Below, in pieces: positions 1-64,000 of a stretch of 64,000 nucleotides of DNA. The stretch covers positions 434,001 through 498,000 of the forward strand of contig JACGCN010000012.1 in the NCBI GenBank assembly GCA_014905825.1, given 5' to 3'. Numbering within the stretch: position 1 is the first letter of the stretch; each line of letters starts with the position of its first letter. The translations under genes were made by a program, and so were the position numbers. A model generated the notes under the pieces. The model searched no databases, was not told where the DNA came from, and worked only from the letters and a program-made list of their open reading frames with translations. The DNA is from Lyophyllum atratum (Eukaryota; Basidiomycota; Agaricomycetes; Agaricales; Lyophyllaceae).

Positions 1-1370
1 TTCCCAGATATTGCATTCTAGTCTTGCGCCACCCTCCTCGCCTGATGCATGTGGGCGCGTAGGTAGGCCCGAAGCCTTGGTGCTGTCTGGGCCTCCGTCC
101 TCTACGTCGGATAGAGATCGGCGGAGATCGCACGTAGACGTCGCTGATGACGCTTTGTGGCTGCCCCGAGCCCCTCGCACTCGTGCAATCGATAACCGCC
201 GTCAAGGAACTTGACGATGCAACCTCCGCGCTTGTCACATTTGGCATTCTTACTGGACGTATGACCCGCCCCATCTTCCCTACTAAGATGACAATTGGAG
301 CTGGTGTCGAATTCTTTGAACTTCATGTGCAACAACTCCACCGATCGCGGGACGGAGGCAGGCTAGATGTCCACCTTGTTATGCTTGAGAAACGGCTAGA
401 GGAGGCGATGTTGGCATGCGATGTGCGTATGTCGAGCCCATTTATCGCGTTTGAGGGGCTCGTTGCTATACACCGCAAATCAGGACAGTCTGGCGTGGGG
501 TATCATGCCATATAATTCCTCAGTCGTGATTCGTTCGGCGAATTTGAAATCTTCGAACCGCTTGAGGTTCGAAGATGGAACGGTTACTTGCAATTGTGTT
601 TCAGCAAGCACGTCAATGCTCGTCGATGCGGCACAACTCGAGTACACAATCACCCCTGATATCGAAGGCCATGTCAACATATACTGCCATCGCACGTCTT
701 TTCTGGTCCACATGTCTGGTATTCTGCATTCTGAACTTCAGAATCACAATTCTGCCTCGGCTTGGAAGACTTTCTGATGACTGATGTTGCGCCATTACTT
801 CTCTATGATAGGTTGGGCGTGTCGGATACCATAGTTTGGGTGGATCAAAAATTCGATCCTCCCGGTAACTTGGACGGATGTATGAAGGCAGACCGGGCAG
901 TATCAAGGCATTACATGCCACGAGCAACCTGTCAATTCGTTCGTCTAGGTAGGTGAGCGCTGATTCTGATAGATGGTTTTACTTGTTCAATTCAAAGAAT
1001 TTCCTGCTCGATTACGATTACGGTGATGTCTCGTGTTGAATTCTTCACTTCTCATGACATTCATTTGTTGAATCAATTAGCAGCGTCGCGAAGCTCATCA
1101 GTACATTCAAAGCGTAACCATCAAAGCAACATTATCATGTGGTATCTAGCGTAAATCTGCCAAACGTCCAAAAGAGCACAGCGCTCGCTTGACATCTCGT
1201 GAGTTTTTGACAGTGAACGGTCTAAAAATATCACAGCTTGACAAGATTTGACTCTTTTAGGCAGGTAGTAGTCCACAGACTCGGATGCCAAGAAATCATA
1301 CTGAATAGCAGGATTTTCCTTGGCACACTGCCTTTCTAATGCTTGCCAGTCCTTGCAGATGTCTCGATTA
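1..1370. other. no gene recognised
   Basis: Only short open frames occur here on both strands (longest about 120 codons). None shows a domain I recognise, and none joins into a convincing spliced gene. The left edge may hold the end of a gene that starts outside the window. From about 960 to 1370 the sequence looks like AT-richer intergenic DNA leading into the promoter of the next gene. Confidence 0.4.
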
Positions 1371-1372
1371 TC

Positions 1373-1378
1373 TATAAA
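1373..1378 (+). promoter_or_regulatory. TATA box of the secreted-protein gene
   Basis: A TATAAA hexamer is followed by pyrimidine-rich stretches (CTTTCTACTTCATTACTTC) typical of fungal transcription start regions. The start codon lies about 230 bp downstream at 1605, so the 5' UTR would be fairly long. Confidence 0.5.
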
Positions 1379-1604
1379 GCCCGGCTGAGGTCCCTTTCTA
1401 CTTCATTACTTCTTTCGTTCGCTCTTCATCTTTGTTTGGCCAGGTTGCCCTCTACGGTCTTTTTTTATTCGTTCTTACTTCCTCCCTTGGGTCGGCCTTA
1501 CATCTTTGTTGCAAGCAAGTAAGCCAGAACCTCTTTACTCGTCTATTCATGGATGGCTTACGGGACTTTGTCTAGCGAAAATTCTCTCTTTAAAAATTAA
1601 CACC

Positions 1605-2338
1605 ATGTTTGCTAAACTCGCCATCGTTTCCCTCGCCACCTTGGCTTCTTATGTCTCCGCTGGACCAGTCGCCCTCAGGCCCAACTATGAATTGGGTATG
1701 TTTGATCTCTTCTGGTTGGCGTAGTTGAATCCTCAATCTGTACAATTAGCCGTTCGTGGCTTCACGTCTTTCAACAACTGGGGTGGCCACGCTTCCTTGA
1801 ACAACTTCGACAACTTCTACGGTGCTGATAACTTCGATGGATCTCACTTCAGCCAAGTCGTTGTCAAACAGGAGAAGGAACTCGTCTGCCGCACTCAGCG
1901 CGTTGAAATCATCCAGCAGCGCCTGGTTGTCCTGAGGAGATGGCCAAGAGGTCAGCTTCTTATACGAACGATGAAGCGCTGACCAAGCACTGACACTTTC
2001 ATAGGATCATCACCGAGCAGATCTGCGAGGTCGAGACTCAAACCATTGTCTTCGAGCAATGGCACTCTGGTCTCCACGGCTTCAGCCGTGACCTGCGTCG
2101 CCACACCGGCCACCAGGTCGGCTACGATCGCAACGTCGTCAGGCACTTCGGCGAGATCGTAAACGTTGACGGCTCGTTCAACACCCACGACTTTGGCTTC
2201 ACCGGCCACGACCTCGGACGTGAGACCGTCGTCGTTGGTGGCCATAACTGGGAGGATAGCCGCTCGCGCACCACTGTCGAGGATGCCTACCGCAGCTCCA
2301 GAGATGCTTACAACTCTGTCCACCCTGATCTCCTCTAA
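1605..2338 (+). pseudogene. small secreted protein gene, basidiomycete family, with apparent 1-nt deletion
   Basis: Exon 1 (1605-1695) encodes a clear signal peptide starting MFAKLAIVSLATLASYVSAG. Intron 1 is 1696-1749 and exon 2 is 1750-1950. The second intron, 1951-2004 (gtcagc..catag), leads to exon 3 (2005-2338, stop TAA). The mature part is rich in Asn, Gly, His and aromatic residues. Exon 2 (..EIIQQRLVVL) and exon 3 (IITEQICEVE..) are both clearly coding, but the frame changes near 1934/1935. Total exon length is 626 nt, one short of a multiple of three. One extra base there would give ..VVLQEMAKR joined to IITEQ, which is how I remember this basidiomycete secreted family reading. As written, the frame hits a stop in exon 3. 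This is either a recent pseudogene or a sequencing error. The function of the family is unknown to me. Confidence 0.6.
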
Positions 2339-2951
2339 GTACGTCTCACAAATCATCTTTCAATCCCTTACCAGTACTCATGCTTCATTACCCCTTAGGT
2401 GACTCGCAAGACGAGACCTTTGATGCCTTTAATGGATAGATACCGAGTATTCTGGGACACTCGGCGGCTTTAGCAACTTTTTTTGACGCCTGGATTACAA
2501 TTACGTCTGGTGTTTCGCAGAGGGACAATTTATCTTGATTACGATGTAGACCGTTTAACTAATAATTAATCACCCTTGGTTGGTCATATTATTCGTGGTA
2601 TGGTTAAGCTGCAAGAGGCAGGTGCTCTTACATCCGGTTTATTTGACGCCATTCAGTTTTTCGCTGCGGCAGTGGATAGCTTCCGAAACGCCTTCGACAT
2701 TGGCATCGTAGAGAGCATACTAATATATCAGGTGATGCAATGGCACGAGGCGCTGGAAAAAAAAGACGAAGAACGCAGAGGAGTGACGGTCCACGGAAGG
2801 ATTGCCTAGGTAGAACGAAAGGATCGGTTGATACACTTTTTAAAACAGCCATCAAAGGGACGTAACGTAGCACCAGTCTCTGAAATTCTAGACGAAGACA
2901 GACGAGAGATCCTATTTCCAGCCGCTATGCCGAGGATTTATGCAAGGGACT

Positions 2952-4458
2952 TTACCATCCCAGTCTATCTAAAGACCATCCGTAAACCTGCCCATACTCG
3001 TCGGCCGCGTTGCATAAACGCTGACCGCGATCTAGACTCGAAATCTTGTCCACATCCTCCTTGTCAAGTGTCGGGAGCTACTCGGTTCATCAGAAAAGAC
3101 TTTCGCACCTAGAAAGTTCTTGCTTACAGTGATGTTCTCCAACTGCCGGTTCTCTTTATCACTCTTTGGCACAATGACAACACCGCGAGCTAGGTGCCAC
3201 GCCAGGGTGATTTGATTTGCAGTTGTTCCATACTTGTTTGCAAGTTCCACGATAAGTGGATCATTCCGGACGGAATCATAGCCTTGTATCGAGCGAAATG
3301 AGAGTTTCGCTCAAAGATCGAGTTTGGAGGAGTAGACTAACCGCTTGGTGCATACGCTGTCAACACGATCCCTTTCTTAGCAGAATATTCGCGAAGGTCT
3401 TCTTGAACAAGGTACGGGTGCAATCTGGGACAATATGTATGTTGGTGCTTAGATAACCACGTGAATAATACGCACTCGACTTGGTTTACTGCTGGGGTGA
3501 TCTTCGCTGTCGTGAAGAGCTGCTCCAAACTATCGATATGGGAGGAAGGTATTCAGTCAACGACCTCCGCCATACTCCAAGTTCAACATACGTCTCAATT
3601 GAGAAGTTGCTCACACCAACAGCCTTAACCTTTCCAGTTTCCAAGAGCTTCTCCATCTCCACCCATGCTTGATTGAAATTGACGTCCTCCCTAACCTTTA
3701 CGGTCCCATCGGAATTCCTGGGTAGTAACGCGCTGCCCTCTACGCGAACATATAAGAATATTTTAGTTCAGGTTGCATTGTGGAACGTACTCTCATAGAC
3801 GATTGCCTGCGGCCAGTGAATAAGGAACTGGATTCGTGTGATCAGTTGAACGAGGCTTGAAAAGGTTGAAAGTGACACGCACCAGATCAATATAGTCAAC
3901 ACCGAGCGCCTTCAGACTGGCTTCAAATGTTTCTGCGACGATGTGCTGATGTGTTGCACTAAATAACCTGCATGTGAGCATGCATTGGGTGTCCGTTTAG
4001 AAATATTTTACTCGAGTTTCGTCGTAATGAAAATCTGCTCTCGAGGAATTCCAGACTCTTTGATAGCCTCTCCCACTGCACACGTTCAGTATCTGAGACT
4101 CCGTTTGAGCTGTGAAAATTGTGAGGCAGAAACCGAAGTTCTTACGATAGACCTGCGCAGTGTCTATGTGACGGTATCCAGCCTGTCATCGATGCCGATT
4201 AGATGGTGTGATTTCAGCATTCCTAAACTTATCTTGCCTTGAGAGCGTTTAGAATCCAAGCCTTGACCTTGGACTGTGCCTCTTCATTTGCAGGTGCCCA
4301 TGCTCCGTGGCCTGACAGAAGAAATCCGAAGAACGCAAGTAACCACAACCGATCAATTTAGATTAGATTAGATTACCACCGTACCAATTCTCACCGATCG
4401 CCGGTATGGTTATGCCGTTATTTAGTTTGAACTGGGGGACAGATGTGGGCGAAGACAT
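2952..4458 (-). CDS. aldo-keto reductase, xylose reductase / glycerol dehydrogenase (GCY1-like) class
   Basis: NADPH-dependent reductase of the TIM-barrel AKR superfamily, probably cytosolic. The start ATG at 4458 reads [15 protein letters not shown], and at least eight exons follow. In order they give [18 protein letters not shown], then [11 protein letters not shown] with the catalytic Asp and Tyr, then IFITTKL with the catalytic Lys, then LIHWPQA with the catalytic His. Next come VGVSNFS, NQVECHPYLVQ (after removal of an intron around 3430-3470), [25 protein letters not shown] and a C-terminus ending [10 protein letters not shown] (stop at 2952). The apparent frame break near 3080 is explained by a 50-nt intron (gtaagc..gagtag), so the gene looks intact with the full tetrad. 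It belongs to a different AKR subfamily from the AKR13 genes at 38-43 kb. The physiological substrate cannot be told from sequence. Confidence 0.88.
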
Positions 4459-4800
4459 GGTAGGATGGTTTAAGTGGGAGTCCGGGGATGACAGGTGATA
4501 CGACGTCAGGCTTACTATTTATATGGTAGCTGTATGATGAGACGATAATAAAGTTTGTGCTTAGTATGCCAACTCCCGAGCTGTCAAAGTTAGTAAGGCA
4601 AGCCAAATGCCTCATCAGGGTCCCTGTCATGGTTTACTTGGGGTCGGGGCGAAGAGCGAACTGGAGCAAAGCTTGCTATATATGACGGTGGCGAGATAGA
4701 TGTTCGTGGTTAGTACGTCCGCGTCAACTCCCAAGCTGTCATTACTGAGGCAAACCAACTGACTCCAGATAGCTCATGGTTCCAATCTTGAGTGGTGAAA

Positions 4801-4820
4801 GGATAGGATAGGATAGGATA
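4801..4820. repeat. GGATA microsatellite
   Basis: Four GGATA pentamers stand in a row between the aldo-keto reductase and DUF1996 genes. The rest of the 4459-5167 interval shows no gene I can support. Confidence 0.8.
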
Positions 4821-5167
4821 GTAATGTAATTCGGGGCGGTCCTGAACTGGTACACGTGGGGTCAGTGCAGTACATGGCATCTAATGTTGAACGTACGCTA
4901 CGGAGACGGGTGGACCATTGCAGTTGTGACGGATTAGGTCTCGCTGATTAGGATACCCATGTACCCACATATACTGTACTGAGGTTGAGACAACATGCTT
5001 TTCGCGCCGTTGAGAACATGAAGAGTGTGATTCCCTGTCGGGGGCCGTTTCATGAATCATACCCGAATGTTCGCTGAACCGCTGCAACAAACCGAAGGAG
5101 GTAGGCGAGCAGCCCTATAGTTGGAAAGAAAGTGGTTGGAGGATTGAAGGGAGATATCGATGTAAGA

Positions 5168-7156
5168 CTAAACTCCAGATACACAAATTAGTGTGAAGGC
5201 TACCGCGATTACTATGACAAGAAAAGGCTGGGCCGCGGAAGACAAGGTACCTGCGCCCTTCCTTCTACATGTTCCTTGAGCCGTCTGGGCTACAGTGGAC
5301 GATGTTGCTGCTACGACAACGGTACCTGCCGGTGGCGGGAGGGCCCCAGTTCCGTTGTAGACGGTAACAGGTGAAAGAATGGCTGGTGTGCTGGTATCGA
5401 TATAGTCCTCGTAGCAGCCAGCTTGCACAGGGTTATTCCCGGGCAGGGTGGCTAGCGTCCCAGTAGCTAGAGGCAGCGAAATTCAGGAAAGAGATCTTCG
5501 AATGACGAAAAAGGTTGTAGGCCCACTGGTTTCGTTGATGGTGTTAGTGATGTAGCAATTTGTGTGTTGATCGATTGTGAAAATGCCTTTCGCAGCACAA
5601 CATGTGGGGTCTCCATACGGATTGCAATTGCATTCATTGACAGCCCGCTGAAGGACATCGGGTTCCCAGCCATTGACGAAATCTACCATGCTAGTTAGCA
5701 CAGTAAAATTGGAAATGTAAGGCCCTTGCCCGCATGATAGCCATAGCCGGTGGGATCTCCGTTGGAAAACCTGCAAAGTGTAAGTGAATAGCACCAAAGC
5801 GGGTGATTGGCCCTACACGAAGGGTTGGCTAGGTGTCATAGCCTCCTGCCGGAAACTGTCGAATATTTGGGTGTTCCAATACATCTGAACACGATGTCGC
5901 CAAGGTCAGATTACTTAGTCCCGGAAGCTGAGAATCCTCTTTCACCTCTATGAAGATCCGCGGAATTGTCACGGGAAAACTGGGATCACTACATGTCCCA
6001 TTATCTGGACCTGTGGAAAGAAAGGCCACATGAGATTTGTGATCTGGCGAGTCAGAGTTCTGTGTGCCAAGCGAGTCAGGACGATATCAGTATATTATCA
6101 TTATGCAGGTACCTTTCCATCCCAGCAGCTAGGGAAATTCTATGTATCCCGAGCTCAGCCCTCTTGGTTCCTGAGAAATTGCAAAAAGCCGTACGTACGA
6201 TCTGTGCGCGGGTTCCGGACGGGCATCTGCCATTGGGAAGCTCATTGAACTTGCGTGATGTTCCAGTGAAATCCAAGCACAGGAATGTGATGGCTTGTTG
6301 CGCAAAGCTAGCCGGATCGAGAGTACGGAGGTTTGGATCGCCTATGACCATCATGAGAATTCAGTTTCTGAAAAGCACAGTAGACATGCACCAGAAACCA
6401 TGCGAAACTAGACCCAAGGTGTCAGCAAATGTAAGGACGAATGATTTTCTTCTGACATTGTCTGGAAATGGTGTTGTGTATCCAGGTACCTCGCTAAAGA
6501 GGTAGTCTTTTCATGTTCAGCTAGATTTTCGTGCTTGTCAGCTATGAACCTACATCTGAGAAATGCAGATTATTGAAGAAAAGGATAAGGTGCACGGGAT
6601 GGGCATACATTATTGCACTCCCGTTCGCGCTGGTGAATGTTCCGTTTTGCCACCTAGAAACCAAGACTTCGTCATTTTATACCAGGGATGGTCGGCGCCT
6701 TGGTTAACGTACTGGAAGTATAAGTGCTGTGAAACTCCGAGCTCAGAAGGTAAGGCACAAATGTGCAAGTGAAGTCACTTTACCGGGAACCAGTAGTTGC
6801 TCTTATCTTGCGGGATGGGTATTGATGTGCACCCGCTCCTGCGTAGATCCTCTGTCGTGACGTTGAATCCAAAATTACTCCCACCGAGCACTAGGAGCGA
6901 CTGTTAATAATGCCATCTAGTCGAAGACACACAATCAATCGCACCAGAGTGAACATGAGTTGAGACCCTGCCGGGATACACCACGGGATCCAATCGTTGC
7001 GTCGTCAAGATATTATCTATGATGCATTGGATAGACGTAAAATGATTTGAAGAAGTACGACGTACTGGCTCCCATCAGCCAATATGCGTACCCAAGGCCT
7101 GCCTGTAGGACGATGAAAAGGACGAGAGTTAATGCCAAAGGGACTGATGAATACAT
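5168..7156 (-). CDS. DUF1996 secreted/cell-surface protein
   Basis: The start at 7156 gives a strong signal peptide (MYSSVPLALTLVLFIVLQAG) followed by AYWLMGA. After introns come LTTQRLDPVVYPG, VLGGSNFGFNVTTEDLRRSG, LYFQYVNQGADHPWY, GYTTPFPDN, IGDPNLRTLDPASFAQQAIT, CPSGTRAQI, GPDNGTCSDPSFPVTIPRIF, DPTGYGYHADFVNGWEPDVL and NCNPYGDPTCC. These are the conserved blocks of the DUF1996 family of fungal secreted proteins, whose biochemical role is not established. The tail carries Ser/Thr/Val-rich sequence and a final hydrophobic stretch (PFLVIVIAVAFTLICVSGV), suggesting a GPI or membrane anchor. One intron near 5690-5745 seems to use a GC donor (gcaagg). The frame at about 6353-6372, between FPDN and MMVIGDP, could not be reconciled with a standard intron, so the gene model there is uncertain. 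Confidence 0.82.
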
Positions 7157-7575
7157 CTTCAAGGTTGGCGATACGTGTAGCTTAAGCAGCGGAACTAGAT
7201 AGCTGTAGGGGAAACTGAGGGGGTCTTATCTGTTCATAACATGTGGTTGCTGCGTTGACGTGCATCGTGGACAAGGATGAATGCCATATCACTGGTGCCT
7301 CATGATGTGCGTGAGAAACGAGGGATGGCCAGGAAGGCCGGAGATGCCGTATTTAATGTCAAGCTCTCCGTCAAGATCGTCTGCAGTCGTGTTGAACGCT
7401 CGTCCACAGTTGAATTGAACGTACAATTGACCATCAAACGTCACAATCAAAACTCGACATCTTAGCATGGCAAAATACCCCTTGAGCAACTGATTCTGTG
7501 AATTATATTAAATGTATCAATAGGGCCCAGAAAGCAATACGATGATGAGTGTCCTCCAGTAAATGCTGCGTGAAA
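7157..7575. other. intergenic, no gene recognised
   Basis: This lies between the start of the DUF1996 gene and the end of the PPR gene. The short open frames present show no recognisable domain or family similarity. Confidence 0.5.
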
Positions 7576-10510
7576 TCACGACGACGGCGACGAAAGGCGC
7601 GCAGGGCTTGAGGAGTCCTGTGCGCCAGGCTTCATCTTCAGGGCCGCATCCCTTCTGGCTCTGAGCGCGCCCTCGTACGCCTTGCATATATACGATAGAT
7701 ATGCAATGTCCGACGTGGCTCCCTGTGCGACAAGCCGGTGGTGCAGAATCTCCACGTCGTCGAACATGATGAGTGGGGGGACATGGTCGTCGGGAACCTC
7801 CACTGCGGAGGTCATGCGGACAAGAGGGCGCTCCCCGACGAGTACTGTGCGTGTGGCGCGGATGGCAGGTTTGGGTGTGGGGGTGCGAACGTCCGAGGGT
7901 GGGTATCGAGCGGCAAAAGCGCGGAGGTGCTGGACTGCTCTGTCGATGTTTCCAGTTCTGCTCAAAGCAAGGCACAGGTTAATGGATACATACGGCCTAG
8001 ACCTCGAGAACAAATACTTACAATGACAGTAGCCGGATCATGGCTACATGAGCCTTTTCGATGGTGCGCCCACTCAGCGCACGCTCTCCATCCTTTCCTG
8101 TCTCCTCAAGAATTTGCCACTGCGCCCACACCTCCTCAGCAAACTTCGATGCCACGACCCGCTCATGGCCGCGCCTCGCGATGGCGCATCTCGCGAGCGC
8201 CTCCACATAGGTGCGGCCTGTCCGAGAGGCCTTGCACTCATCGAAGACTTGCCTGTAGAGGTCGTATGCGGTCTCGAGCGATCCGTGTCGGTAGTGGACG
8301 GAGAGGTACGAGTTGAGGAGGCGCGGGGTCAAGGCAACGTTTCCGAACCTCCGCCGAAGGGGTGAGGCATCACCTGTGGGATCAGAGAGCGTCTTGAGGC
8401 CCGTGTCGAAGAGAATGCCTTCAAAGAGGATTTGGACCTCGTTGATGACTTCGCGGCCGCTTTGTGGAGGGATTCGGGTGAAAGAAGGTGTCCTCTCGTA
8501 ACCTTCGAGCCCAGTTGTCCGTGTTGGTCGTTGTTCGGGCGCTGTTGAGGATAGCTCCGCTGAAGGGCTGGCATCGTTGGGATGCGGAGTGTCCAAAATT
8601 TCCTTGACGGATCGGACAGCGCTCCGTTTGAATGGCGGGCAGTATGAAGCATACGCATGGAACACGTGCATCATGACCTCCTCATTCACAGGCTCCAGCC
8701 CTGAGGTCCCACTCGTGCCCTTTTGCTCCGCGATCATCTGTGCGAGAATCCACCTCGCCCTAGCCAAGTCACCCACGCGCTTGGCACCCTCCAACAACGC
8801 ACAGAACGTTCGTCTTGAAGGGGTGAACGCCGAATCACCCTGTGCGTTCCGGTGCGCATCGAGCATCTGTTTCGCAAGCCTGAAGGCCTCATTGACATAC
8901 ATAGTGGACCCTGAACGGGCGCACGCCAGGATGACGGCGTCGTACGCGCCAGCAGTTGGACTCAGCCGACGGTCGACGATCATTTCCGTCCATAGATCCA
9001 GTGCCCTTTCGGGTTCGGAGGAGCGCGTGCCCATTGGAGAGGCGCATGCGCGGATCATGAGTGTGTAAAGCGGCACATCGGGATCGGCATGAGCGACATA
9101 GCGCATGTGGCTGAAGAGATCCCAGGCTTGTGCGCGCCCGAGGGAGGATTTAGTGGAGAAGAGGGAAGTGATGACGGAGGTGTAGGTATGTATAGGGGCA
9201 GGGTGTGATTGGGATTCATAGGAATGTAGAACTTCGAGCGCGGATGTAGGTATTGTTTCGGTGGGTGTTGAGATGAGGTGGGACTTAATATGGAAGTGGC
9301 GTTGCTGCTCAGTCGGAACGCCTGAGACGCGTGAGATGACAAATATGCTCCGAAGGGGAAGGGGAACATACCATCGAGGTAATTAGTAATAATCCGTTCA
9401 GTGCCCGCAACATTTGCCGTCCATGAATACAGCTCCATTATATCAGTGGCCATTTGCTCGGGTATGGCGAAGCCACTCCGCTGTTAAGAATGTATTAATG
9501 AATACACTTAGAAAGTGGAATAATATGATTACCTTCATGAGATTCAACGTAAGCTCAGCTGCTTCTCCATCCTTGCCTAGACGCTATAAAAAGTCAACGA
9601 GTGCCTCCAAACCAAGGAACGGTGAAACATACAGCAACTCGGAAGAGAGACCCAAATTCCGCGATCGAAAGTATTGTCACTGGAAGGAAGTTGTCTTGGA
9701 AAACGGAGGGCTCAGCAGTCGGAGAACTTCTGAGTGCCGCCCGGGAAGCTTCTACGCGAGAAACGACGTCATGTACGTGCGACAACACGCGTCTGTACGC
9801 TTGAGGCAAGGGCTTCACGTTGACCGATCCAAGATTTTCATCGGTGGAGGTGTACTGGGACGAAACAGCTTCGCTGTCCGGAGAAAGCAAGCGTTGCTGG
9901 ACAGCACACACTACAGCCTTGTCCTCTTCAACTTGCAGGCGCGCAACCTCTTCAGGTGGCGGTTCGACCTTCTGTTCTGGGGCAGGTGGGAGGGCAAGCA
10001 GATCATCGTAGAGGAACATAAGCTCCTCTTCAGTATAGCTTGGAGGATCCAGGGAAGACATCTATATTTCAGTGGTTAGTGTCACAATGAGAAACTACAG
10101 AGAATTGAGCCGACCTCAGCAGACGCTGCTGCCTCTAATGCCTTCACTCGTCTTTCAAGCTCAGCACGCGGATCAGATACAATTTGCCCAGTCCTCGCAG
10201 CTAAACTCCCGCCTTCCGTAGGAGTATACTGTCGCTCGCTGTAGAGGTAGAACTCAACTTCAATACGTCGTGACTTATAGGCATAGGTTCATACATACCT
10301 ATTGGAAAGCTCTTGCCCTCGATGGCCTAGACTACCGTAGTTGTACATATGTTGGGGAGGTGGAGGTGGTGTGGCTAGCGCGGCCTGGTGCATGCGCCGC
10401 GCAGTAGAGACGCGTCGAGTTCCATTGATAGCACTTGAGGTCAGTCGCATGGGACATGCTGGTGCAGCAAGACGAAGTAAAGTCAAGTCCAGCAAAGCAG
10501 GAGGTAGCAT
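7576..10510 (-). CDS. pentatricopeptide-repeat (PPR) protein, mitochondrial
   Basis: A large RNA-binding helical-repeat protein, probably acting on mitochondrial transcripts. The first in-frame ATG (10510) gives an Arg/Leu/Ala-rich, acid-poor leader (MLPPALLDLTLLRLAAPACP) typical of a matrix presequence. Exons continue through RAELERRVKALEAAASAE and MSSLDPPSYTEEELMFLYDD to several PPR-like units. Examples are VPLYTLMIRACAS..RALDLWTEM, AYDAVILACARS..EAFRLAKQML, TFCALLEGAKR..ARARWILAQM, and later LLNSYLSVHYRHGSLETAYDL. The final intron (gtaagt..gagcag near 7955-8018) joins RLLSL to TGNIDRAVQHL and the stop is at 7576. I cannot say which fungal PPR orthologue this is; the long N-terminal part suggests a CCM1-like or lineage-specific protein. 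Confidence 0.8.
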
Positions 10511-10649
10511 TGACGACTTGTATGAAGTACTTGGGATCAATTTTCTAAGAGCGAGAAGCTGTAGCAACACATGTACAAATAACGCCAGGTCAGCTCTCGG
10601 ATTTCATCACTTCCGCAGCATGCCAAGTAACGACTTGATATTCTTCCAT

Positions 10650-10830
10650 CCTTTCGCTCTCAACAGCCGGCCGCAATGTCTCCAGGAGTTAGGGCGAGCT
10701 CGATGGGCCTCAAGATTGACGCGGTGCTGGCAGCAGAGGTCAATATAGTCCGTCTGCAGGTCTGCGAGCTTCTGGACCTGGCCACTGCACTAGGTGTACG
10801 CTGGCTTACCGTTGGGCTTGTGCCGGTCCC
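10650..10830 (-). pseudogene. decayed AKR13 aldo-keto reductase fragment
   Basis: On the minus strand the sequence reads HKPNGKPAYT, an in-frame TAG, then VQKLADLQTDYIDLCCQHRV. This closely matches the internal block HKPNSKPAYI..LQTSYVDLYYQHRVDP of the intact AKR13 gene at 40.1-41.4 kb. After a frame change it continues LLETLRPAVES, equal to the following AKR13 block VLETLRPFVETG. The stop, frame changes and absence of flanking AKR exons show it is a relic. It sits immediately upstream of the PPR gene start, about 28 kb from the intact array. Confidence 0.8.
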
Positions 10831-11102
10831 TCTCATAATCGAGTTCGAATATAACGACGTCAAAGAGTGCAAAGTCTCTGAGGGCGACCATAAAGAGGTC
10901 CAATTTCTGTGAATTTCGAGTAGTCATTGCAACATCTGCATTATTTGGTACCCGAACCCGCTCTGCTTGCTGCGAGTCTATGTCGTGATCGGATTCCAAT
11001 TCAGCAGATTACTGTACAATGGAGATAGATATGTCATTGTCGTTGTAGTACGTAGATAGGATATGTCAAACTCGAGTCTTTCAGATGTTTCGATCTTCCA
11101 TC

Positions 11103-12625
11103 TTAGAACGGGGAAGATTTTGTTTGTCCAGAGACGAATTCGCTCTCGACCAAGGAACGCTTTTCAAAAGGAAAAAAGTCGGCTCCACCCTCGGTCGACG
11201 ATAAATCAGGCTTCTGCGGTCGAAGCGACCCAATATGAGTGGCCCCCACACTTGAAGGTGATGTAAAGGAAAGGTGGCCCGGCGTCGCTACACGACCCTC
11301 AACATCTTCTGTTGGCAGTTTCTTATCCGCCAGCGAAGGCCCGAATCCGAAGCACTCCACGATCGTGCGTTGCTGATTCACGAACATGATGACCAAAGTA
11401 GGGTATATGCCCTGCGAAGTTCATCAGAATCTCTTTATCTGTGAAAACTTCGGAAGGGGACGAACCGTTGCTACTGTGGCTAAATCCACAGCCACCTCCG
11501 AGACGAAATATCGCGTCGAAAGCAATGTGCCAGGACTGCAGTATAGGATCAACCGTGCCAACTAGAAGAATAGACATCAATTTCATCATACTGTATGAGG
11601 GGTTTGGGGGTTTACCTGGACACCGCAGTATATTATTCCTGACTCGATGAGCATAACCAGGATCTTCTGGACGGCGGAAAGTGAGCCATGTTTGTTAACT
11701 CCAACAATCTTTCGGTGAGACCTAGCCAGCGGTTCACTTCAAGCAACAGCAACATAAGAAGTAACACTATGCTTACCACAGCTTGTAGGCAATCAGAACC
11801 GTTGCGGCGACGTTCGTGGCGAGGGAAAGAGCCATATTTGCGGTGACAAGTTTCATGGCTGGCACCGGTTCTCTGTTCGAGACAGCAACGAACGTGGCTA
11901 CAGACGACATGAGGGCAACATATGCCAGACCGGAGGCTTGGGAGGACGCGTGAAATTGTTTAAAGCTCGTGAGGCATTGAATGATGAAGTTACATACCTA
12001 TCGACGCAACCAAAAGCGCCACAGGAATGACCATCATCCACCATTCCTCGGGGAACAGAACCCAAGCCCTCCAGATAACCACCGCGTCACTGATGTAGAT
12101 CTAGGGCAGAGAATGAATATATGTTATACCCTATCCGCTGTGGCGACCCCATACCGCAAGCTGGTCAACCAAATTTATGGTCACCTGCAGAGGGAAAAGT
12201 CGAACATTCATGGCTGCCAGTCTTGATGGATCCCCAAACCGGGACAGATCCTCGGGGAACGATGCCTTGATATGCACAATGAACGACGCTAGCAATATCG
12301 CCCACTGTATGCCCGCGAAGATGACAGTCGTAAGAGAGGTTATGAACATGACTCTCGTTGGCCAGGAACGCAGTCCACGGCGCCTGTACAAGCGAAAAAG
12401 AAATTAATCATTATCGATGAGTGCGCCTTATCAGAAACTCACATGAATATGGAGGTTGAGTGGCAGAATAAATAAAGAAAAGTTCCTAGTCAATACGGTA
12501 AGCAAAAATTGCAGTCAATGACATAAGACTGTACCGTATGCCAGCGATACTGGAACGAAGAGTGTGACATCGTTTATGAGTGAGATTCGTAGGTGTTCAG
12601 CGACAACAACCTCATCGGGGGTCAT
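11103..12625 (-). CDS. multi-span membrane protein, agaricomycete receptor-like family
   Basis: The start at 12625 reads MTPDEVVVAEHLRISLINDV. Hydrophobic exons follow: VTLFVPVSLAYG, FITSLTTVIFAGIQWAILLA, LLPLQ-like VTINLVDQLAVW, an Ala/Val/Ser-rich segment, MALSLATNVAATVLIAYKLW, KILVMLIESGIIYCG and GIYPTLVIMFVNQQRTI. This order matches a very large agaric family of seven-or-so-span plasma membrane proteins of unknown function. A cytosolic tail of about 80 residues with Ser/Thr/Pro ends at 11103. Exon borders in the 11400-11700 stretch were not fully resolved. A signalling role is inferred only from topology. Confidence 0.75.
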
Positions 12626-12990
12626 ATTTATAGCAGTGGGTGGCACACAAGGACTGACTGGCTCATGGTCCTTCAAGGGACACCTTTATAAAATAGGCAG
12701 CTCCCCATAAAGTAAGCTCACATGAATATATGCCCGCTATCGCAGCTATCATTCTTTGTTGGACAAGATGAGGAATCCCAGTGAATCAACACCGTATCGC
12801 CATAGATCCTCGACATCAAAGACGCTCTCAATCCAAATGCGGAGCAATCATACTGAGAACCCATCGCAGACATCTGCTGCCAGTGGGTGGTGTCAAACCA
12901 TAAAAACGGTTGTACGAAAAGTTCCCAGACCCGACAGCGAAAATTTTAGACTAGAGGGCGCGAGATCTGCGGGGCGTCGAAAAAGGCGTT

Positions 12991-13268
12991 GATCTTCGAT
13001 AAAAGCGACATCAAAGGGATATGAGAACTGCCAATCATTATTGCACATCCTTGATGAAACGAATCACAGAGAATGTTCTCAAGGAAAGAAGACGGGCTAA
13101 GAGTTCACATTGGCGCGAGAGAAGCCGTCGATCTTCGGTCAAAGCGACATCAGAGGGATACGAGAACTGCCAATCATTATTGCACATCCTTGATGGAACG
13201 AATCATAGAGCATGTTCCCAAGGACATGGAAGGCGGACTACGAGCCCACATCGGCGCGAGGAAGACGG
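12991..13268. repeat. two-copy 139-bp tandem repeat
   Basis: Copy 1 starts at 12991 and copy 2 at 13130, both beginning GATCTTCG and containing GCCAATCATTATTGCACATC. The copies differ at scattered positions. Open frames run through the repeat in more than one frame, but no domain was recognised and I do not call a gene. Just downstream, around 13467-13493, a GTTGGAGTCCA motif is also repeated. Confidence 0.85.
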
Positions 13269-13299
13269 GAAAGCACTTGTGAATCTCATACAAAAGGTG

Positions 13300-14168
13300 G
13301 GATGAGACGTATTTGAAGGACGAGGAGGAGCGGTAGAGACATAGAGACATCCAAAAATATACTGGGTCACATAAGTCATCGACATCCCAGGCCAAGTTGG
13401 AGTAAGTTGCGCGTTTGGCGGTGGGGAAGATGATCGAGATTGTACGGCGCGCGGCAGTGATATTCGTGGAGTCCAGTTGGAGTCCAGTTGGAGTGTGAAC
13501 CATAAGTGATACTGATAGATCGCGGGCATGGGCTGTGAAAGAGTCCAAGAAGGAAGAGTATCTCACAGAGGAAACTAGTAGTAGTACTGACAGGAACCGA
13601 GTCTAACCGAGTAGGGCCCCCACGTGGTTATCTCAGTCTGATCCAAACAACCGGGCCACAACCTGGCTTAGTCGCACTTTGGTTCAATCGGATGGCACCG
13701 TCGGCTGCCACTGCAGACCACCATTGTCTACCACGGCCATTCCTCATGTATCCACGACCAGGTCTCACCAGATTCGAGCAACGCCGCCGAGGTTCTTTGA
13801 TTGTCGTAAGCTTGCACTCCCAGCAACTATGATCTTTAGGAGTGTCCCTGCTCTTGCCCCCATTGTACGATGTCCTCAGCAGGCGTATCATTTACTCCAT
13901 TGGATGTTTTCTCTCGCTCTCCTGAGCTCAAGCCAATCTGCGTAACTTTTCCGACGACGAGTCGAGCCTAGTGGCTGTGGGAGCTATCAATTGGTTTACC
14001 AATGTATCTAGTTATGTTTTCCTGCCCTCTATTCAACTGTTTCCTTTTCCACTGAATCACCAGCGATGTTGACTCATCCAGACATAGGCTTGCGCTATCG
14101 AAATTATCTGACAGCGACACTCAATCGCGCGGCGTGGGTCTGTAGTCAAACTTTCACATGTTTAACGC
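13300..14168. other. no gene recognised
   Basis: Apart from open frames of no recognisable family (for example minus 13177-13566), this stretch shows nothing I can support. It may contain remnants of the repeat unit just upstream. Confidence 0.4.
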
Positions 14169-14189
14169 GATCACGTGATCCCATATAAA
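14169..14189 (+). promoter_or_regulatory. E-box palindrome plus TATA box
   Basis: A perfect 12-bp palindrome GATCACGTGATC, with a CACGTG core as bound by fungal bHLH factors, is followed directly by TATAAA at 14184-14189. It lies about 110 bp upstream of the start codon of the 211-aa gene. A role in driving that gene is inferred from position. Confidence 0.5.
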
Positions 14190-14298
14190 TCCTTTCCTCG
14201 TTTTGACTTGGACTGCACCTATTCCTTGATCCTATACACCCACTACCACGCTTAAAAGAAACTGTATAACTTACCCCTCTACATAAAGCTCAGATCCG

Positions 14299-14934
14299 AT
14301 GATCTCCGTCTTCGACGTGATCCGTAAACTCACTGGCGACGCTCCTACTGCCCCAGCGCCATCGTTATGCAGGCATAACTCCACCCTCGTCAGCCCAGCC
14401 CCTATCCTCGTTAAAGGACCCCCAGTCCCTCACCGATTAGCCGTCCACTGGTGGGATGCTAGTACTGTCGGCGTTCATGGGTTTATTTTGCCCTTCTTAC
14501 CGTCACCGATTCCTGATGGGTTCTTCCCGACAACAGGGGCGTCACACCTGGACGAGTTCTCGGCGGTTCTCTCCTGGCCAACAATCGCCGGCTCTGAGAG
14601 CGACCTCGGAGGCAGCTCATCTATGTCGTCCTCGCTTTCTGAAATGTCCGCCGATTCATGGGTGACGACCTCGGAAGACGATGAGAGCGACGACGCGCCG
14701 TACAAGTTCCGCTACACGGACGACGGAGAGTACATCGTGTTTGGCGCTAAACGGCCGCTCAAGAGGGTGTCGACTATCACTCGGACTGTTGGTATCGCCA
14801 AATGTAACCGCCGGAACACCCCAGTCAGGGCCTGGTACGATGCTATACCCCTCCAGCGTTGGCGCGAGGACAATCATTACCACGTGGGGCATCGACTCGT
14901 TCGCATTCTGGAGGAGGAAGAGGATGATTGTTGA
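14299..14934 (+). CDS. uncharacterised 211-aa protein, single exon
   Basis: The open frame starts MISVFDVIRKLTG and ends ILEEEEDDC. It has a Pro/Ala-rich N-terminal third, a hydrophobic patch (GFILPFLPSPIPDGFF), a Ser/Asp/Glu-rich acidic middle (about residues 95-130) and a basic C-terminal part (RPLKRVSTITRTVGIAKCNR). Well-placed promoter signals, and a codon pattern much cleaner than in the flanking frames, support it being real. I recognise no family. Nothing in its neighbours suggests a role. Confidence 0.6.
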   Translation: MISVFDVIRKLTGDAPTAPAPSLCRHNSTLVSPAPILVKGPPVPHRLAVHWWDASTVGVHGFILPFLPSPIPDGFFPTTGASHLDEFSAVLSWPTIAGSESDLGGSSSMSSSLSEMSADSWVTTSEDDESDDAPYKFRYTDDGEYIVFGAKRPLKRVSTITRTVGIAKCNRRNTPVRAWYDAIPLQRWREDNHYHVGHRLVRILEEEEDDC

Positions 14935-16039
14935 TGTGGATCGTCGCTGGCGACGGTCGATGGTGGCGAGGCTGACATTATGAATTTATAGGACCCCTTT
15001 TCTCAACTTGTACAGGTTTGTGGTTCACTTGTCTTACCTTAGGCTGATATTTCTCTTTAGATGCTGCAACAACCGATCCCCCGCTCGCTCCACGTCCCGC
15101 TCGCTCCCCCGCGCCGCCCTCACTCGTCGCACTGCCTCCGCCGATGTTGACCCCTTTTCTTCTTTTTCTAGATCCCTGTTGACTTCAAGTCGCTCAGATA
15201 TCTGATATACTCAAGTTCCATGTCTACTCAGATCACAACTAAACACCGCCCCTCGCCCATCGCAACCCCCGGCGGAAGCATCGACCAGCCGCGTACTCTC
15301 GCGCCACTATACGCCTTTCTTCATTCCGCTCCTTCGAAAGGGCGGTATAGATTGACCCTCTTTCATGTAGTTATTCCAATCGATGGCTAATATGTTGTCT
15401 TCAGGTCACATTCCTATGGCGCAGCCCCACCACCCCCTCGTATCACTTTGACCAGTATACCTAGCTGTGGAAAGAGAGAGGAAGAAGAAAGGTCTGATGT
15501 CAGCGAAGACCAACGTCAGCGACTACTGACCTTTGGCGTAAACCCCGATAACCATCACGCCCATGCCCACTGCTTTCCAACCCCATTGCATCCCTGGTCC
15601 ATTGTCCATTTTCATTTCCGTCCGGTTGTCCGCATCAGGTCAAGCTCAACCATCGCGCTGAAGCTCTTGAAATGGCACGAGGACAACAGACCAGGGATGA
15701 AATGCGGATGGGAGGCAGAGGGCTTGGAGCGTGCTGGGTATTCGGTTCTGCGCCAAAGGTCAGTGCTCGCCGACGTTCATCGGCGCTGACATCCCTTTCT
15801 TTGCCTTCTCTCTTTGAACAGATAGGTAACGGGCAGAGAAATGGGACGACAGGGCGATTAACCAGGGATGGATGGAAGACTCTGGGTATGGACGTGACGG
15901 GCTCCAGGTCCCACGCCGAAGGTTAGTGCTTGTCGTCATTCATCTGCATTCGTTTCCTCCTTCCCTCTTCTTAGCTAGGCCAAGGCGGGGAACCAGGGCG
16001 ACATGAACGCGGGAGATGTTGCATTATTGGGCTGGGCGG
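14935..16039. other. no gene recognised; left flank of the transposon nest
   Basis: Short plus-strand open frames (15448-15789, 15672-15926) are separated by intron-like borders and could be an untranslated or decayed spliced transcript. No domain is recognisable. The outer LTR element begins at 16040. Confidence 0.4.
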
Positions 16040-16216
16040 TGGAGTGTCGTCGGGCGACGCTCCCAGCCATGTTTGGTCATGTTTGGCTAGACCTTCGGGC
16101 GCGTAGTCAGTATGTACCGTTTCGGGCGTTCGTCAGCACAACACATTGCATTCGCTGCTCGCACTGCGTCTGCACACTGCGCATCTCAGGGCTTTGTGGC
16201 AGATCGGGCCACTCCA
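16040..16216 (+). repeat. 5' LTR of outer element
   Basis: 177 bp, starting TGGAGTGTCG and ending CCACTCCA. It differs from the 3' copy mainly by an 8-bp indel (CCCAG against CCAGTTTGGGCAG). Confidence 0.8.
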
Positions 16217-16218
16217 TC

Positions 16219-16234
16219 TGGTGACAACTGCGCG
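16219..16234 (+). other. putative primer binding site of outer element
   Basis: TGGTGACAACTGCGCG starts two bases inside the 5' LTR. The TGG start would pair with a tRNA CCA end. The matching tRNA was not identified. Confidence 0.55.
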
Positions 16235-16952
16235 ATTCGACTCACGGTGTCATCGTTCTCTCGCTTTCCTGCTTTCCGTGACTGTGTTACTCTGCTTTCG
16301 TGTTTTCGCGCTCTCTGGCCTCTTTTTCGTGTTTACCGTGTTTCCGACTCCGAGTTTTAGCCGCTGAGACTGTCCTGTTATGGCACCAGGAAATGGAAAG
16401 AACCATAAAGGTTCAAAAGCGAAGAAAGCCACGATAGCTGCCACATCACCACAGCCGCAGCCACCAGCTTCAACTACTGAGCATGCACCCGTTGTACCAG
16501 CGAACCAGATGGCGAATCCGGCCGATACCTTCACCGCCGCAGTCAGGAATTTTTTGAATGCAGAGGGCCGGCCACTGACACTAGACGGCTATATCGCTTT
16601 GAAGGAGCTATGGGATATGGCGCTCGAGATTGGGAGGGGGACGGGCTCCGGAGAATTGGTGAACTCAGGGAAGAATGAGGCATGGAACAGTGGATACGAA
16701 GCAGGCAGGCAGTGGGAGAAGGATGCAATGGACAACCGGCTAGAAGAGAGGTATTATGATGGATACCGCGACGGCGAGCAGGCTGGACGCGAAGAAGAGA
16801 GGGATGAATGGCGCATAGCAGGACATTCTCTGACACAGGCGAAGTGCACATACCTCGGAATGACGAGCGACGCTGGGATACAGACGAAGTCGACACCATC
16901 GGCGAACACCTTCGAAATTGCGATTCAGACACCAGCTCCCCCGGTCACGGCT

Positions 16953-17144
16953 TGTTGGGATGTGAGTCGGCAATCCGAAGCCCGACATGTCTATCCTCTG
17001 TACAGTATATAGGACGAGCTCCGCATGATCGGGGGTATTACATTCTTTCCTCTTACCTCGTCTGACTCCCTCATTCTCATACTCTTTCCCCGGGACTATC
17101 AGTCCCTCCAGCTCAGTCAGTACACGATATATATATTCCTAAAA
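16953..17144 (+). repeat. copia 5' LTR
   Basis: Starts TGTTGGGATGTGAGTC and ends ATATATTCCTAAAA. It carries a TATATA-type element near its middle (GTACAGTATATAGGACG) as the likely promoter. Confidence 0.93.
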
Positions 17145-17160
17145 GGTTATGGGCCCCGGC
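17144..17160 (+). other. copia primer binding site (initiator tRNA-Met half type)
   Basis: Directly after the LTR stands AGGTTATGGGCCCCGG. The core GGTTATGGGCCC is complementary to the anticodon arm of initiator tRNA-Met, as known for Drosophila copia, which primes from a half tRNA. The match is from memory of that element. Confidence 0.7.
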
Positions 17161-17226
17161 CTTTAGCTAAAAGCTGCAGAATATCACTTCTAACAAACCC
17201 TATCATCTGAAACACAACTGCGACAA

Positions 17227-20200
17227 ATGTCTATCAGCAAACTCGACGTTCGTACAGGGTCATCTGGCATCACCAAGCTACCTGAACCGTTGAACGACAA
17301 CAACTGGATTGCATGGAGGACTAGGATCCTTCGCATATTCGAAGTTTGTTGCGTTACAGACTATGTTCAAGGTCGTATTGCTAAGCCAGAGGATCTGACG
17401 GACCATGATAGTCATGGAGCTTGGAAGTTCAACGACAATCTTGCTCAAACTCTCATACTGAATAACATAAACGATAGCCAAATTGTTCATGCCGGGAGTG
17501 CAAAGACGTCGAATGAGATGTGGAAAAGCTTGGAATCAGTTCACGAGGCTCAGGGTTATCATGTTGCTGTAGCCATCCAACGAAATCTCTTTAAGAAGGG
17601 AGCAGAGGAAGGTGACGACATAACCGAGCACTTGAATGATCTCAAGAAGCTTTGGGAGCGCCTGAACGTGATGAACGACGACACCTTCCGTGTCAGCGAC
17701 GATCAATTCAAATCCATTATCGCTTCCTCCCTTCCACAGTCCTGGGATAGATTCACAGATCCTTATATTGGCAAAAAGAAGGCCGGCGATGTAGATGGCG
17801 AATCGAAGAAGAGTGCCAGCTCGCAAGCTTTCATTGGTGTCATTGTTGAAGAATACCGACGTCACAAAGATCGCGGCGGGGTAGCAGAGGATACCAATCA
17901 GGTCATCGAGACTCCGAAGAAACGAAAACTTGCCAGCCGCATCTCCGAAAAGTCATCGGACAGGTCATGCAAGAATTGCGGTCGCGATAATCACATTACC
18001 GACAAATGCTACTACCTCGGAAAGGAACGTTGCGCCATCTGTAAACGTTTTGGTCACAACGCTGATAACTGCTACGCGCGTGATCGCACTTCTAATCCTC
18101 GTGCGTCGGCTGGCAATGCCCCTACACCGAAAAAGGCTAAACTTACTGGCCACACTCACCAGGCGACAGCTCGTGATCCCCAAGACGACGAGGAGTCTGG
18201 CGGGGAGATGTCGTTTAACATAGATACATATGATCCAAATTGTCATGATGGAATCGATGAGCGTCTTATCTATTACGACTGGTTCGGCGATTCAGCAACT
18301 ACTTCTCACGTCACGAATCAACGTGATGCGTTCATAACGTATACTCCTCTCCGACAATCAGTGGTCCAAGGCGTTGGCGACATAACTGCTCGCGCGGAGG
18401 GACGAGGTACAATTGAATTGGAATCCGAAGTCGACGGACACAAATATGTCCTCAAATTACAAAATGTCCTCCACATTCCTACCAATCGAAATAACCTCCT
18501 TTCCCTAGGCCGTTGGGATGCAAATGGCGGGCGATACTTAGGGGGCAACGGGAGACTGTCCTTGCTTACCAAAGACGGTCGCACTATTGCGAAAGGTACA
18601 AAGGTTAACAATAACCTATATCGCATGACATTACAAGTTAGAAAACCTACCGAAGGTCCTCACAACATTCGGCTCTCCACTTCGCAGGTTAATAACGCCG
18701 AACACGCCGCACAAACCTGGGAAACTTGGCATCGACGATTCGGACATGTGGGTTACAGCGGTTTAAAGCGGATGCTTGACGGACATTTGGTTGACGGCTT
18801 CAACGTGGATGAACGAACCCCCAAACCCGATTGTAAGGCTTGTACAGAGTCAAAACAATCTGTCAATCCTTTTCCACCAACTGCTAAACACCGCGCTACA
18901 ACACCAGGTGAAATCACTCACATTGATCTCTGGGGTAAATGTCAAACCACTTCGATCCACGGAAACCAGTATTACTTGAGCTTCGTCGACGACTACGCAC
19001 GCCACATCCTGGTTAAATTCTTGAAGTTAAAAACTGAGGCCGTTCAGAAGGTCAAAGACTACCTCATGTTCCTCAAAGCCCAGGGCAAACTTCCTCGCGC
19101 TATTCGCATCGATAACGGTTCGGAATTCGTTACTAACGAATTCAAACACTGGTGTCAGACTCAAGGCATCGAGATTCAGACAACTGCACCTTACTCACCT
19201 TCGCAGAATGGTGTAGCCGAACGTGTCAATCGCACTCTACTGGAATTAGCACGTGCTATGATCAACGCCAATGGTCTACCTGCTTTCTTATGGGAGCTTG
19301 CCGTTACCCATGCCGCTTATCTTCGAAACCGAACCCATACAAAGGCTCTGAAGAACTTGACCCCTTTAGAGGCTTGGTCTCAACTTCGACCGAATATATC
19401 ACACTTACGGGAATTCGGTTCTTCCGTATGGATATTGAACCAAGGTCAACACGAACAGTCCAAACTCCTACCTAAATCCAAGCAACACCTATTCGTGGGT
19501 TTCGACGACGGCTCTAAATCGGTTAAATACTACAACGCCCAAACGAGGAAGATTCTTACCTCCAGAAATTATCGTTTCCTCACCCTTTCCACCCATCCGC
19601 TACCTGCAGAAGAGTCCATCATCGAGATATCACCCGATGTATGGCCTCAGGGGAAGATTGATGCTACTGTGCCGCAATCGAGCACAGACATAAACATTGA
19701 CGACCGTAATTCGAAAAAACGAAAACGTGATACGTCAGTGAACGACGAACCTGAGGGAGCAAACATACCTAGGACGCTACGGCCGCGAACCAGAGTCGAT
19801 TATCGCCGCCTAAACGATACATTCCCAAATGACGACAAAGAAGTCACAAAAAGCGCCGTACTCAGCTCCCCAGAACTCGTCTATGCTGCATTCAGTGAAA
19901 GTCCTATAGGCGCTGGTGAACCAAAGACACTTCAAGACGCACAGAGGTCTCCTGACTGGGGTGAATGGGAAAAGGCCATTCAAACCGAGCTACAAACACT
20001 CAGTGACATGGGCACTTGGGAGCTTATTGACCAGCCGGAGGATGCAGTCCCAATACGAAACAAATGGGTACTCACTAAGAAATATAACAAACTCGGTGAA
20101 CTCGTCAAGTACAAGGCGAGATTGGTCGCAAAAGGTTGTGCGCAAAGACCCGGTCATGACTATAACGACACTTTCTCTCCTGTTGTCCGTCTGGAAACCA

Positions 20201-21468
20201 TTCGAGCAATACTTGCATTAGCACCTGCTAAAGGGTTCAAAATCCAGCAGATGGATGTTAAGGGCGCTTACCTGAATGGAATTCTGAAGGAACGAGTCAT
20301 AATGAGGCAACCAGATGGGTACGACGACGGTACTGCCAGAGTTTGTCGGCTCATAAAAACCATATACGGCTTGAAGCAGTCTGGTAGAGAGTGGAACAAA
20401 GCATTTGATAGCGAACTGAAGGAACAGGGGTTCGAGCCTTTGTGGAGTGATCCGTGTGCTTATATCAGACGAAACGGTGACAATCTCGACATCATCACAG
20501 TATGGGTCGATGACTTGCTTATCTTCACCGTTTCCGATGCACGAATGATCCCCCTTAAGCGCGAACTCCATTCAATGTTTGAGCTGACAGATCTTGGAGA
20601 GCCGGCCAAAATTGTCGGCATTGAGATCACGCAAACCCCGGATTCTATCACCATTTCCCAACAAAAATACATCGAATCTATTCTACGAAATGAAGGGATG
20701 GAAAACTGTAACCCGGTCACCACTCCTCTCGACCCGAACCTCAAACTCGAACCGAATCCGGACGGGATCAACGGCAGCAAAAGCAATTCATACGCTTCTT
20801 TAATTGGATCTCTTCAATACCTCGCCACTGCCACTCGGCCTGACATTGCATATGCCGTCAACAGACTAGGTGCATACAATGCAAATCCTAGCATGGCTCA
20901 TTACAGTGCCGCAAAACGATTGCTGAGATATCTAGCTGGAACAAAACACTATGGGATAACTTACGACGCAACATCTCATCAACTTCAAGGTACAAACCTC
21001 GCGTATGGTTATTCCGATGCCGCATATGCGAACGCTGACGACCTCAAATCCATCTCTGGGTATGTCTTCATCTCTAATGGAGGAGCCGTTACCTGGGCAT
21101 CGAAAAAACAAGCCACTATCGCTCTCTCCTCTACCGAAGCAGAATATGTTGCACTCTCCGAAGCTTCGAGAGAGGCCATGTGGTTGCGATCCTTGTATGA
21201 AGAGCTCGGTTTCGAACAAATACAGCCGACCCTCATTTTAGGAGACAACGACGGATCCATTGCCATGGCCAAGAACCCCCAATTTCACAAGCGGTCGAAA
21301 CATATCAATATTCGCTGGCATTGGGTACGTGAGCGAGTACAAGAGCAATCGGTTTACATCAAAGACTGCCGTGATCCACAGCAAACGGCGGATATCTTTA
21401 CTAAGGCCTTACCACGACCGAAACACGGTCGACATGTCACTGAGCTAGGGATCAGCTCCTCGGCTTGA
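17227..21468 (+). CDS. copia Gag-Pol polyprotein (1413 aa)
   Basis: One frame covers all retrotransposition functions. The N-terminal Gag carries the LNDNNWIAWRTRIL motif, followed by two CX2CX4HX4C zinc knuckles (CKNCGRDNHITDKC and CAICKRFGHNADNC, about residues 247-285). Next are an aspartic protease (DWFGDSATTSHV, about 350), the GAG-pre-integrase box WHRRFGHVGYSGL (about 500), and integrase with HIDLWG, RIDNGSEFVTNEF and GVAERVNRTLLE (D, D, E). Reverse transcriptase follows (KYKARLVAKGCAQ, QMDVKGAYLNG, WVDDLLIF), then RNase H (GYSDAAYAN, ALSSTEAEYVALSE). No stop or frameshift was seen, and length is normal for fungal copia. Confidence 0.97.
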   Translation: MSISKLDVRTGSSGITKLPEPLNDNNWIAWRTRILRIFEVCCVTDYVQGRIAKPEDLTDHDSHGAWKFNDNLAQTLILNNINDSQIVHAGSAKTSNEMWKSLESVHEAQGYHVAVAIQRNLFKKGAEEGDDITEHLNDLKKLWERLNVMNDDTFRVSDDQFKSIIASSLPQSWDRFTDPYIGKKKAGDVDGESKKSASSQAFIGVIVEEYRRHKDRGGVAEDTNQVIETPKKRKLASRISEKSSDRSCKNCGRDNHITDKCYYLGKERCAICKRFGHNADNCYARDRTSNPRASAGNAPTPKKAKLTGHTHQATARDPQDDEESGGEMSFNIDTYDPNCHDGIDERLIYYDWFGDSATTSHVTNQRDAFITYTPLRQSVVQGVGDITARAEGRGTIELESEVDGHKYVLKLQNVLHIPTNRNNLLSLGRWDANGGRYLGGNGRLSLLTKDGRTIAKGTKVNNNLYRMTLQVRKPTEGPHNIRLSTSQVNNAEHAAQTWETWHRRFGHVGYSGLKRMLDGHLVDGFNVDERTPKPDCKACTESKQSVNPFPPTAKHRATTPGEITHIDLWGKCQTTSIHGNQYYLSFVDDYARHILVKFLKLKTEAVQKVKDYLMFLKAQGKLPRAIRIDNGSEFVTNEFKHWCQTQGIEIQTTAPYSPSQNGVAERVNRTLLELARAMINANGLPAFLWELAVTHAAYLRNRTHTKALKNLTPLEAWSQLRPNISHLREFGSSVWILNQGQHEQSKLLPKSKQHLFVGFDDGSKSVKYYNAQTRKILTSRNYRFLTLSTHPLPAEESIIEISPDVWPQGKIDATVPQSSTDINIDDRNSKKRKRDTSVNDEPEGANIPRTLRPRTRVDYRRLNDTFPNDDKEVTKSAVLSSPELVYAAFSESPIGAGEPKTLQDAQRSPDWGEWEKAIQTELQTLSDMGTWELIDQPEDAVPIRNKWVLTKKYNKLGELVKYKARLVAKGCAQRPGHDYNDTFSPVVRLETIRAILALAPAKGFKIQQMDVKGAYLNGILKERVIMRQPDGYDDGTARVCRLIKTIYGLKQSGREWNKAFDSELKEQGFEPLWSDPCAYIRRNGDNLDIITVWVDDLLIFTVSDARMIPLKRELHSMFELTDLGEPAKIVGIEITQTPDSITISQQKYIESILRNEGMENCNPVTTPLDPNLKLEPNPDGINGSKSNSYASLIGSLQYLATATRPDIAYAVNRLGAYNANPSMAHYSAAKRLLRYLAGTKHYGITYDATSHQLQGTNLAYGYSDAAYANADDLKSISGYVFISNGGAVTWASKKQATIALSSTEAEYVALSEASREAMWLRSLYEELGFEQIQPTLILGDNDGSIAMAKNPQFHKRSKHINIRWHWVRERVQEQSVYIKDCRDPQQTADIFTKALPRPKHGRHVTELGISSSA

Positions 21469-21527
21469 GGGGAAGTGTTGAGACGAGGACGAGCAATCCG
21501 AGGGCTTCGGCTTGAGGGGAAGTGTTG
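21461..21527 (+). repeat. duplicated polypurine tract / LTR start of copia
   Basis: The 20-mer CGGCTTGAGGGGAAGTGTTG occurs at 21461-21480 and again at 21508-21527. It contains the purine tract GAGGGGAAG and the first five bases of the LTR. The 47-bp spacer (GAGCAATCCGAGGGC..) resembles the LTR start GGCAATCCGAAGCCC. The second copy borders the real 3' LTR. Confidence 0.85.
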
Positions 21528-21712
21528 GGATGTGAGTCGGCAATCCGAAGCCCGACATGTCTATCCTCTGTACAGTATATAGGACGAGCTCCGCATGATC
21601 GGGGGTATTACATTCTTTCCTCTTACCTCGTCTGACTCCCTCATTCTCATACTCTTTCCCCGGGACTATCAGTCCCTCCAGCTCAGTCAGTACACGATAT
21701 ATATTCCTAAAA
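21523..21712 (+). repeat. copia 3' LTR
   Basis: 190 bp; matches the 5' LTR except for one missing AT dinucleotide. Followed by the TSD copy CGGCT. Confidence 0.93.
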
Positions 21713-22268
21713 CGGCTTCTACGATTGCTCTCGTCGATACAGAGACGCCGGTCGAAACCGCGGCACCTGTCAATTGGGCAGATGACGCCGACACAGAGCT
21801 CCCAGTACTACTCGCACCGACACCAGCACCGACACCGAGATCACGCGACTTCTCCGTTCTTTTCACGGGATCTGCAGGACCGTTTAACACCCTTCAGCGT
21901 CGTGTTCGACGATTACATCGAGGACACCGAGTACCGCAGCGACAGCGATTTATACCCCGTGTCAACTACAGTCAGGAACCTATCATAACCTACCGACACC
22001 CATCCGGCATTGCACAGGGAAAACCTGTATTCACCATACAGTCATCGCCGCCACCGCTAACCCCGCCGCCGATACCAGTGACTACTCTTCAAGTCGAGTT
22101 GGACTGGGATAGAGACCCGCGACTATCGAACCTTCGTAACGCGCTTCACAGCTTGGGATGGATTCGAGTTTGAGAGGTTAGGCTTTGTGGCAGTCAGGTT
22201 TGGAGAGATGAGTCAACGATCGCGACGAGGACGTCGCTATGTAAAGGGGGGGCACATGGAGTGTCGTC

Positions 22269-22471
22269 TGAGAGCCTGGCCCGGAGGGGACAAGACTACA
22301 CTAAACGGACCACGCACCAGAACAGAACCTTGATGTATTTCGTATGCGAGAGACGAGTATCAAGAGTAGGTAGTGGTGGTAGTTAGAGGTAAGAACGTAA
22401 GTAGCGTCGAGGTGTGGTCAGGTATGGCCACACAAGCATAAACAACCCGAAATGGTAATCGCAGGATTACA
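22269..22471 (-). repeat. gypsy 3' LTR (element orientation)
   Basis: 203 bp, identical by eye to 28070-28272; TSD TCGTC lies immediately to its left. Confidence 0.93.
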
Positions 22472-22634
22472 CCCCCCCCCGCCCCAAAAAAATCCGTGCA
22501 TGTAAGTACGAAGGGAAGGATGAAGGAACAGGGAAGTAGGTGAAAAAAAATCTGCTCACACGGGTGCGTTAAAAACCCAGTGGGAAAAGCTACCGGTGGC
22601 AGGAACATTGAGAAGGAGAACCGTACAAGTTGCC

Positions 22635-25600
22635 CTAACCGTTTCCTGCCAACCAGGTGCCGAGAGCCTCGTTTTCATCGAGGTCTTTTCCGGAAAGCCA
22701 TCGATCGTGTTCTTGACCATATCCGGCGTAGCGCACGAGGTATTGATGACCGCGGCCGCGACGCCTTTGGGCGACGATCTTGTCGACCAACCATTCTTCC
22801 ATCCCGTCCTCCGTAACGACCGGACCTGGCTCAGGGAATGCGTGGGATGGGAAGAGTTTGTTGTCGTTCTCGTGGAAGGGGAGAAGCTCGGAGGTATGGA
22901 AGGTGTCATATGTTTGAGGGGAATTCGGCATGCTAATGGTGACATTCGAGGTATCCTTGTGAATGCCTGTAATCTCGAAGGGACCGTCGTAACGCGGCAT
23001 GAACTTCGCCGCTCGCTTCTCGCCCTTCTGTTTGAAGAGTTTACGACGGTTCTTTGTCGATAAGCGAACACGTTGTCCTATCTTGAAGGGGAATTTAGCG
23101 GAGCGCGTTGAGTTCGCCTGCGCGGCCTGTTGGATTTTCGCCTGTACGAGGTTATCTGCGGCTGTGCACGTGTCCAGAGCGATGCGTTTGGCAATCGCAT
23201 GTGCGTCGACCTCCTCTACTGAGGCCGATGGGCCAGGGGTTACCAAGGGCGGAATCACCCTCGGGGAACGACCTGTCCGCAAGTAAAATGGGGAAAATCC
23301 GGTTGACTTATTCACGGTATTCATGATGTCAAAACGTACTCGTTTAAGGGCCTTCGACCAGCCATGTTGGTTCCGATCGACGTGGTAGCGGAGGCATTGA
23401 TTGATCGTCTTGTTAGACCTCTCGCTGGCACCGTCGGTTTGAGGATGGTATGAAGAAGACATCTTGACCTTAACGCCAATCAGTCTGGTGAGATGCTTCC
23501 AAAATTTCGATACGAAGAGTTTGTCGCGATCACAGACAATGTTTGACGGTAGGCCGTTTTCACAGTACCAATTGTCGAAAAAGAGCTCGGCCAATCCGCG
23601 TGCGGTGAGATCAGTTCGAGTAGCCACAATTTGGATATCGGAGTTTAACCTGTCGGTCATGGATAGTATGCAATTGAATCCGTTTTCCTCGGGTAAAGGG
23701 CCGACGAAGTCGATCGCGACCGATTCGCATCGGAAATCAGGGACAGGCAGCGGATGCAAGGGACCAAGAGGGGTAGCTGTCGTGGCTTTAAAACGTTGAC
23801 AATCCCTGCAGGCGGGGATGTAGCTCAGCTCTAAATCGCGACGCATTTTTGGCCAATAGTATGCGTCGCGCAGTGTCGCGTAGGACTTGTCGAAACCGAA
23901 GTGGCCAAGCGCGTCGTGCGCAGCCTGGAAAATGGATTCCCGCACGTTCCCGACGCGAGGAATAATCAGGCGTGATCCGAGAAACCAAAGTTCGTCTTCT
24001 AGACGAAGCAGCGGCATTCCCGGTGCAGCAGCTATTAAGTTTTTACACCACGGGTCGGCGGCGTAGCCGGCTATGATGTCCTTCAATATCGCCTTGTCAA
24101 TTGAAACTGAAAGCGAAGTGGTCTTCGCGGGCGTCAGCGCATTAACGCGATGGGCCAAAGAGAAGGCGGATGAGAAGGGGCAGGAGAGCGACGCGGGCAA
24201 GATCGCGTTAATGCAATGTGAGATAACGTCGTCGTCGTGCATGCTGCAGAAGTCAGGGGCGTCACGAACGGCGTCGGAAGAGTCCTTCATGCTGTCAGGC
24301 AATCGTGACAGGGCATCTGCGGCCGAATTATCCTCGCCCTTCACATAGAGGATTTTGAAATCGAACTGTGATAAAAATTCCACCCAGCGCGATTGCCGGC
24401 GGGAAAGGTCGCGCTGCTCATCGAAGTTCTCCAGCGTTTTGTGGTCTGTGAAGACGACGAACTTCATCCCGAAGAGGTCGGAACGCCATTTTCGGAGGGC
24501 TCGAATGATCGCTAACATTTCCTTTTCGTGCACGGGGTAGTTGAGTTCGGCGCCCTTAAAGGTCATGGAATCGAACGCGACTGGTCGCGCTGTTTCCCAG
24601 GTGTCGCCGAAGGATAGTACAGCTCCGGAGCGCTTATCACTAGCGTCGGTAGTCACAAAGATTGTTTTGGAGGGGTCGTCGTGATCTATGACTGTCAAGC
24701 ATTCGCAGCTCACGACGAGCTCCTTGATTGCGTCGAAAGCACGTTGATGCCGAGGAAGCCAAGGGGGGAAGACTTTGTCGCAGCCCAAACCCGTCAATTC
24801 GTTGAGGACGCTCGTGTGGTCCGCGAGTTTAGGCAAGAACACGGCCAGGTAACGTACCAGCCCAATAAAACCCCGAACGTCCGTTGCGGACTTGGGGCGC
24901 GGCCAAGCGAGTATTCGGTCAACCTTCTTTCCGTCAGGCTCGATGCCATTTGCAGAGATGTGATGGCCCAGAAAGTTAATACTTGTGCAGTACAGGTGCG
25001 TTTTCGCCGGGTTGACGTATAAACGAGCTGCGCGTAGCGCCTCCAGCACTGCGCGTACGTTACGATGGTGCTCTTCCAAGCTGTCAGACCAGATGACTAT
25101 GTCGTCTAGGTATACGTGGCAGATTTTGCCAATTAAATGGCGCAGTGCGGCCGTGACACGACGTTGATGGATCGCCGGGGCGTTCCTCAGTCCCATCGGC
25201 ATCACCAGCCATTCGTACAAGCCGAAAGGAGTACTGACGGCCGTCAATGGTACGTGGTCAGGGTGCATGGGAGTCTGGAAGAAACTATTGGTCATGTCAA
25301 TTGTTGCGAAGAATTTTCCCTTCGCGCAGTCATGAAGAATATCATCCACCCTTGGGATCGGGTGGTTGTCGGGAACGGTGGCCGCATTCAGTTGCCGGTA
25401 GTCGTTAACCCATCTAGGGAGAACTGTTGGGTCGGCTTTCGGAATGATGAAGGCAGGGGATGCGAATTGGGAAGAGGATGGCTGGATACGCCCGGCCTCG
25501 AGATGTTGGCCAATCAGGGTTTTCCATGCCTCGCGGTATTTGCGAGGGCACTGATACGTTCGCGTCTTTATCTCATGATTCGCAGTCTTTAGATGAATCT

Positions 25601-27776
25601 CTGCGAGAACGTCGCGAGGGAGTTCGCGAGCATGTGGGATAGGTTCAAAGATGTCTTTAAATTCCTTTTTGAATTTCGACTCGTGCCTCTTGAGTTCCTC
25701 GATGGAAGAGAGCTCGACAATGCGGTCGCGAACCGCCGCGGCCACATTAAGCGTTTCGGTCTCCAGCAATTGTCCGGTAGAAACAAGGACATGAAGCCGT
25801 GCCGCGCAAGCGGCTTTCAATTCAGATAACATTGCTTTGCGCAGAACCTTAACTTGAGCTACGGTCTTCCTGAACGAAATGAATTTACGAGTACGCTGCG
25901 GTGTTACAGGAAGAGGGTTCAACAAGTTATAGTTACTGCGTGTATCGATGACTGTGCGGGCGAAGTGATCGGAAACGATATGGTTGGCATGAAGGAAAGG
26001 GAGGCCGAGAATGATAGGCGAACAGAGTTTAGGCGCGATGATAGCGCGTACAGTCGTTGAGGTCCATGCTTGGTCAAGTGAAGTAAGGGACAATTTACAA
26101 TATTCAGTCAAGGCGGTGGCTTGCGATGCGGAGTTCGATAGTGCGACGTCAACGAGAAGGGGCTCATGCAGGGTGCGACGTTGAAGACCGAGGTGGTCGA
26201 CTAAGTCTGCGTTTATCAGGACTAGGTGTGAGCCACAATCAATTAAGGATGATACAGGAACGGGGTGGTCAACGTTCGGTCCAGCCGCGAGGCCTTTCCA
26301 GACGTAGTGGGGTATGGAGATGGGAATATGACTTACGTCGGAAGCATCGTCTCCTCCAGCGTCACTGGAGTCAGGCTCGATGTCCGAAGATGACGAGGAC
26401 GTAGGCATCACTACGGCGATGGAAGGACCTGCAGTGGTCTGGGTCCAATCCACAACTGCGGCTGCAGGTTTACCCTGGCGGCGGGGCGCGTTCTGGGGAG
26501 CAGACATGGAGGATCCGGCACCGCTACGAGCCTTCGCGGTGGCGACGTCGGCAGCGGTCAGGTGCTTGTAGGTAGCGCCGTCGGGGAAGTCATAGAGACA
26601 AGCGCGGGGTTTGCACGCCACGAAAACCTGCCTGCATTTGGTGCAACCTGAGTTGGCATGCAAGAGCTCACGCTCGTCATCTTGGAGCGGAGGCAAGGGG
26701 ACGAAGGTACCGTTGCCACGGGATGAACGCGCAGGGGCAGCTGGCTTTCCACGCGACGAGAATGAGGTGTTGTACGTTCGAGAGTTGGCGGCGAGCGTCC
26801 GCTCGCGCTTGTGAGCACGGGACGCCGCCTCCTCCGCCTCTTCACGAAGTCGTTTGGACTTCTCGTGTCGCTTGTCGTCAAGTCTGCGGATTTCATGGAG
26901 CCACGCGTCGAAGTCAGCGATGTTGGCGATCTCTTTGTCGTCGTACTTGCGACGCAGCATGGTGTCCAAGTTGGCTTCGAGAAGATTGCGGAGGGCGTTG
27001 GTCTTGGGGTCGAGGTAGGATGTGGTTCCGAAAAGAAAGGTGTTCATGGATTGGATGTGGGCCGACCAATCCCAGAAGGACCAGAGGCCGGGGTCGAGTC
27101 TGAGGCTACCTATCTCCCCACGAAGTTTGTTTTCCCAATTCAGGGGGAGATATTTCTTCTTCAGAGCGGCGATGAACTCAGGGAAGGAAAGAGCCACGAT
27201 GCGCTCACGGTCCCCGTCGTACCAATCGCGAATACGATTGTCGCGGACGCCCTGCATCGCACGGCGCACGCGAGTATTCTCGGGGACGTCGGAGGTGGAG
27301 AAGAAATCGTTGCACGCATGTTCGAACTCCCGAATTACTCCAGGGGTCAGATCGCCGACATGAAGCATAGGCAAACGCTTGTCCTTAATCTCCACAGATG
27401 CAAGGGGAACTGGTTTCACGGACGTTGACGAGGTAGACATTCCGCGATAATTGTTTGCGAGGTGATGAAGAAAGCTATTAGGGTAGGTGCCAACGTGCTC
27501 TGGTGGAGAAACCTCCCAGTCAGATGAATCCGAAGAGGAAGACGAGCGGGCGGGAGACTTGGATGGCGTGGGAGGCGATTTGGGAGCGGGTGAAGGAGAC
27601 TTCGGGGGAGTGGCAGGCGGTGGGGAGAGCGGGGATTCAGGCAATTCGGGCAAGGTTGGGGAAGGAGAGCGAGAAGACCGAGATGGGCTATATGCGGCAG
27701 CAGTCTGCGTTGGCGACGATGACGGCGAGGCGCCAAGGTTACGTGTCCGACTACGGGTCTGGAGGGAGACAGGCAC
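22635..27776 (-). CDS. gypsy Gag-Pol polyprotein with C-terminal chromodomain
   Basis: A single frame of about 1713 codons. A Pro/Ser-rich N-terminus is followed by Gag (FEHACNDFF..), a Cys cluster (CTKCRQVF..CKPRACLYDF), a protease-like site with LIDCGSHLVLI (DCG rather than the usual DS/TG), and reverse transcriptase with FFATIDMTNSFFQTP and YLDDIVIWS. Then come RNase H (VTTDASDKRSGAVLSF, FTDHKTLENF), integrase with an HHCC finger (CRDCQRFKA) and D-D-E blocks (AIDFVGPLP, VCDRDKLF, HPQTDGASERSNKTI), and finally a chromodomain (EWLVDKIVAQRR..YLVRYAGYGQEHDRWL). The frame has no upstream ATG: it opens with GTG at 27776 and the first in-frame ATG is at 27440. The true start is therefore unsure, possibly using the later ATG or a spliced leader. 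Confidence 0.95.
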   Translation of the reverse strand: MPVSLQTRSRTRNLGASPSSSPTQTAAAYSPSRSSRSPSPTLPELPESPLSPPPATPPKSPSPAPKSPPTPSKSPARSSSSSDSSDWEVSPPEHVGTYPNSFLHHLANNYRGMSTSSTSVKPVPLASVEIKDKRLPMLHVGDLTPGVIREFEHACNDFFSTSDVPENTRVRRAMQGVRDNRIRDWYDGDRERIVALSFPEFIAALKKKYLPLNWENKLRGEIGSLRLDPGLWSFWDWSAHIQSMNTFLFGTTSYLDPKTNALRNLLEANLDTMLRRKYDDKEIANIADFDAWLHEIRRLDDKRHEKSKRLREEAEEAASRAHKRERTLAANSRTYNTSFSSRGKPAAPARSSRGNGTFVPLPPLQDDERELLHANSGCTKCRQVFVACKPRACLYDFPDGATYKHLTAADVATAKARSGAGSSMSAPQNAPRRQGKPAAAVVDWTQTTAGPSIAVVMPTSSSSSDIEPDSSDAGGDDASDVSHIPISIPHYVWKGLAAGPNVDHPVPVSSLIDCGSHLVLINADLVDHLGLQRRTLHEPLLVDVALSNSASQATALTEYCKLSLTSLDQAWTSTTVRAIIAPKLCSPIILGLPFLHANHIVSDHFARTVIDTRSNYNLLNPLPVTPQRTRKFISFRKTVAQVKVLRKAMLSELKAACAARLHVLVSTGQLLETETLNVAAAVRDRIVELSSIEELKRHESKFKKEFKDIFEPIPHARELPRDVLAEIHLKTANHEIKTRTYQCPRKYREAWKTLIGQHLEAGRIQPSSSQFASPAFIIPKADPTVLPRWVNDYRQLNAATVPDNHPIPRVDDILHDCAKGKFFATIDMTNSFFQTPMHPDHVPLTAVSTPFGLYEWLVMPMGLRNAPAIHQRRVTAALRHLIGKICHVYLDDIVIWSDSLEEHHRNVRAVLEALRAARLYVNPAKTHLYCTSINFLGHHISANGIEPDGKKVDRILAWPRPKSATDVRGFIGLVRYLAVFLPKLADHTSVLNELTGLGCDKVFPPWLPRHQRAFDAIKELVVSCECLTVIDHDDPSKTIFVTTDASDKRSGAVLSFGDTWETARPVAFDSMTFKGAELNYPVHEKEMLAIIRALRKWRSDLFGMKFVVFTDHKTLENFDEQRDLSRRQSRWVEFLSQFDFKILYVKGEDNSAADALSRLPDSMKDSSDAVRDAPDFCSMHDDDVISHCINAILPASLSCPFSSAFSLAHRVNALTPAKTTSLSVSIDKAILKDIIAGYAADPWCKNLIAAAPGMPLLRLEDELWFLGSRLIIPRVGNVRESIFQAAHDALGHFGFDKSYATLRDAYYWPKMRRDLELSYIPACRDCQRFKATTATPLGPLHPLPVPDFRCESVAIDFVGPLPEENGFNCILSMTDRLNSDIQIVATRTDLTARGLAELFFDNWYCENGLPSNIVCDRDKLFVSKFWKHLTRLIGVKVKMSSSYHPQTDGASERSNKTINQCLRYHVDRNQHGWSKALKRVRFDIMNTVNKSTGFSPFYLRTGRSPRVIPPLVTPGPSASVEEVDAHAIAKRIALDTCTAADNLVQAKIQQAAQANSTRSAKFPFKIGQRVRLSTKNRRKLFKQKGEKRAAKFMPRYDGPFEITGIHKDTSNVTISMPNSPQTYDTFHTSELLPFHENDNKLFPSHAFPEPGPVVTEDGMEEWLVDKIVAQRRRGRGHQYLVRYAGYGQEHDRWLSGKDLDENEALGTWLAGNG

Positions 27777-28069
27777 GGTGGGGGCTGTACGAGACAGTTT
27801 GGCTGGCTAAGGCTAAGGGCTAAGGCAAGGTGCAGGATATGCAGGCAAGGGCTGGCTATATGCGCGCGTCAGGCTATGACGTGGCAAAGGGCAAGGCTGG
27901 AAAACGCGTACAAAGACCGAGTAAACGGCGATGGGCGATATGCGAACGGCGAGAGAGCGATTACTGTATGCAAAAAACGCGTAAGAAAAGGTAGACAACG
28001 GCGAGATGGCCGTAAGTCAGGGTCGCGATGATGGGACGAAAAATGCAAGGTTTGGAGTTCAAAAAAAAG

Positions 28070-28272
28070 TGAGAGCCTGGCCCGGAGGGGACAAGACTAC
28101 ACTAAACGGACCACGCACCAGAACAGAACCTTGATGTATTTCGTATGCGAGAGACGAGTATCAAGAGTAGGTAGTGGTGGTAGTTAGAGGTAAGAACGTA
28201 AGTAGCGTCGAGGTGTGGTCAGGTATGGCCACACAAGCATAAACAACCCGAAATGGTAATCGCAGGATTACA
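28070..28272 (-). repeat. gypsy 5' LTR (element orientation)
   Basis: 203 bp. On the minus strand the element continues CTTTTTTTTGAACTCC just inside the LTR; I could not match this to a tRNA primer site. Confidence 0.93.
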
Positions 28273-28277
28273 TCGTC

Positions 28278-28450
28278 GGGCGACGCTCCAGTTTGGGCAG
28301 CCATGTTTGGTCATGTTTGGCTAGACCTTCGGGCGCGTAGTCAGTATGTACCGTTTCGGGCGTTCGTCAGCACAACACATTGCATTCGCTGCTCGCACTG
28401 CGTCTGCACACTGCGCATCTCAGGGCTTTGTGGCAGATCGGGCCACTCCA
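28278..28450 (+). repeat. distal part of outer element 3' LTR
   Basis: Matches 16052-16216 of the 5' LTR, with the 8-bp indel near its start. The first 12 bp of this LTR lie at 22257-22268 on the other side of the gypsy insertion. Confidence 0.82.
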
Positions 28451-28618
28451 GCGGGCTGGGTCTTGCACTGGACGGACTTGAACGAAAGGGGGATACCGGT
28501 CGCTGGCGACGCGCGGGAAGGGAGGAGGGGAATTTTGAAGGAAGAACAAACCTGACGAGGGCGGCCGCTATGAAACACGACAAAAAACACTCCAACACTG
28601 AAGAAACAAGGAACGCAT

Positions 28619-28767
28619 GGAACCGGATTTCGATTATGCTTCGGCTCGGACTTGGACTTGATACTGGCTCTTGCATATGGACGCGCTGCGGAACGCAAGG
28701 TTCCGGATTTCGATTATGCTTCGGCTCGCACTTGGACTTGATACTGGCTCTTGCATATGGACGCGCT
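28619..28767. repeat. 80-bp tandem repeat, about 1.9 copies
   Basis: CCGGATTTCGATTATGCTTC and CTTGATACTGGCTCTTGCAT each occur twice, 80 bp apart, with one base difference in between (GGCTCGG / GGCTCGC). It lies just right of the transposon nest. No gene was recognised from 28451 to 28890. Confidence 0.9.
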
Positions 28768-28893
28768 AGACTGGACGCTTATATACCCTGATTTGGACTT
28801 GGATCAGAGTGGACTTTTGGACATTGATATGTACACCCGGACATTGACTACACTGCACAAATATTTCGGTTGCGGCTCCTCCCCCTCATCCCA

Positions 28894-28946
28894 GGAAGTC
28901 TGATCGGCTGGGTGGCCAGTTCACGCACAATGTTCGCGAACATGTC
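28894..28946 (+). repeat. left arm of a ~650-bp inverted repeat pair
   Basis: GGAAGTCTGATCGGCTGGG..GTTCGCGAACATGTC, related in inverted orientation to 29494-29545. The two arms share CTGATCGGCTGGG and GCGAACATGTC exactly, with mismatches between. Confidence 0.6.
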
Positions 28947-29493
28947 ACCTGATAAACATAACATACGTACGCATTCCCACGCCATGTGTCAGCGGGTCTG
29001 AGCACGTCGACACCATCGCCAACGGCGTCAAAGCTTGCGCCGAAGCTGTCAAGGACCATGTCCTCCGCAGGGCGCTTTGGCGCGTACATCTTTGGCCGTC
29101 TCACTGCATATAATCCGCTTTTTCCTTGGTCTGTCGTGTGCATAAGCTTCACATGGGTGCCCAGGCCTACTTCACCGGCCTCGAGCTCGTTGCAGAAGAG
29201 ATATAATGTGAAGGAATTTGGTTAGCGTGGACACATCAAGTGCGGTTGCAAGCAGAGGATGTCTGCTAAGGATGGCAGCAAGTGCCTCGAGTGAAAGATC
29301 AGCCGGCATATGTAAGAATGCATTGATTGAGTGGTGTTAAGTACAGGGAACATTCGTCATTGTCTAGCTTGGGCGGTCGTCGTCGTTCTCGATGGTGAAG
29401 ACCACCGTGAGTGAACAATAGCGTGCTTGCTTACCCGCTGTTGCCAAACAGTGCATGGACCCGCTGAGTCAGGTGGCCTGGGCCAGTTCGGCG

Positions 29494-29545
29494 GACATGT
29501 TCGCGGACTGGTCCGCGAACGTTCCTCCCAGCCGATCAGTTGTCC
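29494..29545 (-). repeat. right arm of the inverted repeat pair
   Basis: The reverse complement reads GGACAACTGATCGGCTGGG..GCGAACATGTC. The sequence between the arms shows no gene I can support. It could be a degraded miniature transposon; no target duplication was found. Confidence 0.6.
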
Positions 29546-29705
29546 TCCCTCATCCTCACAAGTGTTGACGCACGTGGCAACTCGTAAGATTTCACGACAA
29601 ACACGGTAACACTGAAGCAGAGTAGTCTCGTGCCCGACGTTACAGATTAGGCAATGACTCGTGAGAATTCATCCGTCGGCGGAACCTCCGAATGACAAGT
29701 CATGC

Positions 29706-29755
29706 CCTATAACGTCTGGTGCATTTCGCCCTGCCAACCCCCCATCTAGTCACAT
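29706..29755 (+). repeat. left terminal inverted repeat
   Basis: Starts CCTATAACGTCTGGTGCA and includes AACCCCCCATCTAGTCACAT. Pairs with 36638-36686. Confidence 0.8.
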
Positions 29756-29831
29756 ATGTCACAAAAGCCCACGTTTTTCAATTCACGTGCTGTGAAAACG
29801 CGAGACGCGTCTGTTTGTTTACCTCAACTTG

Positions 29832-29863
29832 AACCGCGTTTTGTCTCGAGACAAAACGCGGTT
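29832..29863. promoter_or_regulatory. 32-bp perfect palindrome upstream of the RecQ-like gene
   Basis: The half site AACCGCGTTTTGTCTC is followed immediately by its exact reverse complement, with no spacer. It lies about 98 bp before the helicase ATG and about 76 bp inside the left TIR. It could be a protein-binding operator, a subterminal transposase site or a cruciform-forming sequence. Confidence 0.85.
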
Positions 29864-29960
29864 TGTTTAATGGCGCGTCCAACCACGTGCAATCAACGAA
29901 GACTACCGCCCTGAGCCCTGAGACTTGAACGCTAAGCCCGGCCGAGCGCTATCATCCCCC

Positions 29961-32862
29961 ATGTCACACGCACGTCAAACTACCAAATCCTACCAAATCC
30001 GGGAGAATGCTCGGCAAGAAGCGCTGAGAAAGAAGGACTACTCTTCTGAGCAGACACGTCTCAAGCTCCAGACCCTTTTTCGCGAGCGATTCGGCAAGGA
30101 CCCATACCAGTGGCAGGTCGATGTCACGGAGGCCCTTCTGCTCGGCTTGGATTGTGTTGTCATTGCGGGGACCGGCGCGGGAAAGACGATGCCCTTCATG
30201 ATGCCTCTGCTGCTGGACAAGGACAAGAGCATCTTGATTATCTCACCTCTAAAAGTTCTGCAGGCAGATCAGGTATGGGATTGTCCATTATTGTCATAGA
30301 CTCGAGCTCACACTCATGATCTCGGTGACAGGCCGAACGCTTTGAGGTCATGGAGCTGTCTGCGGCCGCGGTTAATGGCGATACCTGGAGTGCGGACTTA
30401 CAGCGGGTCAGTCTAGCTGACACATTTTTTCTTTCCCAACCGCTCACCATGATTCTAACTTGTGCGCCAGGATCTCGAGCAGAACAAGTACCAGGGTGTC
30501 CTCACCTCCCCCGAGATGTGCTTAGAGCACGAGGCGTTTCGAAAAATCGTAGCTAGCCCGGCTTTCTCAGACAGGGTCTGTGCTGTCGTTGTCGATGAGG
30601 CACATTGTATCTCTCAATGGGGTGGCGATTTCCGCAAGAATTACGGTGTGCTGCAGAAGCTGCGGGGTCTTTTCCCGCCGAATATCCCATTTCTTGCGAC
30701 CTCGGCTACTCTACCACCAGATGCACTACGAGAAGTTCGTGCGAGCCTTGCAATCGATTCCGACAGCTCGTTTTTCTTGAATCTGGGCAACGACCGGCCT
30801 AATATCACATATTCTGCACAGAGCATGAAGTCTTCTTCCGACTTTAATGCTCTCCGCCCACTTCTGTCTCAGAGCATAAACCCGACAAGTCACGACAACC
30901 TCATCAAGACCATCGTCTTCATGAATACCATTCCTTCAACTCAGATAGCCCAACATACGATACGATCATGGTTCCCTCGACAATTGCGCAAATTTGTCGA
31001 TTGCGTTCATGCACGACGGTCCCCTAAAGCTAAAAGACGGTCTATGCGGCGATTCCGACAAGGAAAAACAAGGATATTGGTGGCTACAGAGGTGGCGGGC
31101 ATGGTAAGTTATATTAAAATGCTTCTCTTTGACATGTACTGATCTGTGTTTCTTCAGGGGGCCGACATTCCTGACATTGTGCAGGTCATTCAATTTGGGA
31201 TACCCTCCTCGTTATCTGTCTGGATACAGCGTGCCGGGCGCGCTGGACGCTCGCCTGAAATCAACGCTCGAGCTATACTGTTGTACGAAGAATCAATGTT
31301 CAAACGCAAGCGCCGCCGACGAACGAAACCGGCCCCGGGGGCATTTGAGGAGGGTTCGGATGCTGATCCTGGGATTGGACATGAATCTGAGGTTGAAGAT
31401 GGATTAGGTTTAGAGGAAGGGGCCATGGACGAGATGGAGGTCGATGACCACGGTGAGGATAATCAGGGTGAGGATGACGAGGGACCCAGCGACGAAGAAG
31501 ATGACGGCAAGGAATGGGGGAAGAAGGTGGAAGAGAACCTGCGGCGATGGATCGAAACTGCTCATTGTCGGCGTGACATCGCGGATGAGTATTTTGATAA
31601 CCCGCCGGAACGCAAACGTGAGTTTTTCTTCCCTAGTTGAGTCACTTTTCGTAATCGTTCCTCTCATAGATCCAACTGGACCATGCTGCGACAATTGCGC
31701 GGTGGACTACCGATTGCAATCTCCCAAGTCCATGCTCCAGCGCCCATCTACCCCAGAGCGGCCGACGACTCCTCCTGGCAGCGTGCACAGCACTCCGTCA
31801 AAATCCACGAATGTACACGGGAAACGGCCAATGCAGTCGCATGAAGATTACCTTCCAGCAAAGCGTCGAGGGGACCACCTCAAGGATGCTCGAGCTGCGC
31901 TTGAAGCCTGGCGCTTCGACGTGAAGCGGAATCGTTACACCCCGAGCCCGTTCACTGCTGCCACCATCCTTCCTGACCCTGTTATCACGACTCTCGCCTC
32001 TAACGGCGTTGGTTCTGTCGATGATATCCCCGTTCTGCTCAAAGCGACTGTCTGGCCGCTTGTGCATCGGCATGGACAAGAAGTCTTAGCCGTCCTGCGT
32101 CAAATCGATGCTGAAACCATCGGCCGACGTGAAGAAGCAAAACGAGCGAAAAAGGATGAGCAACAGCGAGCAACGGAGGCGCGACGACACGAGAAACGGC
32201 TGCGTGACGAGCAGGAGCGCAAGGAACGACAGGTTGAGAAGGATAGGAAGCGTGCAGAGACTCAGGCACGGAAGGAGGCAGAGAACGCCGAGAAGAAGCG
32301 CTTGAAGGATGCTGCCAGTGTTGCGAAGAAGCAAGCTGCAGCTGCACAACAGCTACTTCGACGGTCAACTAAGGCGCTTCGTGGGCTCCCTCTTGGAGGC
32401 TCATCGGTATTCAATGTCAGTCCTCAAACACCATTTCCGCAGACCCAATACCAGATGCTCGAGTCATCCCCAGTCACGCCCGCTCTATCGCGGCTCGGCC
32501 ACAGTCAACAGGTAGGCCCGTCCGAAAACTTAATTCCCACTTGACTAATTATCCATTAGACTTTTTCCATGTATGATATGTCTCCGATTATAGGCAACGA
32601 CGATGTCGATATGATGCCAAACTTCGAATCCCCATCGCAATCACGTACTGCTCCCGCTTCTCGTGCGGCTCCTCTGCCCCCTCGCCCTCGTCCACGCCCC
32701 AGGAAACGTCAGGCAGACATTACTGAACCGCCGCCTTCAATACCTTCGAGCTCTAACTCCGAAATCCCGGCTCCTCCGCCTCCACCTCCTCGCCCTCGTC
32801 CACGCCCGAGGAAACGTCCCCCAGACTTGACCAAGCCTCTGCCTTTGGACCTGATCACCTAA
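29961..32862 (+). CDS. RecQ-like DNA helicase (874 aa, six exons)
   Basis: Exons 29961-30272, 30332-30406, 30471-31103, 31158-31617, 31670-32511 and 32560-32862 sum to 2625 nt, an open frame. Superfamily 2 motifs are in order: Walker A GTGAGKT (about residues 70-76), DEAH (about 171-174), the RecQ-type QWGGDFR, ATSAT, VATEVAGMGADIPD and QRAGRAGR (about 363-370). An acidic insert follows, then a zinc-site remnant (CRRDIADEYF..CCDNC), a Lys/Arg/Glu-rich coiled coil (about residues 600-690) and Pro/Arg-rich repeats (PPRPRPRPRKR twice). No RQC winged helix or HRDC was recognised. The start was chosen as the first in-frame ATG. The gene faces the DUF6589 gene tail-to-tail. The role in transposition is inferred only from context; a lineage-expanded cellular RecQ paralogue is the alternative. 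Confidence 0.9.
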
Positions 32863-35800
32863 TCCGACAGCCCTTGGCCCTCATCACTCCCACTCGCTTC
32901 ATCCTCTCCCCAACGTTCCACCTTCGATCGCTTGAAGGTCCGACCGTCGACCCACTTCTTCAGTACGGTACCACGTTGCACCTTCAATGATCCCTCTAGA
33001 ATTAAATCCTCTGCTTTATCCTCCTTGCGAATTTTTCTCCCTGTCAGACATTTTGTGTGATAACCAGATGTACGGTATGATTTGTGAAGACCTGAAACAT
33101 CTTTTTCTCTTTTGGGGACCGTGTGCTTTTTACCCCGGGTAAGCGTTCCAAATTCTGTTTCGATGTGTGCTGTGACTGCTCTAATGACATGGATAGCAGG
33201 GTGGAGTTTCTTCAAATACTCCCACTTGATATTTGGCCCTTCCGACCGGTACGTGACCTTTATGTCCTTGATATTGTGTTCCTGAGCTTTATCCACAGCG
33301 CACCAGTCTGTTGGCTTTCCCGAGAAGTTCATCACCCAGCAGTGATGCCGCACAAACTCGCTATGGATTTAGGTAAGTATCCGACGACTGTGCAATGCCG
33401 AAATGTACATACCTGACCTCAGCTGGCCACTCGCGATGCAGACCCTGCAGTAATTCAAGAGTCTCGTTTGCATAATTACCGTTACCGCCTCCCACGAAAC
33501 GAAAGAACAGTGTCGGTAAGAAGCTCTCCATCAAGCCAACGTCTCCGTGCCGTATTGCCTGATCAAGAACAATGTACTGCAGGATGTCACGGTTCCACAT
33601 GACAACCTGTCGTTTTTGCTCGTCCATGGATGCACCAGCTTTGGTTTCTTGATCCATATCGTCGAGCGCTTCGCTGGAGGCATGATGTCGCACGATTTCG
33701 GCTGCAAGTTTTGCAAGCTTTTCGGGACTACATTTTCTAAGTTCACCCAGTGTTTCTACGCCCCCGACCAACAACCAATCTTCGCGGAGGTGCGCTTCAG
33801 CAACATGATACAAAGCCTCCTCCAAATCATGGTGAAATGGCCCCTGGGTCATGATCTTCGTCAAGCCCTTCCGTGTGAGGAGCTCGAACGCTTGTCTCAA
33901 GCCGCGGCCTCGTGAAGTGCCTAAGTACTGCTTGTGGAGTGAGTTTGCGAATGCCATTTGAAGGTGGAGCCATCCGAACGCGAGCACCATGAAATCGAGC
34001 CTTTCGTAAGAGTTTTCATCTTCTGCGCGGAACTTAAACAGGCCACGAAGGCGATCCACGGTAAGCTGGTCACCAACCCATGCAACAACTTTTTGCATCG
34101 CTAACTTCATCTTCTCGCCAGGACTTTGTTATGCTCCGGCGTAATGTTGGTGTATTCGTTGAATATACGCGTAGGGATTCTAAGTAGTTAGTCAAAGTAT
34201 TTAGAATCTTAATGAATCCAAATCCAATTTGTAAGTAAAAGTCGTCCTAAAGACCTAAAAGCCAAGTAAACGCGGCGTTGGTTTGAGGATATCAGCGCGA
34301 AGCAATGATATACGTGCCCAAAGTAACCCTTAACAATAGCGCTTGGCAATATTGTTAAGTTCAACGGCGCGGATGCAAGAATTCTTAGATTCTTCAAGTG
34401 AAACTTAGCTCACACAAATGTAATGGGGTAAAAAGGTAAGTTCTATTCATGCTAATACTACGGTTTATATACTATCTAAGCCTCGGTCTCGGGCATACCT
34501 TGTCCGAGTCCGAACACGCGTTGTGCGTCCTTTACATCGCGCGTTTGCCTCGAGTTCGGGGATCTCGGCGTGTTCAACGCGTTTACCACGAGTTCGGCAA
34601 TTCCCCGAACTTTGGTTTGTTTATTTGTTACCGGCATTCAGGCGAACCGAGTCCGATATTTGGCATCGGTCTGTTTGGTTCGGTCTTCTCGGCATCATCT
34701 ATGTAGTGGGCAAGGCTCGTTACCTCGAGACGAGTTCAATACATGTAAAAACTGAAGTATTTATTTAACGTAAGGTTTTCTGAAGTCATATGAATGATAG
34801 TACAATAGAAACAGAATTGAAAGAGGGGAAAACTTAGTAAGAGTTTTGTATAGAAGCTGGAGGTAAGTGCTGTAAGTAACTTTAGTAGCTATACTAGGGC
34901 CGTAGTACGCTATACCACAACAGACTTTTCCAGCCAAGTTGTCCAAACCATTCATCGATCAAACGCTCGTGGTCTTCGTAGCTCGCCTCGGGGATATTAA
35001 CGGTTCCACGTAGATATTGGAGTGTGATATGGTCTGGACCAGAAGGGAGCTGATTGACAGGTGGGGGAGCCTTTAATGCTTGGCTGTCTCTCCCTTCGTA
35101 TGTCTTGAGCTCGAAGTCCGGGGCATCCAGAAGGAAGCGCAGGACCTGGTACTCCGTGTGAGTCATGATTTGAGGGTAAGCCTCTTGCGCAAGGTCGAAG
35201 ATTTCGATTTCGGTCAGTGGCTTCTTCAGCCCCTCGGCGCGATGATTCTTTAGGTCCTGATTGACTTGTTCGGACAGGGGTGGAGCGTCAGGCTTGATGT
35301 ATACTGTTGCAGCAGTTCCGTTCCCGAACTCCCCTTTATTGTCAAGCCGTTGTGAGAAGACACGGAAGGGGATGGTAACATTGTCATCAGAGATCACCCA
35401 TGCATGGTGTTCCATTGCCGTTTTCACTTTTTCCATACAGTGCTTCGAGATTCGGCCAACAACATTTGCCGTCCATTTATGGCTCATGGTGAGTGCCATT
35501 GCATGCAATGTGTCGAAACCTTTTGCTAATATACCGCGGAACTTTAGATAGATTGCTAGGAGCTTTTGCAGTCGGCAACGATGATGTGATCTCGAATACG
35601 AGAGCATTGAAAGTATTGTGAGGACAATCTGTCGTTCCGTGAGTTCAGATTTTCCTAATTAAAGAACTGCTGGTGCGCACCTTTTCAGGACTTTTTTCAG
35701 TGTTCCTGATATGTTGACTCCGCCGACTCGCCATCTTTTGAAACAGCCTGAAGCATGATGGTGCCGCCGCCTCCACATCTTTCTGCATCCCCTCGAAGCC

Positions 35801-36391
35801 GGTGCTTGTCAATGTTTCGGCTTGAACATCATCACCCGCTGGCGACTTCAAGTGCGGAGCCAGCAGTTCCAGCTCCCTGTCAACAACTTCTTCTACACAG
35901 TCAAGTGCAAATGCCTTCATGGTGGGAGCCGCACCGCGCGGATGCTTCTTTTTTGATCCTGGTGTTCGTGGGGGCTTCAACCATCGACGTAGGATCCCGG
36001 GAAGCTCTTGGCTGTTCATAAGTGCAGCCCGCTCGTATCGCACTTTCCCTTCTTGAGTACAGCTCTCGTCACCCCAGCTTAGCGCGTCCAAAAAAATTGG
36101 TAAGTTGATTCCTACGCTGTCCATGAAGTGAAGTGTTTGAGTGACCTTCATTGCTAGATCTTGTTCCTCGAGGCGCTGACGTATTGAGGCTGTCCGGCGT
36201 ATCTGGATCGAGGGTCCAGCAGGCTCTTCATCCTCGCTGTCCGATACTATTTCCGGTGATGTTGGCTCATCTTCATATTCAGAATCTTCATCAGAGCTCT
36301 GCAGTTCATTGCCTGCATAATCCCTGTCCTGGAACAGGTCATCCCCGTTGGTGTCGGCCATGCTTGGAGGAGGTATAGCAGGAGGAGGCAT
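32859..36391 (-). pseudogene. DUF6589 protein gene, interrupted by a solo LTR
   Basis: Exon 1 is 36391-35681, the second coding stretch 35628-33413 (interrupted at 34922-34127) and exon 3 33360-32859. Without the LTR and one TSD copy these sum to 2628 nt, an 875-aa frame that joins QLGWKS to PGEKMKLAMQKVV. Conserved blocks include LSMLSYSRSHHRCRLQKLLA, LTMSHKWTANVVGRIS, WVISDDNVTIPFRVFSQRLD, VAWVGDQLTVDRLRGL, FGWLHLQMAFANSLHKQYLG, LLPTLFFRFVGGGNGNY and KAQEHNIKDIKVTYRSEGP. This is the DUF6589 family of fungi, whose function is not known to me. Spaced acidic residues (SDDN, GDQLTVD, QEHNIKD) are compatible with an RNase H-fold nuclease, but this is conjecture. As it stands, translation would stop inside the LTR. 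Confidence 0.85.
34127..34922 (+). mobile_element. solo LTR (796 bp) inside the DUF6589 gene
   Basis: It starts TGTTATGCTCCGGCG and ends GCTATACCACAACA, and is flanked by the direct repeat GACTT (34122-34126 and 34923-34927). AT-rich ends and a middle with repeated CGAGTTCGGG/CGAGTCCGA words contrast with the host gene. It has no coding capacity. It is probably the product of LTR-LTR recombination of a retrotransposon with long LTRs; the family is unknown and unrelated to the copia and gypsy elements here. The orientation given is arbitrary. Confidence 0.85.
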
Positions 36392-36637
36392 ATAATTGAA
36401 ATTTTAAATAATCTATTTGACCCGCTCGATCATCATATGTCTCAGTCCCGTTATGACTGGCAAAAAAATGGTCAACTTATAAAATGAGATATTGGACATG
36501 TAGGACATGTTGGACACGCCAATAGCATACACAGCGAAGGTAGGAACATGGTGTACTGGGAGGACATGATAAACTACGCGTCGTCTGTACATCGCGAGTA
36601 GGCGTGATATGCGGCGTGATGTGCGTGATATGTCACG

Positions 36638-36686
36638 ATGTGACCAGATGGGGGGTTCGGCGTGCCAAGTGCACCAGACGTTATGG
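36638..36686 (-). repeat. right terminal inverted repeat
   Basis: The reverse complement reads CCATAACGTCTGGTGCACTT and includes AACCCCCCATCTGGTCACAT. Just inside it, 36602-36637 has GCGTGATATG/GCGTGATGTG short repeats, possibly subterminal binding sites. Confidence 0.8.
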
Positions 36687-36918
36687 TGCAATCAGAGCAC
36701 GACTGCTGTCGAGATCAGTGAAAATTCTCACGACGGTCGCACCATATACGGATGGGAACGAGACTAGAAGCAGAGGTAAAACTTAGGCTATCGCTAAACG
36801 CACAAAAACACATGCGCAAGTTGGAACGTAGAAGAAACTGTTCGGACCTTGGGTCATCGAGGCATGCCATGGGTAAGTATCATCACTTCCATAAACAAGG
36901 TACACAGTCAGCATGATT

Positions 36919-37442
36919 TTACTGGGATTTTATTCTTCTACAGTCCAGGAGCTCGACAACGTCACTCATCGCCAAGTGGCCTACCTGAGAGGCCCTCAGA
37001 GGCCTCTGGGATTCCAAAACCATCACGACGCTCTCTGTACGAACAAAGCCCCTACTGGGTTATACAGTTCCAGTTGATCTCTTGCGGACCTTTTGGGGGG
37101 CGTACGTATGCTTCATTTCCCAAACACGTTAACATGTGTCATACTGCATCGTACAGATCATAAAGACGTACCGTTCGATGGATTCTTTGTCGCAGGTTTC
37201 ACGCCATTCGTGCCATCCCAATTCTTCAGAGTACTCTCTCCTGAAATCTTGGCAGGTGGGATTGGCGCTTGATTAGGATGATATCATCAATACCCAGTTG
37301 AATGCGGACGGGCTAACTTACGATGCAATGGGTCGATGTGTAGCGCGCCGCGTGGATGGAGCTTGCAGCCTCGGAGCGGGGCAGCAAAAATAACCCCTGC
37401 TGCCGCGAAAAGAGGGATGATAATGCACCAAGTGATTTTCAT
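36919..37442 (-). CDS. predicted small secreted protein (110 aa)
   Basis: The start ATG at 37442 gives a signal peptide MKITWCIIIPLFAAAGVIFA. A mature part follows, beginning APLRGCKLHPRGALHIDPLH. Exons 37442-37322, 37247-37172 and 37054-36919 sum to 333 nt in frame, with standard splice borders (gtaagt, gtacgt; ..caag, ..ccag). The second exon reads FRREYSEELGWHEWRETCDK. No family was recognised. The signal peptide and consistent splicing support it; the third exon is the least certain part. Confidence 0.5.
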
Positions 37443-38112
37443 GACGGGGATGGTAGATAGGTTGGGGGTAAAGAGGAAAAGAGGGATACTCGGGCTGTTT
37501 TTTTAGCACTGGAACAGAATGAGGATGACCTGTCCAGCAGACGGGGAGATGCAAACACTTCAGCGGCCAATTTATAGGGGCGACAGAAGCGGTACAATCA
37601 TGATCGCAGAAGTTACATCTCATAATGTCGGCGGTGTATACTCGAGTACTGTAGGTCAATAGGAAAGCAGATGTGTTTCGATGGCCCAACTAAAGTATCA
37701 TCACAACAGCACAAATTGGTTGATCCTAGTGCAGTTCTAGGGACTGAGATGGACGGGCGACAGCCACGTCGATTGATCATCATCATCATCAACAGTCTTT
37801 GGGCGGACGCAAGAGAGCTCTCTTAAATATACATGCAGGCCAAGTGTGGGCTTTGTGTTATGAGATAACGTCACCTTGGCGCGCTCTTGGTTGAGATCGG
37901 GTTCAAACGAAGTCACTTGATTATGAAAGCTATCTGGGGAGAAGTCTTCAATCACCACAGTTGTATTGGGATGGGCCCTAATTAGACCCCTGATCGTTAC
38001 CAAGCTGCAAGATTCCAGTGTGTCCTCCGAGATAGATACCAGACGAAGGCCAGGTCCAATGAATGTCTCTCCTTAACGGGGAGGCGTTCACAGGGGGAAA
38101 AGCGAGTAAGCC
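37443..38112. other. intergenic, no gene recognised
   Basis: A minus-strand open frame at 37737-38003 ending in a DDDDD run has no recognisable homology. It has no promoter or splice signals I can support. Confidence 0.4.
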
Positions 38113-39386
38113 TCAATTCTCCCCTTTCCACTCCGATAGAGGCAGACAATCGCCTTGCGGCATCAAGCCAACGGGATATCGCTCTCCTGCCACTTGAGCA
38201 GACTCGACGACAGCACGTATCGCTTTGACATCCTCAACGGATAGCTCTATCTCGGCTCCGCGAGCATTCTCTTCAAGACGAGCGACGTTCCGTATGCCAG
38301 GAATTGGGATAACTGCAATGTTTAAATAAGTCGAGGTGCGTAGGGAGGTATGGAGGGCTGTCTTACAATTGGGGTGTTCAGCGAGGATCCAAGCCAAAGC
38401 GATTTGCGCAGAGGTGGCATTGTACTTTTCGCACATGGTCTGGAGCTGTTCAACAACTTTAAGGTTCTTCGGGAAGTTCTCTTCGGAGAATCTGGGATCT
38501 ATTCTTCGAAAGTCACTCTCCTCAAAATCTGCAGGAGAGCTGAACCTGAACAAGTAAAAGGGTGTCAGTGGATGTACCGGCCAAAGGAAGCTGCTGTAGT
38601 TCACCTGCCAGTAACCAGTCCGCGTGCGAGTGGGGAATATGCCACAATTCCTATGCCAAACTCATTAATCGCATCGGCGAAGCCAGTTTTCTCGACATAA
38701 AGTTCGAAAGGACTGAATTCCATCTGAGCTGCGACTACCTTTTCGCCCACGCCTTGGACGGCTTTTGCGCGTCGCAAGGTCGCGATGCTGGGTTCTGACA
38801 ACCCGATCCACTTGATTTGGCCGCTTTCGACGAAGGGCCGCAGTGCCTCGAGAACGATTTCGATGGGTACTTTAGGATCCACGCGATGTTGGTAGTAAAG
38901 ATCAACGTAATCGGTCTGGAGCTTCTCAAGAGACTTTTGGAACTGGCTTCGGATGTAGGCAGGTTTGCTGTTCGGTTTGAGGTCGTCGCCGCCTTCGCTC
39001 AAGTCTCGAGCACCGAACTTCGTGGCGAGGAAGATCTCCGAACGGCGTCCAGTTTGCGCGAACCACTTCCCGAGGAGGACCTCACCTGAAAATTCATGGA
39101 TCAGAGGCGAAAAGCTGGTTGAGATGTGGAATCCTTACTAGTGCCGTAGATATCAGCTGTATCCCAGAAAGTCATTCCTCGATCAGCAGCACACGTCAAG
39201 GTCTGGAGGGACTCTTCATCATCGCTCTTTCCGTAGAAAGCACCCATGCCTGTCAACATCTTCAGGTGAGAACGCTCATATCTTAGGTTGATAACATTGA
39301 AGTTCACCCATAGCTCCCAACCCAATGGCGCTGACCTCGGGACCATTCTTGCCGAGCTTGCGAGTAGGGATGTATTTGGGCGACAT
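38113..39386 (-). CDS. AKR13-type aldo-keto reductase, copy 1
   Basis: NADPH-dependent aldo-keto reductase of the AKR13 class, cytosolic. The start at 39386 reads MSPKYIPTRKLGKNGPEVSA. Exons then give MGAFYGKSDDEESLQTL, FWDTADIYG (catalytic Asp and Tyr), IFLATKFGA (Lys), VDLYYQHRVDP (His), IKWIGLSEPSIATLRRAKAV, MEFSPFELYVEKTGFADAI, IVAYSPLARGLVTG, IALAWILAEHPN, VIPIPGIRNVARLEENA and a terminal SEWKGEN. All four active-site residues and the cofactor motifs are present. It is the first of three tandem same-strand copies with the same exon pattern. Confidence 0.9.
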
Positions 39387-39481
39387 GATGGAGAGAGAAT
39401 GTGTTGTTGGTGTGGTGGGGCCTTGTGCTATTTATTGAGGCCTCGGCTTCAGATTTGTCACCTGCAATAACTGGGAGTGGC

Positions 39482-39608
39482 GAATGTGGGGGACGACTCA
39501 CGAGTCCCTTCGGAAGATCCGATGAGTCCAGCCGTGGGCGAATGTGGGCGACGCGTCCTCTCGGCAGATCCGGATGTGGGTGACGAGTCCCCTCGGCAGA
39601 TCCGATGA
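39482..39608. repeat. GAATGTGGG(G/C)GACG minisatellite in AKR13 copy 1 promoter
   Basis: Three imperfect units start at about 39482, 39540 and 39572, sharing ATGTGGGNGACG, GAGTCCCNTCGG and AGATCCG. They lie about 100-220 bp upstream of the start codon of AKR13 copy 1. From 39609 to 40079 no gene was recognised. Confidence 0.7.
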
Positions 39609-40079
39609 GGCCAAGTTTTTCCGTCGTTGCAACTCAGCCTGGAACAAACGAGACAGCTTGCTGATGAACCCAGTCGACCGGCTAGAACGCCGTTGGGTAT
39701 CCTGGGAGGAATTGATCACGACAGTTCCATGCAGGCCGACACCACTTCCGCATCGACTGGTATTGACGCGTTGTTCGGTGTCAGAACGTTTGGGTGGTAG
39801 TTAAAACGGTGCTTTGAGATGAGGGTGGACGGTCAAGGGGACATGCCATGGTGCATGAACAAACAGTAAGTCAGGTTTGTATCTGGTCGTGAGTGGACAG
39901 AGCAAGAGCGTTTACTTGTCAATTATATCGCAAAATGTACTGGCGTGAATGGTAAGACTCAGACTCGTGTGCAGTGCCACATCTCGAATTAGCCGAACAA
40001 ACTTCCTGACCAAACAAGCCGCCAGAAGCCGCCGCTTCACCTCTTTTTGGACTTTACGAGCATCGATATCTACAAATCT

Positions 40080-41374
40080 TTAATTCTCTCCTTTCCATTC
40101 TGACAACGGGATGCAGTCGCCATTTGGCATGCTACTTGGCGGATAGCGTTCTCCCGCGACGTCAGCTTTCTCCACGACGTCACGGATCGCCTTGACATCC
40201 TCTGCAGCTAATGATATCTCTGCGGCGTGAGCGTTCTCTTCCAGGCGTTCGATAGTGCGAACACCCGGGATAGGGATGACTACGTGACACCAAGATGGAT
40301 CATCGGCACCGTAAAGAATACCGAATCATGGACAACGTACAGTTGGGGTGCTCGGCGAGAATCCAAGCGAGCGTAATTTGGCTGTTGGTGACAGAGTACT
40401 TGTCTGCGATCTTCTTGAGCTCGTCCACGATTCTGAGGTTCTTTGGGAAGTTCTCTTCGGAGAATCTGGGAGACTTTTTCCGCCAGTCACCTTCCTCGAA
40501 GTCGGCAGGAGAACGAAATCTGTTTGGAATATGCATTAGGTCAGGAAGCCGCGTCTTGCACTGATGTGTCGTAGCTGACCTTCCGGTGATTAGACCACGC
40601 CCAAGTGGTGAATATGCGACTATCGCCATCTCATATTCGTTGATGGCGTCAGCGAATCCGGTCTTCTCGACGTAGAGCTCGAAGGGGCTGAACTCCATCT
40701 GCGCGGCAATAACTTTTTCCCCCATGCCCTTCACTGCCTTCGCTCGCTTCAAGGTAGCGATGCTGGGTTCTGACAAACCAATCCACTTGATTCGGCCTGT
40801 CTCGACAAACGGCCGCAGCGTCTCCAGTACCACCTCGATAGGCACCTCTGGATCGACGCGGTGTTGGTAATAGAGATCGACATAGCTCGTCTGAAGCCTC
40901 GAAAGGGACTTAGCGAACTCGGAGCGGATGTAAGCCGGTTTACTGTTGGGTTTGTGATCGTCTTTAGAAGGGTCATATGCACCGAATTTCGTGGCAAGGA
41001 AGATCTCGGAACGACGATCCGTATTTTTGAACCACAGGCCGATAAGATCTTCGCCTATGAGGTCGAGGAAGATTAACCAGTTTGAAAGAACAGGAGTGAA
41101 CCTAGAAAGGTGCACTGACTGTGACCATAGATATCGGCTGTGTCCCAGAACGTCATGCCGCGATCAGCAGCGTATGTTAAAGTCTGGAAGGACTTCGCAT
41201 CGTCGCTTTTGCCATAATATGCACCCATTCCTGTTGTATTTCCAGGTGAGGACGCCCAATTCCTGAACTCGGTTGTTGGTACAACTGACCCATGGCTCCA
41301 AGGCCGATTGCACTAACGTTTGGTCCATTCTTACCTAGCTTGCGTGTTGGGAGTGTTTTGGGACTTGGTGGCAT
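40080..41374 (-). CDS. AKR13-type aldo-keto reductase, copy 2
   Basis: The start at 41374 reads MPPSPKTLPTRKLGKNGPNV. The exon order and catalytic blocks match copy 1: the FWDTADIYG block, IFLATKFGAYD (Lys), HKPNSKPAYI, YVDLYYQHRVDP (His), IKWIGLSEPSIATLKRAKAV, YSPLGRGLITG, SQITLAWILAEHPN, GIRTIERLEENAHAAE and terminal SEWKGEN at 40080. It appears intact. It is the copy most similar to the decayed fragment at 10.7 kb in the HKPN.KPAY block. Regulation and substrate are not evident. Confidence 0.9.
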
Positions 41375-41542
41375 CGTTGGAAAGGTAAGCTCTTGGTTCT
41401 TCTGAAATGTTTACGAAGAGTTTCATCTATTCTAGTCAGATCTACCGCTGACGTCAGTAAGGAAGAGTAAATGAATTTCGATTTGGACCCCAGTGACAGA
41501 TAAAACTCTGAAGTAGTTCCGACTCGAGTACTACCTTAGCCC

Positions 41543-42803
41543 TTAGTTCTCTCCTTTCCATTCTGACACTGGGATACAGTCCCCCACGGGCATACGTTCC
41601 TCTTGGTAGCGTCCTCCCGCCACCTCGGCGGCCTCGACGACGGCACGGATTGCTTTGACGTCCTCCGGAGCCAACACTATACTCGCCGCCCGAGCGTTCT
41701 CTTCAAGTCGTTCAGTGTTGCGAATGCCAGGGATTGGGATAACTACAAGACTATCATTTATACATGTTGAAAGGAACATGATAAATGTCATACAATTGGA
41801 GTGCTCGGCAAGGATCCACGCGAGCGTAATTTGACTGTTTGTCGCGTTGTATTTGTCTGCAAACTTCTTAAGCTCGTCGACAACCTTGAGATTCTTCGAG
41901 AAGTTCTCCTCTGTGAAACGTGGGAGGAACTTTCTGAAGTCCCCTTCTTCAAAGTCGGCAGGAGACTTGAATCTGTTATCCTTAGCTTTGATGTGTCCTC
42001 TGGAGGCTAGGAGGCTAGTACTTACCTTCCAGTCACTAGACCACGGCCAAGCGGTGAGTACGCGACTACCGCCATACCGAACTCATTGATGGCGTCAGCG
42101 AATCCGGTCTTCTCGACGCTGAGCTCGAAGGGGCTGTATTCCATCTGGGCTGCGATGACCTTCTCCCCTACGCCTTGCACCGCTCTCGCTCGTTTCAATG
42201 TCGCGACGCTTGTCTCCGACAAACCGATCCACTTGATCTGGCCGCTCTCCAAGAAAGGTCGCAAAGTCTCTAAGACCACCTCGATGGGAACCTCTGGATC
42301 CACGCGATGCTGGTAGTAAAGGTCGACGTAGTCTGTTTTCAGCTTCGAGAGCGATTTCTGGAACGCCTTAACGATATAAGAGGGTTTGCTATTTGGTTTT
42401 CGGATGTCACTGTCAATGTCCCAAGCACCGAACTTCGTGGCGAGAAAGATTTCGGAACGGCGGCCCGTTTGAGTAAACCATTGGCCGATAAGGTCTTCGC
42501 CTACAGAGCCGCATGATCACGGACTGAACGCTTTGACTGAGACTGGGGACGTACTGTGACCATATATATCGGCCGTATCCCAAAAGGTCATGCCACGATC
42601 TGCGGCATACGTCAAAGTATCAAGTGATTCTTTGTCGTCGCTTTTGCCGTAGAAGGCACCCATCCCTGTGGGAATTCTGGTATGAGAATGATGTCGCAGA
42701 TCGATTGCAAGCGCCACAACATACCCATAGATCCTAAGCCGATAGCGCTGACGAGCGGTCCATTCTTGCCGAGAGGTCGAGTAGGGAGAACTTTGTGGGT
42801 CAT
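41543..42803 (-). CDS. AKR13-type aldo-keto reductase, copy 3
   Basis: The start at 42803 reads MTHKVLPTRPLGKNGPLVSA. Blocks: GAFYGKSDDKESLDTLTYAA, FWDTADIYG, IFLATKFGAWD, YYQHRMDPEVPIEVVLETL (the usual HRVD, with the frame entering the exon at Met), IKWIGLSETSVATLKRARAV, VAYSPLGRGLVTG, SQITLAWILAEHSN, VIPIPGIRNTERLEENARAA and terminal SEWKGEN at 41543. All catalytic residues are present. Only about 170 bp separate its stop from copy 2's start. It is divergent from the MOV10-like gene, with a shared 224-bp upstream region. Confidence 0.88.
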
Positions 42804-43027
42804 TGTAATGGTTCGAAGAGAGTGGGATTCGAACGATTTTGTGGGAGATCGAGTATTTATTGAGAAGGAGGACTCCACGCCACCACCATCATCATCACCG
42901 GCAGGTGGGGTCCTATTCTCGGCATTCGGCCGCCAGCCTTGAATTTGTCGCGACGCGTCGTTCCTGATTGACGCGTGAGATCAGGCCATGTGATTAATGT
43001 CACGAAGGCGTGACACACAGCTCTTGC

Positions 43028-46000
43028 ATGGACCACCACCATCAGCCCGTCTATGTATCTAGGGGCGGCGAGCATCTCTACCATCCCCCTAACAGCATAT
43101 ACCCTGGAGCGCCACATCCAGCGCCCACTACTCCTCTTTCACCCCATCGGCCCAATGGCTTTGTGTATGATTCTCGTCCTAACCGTGTAGGAGCGCCGAG
43201 CCCCCCACAGCCGCCCTGGAATGGGGGACCCAACGGATACATGAATTTTATGCCGGATCCTAGTGGATGGTATGCTCCAGTCTCGCCAGGTCCATTGCGC
43301 GCTCCGATGTACAATCATTCTATGCACATTCCGCCTCCGCAACCTCTGCCTCAACTTGGACCTGAACAGCCACCCTTGGACGTATCCGAGATTCATGATT
43401 TCTGGAAGGGAAGGTTCGCTCCATTTCCAGGTTTCAGTTCCCGACCAGGCTTTTATGCTGCGAGGGAGGCGCCGAAGATTAAAATTAGTCAACCTACCGC
43501 GAAAACGCTAGCTGCACCCAAGCTTCAACTACTTCCCCCATTATCGTTTATGGCTATTCCCGATCTCTCTGAAAATCTATGTTCTCTTACCGAAAATCTA
43601 ACAGAAAATCAAGCCGATGAAACACAGGTGAGCCCTCGGTTTTCTTTTTTGAATGCCCGGTTGACCCTCTTCATTCATCAGAATTTTCAATTCGATAAAT
43701 ATGTACGTTTCATGGATACTGTCATCGGAGCATGTTCTGACTTCTGATGCGCCTATTTGATAGGCAGACATTTTTATACCTCAGTATCTAAAAGAAATCC
43801 AAAAGCAACCACATAATCTCCTTCCATTGCCATCTGTACCTGTATATCCCCCCTTGTCTTACCTTCAATCTTTTCTTCTTCCAAATCTTATTGAAGATCT
43901 ATGTAAACCTCGCACGTTGACTATTCTCTCTGGGCCACCTGCGACGGAGTGTCCACCCCTTCAAATCGAGACCTATCACAAACACTGGCAGGCACTCCTT
44001 GCCTGGGAGCTTGACAATATTGCGCTCGAGAAAGAAAGGATTATTTTGTGGAAAATTGGCGTCAAGATCGCCATCTGGGCGGATGCAGAGTTCGTCCTCG
44101 TTGTGCCTGGTATTCGAGAGAATTACCCGCGTCTCGAAATTGGGGATCTCGTTCATATGCGAGAAGTGTACGACAGAGAACAGAGAGGAAGCGGCATGGC
44201 TTTCGAAGGGAGAGTTGTCGCGTTGCGGAAAAGGGAGGGCATGATACGTAAGTCGTATATCCTCAATAAGGATATGGGCTAACATGGCGTCCCCGTCTTC
44301 CTTGTTCAGACCTTCATTGCCCGACCTTCCGACATCATGTCCTACATGTCTTGCCTCCAAATCCTCGCACCGCGGACGGGATTTATACCCCTGAAGACCA
44401 ATTACCTTTCTTGTTTAACATTTCTTTTGTCGCCAGTGCGCGCCCATCATTCATAATGGAGACTGCATCTGCTACTATGGGCGATGCGCTGAGTGGTGCT
44501 GAGCCTCATAACCTTGCGCGGTGCTGGTTATTTCCTGAGCCACAGGACTTGCGCAGCCCCCTTTCAGTGTTTTCTGTCGACCGGGCCTTTAGGGATCAAG
44601 ACTGGGTCGACGCAGGGCTGAACCCGGAGCAGAGGGTAAGCGATCCCACTTTTATATTCGGCTGAATTCAGTAAGTTTGGGGACCTAGCTAGCAGCATCT
44701 TCGATTGCTCTGCACCAATCCCCCGTACCGTACCTTATCAGTGGACCTCCTGGCACAGGGAAGACAAGGTCCGTATCTACGAATTTGCCTCCTCAAGGAT
44801 CATCTCTTGATCGTAACCTATCGCTAGAACTGTTGTCGAGACTGTACTTCAGATCCTTCGAATCCAGCCGGAAGCTTGTATTCTGCTTTGCGCGCCTTCT
44901 AACCCGGCTACGGATACCCTTGTCCTGCGTCTCCGCCCGTTCCTGCAACCTCACGAAATGTTGCGGCTCAATGATCAAAACAGAACCTTCGCGGAAGTGC
45001 CCATCAAAATAACTCAGTACTGCTGTACGTATAACCAATCAATCTTCGAGCAAGCAGAACCTGATCGAATTACGATCAGACGTTGAAAAAGATAAATTTG
45101 CGCTCCCTCCTTGGACTACGCTTATGAAGTACCGCGTGGTCGTATGTTCCTGCTTGGATGCCAGCCTACTGGTCGCGGGGCAATGCACTAATACTGCGCT
45201 TGTACGCATGGAAGAGGAGGTGACGCGCTCGTTTCACCCTCATCGCCTCCCCAAGCACCAAGCAACGCCACACTGGTCGCATCTTCTCATTGACGAGGTG
45301 AGTAAATGGGCAGCCGCGCATTGCACCATTGACAGCGGCTCCTGCAGGCTGCACAAGGATCTGAGCCGGAGCTCCTCATTCCTATATCGGTGGTGCATAT
45401 GAAAATACCAGCAGAGACCAAACTTGGCGTCGATGGTGCGACTCCGATGTTCGCCCCGCAGGTCGTCCTATGTGGAGATTCCCAGCAACGTAAGCTCATG
45501 GATCTGTCTTGAGTCCAGTTGTCATGGGTATTTTACAGTCGGGCCCATTGTCACGGCGGAGAAGGCGAGGACAGGCGAACTGGACATTTCTTTGTTGGAA
45601 CGACTGTTTGAGCGACCATTGTATGCCGACAACATCCACGCCAGGTCGAGGGGAGCGGTAAAACCTTCACCGGTGGATGTGTTCAAGTTCACACCATTTA
45701 CTAATTTGGTCAAGGTATGTGATTATCTCGCCCTCCAGGTAGAATACAGTGCTCAGGATGAATCAAGAATTACCGAAGTCACCCGGCGATTCTGATGCCG
45801 CCAAGTGCAATATTCTACGCCGACTCTTTGGAGCCGTGTGCTACTAATGGGACAATAACTTGGAGCGGGCTAGGAAATCCGGAGTTGCCACTCATGTTCT
45901 TCGGACACCAATTTCCGGAGGAATGCGTTGATGAGGTTAGTTTCTTCTACCACATTGAAGTTCCCCAGCTGGCTGAGTATACCCACAGAGAGCTACATGG

Positions 46001-46800
46001 TACAATAAGGGCGAAATTGACGAGGTGGTGAAGGTGATAACGTCATTAATGCTAGAAGCACAGGCATGCTCGCCTCCTCTTCGTCCGGCGGACATTGGTA
46101 TCATGGCGCCGTGGAGGGAACAAGTTTGGAAGTTGCGCGAACGGCTGAGGAACGAGAAGCTTAGTGCAGTTGATGTGGGAACAGTCGAGGTACGTCCATC
46201 CTCGCAATCAGAATTCACACCATCACTGACGATGGTGTATCCAGGATTTCCAAGGGAGAGAAAGTCGTGTTGTTATCATTTCTTGTGTTCGTTCGAATCC
46301 CCGGTTTCTGAAGGAGGATATAACGAAGGGCCTTGGTTTGGTCTTTGAGAAGAAGCGGTATGGTTTCCACATTTCGTCGTGTCATGCCTGAACAGACTCA
46401 AATGGACCATGTGCATAGGATGAACGTCGCGATCACTCGGGCAAAGGAACTTCTTGTCGTTATTGGGAACGGCTCCGTGCTCAAACGGGATCCCTATTGG
46501 AAAGGATTTCTGGAATTCTCTTTGCGCAACAAACTGTTCGTAGTCTCGCTAGAATTCTGAAGATGGCTTATCTCACGTTGGCATACAGATACGTGGGACC
46601 TGCTCTAGATCTGGAAATGAACGGGAACTACGTTTCGCGGTTGGAGTGCGTAGCACGTCTGCTGATCTGAAGCATTAATTGACGATTTCCGGTCTGCTAG
46701 ATCGAACTACATCAACACGCTAGGCGTAGACTCGGAGGAGGAGCGAGGGGTCGTGATTGCAGGCGGAATGGCTCGGGATTTGCTATCCGAAGATCTATGA
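43028..46800 (+). CDS. MOV10/SDE3-type RNA helicase (superfamily 1)
   Basis: A UPF1-like RNA helicase family whose members (SDE3, MOV10, Armitage) act in RNA silencing and transposon control. The first in-frame ATG (43028) gives a Pro/His/Gly-rich N-terminus (MDHHHQPVYVSRGG). Exons include ETYHKHWQALLAWELDNIAL, the Walker A loop SGPPGTGKT split by an intron near 44770, LCAPSNPATDTLVLRLRPFL, a Walker B-type LLIDE (45285-45298), VVLCGDSQQ, LLERLFERPLY, NYRSHPAILMPPS, DFQGRESRVVIIS and MNVAITRAKELLVVIGN. The last exons read LEMNGNYVSRLE and NYINTLGVDSEEERG.. to the stop at 46800. At least a dozen exons; some borders are uncertain. The key helicase motifs all seem intact. Confidence 0.88.
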
Positions 46801-47303
46801 CCATGATGAACTTGGGTGGGTATCGCAGGTCGCATTACCTACGCGAGTCGGCCAAGCGGTAAGCATCCAACTGGGTAATCAAGGCGTCTACGCCGTCTTT
46901 TTGGCCATATTTCGGCTGTCTGTCTGAATGAAAGCAATGCCTGCGAGCTCGAATCTTGTTGGAGGCAAGGTCACCATGAAGATAATTTGAGGTACTGTTG
47001 AGAGCGGTTGTAGGTCGATGCTATGTTGGTAATATAGAATAGGAGATTCGCCATTCTTCGACACAGATCTGAAATCCCAAAGGCTGGAGGAGCGTCAAAT
47101 TGATAATATACACAAAACAGATGATATTACAGGGGTCTGGCGATTAAGAAGGCTCAAGATACAGGTAGGTTTACTCGTGGACGCTCATGTGGTGTCTAAA
47201 GATAATTAGATTAGCGTAAAGTCGATAACAATATAGACAAGGCGTTTATGGTATATGTAGTGTCCGAGGACATGATGACCAAGGATACAAGGTCGACGAC
47301 ACC
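46801..47303. other. intergenic between convergent genes, nothing recognised
   Basis: About 500 bp between the helicase stop and the end of the RBR ligase gene. It contains AT-rich 3' UTR-like sequence and no open frame of note. Confidence 0.5.
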
Positions 47304-50263
47304 CTACCGTCTCCTTCTTGCAGGAGCCTTGACCCTAGCCCTCTTCGGCGCGGCAGGACGCACCGCCGCAGGCGGTGCCCTCACCGGCACCCCTCCCATA
47401 CCCATCACGGGCGGCGGTGGCGGATACAAATTCACATGCACGTTCAAATTCCACCCCTGTGCCGGCGCCTGCGCCTGCTGCTGCAGAAGCCTGACCTGCG
47501 CCCTCTGCCGCTCCATCAGCACACGCGCATTGTCCACCTCGATCCGCATCTGGTACCACCTCGCCTGGTCCTGTGCGATAGCGGCCGTAAGCTCCTGCAT
47601 GCGCGCCGCGTACGCCCCGGCCATGTGCGGCATGCCCGCGGCGGATTGGCGGGTCTGGTAGAGGTCGTGCTCGCGCTCGGCCATGCGCGCGCGGTGGTTG
47701 ATCTCGACGGCTTCTAACCGGGCGTGCTCGGCGGTGGCGCGGTCCAGGGCGGCTTGAGCGGCGTCGCGCTGGAGCTGCTGGGCGTTGTTGTGGATGTGGG
47801 CGTAGGGATGGTGGGGGTTTGCGGCGGGGGGAGGGGCGGCGGGGATGTCGACGGTGATGTCTTTTTCGCCGACGTCGGGGTTTTGGCGTTTGTATTCTTG
47901 GAGGGCGCGTTCGGCGGCGGCTTTGACCTGGGAGAGGTTTTATGTGAATTTGAGGATTGGGGAGAGGGAAGGGCGGGGGGTACGTACATCCTCGGCGTGG
48001 CGCTGCTCGACGGCTTCCCAGAGGAGACATTTCCCGGAGTCTCGGCTTGATCCTGCGTGCCCGGGTGGTGCCTACAGAATTAAAGTGTGTTCAGGAACGG
48101 GATGAAGCGATGAAGGCGGAAAGGGAAGGTGTATACCTGGTTGAAGTGATCGTACCCTTTGATGGCCTGTCTGCACACGTAGCACGAGAGCGTCTGGCAG
48201 TTCGGGCATGTCATCTTGTTGCACTGCGTTAGAATAGGTATGTTAGTATATGGTAGAGGCGTGCCATGGACCACAACATACCCCGGACTCTTTGATGAAT
48301 GCTGGGCGAGAAAGGGGTCAGTCATAAATAGGGAAGTGTAAGGAGGAACTCACACTTCTTGCATTTTGGGCAGTCGCGCTTGAGGGCTTCAGCTGCAGGG
48401 TTGTGTAGGTCGGTGGCTGGGAAAGAAAGGATATGACAACATACTCATGGCTTCCTCGACGGAATGTTGGCCGTCCAAATGCTTGTCTTCTTCCATCTCT
48501 ATCAGGAAAAGGGTGATCAGCGATACTATAGCTACTATGCATCGAGAGTACTACCTTTGCAGCTCTTCGGTAGATGATCCTGCAAAACACAGTGATCGCA
48601 GTTAGTGCCAGAACCACGCAACACTACTTGCACTCGCCGTTTTCTTGCACCCGCGACAGCTCACCACACCACACTCTTCCGTGTTTCCACATCGCAGCAG
48701 CTTCTCGTCTGGATTCTCGATGACACAGCCCCACTCGCAAAAGGGGCACTCCTCAAGACCCTCGAGGCCCGCGGCCTCCACCTCCTTGCGTTGCTTCACG
48801 CGCTCCCAGAGTTCCATGAGCTTCGCCGGGAGGAACCGTCTGAGCTCGGACGCGGGAATGAGGGCGCTGCACCCGGACTGGTCCATACATTTGATGTTGG
48901 GGTCGTGTGTGCCGAGGAGGGTGGATGCATAGGAAGTCATGCATGATACACAAAAGAGGTGCATTTCGGGGCACTGCACGATTTTGTCCTACGGAGTACA
49001 GGTGAGTGGGGTTAGGGGCGGCGCTGGGAAGTACGTACGGGACGGAAGTTGGAGAAACAACACCCACACTCGAGACCGTCTTCGCATTCTCCATCGTCGG
49101 TGTCATTGGCTTCTTCGCTGTTCGCATTCGCGTCCACGGCACCAGCACCAGCACCACTGAGCTCGTCCATGAGCCATTTGTGTTCGGCTTCGAAGTCTGC
49201 GTCCTTTAAGGACGCTGTGCCTTTGCCTTTAGGCTTATAGGGCGTGACGCGCCGGTTGTATGGGTAGACAACCTTTTCATTGGCTTCGCGTTGGCGCTGC
49301 TGTGCTTTTTCCTGCTCAAGAAGGAAAAAATGCATAGGCGCGTAGAGGCCGTTATGTGCCACGTTAAGGCGGAAGCGGAGGTAGGCTTTGGGAATGAAGG
49401 GGAAGGAGACCTGGAGATGTTCCTATAAAATGACCGAATCAGTAGGGTATGTGAGATAAAGGAGGTATGCGGACCAAAGCAAGATCGGCATAGTGTACTC
49501 CGCGTTGGAACGGCCTATCCTTGTCTCTATAGTCGATCTTCGGTTTTTTTGTCGGACTACCCCCGGGCTGCCTTTCCTCTTCGGTCTGCTTTCGCTTCCC
49601 CTTGCCCTTTCGGTCGACCTTGGGGTATTTGGGGTCCTCGAAGAGTCCGTGGAGGATGTGCTCAACGACGTCGCCCACATTTTGATCGGGGCGCGCGAGC
49701 ATCTGGTTGATGACGAGTGAAAGCAGGTGGTCGGGCTCGACATCGGGAACGATCTCGAGGATGCGTGCGATGGCGGTGGATTGGGGATCGAGGTCAGGTT
49801 CAGGTTCCTTGATGGGTGTCTCAGCACGTGGAACAACGGGGGAGTACATGGCTAAATTCTCTTCCATGTCGACGTCAATATGAAACCGCTCAGCTGGGGT
49901 GCGCGGTCTTGGTACAGGAGGGGGGTTGTTCTCCTCGTCGCTGGGCAGAAAAAGAGGAGTATTTGTTGGGGCGGTTGTTTTGACCTTGCGAGGGGGTGTA
50001 GGGAGGTTTTCAATCGAGTTGGAGCCCCCTGCTCTCGGCTGGAGCTGTCTAGATGAGGTAGGACGCGAGGAGGGACCGGCTGCGGCGTTCATGGAGCCTC
50101 TGGGACGGACGCGGGCTGGTAGCGCGTCGCTGTCGTCGTCGTCGGTGGTGAGCTCGATGACGGAGTGGGACTGTTTTAGGCGCGTGCGCTTCAGCTTAAC
50201 AATGGATTCAGGTTCAGGCGAGGACGATATTTCGATGGGACCATCGCTTTGAGCTTTCACCAT
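47304..50263 (-). CDS. RNF216/Triad3-like RBR E3 ubiquitin ligase
   Basis: The start at 50263 is the first ATG (MVKAQSDGPIEISSSPEPES); upstream codons in frame are TTG/ACG. The N-terminal 230 residues are disordered, acidic and Ser/Pro-rich, then HLQVSFPFIPKAYLRFR and YPYNRRVTPYKPKGKG. The RING1-IBR-RING2 region follows: ECGCCFSNFR, DKIVQCPEMHLFCVSCM, IKCMDQSGCSALIP, ECPFCEWGCVIENPDEKLLRC, CGVVSCRGCKK, DCPKCKK and CNKMTCPNCQTLSCYVCRQ, where the RING2 catalytic Cys is expected. This order and spacing match RNF216-type ligases. An Ala/Gln/Arg-rich coiled-coil tail of about 150 residues ends APARRRR. It is divergent from the FIG4 gene. Confidence 0.9.
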
Positions 50264-50396
50264 CGTGAACAAAGAAACATACCAACTACAGCAGAAAGCT
50301 ATTCAGGGGGATTCACGTGATCCATCGCGTCGCTTCCGAATCCGGCCCACCATCCGAACCGTGTACCACCCACGCCATTCAGTTGGCACGAATGTC
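50264..50396. promoter_or_regulatory. short bidirectional promoter region
   Basis: Only 133 bp separate the start codons of the RBR ligase (minus) and the FIG4-type phosphatase (plus). It contains GATTCACGTGATCC with a CACGTG core. Shared regulation is inferred from the spacing. Confidence 0.45.
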
Positions 50397-53300
50397 ATGA
50401 CTCTAGACGACTCAACAGCTGAACTCTCTGCTAGTATACCCATAACACAGCCTGCTACGACCTCTCAGACTCTACCCCCACGTATATCCCCAGCCTTCAA
50501 CAAGTTCATCCTCTATGAGAACCGATTGCGTTTCTTCATAATAGCCTCAAATGCCGCTGACTCTAGACACCGTATCATCAAGATCGACCGCACCACCCAC
50601 GACGAACTGACTATCGTCGAAGATGAGGCCGAGTATACCGGGAAGCAAATGAGTGCCATGCTGAAGATGCTGGACGACGGAAATCGCGCGTCTGGTGGTT
50701 TAGGCAAAGCTCGAGTGGTCTTTGGAATTGCTGGTGCGCTTGGTCTTGACCTTCCTGGTTCGTCCTAATTTGGAGGCTATAATAGGCTTCATACGATTCA
50801 CTGCTGGCTGGTACATGATTCTGATCTCCAAGCGCTCGGTTGTTGCCCTACTTGGAGGCCACTATCTCTACCACTGCGAAAATACCGACATTGTCCCAGT
50901 GTGCTTCAATCACAAGATTGAAAAGCCCGCGGAAGAGCAGCGCCTTATGAACATCTTCAAGCAAGTCGATATGTCCAAGAACTTTTACTTCAGGTTGGTG
51001 GGCTTCCGTATGCTCAAGTGTAATTGAAAGTTGACAAGGAAACAAGTTATACCTACGACCTAACATCCACCTTGCAACACAATCTCACCGGGTCAAGTCG
51101 CCCAGCACATGGCAACTGGCCATTCACCGATCGATTTGCTTGGAATTTCCATCTCCTCTCTGCTCCTTTCTCGAACCAGGACAGGCCTTCTTTGAGCCCA
51201 CATTGGCTACTTCCTTTGGTACATGGCCATGTTGACCAAGCCAGTACGCCTTCGCGCATTTTCCTTGTTCAATGTTCTGACATGTTCTCGTCCAGAACTA
51301 ACCGTTTTGGGCCGCGTCATCTTTGTCACCCTGATCGCCAGGAGGTCTCGTCACTTTGCTGGTGCTCGTTATCTGAAGCGAGGAGTCAACGATGAGGTCA
51401 GCTCACCCACCTTCTATACCACTTCATTGCAGACTGAGATATCTGTCTCCAGGGAAATGTCGCGAACGAAGTAGAGACCGAGCAAATTGTTGCGGAAGCT
51501 TTGACTACGCCTTTCTACTATCCAGCACGTCCTGAAGGGTCTTCGAAGTATCCTGGACGCCGTCCTAGTCCGAATTTCACTAGCTATGTGCAGGTGAGAC
51601 GTCTGAATTGACCTACCTGAGCGAGGTCTGACAAAGAAGTCGTAGTATCGAGGCAGTATTCCCATTTATTGGACCCAAGAAACCAACAGCATGAGCCCCA
51701 AGCCTCCCATTGAAAGTAAGCGCTGCTCGTCTTTGCCCAGGCAAAGGCTGACGTTACGCAGTCAGCGTGGTGGACCCATTTTTTTCAGCTGCGTCGCGGC
51801 ACTTCGATGACATCTTCCAACGATACGGCGCCCCCATTACGATCCTGAACCTCATCAAACGACGGGAACCAGTGCCCAGGGAATCGAAACTCCTAGACGA
51901 GTACACGCAATGCGTCCGGTATCTCAATCAGTTTCTCCCCCGCGAGAAAAAGATGGTTTATCGGGCATGGGATATGTCTCGCGCATACAAAGAGTAAATC
52001 GGAGCGCTTGTGTTGTCACGGGCTTGCTGACATGACTCGTTAGGAAAACCCAGGATGTGATCAGTTACCTCGAGGATATAGCGGAGGAGTCGATACAAAT
52101 GACAGGCTTCTTCCACTCTGGCTCCGAACCGTATTCCCATTTTCTGCAAAACGAAGACGGGTAAGCGCCTCTACCAAGCCTATCTATATCCACCCCTCAC
52201 CCGGCTTGTGAAAGTGCTCCTTGGCGACACACGATTTCGTTGCAGAACGGCATATGTCGGACGAACTGCGTCGACTGTTTGGACCGCACGAATGCCGCGC
52301 AGTTTGTGTTTGGCAAGCGGGCGCTGGGGCACCAGCTGTACGCACTGGGTGTCGTGGACAGCCCGAATTTGGCCTTCGATTCGGATGCTGTGAATATGTT
52401 GACGGAGATGTACCACGATCATGGCGACAGTGAGTTCGGTTCAGTCGAAGCATTGGTGTACGGTGCTGAGCGAGATGCTGGGTCCAGCCATCGCGTTGCA
52501 ATATACGGGAAGCGCACTCGTTAACCGTGTCGAGACGTACCGGCGTATGCCGCACTGGAACAGCCATTCGCGGGACATCATCGAGAATATACGGCGCTTC
52601 TATACGAACTCCCTTCTTGGTCAGTCCCATTCATGGGCGTCTTCCAGGTTGAGTCATGATACTCACGTCGATTTGGTAGATGCGGATAAGCAAACGGCGA
52701 TCAACCTGTTCTTAGGCGTCCAAGGCGAGCGCACTATCACTGGCCCACCCGTCAGGGGCGGCTACCAGAAGTGGTTCCGCGAAGAACACCTTGAGCAGGC
52801 GTACCGTGTGGAGGAATGCGATAAAGCACTGCGGGAGTTCATGACATCGAAAGGCGACTTTTGGGTGGAGTATTATCGGCCGCTGCTGTTCACGTCGCTG
52901 GGGAAGCATTTTGCGTATTCGATGAATAGCACACTCAAACTTCCTGGGTGCGTTATATACCCATCGAGCACTTCTCCATGACCGCTTAATTTGTTGGTTG
53001 TACAGGAAGACGGCGAAAGATATGAACCATAGCCCGTTCGAGGCCCACGGGCATAGGAACAGCTCCCACAATCCGAGGTGAGTAACCCAATGAATAGGCG
53101 GCCTCTTGTATATAACTGACTCCAATTCCTAGCGTCGTACAGGGTGTGCGCCGGTGGATGTCATCCCATCCAAACTCGGCCCCCAAGAAGCTACCCAAAC
53201 CTTCCCCGTGGCCAGTTCCGAAGGGCGGTGCGGTTGTTCCTGAGCTGGATCGGCACTCGACGGAGGCAATAGCAAAGCAGCTCTTGGAGCCAACGGTCTC

Positions 53301-53647
53301 GGACAACGAGGTGGCAGAATACCAAGGGTGCGTCGCCCCGTTTACACGATCATAAGTCGTCTTCCTGTTGACTGACCTCGTGCATATGCAACAGTTACAT
53401 CGACCAATGCCAGGAGCTTCTGGACGCGCCGACCACGATGGGGGAGCGGAAGGACTTGGAGGTGTACTCTACGGCTATACGAACGGCGATGGGGGAGACG
53501 CCGGACTGGCCAGACGAGGTTCCGAAAGAGTTCCTATCGTATGTTGAGCGGGGCCACACGCAGGATCTAAATGGCAAGCAAGGTGAAGGGTTCCCCGTCA
53601 GCTTCAACTACGAGAGATGGCTTGGAGGAACCGCAGATCTTCGTTGA
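50397..53647 (+). CDS. FIG4: FIG4-type SAC-domain phosphoinositide phosphatase
   Basis: Predicted PI(3,5)P2 5-phosphatase of the vacuole/endosome FAB1 complex. The first in-frame ATG is at 50397 ([13 protein letters not shown]); a GTG lies further upstream. Exons carry [70 protein letters not shown] sequence, [33 protein letters not shown] and the SAC catalytic CX5R(T/S) loop [14 protein letters not shown] near 52270-52310. [47 protein letters not shown] and a C-terminal part ending [10 protein letters not shown] follow. The length (about 900 codons) suits the FIG4 family, and the long C-terminal part favours FIG4 over SAC1. It converges on RFT1 with 37 bp between the stop codons. Confidence 0.9.
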
Positions 53648-53684
53648 GGGTATGTAGGATAAATAGGGTATAATGTACATTTTT

Positions 53685-55520
53685 TTATTGGGACTTTGGG
53701 TGCTGTCCTCGTGGGAGGGATAGATGGCGACCTGAGGATATCCACCACACCCCCACATTTGCGAGGCCTAGTACAGCACCTGACCCGATGTGGAGCAAGA
53801 CTGGTGTCCGTGTGAGGCTGATCCTCCCTGCGTTGTTCGTCATCGTCTCGATCTTGAGCAGGTTGCCGCTTATCCTTATCAGTATGGCTGAGACGCTGAC
53901 GCTGAGGAGGAATGGTGTGCTGGGTAGAACCGCTTTCCATTGCAGAAGCCGTCGGGCACCACGATGTGCAAAGAAAGAGGTGATGAAAGTGGCGGTGTAT
54001 ATGATACGCACGGAGAGGTTCAATATGTTGGCGTATACCAAAGCTGCATCGCCCAGGCCCAATCTGAAGAAAGTCACAGCGGCCATAATGTAGAACACGG
54101 AAAAAGCGGCCATCCATCTACCCTATCATATCAGGAGACTGACGATTCTGAAGTCAGTACGAACTCACCGGCTCTGGCTGTTGAGGTCACGGGGAGTGGC
54201 AACACTGGACAAGAAGGCCTCCAATCCACCGTTAAAGGCGAGCACGGGGATGTACCATACCCATGCAGAGAGAACCTGTGGAGCGCTGGTGACGAGATAC
54301 TGCCGAGGAAGCAGGATCTGCAGGAAGATTGGGATGTACGCGGTTCCGAAAACGAGGAGTACGGCAGAGAAGGCGGCTTGCACGGAGAGGAGCGACACCA
54401 GGGCAGTGGCGCTTTGCTGCAGCCCTACCTTTTGGTTTGCGTCCTGAGCTGAGGTTGAGGAGGTGTTTCCGAGGACTTTGGAGAAGAACCCACGGGAGGC
54501 CTCCTCAATGGGTTGGAAGACGATTCGGGCGACGAGGGAGCCTGGCTGCAAATTTTAGATGACGTATGGCTTGGGATATGTGATTAACTCACCGTAGTTG
54601 ACGGCTACGGCGTATCCACCTTGGTCCTGCAACTGGCTGAACCACGACAAGATCAACTTGTCGCCTTCCGTCAGGAAGTGCTTGATGACGGATTGGGAGG
54701 TCATCGTTAAGGAAAGACGAAATATTTCAGGATCGAAGTAGTGCGTTGGTCTGCCACTGCGGTTTTGGTCAGGTTAAAGCACAGGTATGCATCTGCGGAA
54801 AACGCACTTTGTGGTTGGAGGGGGTCGTCTGAGCCACATATTTCTTGTTCCATAAGCGGCCACGTAGGTAGCAAGGACCGACGCTCCATATGCCAGTTGA
54901 CCTGCCGCAAACGCCACCAACGCCAGGGAACCGTCCCCTCTGGTCCTCAGATCGTACACGAGAACAAGAAAGGTGACCAGCGTCTTGCTTGTGATCCCAA
55001 GCCCCTCCGCCTTGACGCGCAGCCCTGTCCGAAGCTCCGACATGGCTCTGGAAAGTCACGATCAAGACAGTTTCAAGGCTTCTACAACTGGAGCGTCGTA
55101 CAAGTTGTGCATGGGTTCACTCATGAGCTCAAGCAGCGCCGCGAGCGCATAGATCCCGATGGACACCGTGAAGTATTCCTGGCTCCTCACCTCACTCCCA
55201 GCAAAATGCGCGTACAAGTAAGCTGACGCGAGGGCAAGCGGGAACCCGAGGAGCATGGGTAGCACCGACACGTTGCGCGTGGCAGGTCCGGTCTTCTTGA
55301 CGCGAAGCAGCGCGTTCCGCACGCCTTCGCGGCTGAGGAAGAGGATTGTGCTGAGCAAGAGTTCGAATTGTATTGCGGCGGTCCCGTATGCGCGGGGCGG
55401 CGCCATACGGAACATCGCTTGATTCAGGATGAACGTGAATATACGCGAGAAGAGCTGGAGGCCCATCAGCGATGAGGCAGAGCGAAACGAGTCCCGAATG
55501 AGGGACTCATTGGAGGACAT
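53685..55520 (-). CDS. RFT1: RFT1, ER membrane protein for N-glycan precursor translocation
   Basis: A polytopic ER protein required for the lipid-linked oligosaccharide step of N-glycosylation; its flippase role is debated in the literature. The start chosen at 55520 is MSSNESLIRDSFRSASSLMG. Hallmark blocks are LQLFSRIFTFILNQAMFR, IQFELLLSTILFLSREGVRN, FVVL-type helices, TSQSVIKHFLTEGDKLILSW, GGYAVAVNYGSLVARIVFQP, IEEASRGFFSK, YVLLL-like segments and the C-terminal helices ending SLPRGQHPKSQ at 53685. Five or six exons. EGDKLILSW and FQPIEE are diagnostic for the family. Confidence 0.93.
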
Positions 55521-55767
55521 GGGGGAGGTAAGAGGCAAGTTATGGCAGGCGCTTAGGTAAGTAATGAAATTCAAAAATACAACACGGTCCTGGCCCGGTT
55601 AAAGGTAAAGGTAAGTAATATACAGACTGGTACACTGCGATGTAGGCTGGATAGAAGAACGAATAGAAGAAGTAAGGGGGGTCATTATATCGTAAATGGC
55701 ATAGCGCAGAGAAAGCAGGAAAACTAATAGATAAATAAGTCAATATCGGAAAGATCAGGTCTCTTCT
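55521..55767. other. intergenic spacer between same-strand genes
   Basis: 247 bp of pyrimidine-rich (minus strand) sequence between the RFT1 start and the end of the next gene. It presumably holds the RFT1 promoter. Nothing else was seen. Confidence 0.4.
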
Positions 55768-57095
55768 TTAATCAACTTCGTCGGCGTCGTCTACGCTCTC
55801 ACTTGACATGATTGCCCTTCGCCTGATGCCCAGGGTCCCGGTATTGGGTGGGCCCTCCAGCAAACGATCGTGCCGCTGTTCCGTCACGAGGGTTTTCGCG
55901 AACACCTGTGGGGTTCCTGCGATGGCTTCTGCAAACGCGAAAGCAAGCCCGACCGACGCGTTCAACACCCGCCATCTGAAGCCCAGCACATCTATGCCCT
56001 GCACCTTCGCGTCCAACGTCGCAAACGGGTAGCCAACTTGGGCTGCGAGGCGGATGATAGCGGCCGTCAGTGGATCGAAGGGCGCTGGCGCGTCGGGGGA
56101 AATTTGCTGCCGCGGGGAGGTTTTGGGGTTGAAGGAGATGAGATTGCCCACGATAGCGGGGATGATGAGGGTCGGCAGTGCCCAGTGAAGGATGACCATC
56201 CAGAACGCGTACGTCTGGAAGACTCCCCAAGGTGGGTAGTGTAGTGAAAAAGTCTTGACAGGCTCATCGTTCAACTGATACAGGGGAATCTACGGATTGT
56301 TAGCTGCTTGGACCGGGTCATTCTGAAGAAGGACCTACTTCGTAGGTTCTCCATGGGATCACCGTGTTGAGGATATAGAGAATCTCTGCAACAGCAGTCA
56401 AAGACCAAATATTCCGGGAGTTGGATAGAAACTATAAGATGTCTCAGAATGAGCATGAACAAGAGCTTCGCACGACGCACCGCTCGGAAGCGCTCGAGCA
56501 TCTCCATGCTGTTTCGCAATAGTTCGTTGTCCTTGATCTTCGCCGCAAGAACATCTACATCGGGAGGCGCCGGTATGTGCTCCATGAGGCTTTTCGCTGG
56601 GCTAGGTGGGAGCGGCGGTAGGCTGCTAGGTGTGATAACGACATCCTGCAGGGGTGACTGGTTCGGTGTCGATTCGAATGGTGACGCGGGGTGTTTCAAG
56701 AACATGGAGACATCGCGCAAGTCGTTATTAGGAGTTGACTCGCGCACGGGATCGAGAGCCACCACGCGCCGACCTCTCGAACTTGGTTTTGCTGTCTCTG
56801 TAATGGAGGCAGAACGTGCGCTAAATGGGAGGATAAGATAACAGAATGCAGGAGATAAGGTGTAAGCGCACCTCGGGACAGAACTTTGTGGTTGAACACT
56901 CCGCTTTCGCCTGTTTCCAAACAAACCAGCAAAGGATGAGTCCTCCTCGAGGTCGGGGTTAAGCTCTAGGTGCTTTTTGATTCTGTTGAGGATCTCGTCC
57001 TTGGTGCCCTGGTCGCTAATCCGCAGGGCGATGGCAATGTCCTGCAGTTCGGACTTCTTCTTGGGCATGAGAGCGCCTGTGAATATGGGTGCCAT
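55768..57095 (-). CDS. SAP-domain-like multi-span membrane protein
   Basis: The start at 57095 reads MAPIFTGALMPKKKSELQDI. The first 50 residues (LQDIAIALRISDQGTKDEIL..IKKHLELNPDLEED) resemble a SAP helix-extension-helix DNA-binding motif. A disordered Ser/Pro linker follows, then a helical stretch (VDVLAAKIKDNELLRNSMEM). Membrane segments come next: IWSLTAVAEILYILNTVIPW, YAFWMVILHWALPTLIIPAI and a final Ala-rich region (LNASVGLAFAFAEAIAG), ending SVDDADEVD. A nucleic-acid binding head on a membrane tail suggests an inner nuclear membrane or ER protein, but no orthologue can be named. Confidence 0.7.
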
Positions 57096-57180
57096 GGTGG
57101 TAGGGAGTAAACGAAGAATGGTCACGCATCTGACTCTGTTGCCTGTTGTTTACGCGTTTCACACGTGACCTGTGGCAGAT

Positions 57181-58270
57181 CAAAGATTGCAGTTCTATTC
57201 GAAGTGAGCTTGCGAGCGGTGAATAGAAATAGTTCTTTGTAAGCGATAACAGAATAGGAAAAATCAAGCGGCACGTGAGTTAAGCTTGAGTTTTTCTCTC
57301 TCATCCCACCAAGTGGTCTGAACCGGAAATTTTCTTTGCATTCACTCCTCTCGACTACTCTTCATTTCGACACTATGGTTTCTACCAATCCATCTGCGGG
57401 CATTCCTACCGGCATTCCTGCGCCCGCACTGCCGGGCCATCAAAATCCGTCCCATCCAGGGACCATCGCGAATCAGGATTGACGACATTTTGCCTCTATT
57501 TATTACCAACTCCTTTTCCGCTGCTCGGGCTAGTCTGGTTACTACTACAATGGCGCATTACGAGAGGTCTCATAGACTTAGTTCTTCACGCACTTCTTCT
57601 CTTTAATTTACTGTCTCATCTTTATTTAATTGATTTTGCTGTGAGCTTTCACTCGGTTTTGGGATAGCCTTTCCGTAATAAGTCAGGCTGTTGTGAGCTT
57701 AGCTCTTTATGGGATAGCTTGACTTTTTACGTCGAGAATTCAAAGCTCGCGCTCAAAGCGTCGGCATTCAGCGTTGATCACCGAAAATGCCTAATTGGTC
57801 TCAATCAACAAGACCAAACGCTTTCCCCCCAAAACCTGAAATACCTTAGTATTTCTTGACATTCTTGATTGGTTCTGATAAAGCCATTACAAAGATTGCA
57901 GTTCTATTCGAAGTGAGCTTGCGAGCGGTGAATAGAAATAGTTCTTTGTAAGCGATAACAGAATAGGAAAAATCAAGCGGCACGTGAGTTAAGCTTGAGT
58001 TTTTCTCTCTCATCCCACCAAGTGGTCTGAACCGGAAATTTTCTTTCCCACCCACCATCCCTATCTCAGTGTGAGCTACGTAGACGGATAGCTTGACTTT
58101 TTACGTCGAGAATTCAAAGCTCGCGCTCAAAGCGTCGGCATTCAGCGTTGATCACCGAAAATGCCTAATTGGTCTCAATCAACAAGACCAAACGCTTTCC
58201 CCCCAAAACCTGAAATACCTTAGTATTTCTTGACATTCTTGATTGGTTCTGATAAAGCCATTACAAAGAT
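57181..58270. repeat. tandem duplication A-B-A-B with internal deletion in copy 2
   Basis: Block A (157 bp, 57181-57337) recurs identically at 57890-58046. Block B (185 bp, 57712-57896) recurs at 58086-58270. The junction of the two copies shares CAAAGAT (57890-57896), which ends B and starts A. Copy 1 has 374 bp between A and B and copy 2 only 39 bp. The copy 1 interior contains short frames (MVSTNPSAGIPTG.., 35 codons at 57375-57482) that I do not call as genes. Block A lies just upstream of the SAP-domain gene. Confidence 0.93.
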
Positions 58271-59022
58271 GAATGATCTTGTCCCACGTCCATCAAGCCC
58301 AGTGAAAAGTCGGTCGGGCCGAATCGAGCGCAAACGAGCGAAACGGGCCCTGCTATTGACTGTCCGAAATAGCTCATTTCAACTCCAGACGGCTCAGTAT
58401 TCCGGCCATCTATCCAGCCACGTCGAGCAGCATCGAGCAATATAACCTTATATTTGTCACTTCATTTTCGCTCGATTGTTCTCGATTGTTTTCATTTTTC
58501 GCTCGATTCAAATTCTATTAATACAATACGAAAACTTTTACAAGTCCAAAAAGTGGACCACGCATACACTAGTAGGTTCGCAGCCCTTCGTACTTGGTCC
58601 CATGTCCAGAGTGAGAAAATGATCGATGTCCGTGTATTTGGCGTGATGACAGGGTGTTCTACGGGCTGATTGAGGATCAGTACATGGAAGGGGATACAGA
58701 TGACTTCGACGCACCGTTTCGTATCAAAGTAATGGAGTCGGGCCTGTGGAAGAGGCCCGATCAGCGTCATAATAGCTCGGGGCACAAGACGATGCTTACT
58801 ATTTCGTGTTCGCCTGGTCAATAAAAGCCTATAAATGATCTTAGTACGATAGCAAACCCGGACATATAGGAAATCTTACCTTGTCCCCACCCGATGTGCA
58901 AAGAGCCTCCCAATAGCTCGCAAACGCCGTCTCCATCCCCCCCGGGTTGTTTTGTATCCACAATCGCTTACATATGCTTCTACCGTGGATTGTTAGACTG
59001 GCCAGGGACGTGCGGGTGTGGC
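58271..59022. other. no gene recognised
   Basis: AT-rich stretch with CTCGATTGTT short repeats near 58473-58505. Short frames on both strands show no recognisable family. Confidence 0.45.
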
Positions 59023-61452
59023 TTACTTGGTGTTATTTCCATCCCTGCACGAGGCTTTCCTATCCCTGGTCACGGCCTTGTTCTTGACTGTCTTGGCAGA
59101 GCGTGGGACGGCCGAAAGTGGTTCTGTAACACTCGAGGAGGTGTCGATTTCGGTCGGAATCGTGTTCGTGCCAGCTGGCTTGACGGGTCCTGTGGTGTCC
59201 GAGTTCGAGGATATAGCAATGGTAGAAGGTATAGGTACTCGAGGGACCGAGGAGTCAGTTGAAGTACTAGGCATTAGTGTTTAAAAGTCCAGTCACCGTG
59301 ACTGAAAATGACTGGACTGTAACTGATCTGTGACTGGTAATGACCGGACTTCCAGTCCTGTCATCCTGGAATGACTGGTGCACCAGTCCAGTTATTTTCA
59401 TAATCTGGTGTTCTGCGTAACTCAAAATAACCGGTCGCGACCGGTTTGTGACCGGTCATTTCTATACATACTATATACCTAATTATAGTCCCGTTATAGG
59501 GCTTCAAAATGACCCTTGGGTCAAATGAATCGGATGAGAACTGAATGTGCTATGGCCAAAACAATTTCAGAACACCGAGTTTGAGTGCAGACTGTACTAA
59601 GCATCTTAATCAGCTCATATCTCAGTCAGATCTTATTGGATTCTCACGACCCAGGGCTCATCCGAAGGGTGGAAGCATTCTCTACATTATATATGACATA
59701 TATAACCGGTTATCACCGGTCATAACCGGCTTAGGACTGGTTTTCGTAAAACCGGTCAAAACCGGTCATAGAACTGATTGTGACTGATGATGACTGGTCG
59801 CCATCAGTTCAGTTCGGTTTTTTGGAGTTTTAAGCGTCACATGTGACCGGTTACGGTCCGGTCTTGCCCAATTTGGCGAAAAAACCGGACTTGACCTGAC
59901 TTTAAATCACTACTAGGCATGGAAATGGTAGAGCCTGAGGGTGCCGTTGAGGTGGTCTCGGATAATTTGGAGGCGGGTACTAGGAGTTTTGCGGCCACGA
60001 TCGGATCTGAAAAAATGGCGGCCCTGGCGAAGAAGGTCAGGCCAACGTCGCAGCATCAGTATGGTTACTTACAGAGGATTCTTCACCTGAGAAGATATGA
60101 AGCATACCGGTGAACAATAACGAAGAAGAAATGAAGATGTCCACGCACCACTAAAACCTCGGAAGGTTTCTTCAGCGCCGTCTCCTGCATATGTTCGTCG
60201 CCGTCTACGGGGTTTGCGATCGGATCCTCCTACAGGGGCACATGGGTGAACGATGGTACAAATAAGATATCCCACGCACCAGTAAAACCTTTGATGGTCC
60301 TTCCATCACCGTCTCCTTGGCGTGTTTGTCGCCCTCTTCGGGATTCAATGCTACGGGTTCGTCAACCATGTCGAGCTTCTTGCGTTTCGAATCGAGGGCG
60401 TGGGGCGAAGACGAGGCTGAACGTTTGAGAGGTCGAATGTTGGTACCTACGGGTTCGTTCTTGACCTTCGTGCTGCGGCCAGGGTGCCGTTTTCCATACC
60501 AGGAGCTGTAGTTGTCAGTCGCAATCATGTGTGCCTTCCAGTTGTTGGCGCCGTAAGAGAGCTGAGGGAATTCCCGACACATATGGTGTTCGAAGTAGTT
60601 GTGAGCCTGCCGAGTTGCTTCAGACCAGTGAGACGGCTCCATTCCACGATTGGCCAAGCTTGCATACAAAGTCCGCGCCAGGGATCGCATCGATGTTACG
60701 GTATCGCTGTCGACAGGTTCGCCTTCTTCGGTCTCGACATACCACGTCATCGTGTTCTCCTGCTCGAATCCCGTCGATGACTTCTTGTACTTCTTGGCCG
60801 TGGTGTATTTCTTCTTCGTCCAATATTTGATGTCTGGGTAGTCCGTCTGTTCTAATGCCGGTACAGGGAGCAGCGCGGAGGAAAGTGACGAGGACGCATC
60901 AGATGTCCCAGAAGATGAGGCAGCAAAAGATGTTCTCTGTATCGCAGCCATTATGGCACTGCTTGATGAGCTTGGTTCACATGTTCAGATTAATTGCTGT
61001 CAAAACGGCGATGTGGATATATGCGAACCTGATTTTCCCAGACAGCTCCGAAAGCTCCGTTTGAGTCTCTGCGGCTTTCTTCTGCAGCGAAAAAATCTGC
61101 TGTTGAAGCTGCTGGTTCTGGTTGGTGATGGAGTCGACCGTCCTTGTCAGGTGCATTATCGCAGCCCGCATATCCGAGTCAGGCTGTGTCTGCGAAGTGT
61201 TCAGATAAAACTTGGCAGAAAATTGGTCAGATCAGGGAAAGCAATAGCCACACAACTCACAGGTGCACGACCCTTAGAAAAATCTTCTCCCCAGTGTCCG
61301 CCTGAGCTCCTAGAATTTGACGACCCTCTGCTTATTCCTTGATCGTGATCATATCCGGAAGATGGCCAAGACCCAGTTGTATCGGACATATGCATAAACG
61401 GAGTCTGTCGAAGCCCCACGGATTCCGGCGACATGAAAGGAGGAGAAGACAT
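59023..61452 (-). CDS. agaric-specific coiled-coil protein, C-terminus disrupted by MITE
   Basis: The start at 61452 reads MSSPPFMSPESVG. Exon 2 carries a coiled coil (MRAAIMHLTRTVDSITNQNQ..LQKKAAETQTELSEL). The main exon from about 60960 begins SAIMAAIQRTSF and holds a conserved block (DYPDIKYWTKKKY, MTWYVETEEGEPVDSDTV, ARTLYASLANRGM, HHMCREFPQLSYGANNWKAH, IATDNYSSWYGKRHPGR). This block is familiar from many agaricomycete proteins of unknown function. A Lys/Arg-rich tail suggests nuclear location. Two consecutive exons look duplicated (VALNPEEGDKHAKETV..PSKVL, then IANPVDGDEHMQETA..PSEVL). The last exon (AAIFSDPIVAAKLL..) is interrupted at 59911 by a MITE, so translation now stops at 59837 instead of 59023. 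Confidence 0.65.
59275..59911. mobile_element. hAT-like MITE (637 bp)
   Basis: Flanked by the 8-bp direct repeat CTAGGCAT (59267-59274 and 59912-59919). Ends are inverted: TAGTGTTTAAAAGTCCAGTCA on the left against TAGTGATTTAAAGTCAGGTCA (reverse complement of the right), about 17 of 21 matching. The TAGTG ends fit the hAT consensus YARNG and the 8-bp TSD is hAT-typical. The interior is packed with ACCGGT/ACTGGT words and has no coding frame. The autonomous partner is not in this window. Confidence 0.88.
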
Positions 61453-61642
61453 GGTGGACTTGTCGCAAATATGACCGCGACGCGTACGCGTTGTTTGCTT
61501 TCCAGGTAAACCAAACAAGCACCCTGTGCAGTGTCTCGAGCTTCGACATATCCATTGGGCCCAAATACATACGACAAGGAGACCCAGCCATTACAATGCA
61601 AGCAGAACAGGTAGAAAGGAGGGTGCCAACATGCAATACGGA

Positions 61643-62169
61643 TCATTTCTTCGTCACTTCGCCTACTAGTACAACGGAGTCAGCAATATCCACGAGAGTA
61701 CGGTCCAGATCGTCGTTCTCAGTCTGTTTATCGCATAAGTCTCGTTAGATGTCAGTAAAACATGTACGATAGCATGAAAATCACCACAACAGGCCCACTA
61801 ACACGATAGACCAGCCGTCTTCCATCAGGAAAGTATTTGACGCGGCGTATCGGCTTGGCACAAATTGCAGTCGAATCGAGATCATGCATTCCAGGGAGTG
61901 TCGCAAGATCTTTAGTATGACGGCTGTACACACTTCTGAGATCTATTGATGACATCGAAAGACGCAGAGAGATTGAGGATATACCGAAGGAAGCGAAGTT
62001 CTTCCAGAGCGCGTATATATGTAGCATTGCCGCCAGTTACCAGAGTGTCGTGGTCAAGATTCTTGATTTGCTCGAGGGTTGCAGACATAGACGAGGTGTA
62101 CTCAGCGAGCTTGGCGAGGAGCGAGATGGGAGTAGAAGCAAATGTAGCAAAGTTCGCGTTGTTTGGCAT
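61643..62169 (-). CDS. small 132-aa protein, three exons, unknown function
   Basis: The start at 62169 reads MPNNANFATFASTPISLLAK. Exons 62169-61985, 61935-61803 and 61723-61643 total 399 nt in frame with standard GT..AG borders. The first exon is helical with heptad character (LAKLAEYTSSMSATLEQIKN, IRALEELRFLR). The second reads VYSRHTKDLATLPGMHDLD and CAKPIRRVKYFPDGRRLVYR, and the third ends LVDIADSVVLVGEVTKK. No family was recognised. It lies between the Plavaka transposase and the coiled-coil gene on the same strand, so it may be cargo of that element or a host gene. Confidence 0.55.
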
Positions 62170-62232
62170 GGAAGGCACACCAAAGAAAGAAGCGGCAGGT
62201 CTTTTGCTCGCAGCGAATATACAATCCTGAAT

Positions 62233-64000
62233 TTAATTACCATTATCCTCCGGTATGTCATCCTCCTCTGGTATTCTCTCGACATAGCCTGCCATAATGC
62301 TCACATCCAAGCCAGGCTTCTCCACAACAAATACCCGCCCATTCCACTCCTCACCCAAAATGCCTGTCGAGTGTGGAACCACAGCGACAACGGCCTCGAT
62401 ACATTTCACATCAATGACAATCACCGCAGCATCGCCTTGGTGCCTGCATGACCACAAAGTCCCTGAGGATATAGAAAGAAGCTCTGCGTCCGGAGGGCTA
62501 TAGAGCGAGATGACTGCAAGTGTCCGAGTGGTAATGTCCGTGAGTTTGAACTGAAAATAGTATCGCACGTCGCCAAATTCTGTTTGTCCTTTGTAAGTTA
62601 GCTGTAGAGAATGTTGTTAGCCTTCGAAATTGTGAAGGACATGAACGATTACCTTTACCCGCCGTGCGGTTCGGATTTTTCCAAGCGGCTTCAAATGTTC
62701 CTTCCATAGCGACCGCGCTACCTGACCATGTGGAAGCAATAACCGAGACCATCGGACAATAGACGGTATCCAGTCGGTAGGAATGTTGTTGGGCCCACAG
62801 GACTCATCTGCCTCTAAGTATTCCCGGAAAGCGTCGGCTTCAGAGTCGGACATGCCACGCGCACATGAATCCATCGCATGCAGTAAAACATAGCCGTCAC
62901 CAAGGTTGATGCTTCCACGTGGTAGAGATGTTTCCCGTTGTGCCTCTCGGTCGATTTCGGGAAGAAGGGCTTTCAGACAGTTCACCTCGACTCGTTCTAC
63001 TGACCGTCGAGAGAGATTCGCATAGGGTGTCGAGTCCTGCTTGATTTCTTCCGTGAGGTTTCCGATGGTCCGTTCCATGGTCCACTGAGAGGATGCAATT
63101 CCAGGTCCGATTCGAAGAGCTTCGAGTGCAAGGTGAGTGAGAGCGTGAACGATTGGTCGGACAAAGTGGAGACGGTCAGCTCTACGCAGTACATAGAGCG
63201 CTTCGTATTCAGCCACAAATTCAATGAGATAGCGATGAGCAAGGGTCAATTGATCCTTTGTACGGATGCGCCGCTGATAGATGAAACGTACGGCGGCGAC
63301 GAGTTTGCAGTAGGACTGCCAGAATGAATCAGGGAGTATGCCGTAAAATAGCCCAGGGCCAAGTCCAAAGATGTATAATAAAAACTCCCATGCCTTATAA
63401 CCGCTGTTAATCTTCTCGGCAGGATTCCGGGGTGGTCGATCAAATGAACCAGGAAGGAAAGGAGTACATTGGGCAACATCCTTTCCATGCACGTTCCACG
63501 TCTCGCCAACAAGTACAGCCCAAGGCCAGGTTGTGGTAGAGTCGGAGGTCTTCGAACAGTCGAGCTTCCCTCGCCAAAGTCCCACCAGAAGATCAGCGAT
63601 GTTCAGAACAAGGTGCATGATATCACCTGGGAACATATTCGGGATGCCAAGGTACGTCCCATCAGGAAGGCCACTGAAGATGCTTGGCTTGCAAATCCCC
63701 GTTTCACGACGTTGAAGTTCGTACTCGGCCTGAGTTCGGGCGTTGCAAACACGTTCGAGACAGGCGAGATATCGCTCTTTGTCAATGGAGCGAACAATGT
63801 GTGGAGGGACGTCATCATGATCGCACCCGGCGACGGTGTAGTTATCTGGTTTCGAAAGCACGGGGTAATGCATCGGTGCACCAGGTTTATGGCGGCCGAC
63901 AAGTCCACACCATAGCCGACAACCGACTTTCCCAGAGTGTCCAACAAGCCCATTGAGATAAGTCATTCCTGGTCCGTCGGCAGTGGCAAGAGCAATATAA
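62233..64000 (-). CDS. Plavaka-type (CMC superfamily) transposase, 5' end beyond window
   Basis: A DNA transposase of the tnp2/Plavaka group common in agarics. The frame is open to the window edge (LATADGPGMTYLNGLVGHSG). It shows the zinc-type block GCRLWCGLVGRHKPGAPMHY, VAGCDHDDV, the acidic MFPGDIMHLVLNIADLLVGLW, AWEFLLYIFGLGPGLFYGIL, HALTHLALEALRIGPGIAS and WTMERTIGNLTEEIKQDSTP, where catalytic acidic residues are expected. An intron (gtaatc..ctacag, about 62600-62645) joins TARRVK to LTYKGQTEFGDVRYYFQFKL. The C-terminal domain follows: LAVISLYSPPD, CRHQGDAAVIVIDVKCIEAV, VEKPGLDVSIMAGY, stop at 62233. No frameshift or stop was seen in the visible part. Confidence 0.9.

What the first reader, a model, noticed from the sequence alone, without database searches (positions are those of the whole stretch)
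29706..36686. Two-gene TIR element: RecQ-like helicase plus DUF6589 as a candidate new DNA transposon
Inverted repeats of about 50 bp (CCTATAACGTCTGGTGCA.. and CCATAACGTCTGGTGCA..) bracket exactly two genes, a RecQ-like helicase and a DUF6589 protein, with only 205-250 bp between each TIR and the nearest start codon. DUF6589 is a family of unknown function. Being paired with a helicase inside shared termini suggests it is the transposase, possibly with an RNase H-like fold (acidic SDDN, GDQLTVD, QEHNIKD). I know of no description of this unit.
Basis: partly seen in the sequence, partly recalled or inferred. Interest (0 to 1): 0.93.

Follow-up and report, generated by a model that had tools for sequence, protein, structure and literature searches.

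The report
AcademH-like mushroom transposon with RecQ helicase
[quoted passage not shown] it most likely belongs to an already described transposon group (AcademH), and the useful new part is a likely identity for that unknown protein.

The parts
29614..29622 (.). left target site duplication GAAGCAGAG (9 bp)
   Evidence: identical to 36767-36775; single copy in the empty site on C61 (L057)
29623..36766 (.). the whole element, 7144 bp
   Evidence: TAG...CTA ends, 9-bp duplication, empty site
29623..29762 (+). left imperfect terminal repeat (outer 13 bp TAGTCTCGTGCCC)
   Evidence: 97 of 157 alignment columns identical to the right end; truncated copy on C1 starts at the same base
36627..36766 (-). 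right imperfect terminal repeat (outer 13 bp, read inward, TAGTCTCGTTCCC)
   Evidence: 53 nt, 83% complementary; a binding-site role is inference
36638..36690 (-). subterminal inverted repeat, right arm
29832..29863 (.). perfect 32-bp palindrome inside the left end
   Evidence: a near copy at C100:137830-137868
29961..32862 (+). RecQ-like helicase gene, 6 exons with GT-AG introns (my model), 874 aa, Walker A GTGAGKT, DEAH, QRAGRAGR
   Evidence: DEAD, Helicase_C; RecQ, WRN, BLM chains of the PDB; spliced reading without an internal stop
32859..36391 (-). DUF6589 gene (probable transposase), interrupted by a solo LTR; start is the first ATG of the frame
   Evidence: PF20231 profile positions 3-98, 104-334 and 333-410 in order; its stop codon overlaps the RecQ stop codon by 2 bp
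34122..34927 (.). solo LTR 34127-34922 (796 bp, TGTT...AACA) with its 5-bp duplication GACTT on either side, inside DUF6589
   Evidence: a pair of the same LTR about 8.9 kb apart on C104
35383..35385 (-). first conserved Asp (SDDN), equals P0130 D328
   Evidence: D in 45 of the 47 rows with a residue (60 rows)
34069..34071 (-). second conserved Asp (GDQL), equals P0130 D488
   Evidence: 56 of 59
33964..33966 (-). conserved His, equals P0130 H523
   Evidence: 57 of 57
33279..33281 (-). conserved Glu (QEHN), equals P0130 E789 (proposed third catalytic residue)
   Evidence: 44 of 44; D785, four residues before it, is also 44 of 44
36767..36775 (.). right target site duplication GAAGCAGAG

Best explanation
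This is a cut-and-paste-type DNA transposon of the AcademH kind in the mushroom Lyophyllum atratum. Shown here: a unit with TAG...CTA ends, imperfect terminal and subterminal inverted repeats, two genes (RecQ-like helicase, DUF6589) and a 9-bp (in some relatives 10-bp) duplication of the target. Inferred: DUF6589 binds the ends (perhaps at the subterminal repeats), uses an RNase H-fold active site (D, D, E) to cut the element free, and joins its ends to target DNA at staggered positions 9-10 bp apart, which on repair gives the duplication. The RecQ helicase is a helper that travels with the transposase, perhaps unwinding the ends, the target or the gap to be repaired. Short internally deleted copies are moved in trans. 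The copy in the window has an intact helicase frame but a DUF6589 gene interrupted by a solo LTR.
Confidence: 0.85

Rival explanations
1. A transposon superfamily of its own, not Academ: DUF6589 is a separately evolved RNase H-fold transposase that took on a RecQ helper and happens to share the 9-10-bp duplication with AcademH.
For: No held paper contains 'DUF6589'. DUF6589 is the only Pfam family that more than one of 60 members match among the 25 of 30 families shown. No clear profile similarity to a fungal MULE alignment.
Against: Helicase + transposase + 9-or-10-bp duplication + fungal host is what AcademH is said to be; two independent lineages with all four would be a coincidence.
Confidence: 0.1
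2. A KolobokH element: a fungal Kolobok lineage that also encodes a RecQ helicase.
For: KolobokH is fungal and carries RecQ (PMC9587614 passages).
Against: Kolobok duplicates 4-bp TTAA and has 5'-RR..YY-3' ends; here duplications are 9-10 bp of varied sequence in 10 of 10 units with both ends found, and the ends are 5'-TA..TA-3'.
Confidence: 0.02
3. A divergent Mutator-like (MuDR) element that picked up a RecQ gene.
For: MuDR/IS256 duplications are 4-10 bp (PMC10045372); ISCth4 ranks among the fold matches (its kinship with MuDR is recalled); a His is fully conserved after the second Asp (57 of 57).
Against: hhalign with 28 of 81 fungal MULE proteins gives probability 2.8%; no MULE among the 25 of 30 Pfam families shown for 60 members; three residues before the His stands E (45 of 57) or G (9), not C or D.
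Confidence: 0.02
4. RecQ is the mobile part (for example a subtelomeric helicase gene) and DUF6589 a passenger or host gene.
For: Subtelomeric RecQ helicase families exist in fungi, including Agaricus bisporus var. burnettii (PMC7473861 passages).
Against: The pair co-diverges, with gene order differing between lineages while kind of ends and duplication stay; DUF6589, not RecQ, has the transposase-like fold.
Confidence: 0.01

Closest known systems
AcademH lineage of the Academ DNA transposon superfamily (Kojima 2020, Mob DNA 11:15; not held, known here only from passages in PMC10045372 and PMC10799480)
   Same: helicase encoded beside a transposase; 9- or 10-bp target duplications; found in Basidiomycota; low copy number; DEAD/Helicase_C domains named for AcademH/KolobokH/Helitron helicases
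   Different: nothing found to differ; transposase homology and terminal motif could not be compared
KolobokH (PMC9587614, passages)
   Same: fungal, DDD/E transposase with a RecQ helicase
   Different: TTAA 4-bp duplication, 5'-RR..YY-3' ends
hAT (Hermes)
   Same: best fold match of the DUF6589 model; large helical stretch between the second Asp and the Glu (in Hermes: recalled)
   Different: 8-bp duplications usual, 5-7 bp in some groups (PMC12730594 passage); no hAT domain among the Pfam families shown
MuDR/MULE
   Same: 9-10-bp duplications fall within the 4-10 bp given for MuDR and IS256 together
   Different: no clear sequence-profile similarity
KDZ (Kyakuja-Dileera-Zisupton)
   Same: present in agarics; 109 KDZ matches in this genome
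   Different: 7- or 8-bp duplications (PMC12730594); KDZ is not among the Pfam families shown for DUF6589 proteins

Membership tests
AcademH | encodes a helicase | tested here: met
   RecQ-like helicase in the window and a relative within 5 kb of 17 of 21 DUF6589 loci
AcademH | 9- or 10-bp target site duplication | tested here: met
   10 of 10 units with both ends found: eight of 9 bp, two of 10 bp; no pair of ends at 5 of 12 large-element places searched
AcademH | encodes a DDD/E transposase | tested here: met
AcademH | transposase homologous to other Academ transposases | not testable with these tools
   no Academ sequence or profile at hand; the defining paper is not held
AcademH | terminal sequence motif of the lineage | not testable with these tools
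   TAG...CTA found here; the published motif was not seen
AcademH | occurs in Basidiomycota at low copy number | tested here: met
   Lyophyllum atratum; 21 DUF6589 loci (a lower bound) in 64.8 Mb
KolobokH | RecQ helicase in a fungal element | tested here: met
KolobokH | TTAA 4-bp duplication | tested here: not met
KolobokH | 5'-RR..YY-3' ends | tested here: not met
   ends are 5'-TA..TA-3'
MuDR/MULE | MULE transposase domain homology | tested here: inconclusive
   hhalign probability 2.8% against 28 fungal MULE proteins; not among the 25 of 30 Pfam families shown for 60 members
MuDR/MULE | C/DxxH motif between second D and E | tested here: not met
   His 57/57, but E (45), G (9), Q (2) or K (1) three residues before it
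hAT | 8-bp target duplication | tested here: not met
   9-10 bp in 10 of 10 units with both ends
hAT | Hermes-like transposase fold | tested here: met
   Hermes is the best structural match; a shared fold does not show membership
KDZ | KDZ transposase domain | tested here: inconclusive
   not among the 25 of 30 Pfam families shown for 60 members at E up to 1
KDZ | 7- or 8-bp target duplication | tested here: not met

The most novel reading that the evidence does not exclude
DUF6589 + RecQ elements are a transposon superfamily separate from Academ, with a Hermes/RAG-like helical-insertion transposase and a fixed RecQ partner, whose gene order has flipped between lineages (convergent and divergent) while the pair, the TAG...CTA ends and the 9-10-bp duplication were kept.
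Probability: 0.1. Interest if true: 0.75.

Novelty: new member of a known kind. Interest (0 to 1): 0.42.

Why it matters
It gives a testable identity to a Pfam family of unknown function: DUF6589 is probably the transposase of helicase-bearing transposons. Searches returned 170 and 65 relatives; the named ones that I saw listed are from mushrooms and their kin, many others are unnamed metagenome proteins. Annotators could then treat these genes as mobile DNA and find their ends by TAG...CTA and 9-10-bp duplications. It also predicts a transposase with a Hermes/P/RAG-like architecture, and the co-divergence of transposase and helicase makes the question of why such an element needs a RecQ helicase directly testable.

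Tried and rejected
Weak or empty: BFVD structural search had nothing at E 0.001 or better, nor had Foldseek against the PDB; the PDB sequence search with the DUF6589 profile found nothing; IMG/VR had no exact match to the end pattern and no relative of P0130, so recurrence in other species' DNA was not tested; an alignment query was too diverse for that scan. Both ends were not found for C73, C74, C57:326k, C75 and C57:67k; C79, C76, C87, C78, C68, C130, C71 and C116 were not searched for both ends. Only searched papers for DUF6589: one search found 0, one unrelated optics paper for 'PF20231'. The other paper searches looked for helicase-bearing or fungal transposons. The model alignment A1 holds 60 of the 185 proteins listed (51 of 65 and 9 of 120). 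In one search nine loci were used because only these had both genes in fetched DNA.

Full report
What is in the window. In my gene model the RecQ gene reads without an internal stop through six exons with GT-AG introns, 874 residues, with Walker A, DEAH and motif VI; solved relatives of the window's frame and of the C97 relative include RecQ, WRN and BLM helicases. The two genes converge and their stop codons overlap by two bases. The DUF6589 gene is not intact: profile positions 98 and 104 are separated by a 796-bp insert, 34127-34922, that starts TGTT, ends AACA, has the 5-bp duplication GACTT, and matches LTR pairs elsewhere, for example two copies about 8.9 kb apart on C104 that the search lists at 100% identity. 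It is a solo LTR.

True borders. A search with the left flank showed that contig C61 matches up to about 29622, and that a partial copy on C1 begins to match there. C61 carries the flanks joined with a single GAAGCAGAG. In the window GAAGCAGAG stands at 29614-29622 and 36767-36775, next to TAGTCTCGTGCCC and its inverted partner. The element is therefore 29623-36766; the C1 copy starts at the same TAGTCTC. The 140-bp ends align well above base shuffles.

The unit recurs. The genome is that of Lyophyllum atratum, inferred from a 100% protein match and equal contig lengths. PF20231 has 40 matching stretches, a lower bound, which I grouped into 21 loci. Of these 21, 17 are within 5 kb of one of 64 RecQ-relative places taken, with about 1% expected. 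Some loci are close copies of each other (C73 and C116; two on C75 and one on C57; C68 and C130), so they are not all independent. The four exceptions are C76, C68, C130 and C71. Genes converge in 12 of the 17 pairs and diverge in 5 (C13, C64, C57:326k and two on C75).

Ends. I searched 12 places for both ends. Seven have them: window GAAGCAGAG, C97 TGCGCGTCT, C20 TGATGTAAC, C13 CTCGTTACT, C64 AATGCTGCC (9 bp), C95 AGATCGACAT and C108 ACTGGCATGC (10 bp; these two by targeted search and by eye). Five do not: C73, C74, C57:326k, C75, C57:67k, the last of them searched only in part. As a control, one rule applied to left and right sides of different loci gave 0 hits in 42 locus pairs, against 5 of 7 same-locus; the rule was set after the first ends were seen, and two further loci (L065, L066) gave no such hit. 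The pattern TAGDCTCGTGACCANCCG with up to one mismatch occurs 63 times, its reversed control 0 times. Three places where two such ends lie about 740 bp apart all have perfect 9-bp duplications. They consist of the two ends of a C13-like element with the middle missing, and two of them are 98.2% identical, which suggests movement in trans and not long ago. Continuous empty sites were found for 3 of 5 elements: the window on C61, C20 on C1, and C97 on C86, C81 and C61, where the flank is itself repeated. C13 and C64 gave none.

Co-evolution. Over nine loci with both genes in fetched DNA, pairwise distances of DUF6589 and of RecQ correlate at r 0.933; none of 5000 permutations reached that. The closer pairs (C13, C64, C57; C73, C74) carry much of the signal. 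Protein identity falls to 18% for DUF6589 while the pair, and where found the kind of ends and duplication length, stay. That argues for a functional pair, not a chance passenger.

Comparison with what is known. Two helicase-bearing fungal lineages of DDD/E transposons are in print. KolobokH carries RecQ, but Kolobok duplicates TTAA and has RR..YY ends (PMC9587614, passages); this is not met. AcademH is stated to generate 9 or 10 bp duplications, a difference from AcademX (3 or 4 bp) that is tied to helicase versus nuclease (PMC10045372, passages and Introduction). AcademH is described as low copy in Basidiomycota, Ascomycota and Mucoromycota, and DEAD and Helicase_C domains are named for the AcademH/KolobokH/Helitron helicases (PMC10799480, passages). 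Putative non-autonomous Academ elements were also noted in the agaric Marasmius oreades (PMC8290104, passages). PMC12730594 (abstract, passages, section 3.2) has no RecQ, DUF6589 or Academ. The elements here fit all AcademH features that I could test. The defining paper is not held, so transposase homology and terminal motif are untested. I therefore file the window element as very probably AcademH.

Mechanism. Shown: discrete ends, a staggered-cut signature of 9-10 bp, internally deleted copies at new sites, a co-inherited helicase. Inferred: DDE catalysis by DUF6589, cut-and-paste movement, and a helper role of the helicase. The text links the longer duplication to the helicase; I did not test this.

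Novelty. A new member of a known kind. No held paper names DUF6589, but Repbase and subscription papers were not searched, so the link may exist there.

Noticed in passing
window 28891-29547: A stretch in the left flank matches C2:1488174-1488830 at 98% and is absent from the C61 counterpart: another insertion next to the element.
   Followed up: partly
window 34127-34922: Solo LTR inside the DUF6589 gene; pairs of related LTRs about 9 kb apart on C104, C119, C66, C140 and C103.
   Followed up: partly
L066 1-6665 (C75:661000-667664): A perfect palindrome with 3326-nt arms and a 13-nt spacer joins two RecQ+DUF6589 copies; a third copy on C57 appears to lose its RecQ side at the same sequence. 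Assembly artefact or real event not decided.
   Followed up: no
C79:402428-409192 (L017): One DUF6589 gene is flanked by two RecQ relatives in opposite orientation; 127 nt of 100% inverted repeat reach the end of the fetched stretch.
   Followed up: no
L033 3606 (C108:1595509); L065 8292: Further end-like sequences stand close outside two elements: TAGTCTCGTGCCC about 55 bp beyond the right duplication of C108, TAGTCTCGACACC near C57:326k.
   Followed up: no
own genome, 13 places: A variant end TAGACTCGTGACCAGCCC recurs 13 times and may mark a further non-autonomous family.
   Followed up: no
window 29832-29863: Perfect 32-bp palindrome near the left end, with a near copy at C100:137830-137868.
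   Followed up: no
own genome C76, C68, C130, C71: Four DUF6589 loci without a RecQ relative within 5 kb: decayed, split, or helicase-free elements.
   Followed up: no
own genome: KDZ transposases are abundant (109 matching stretches), MULE few (9).
   Followed up: no
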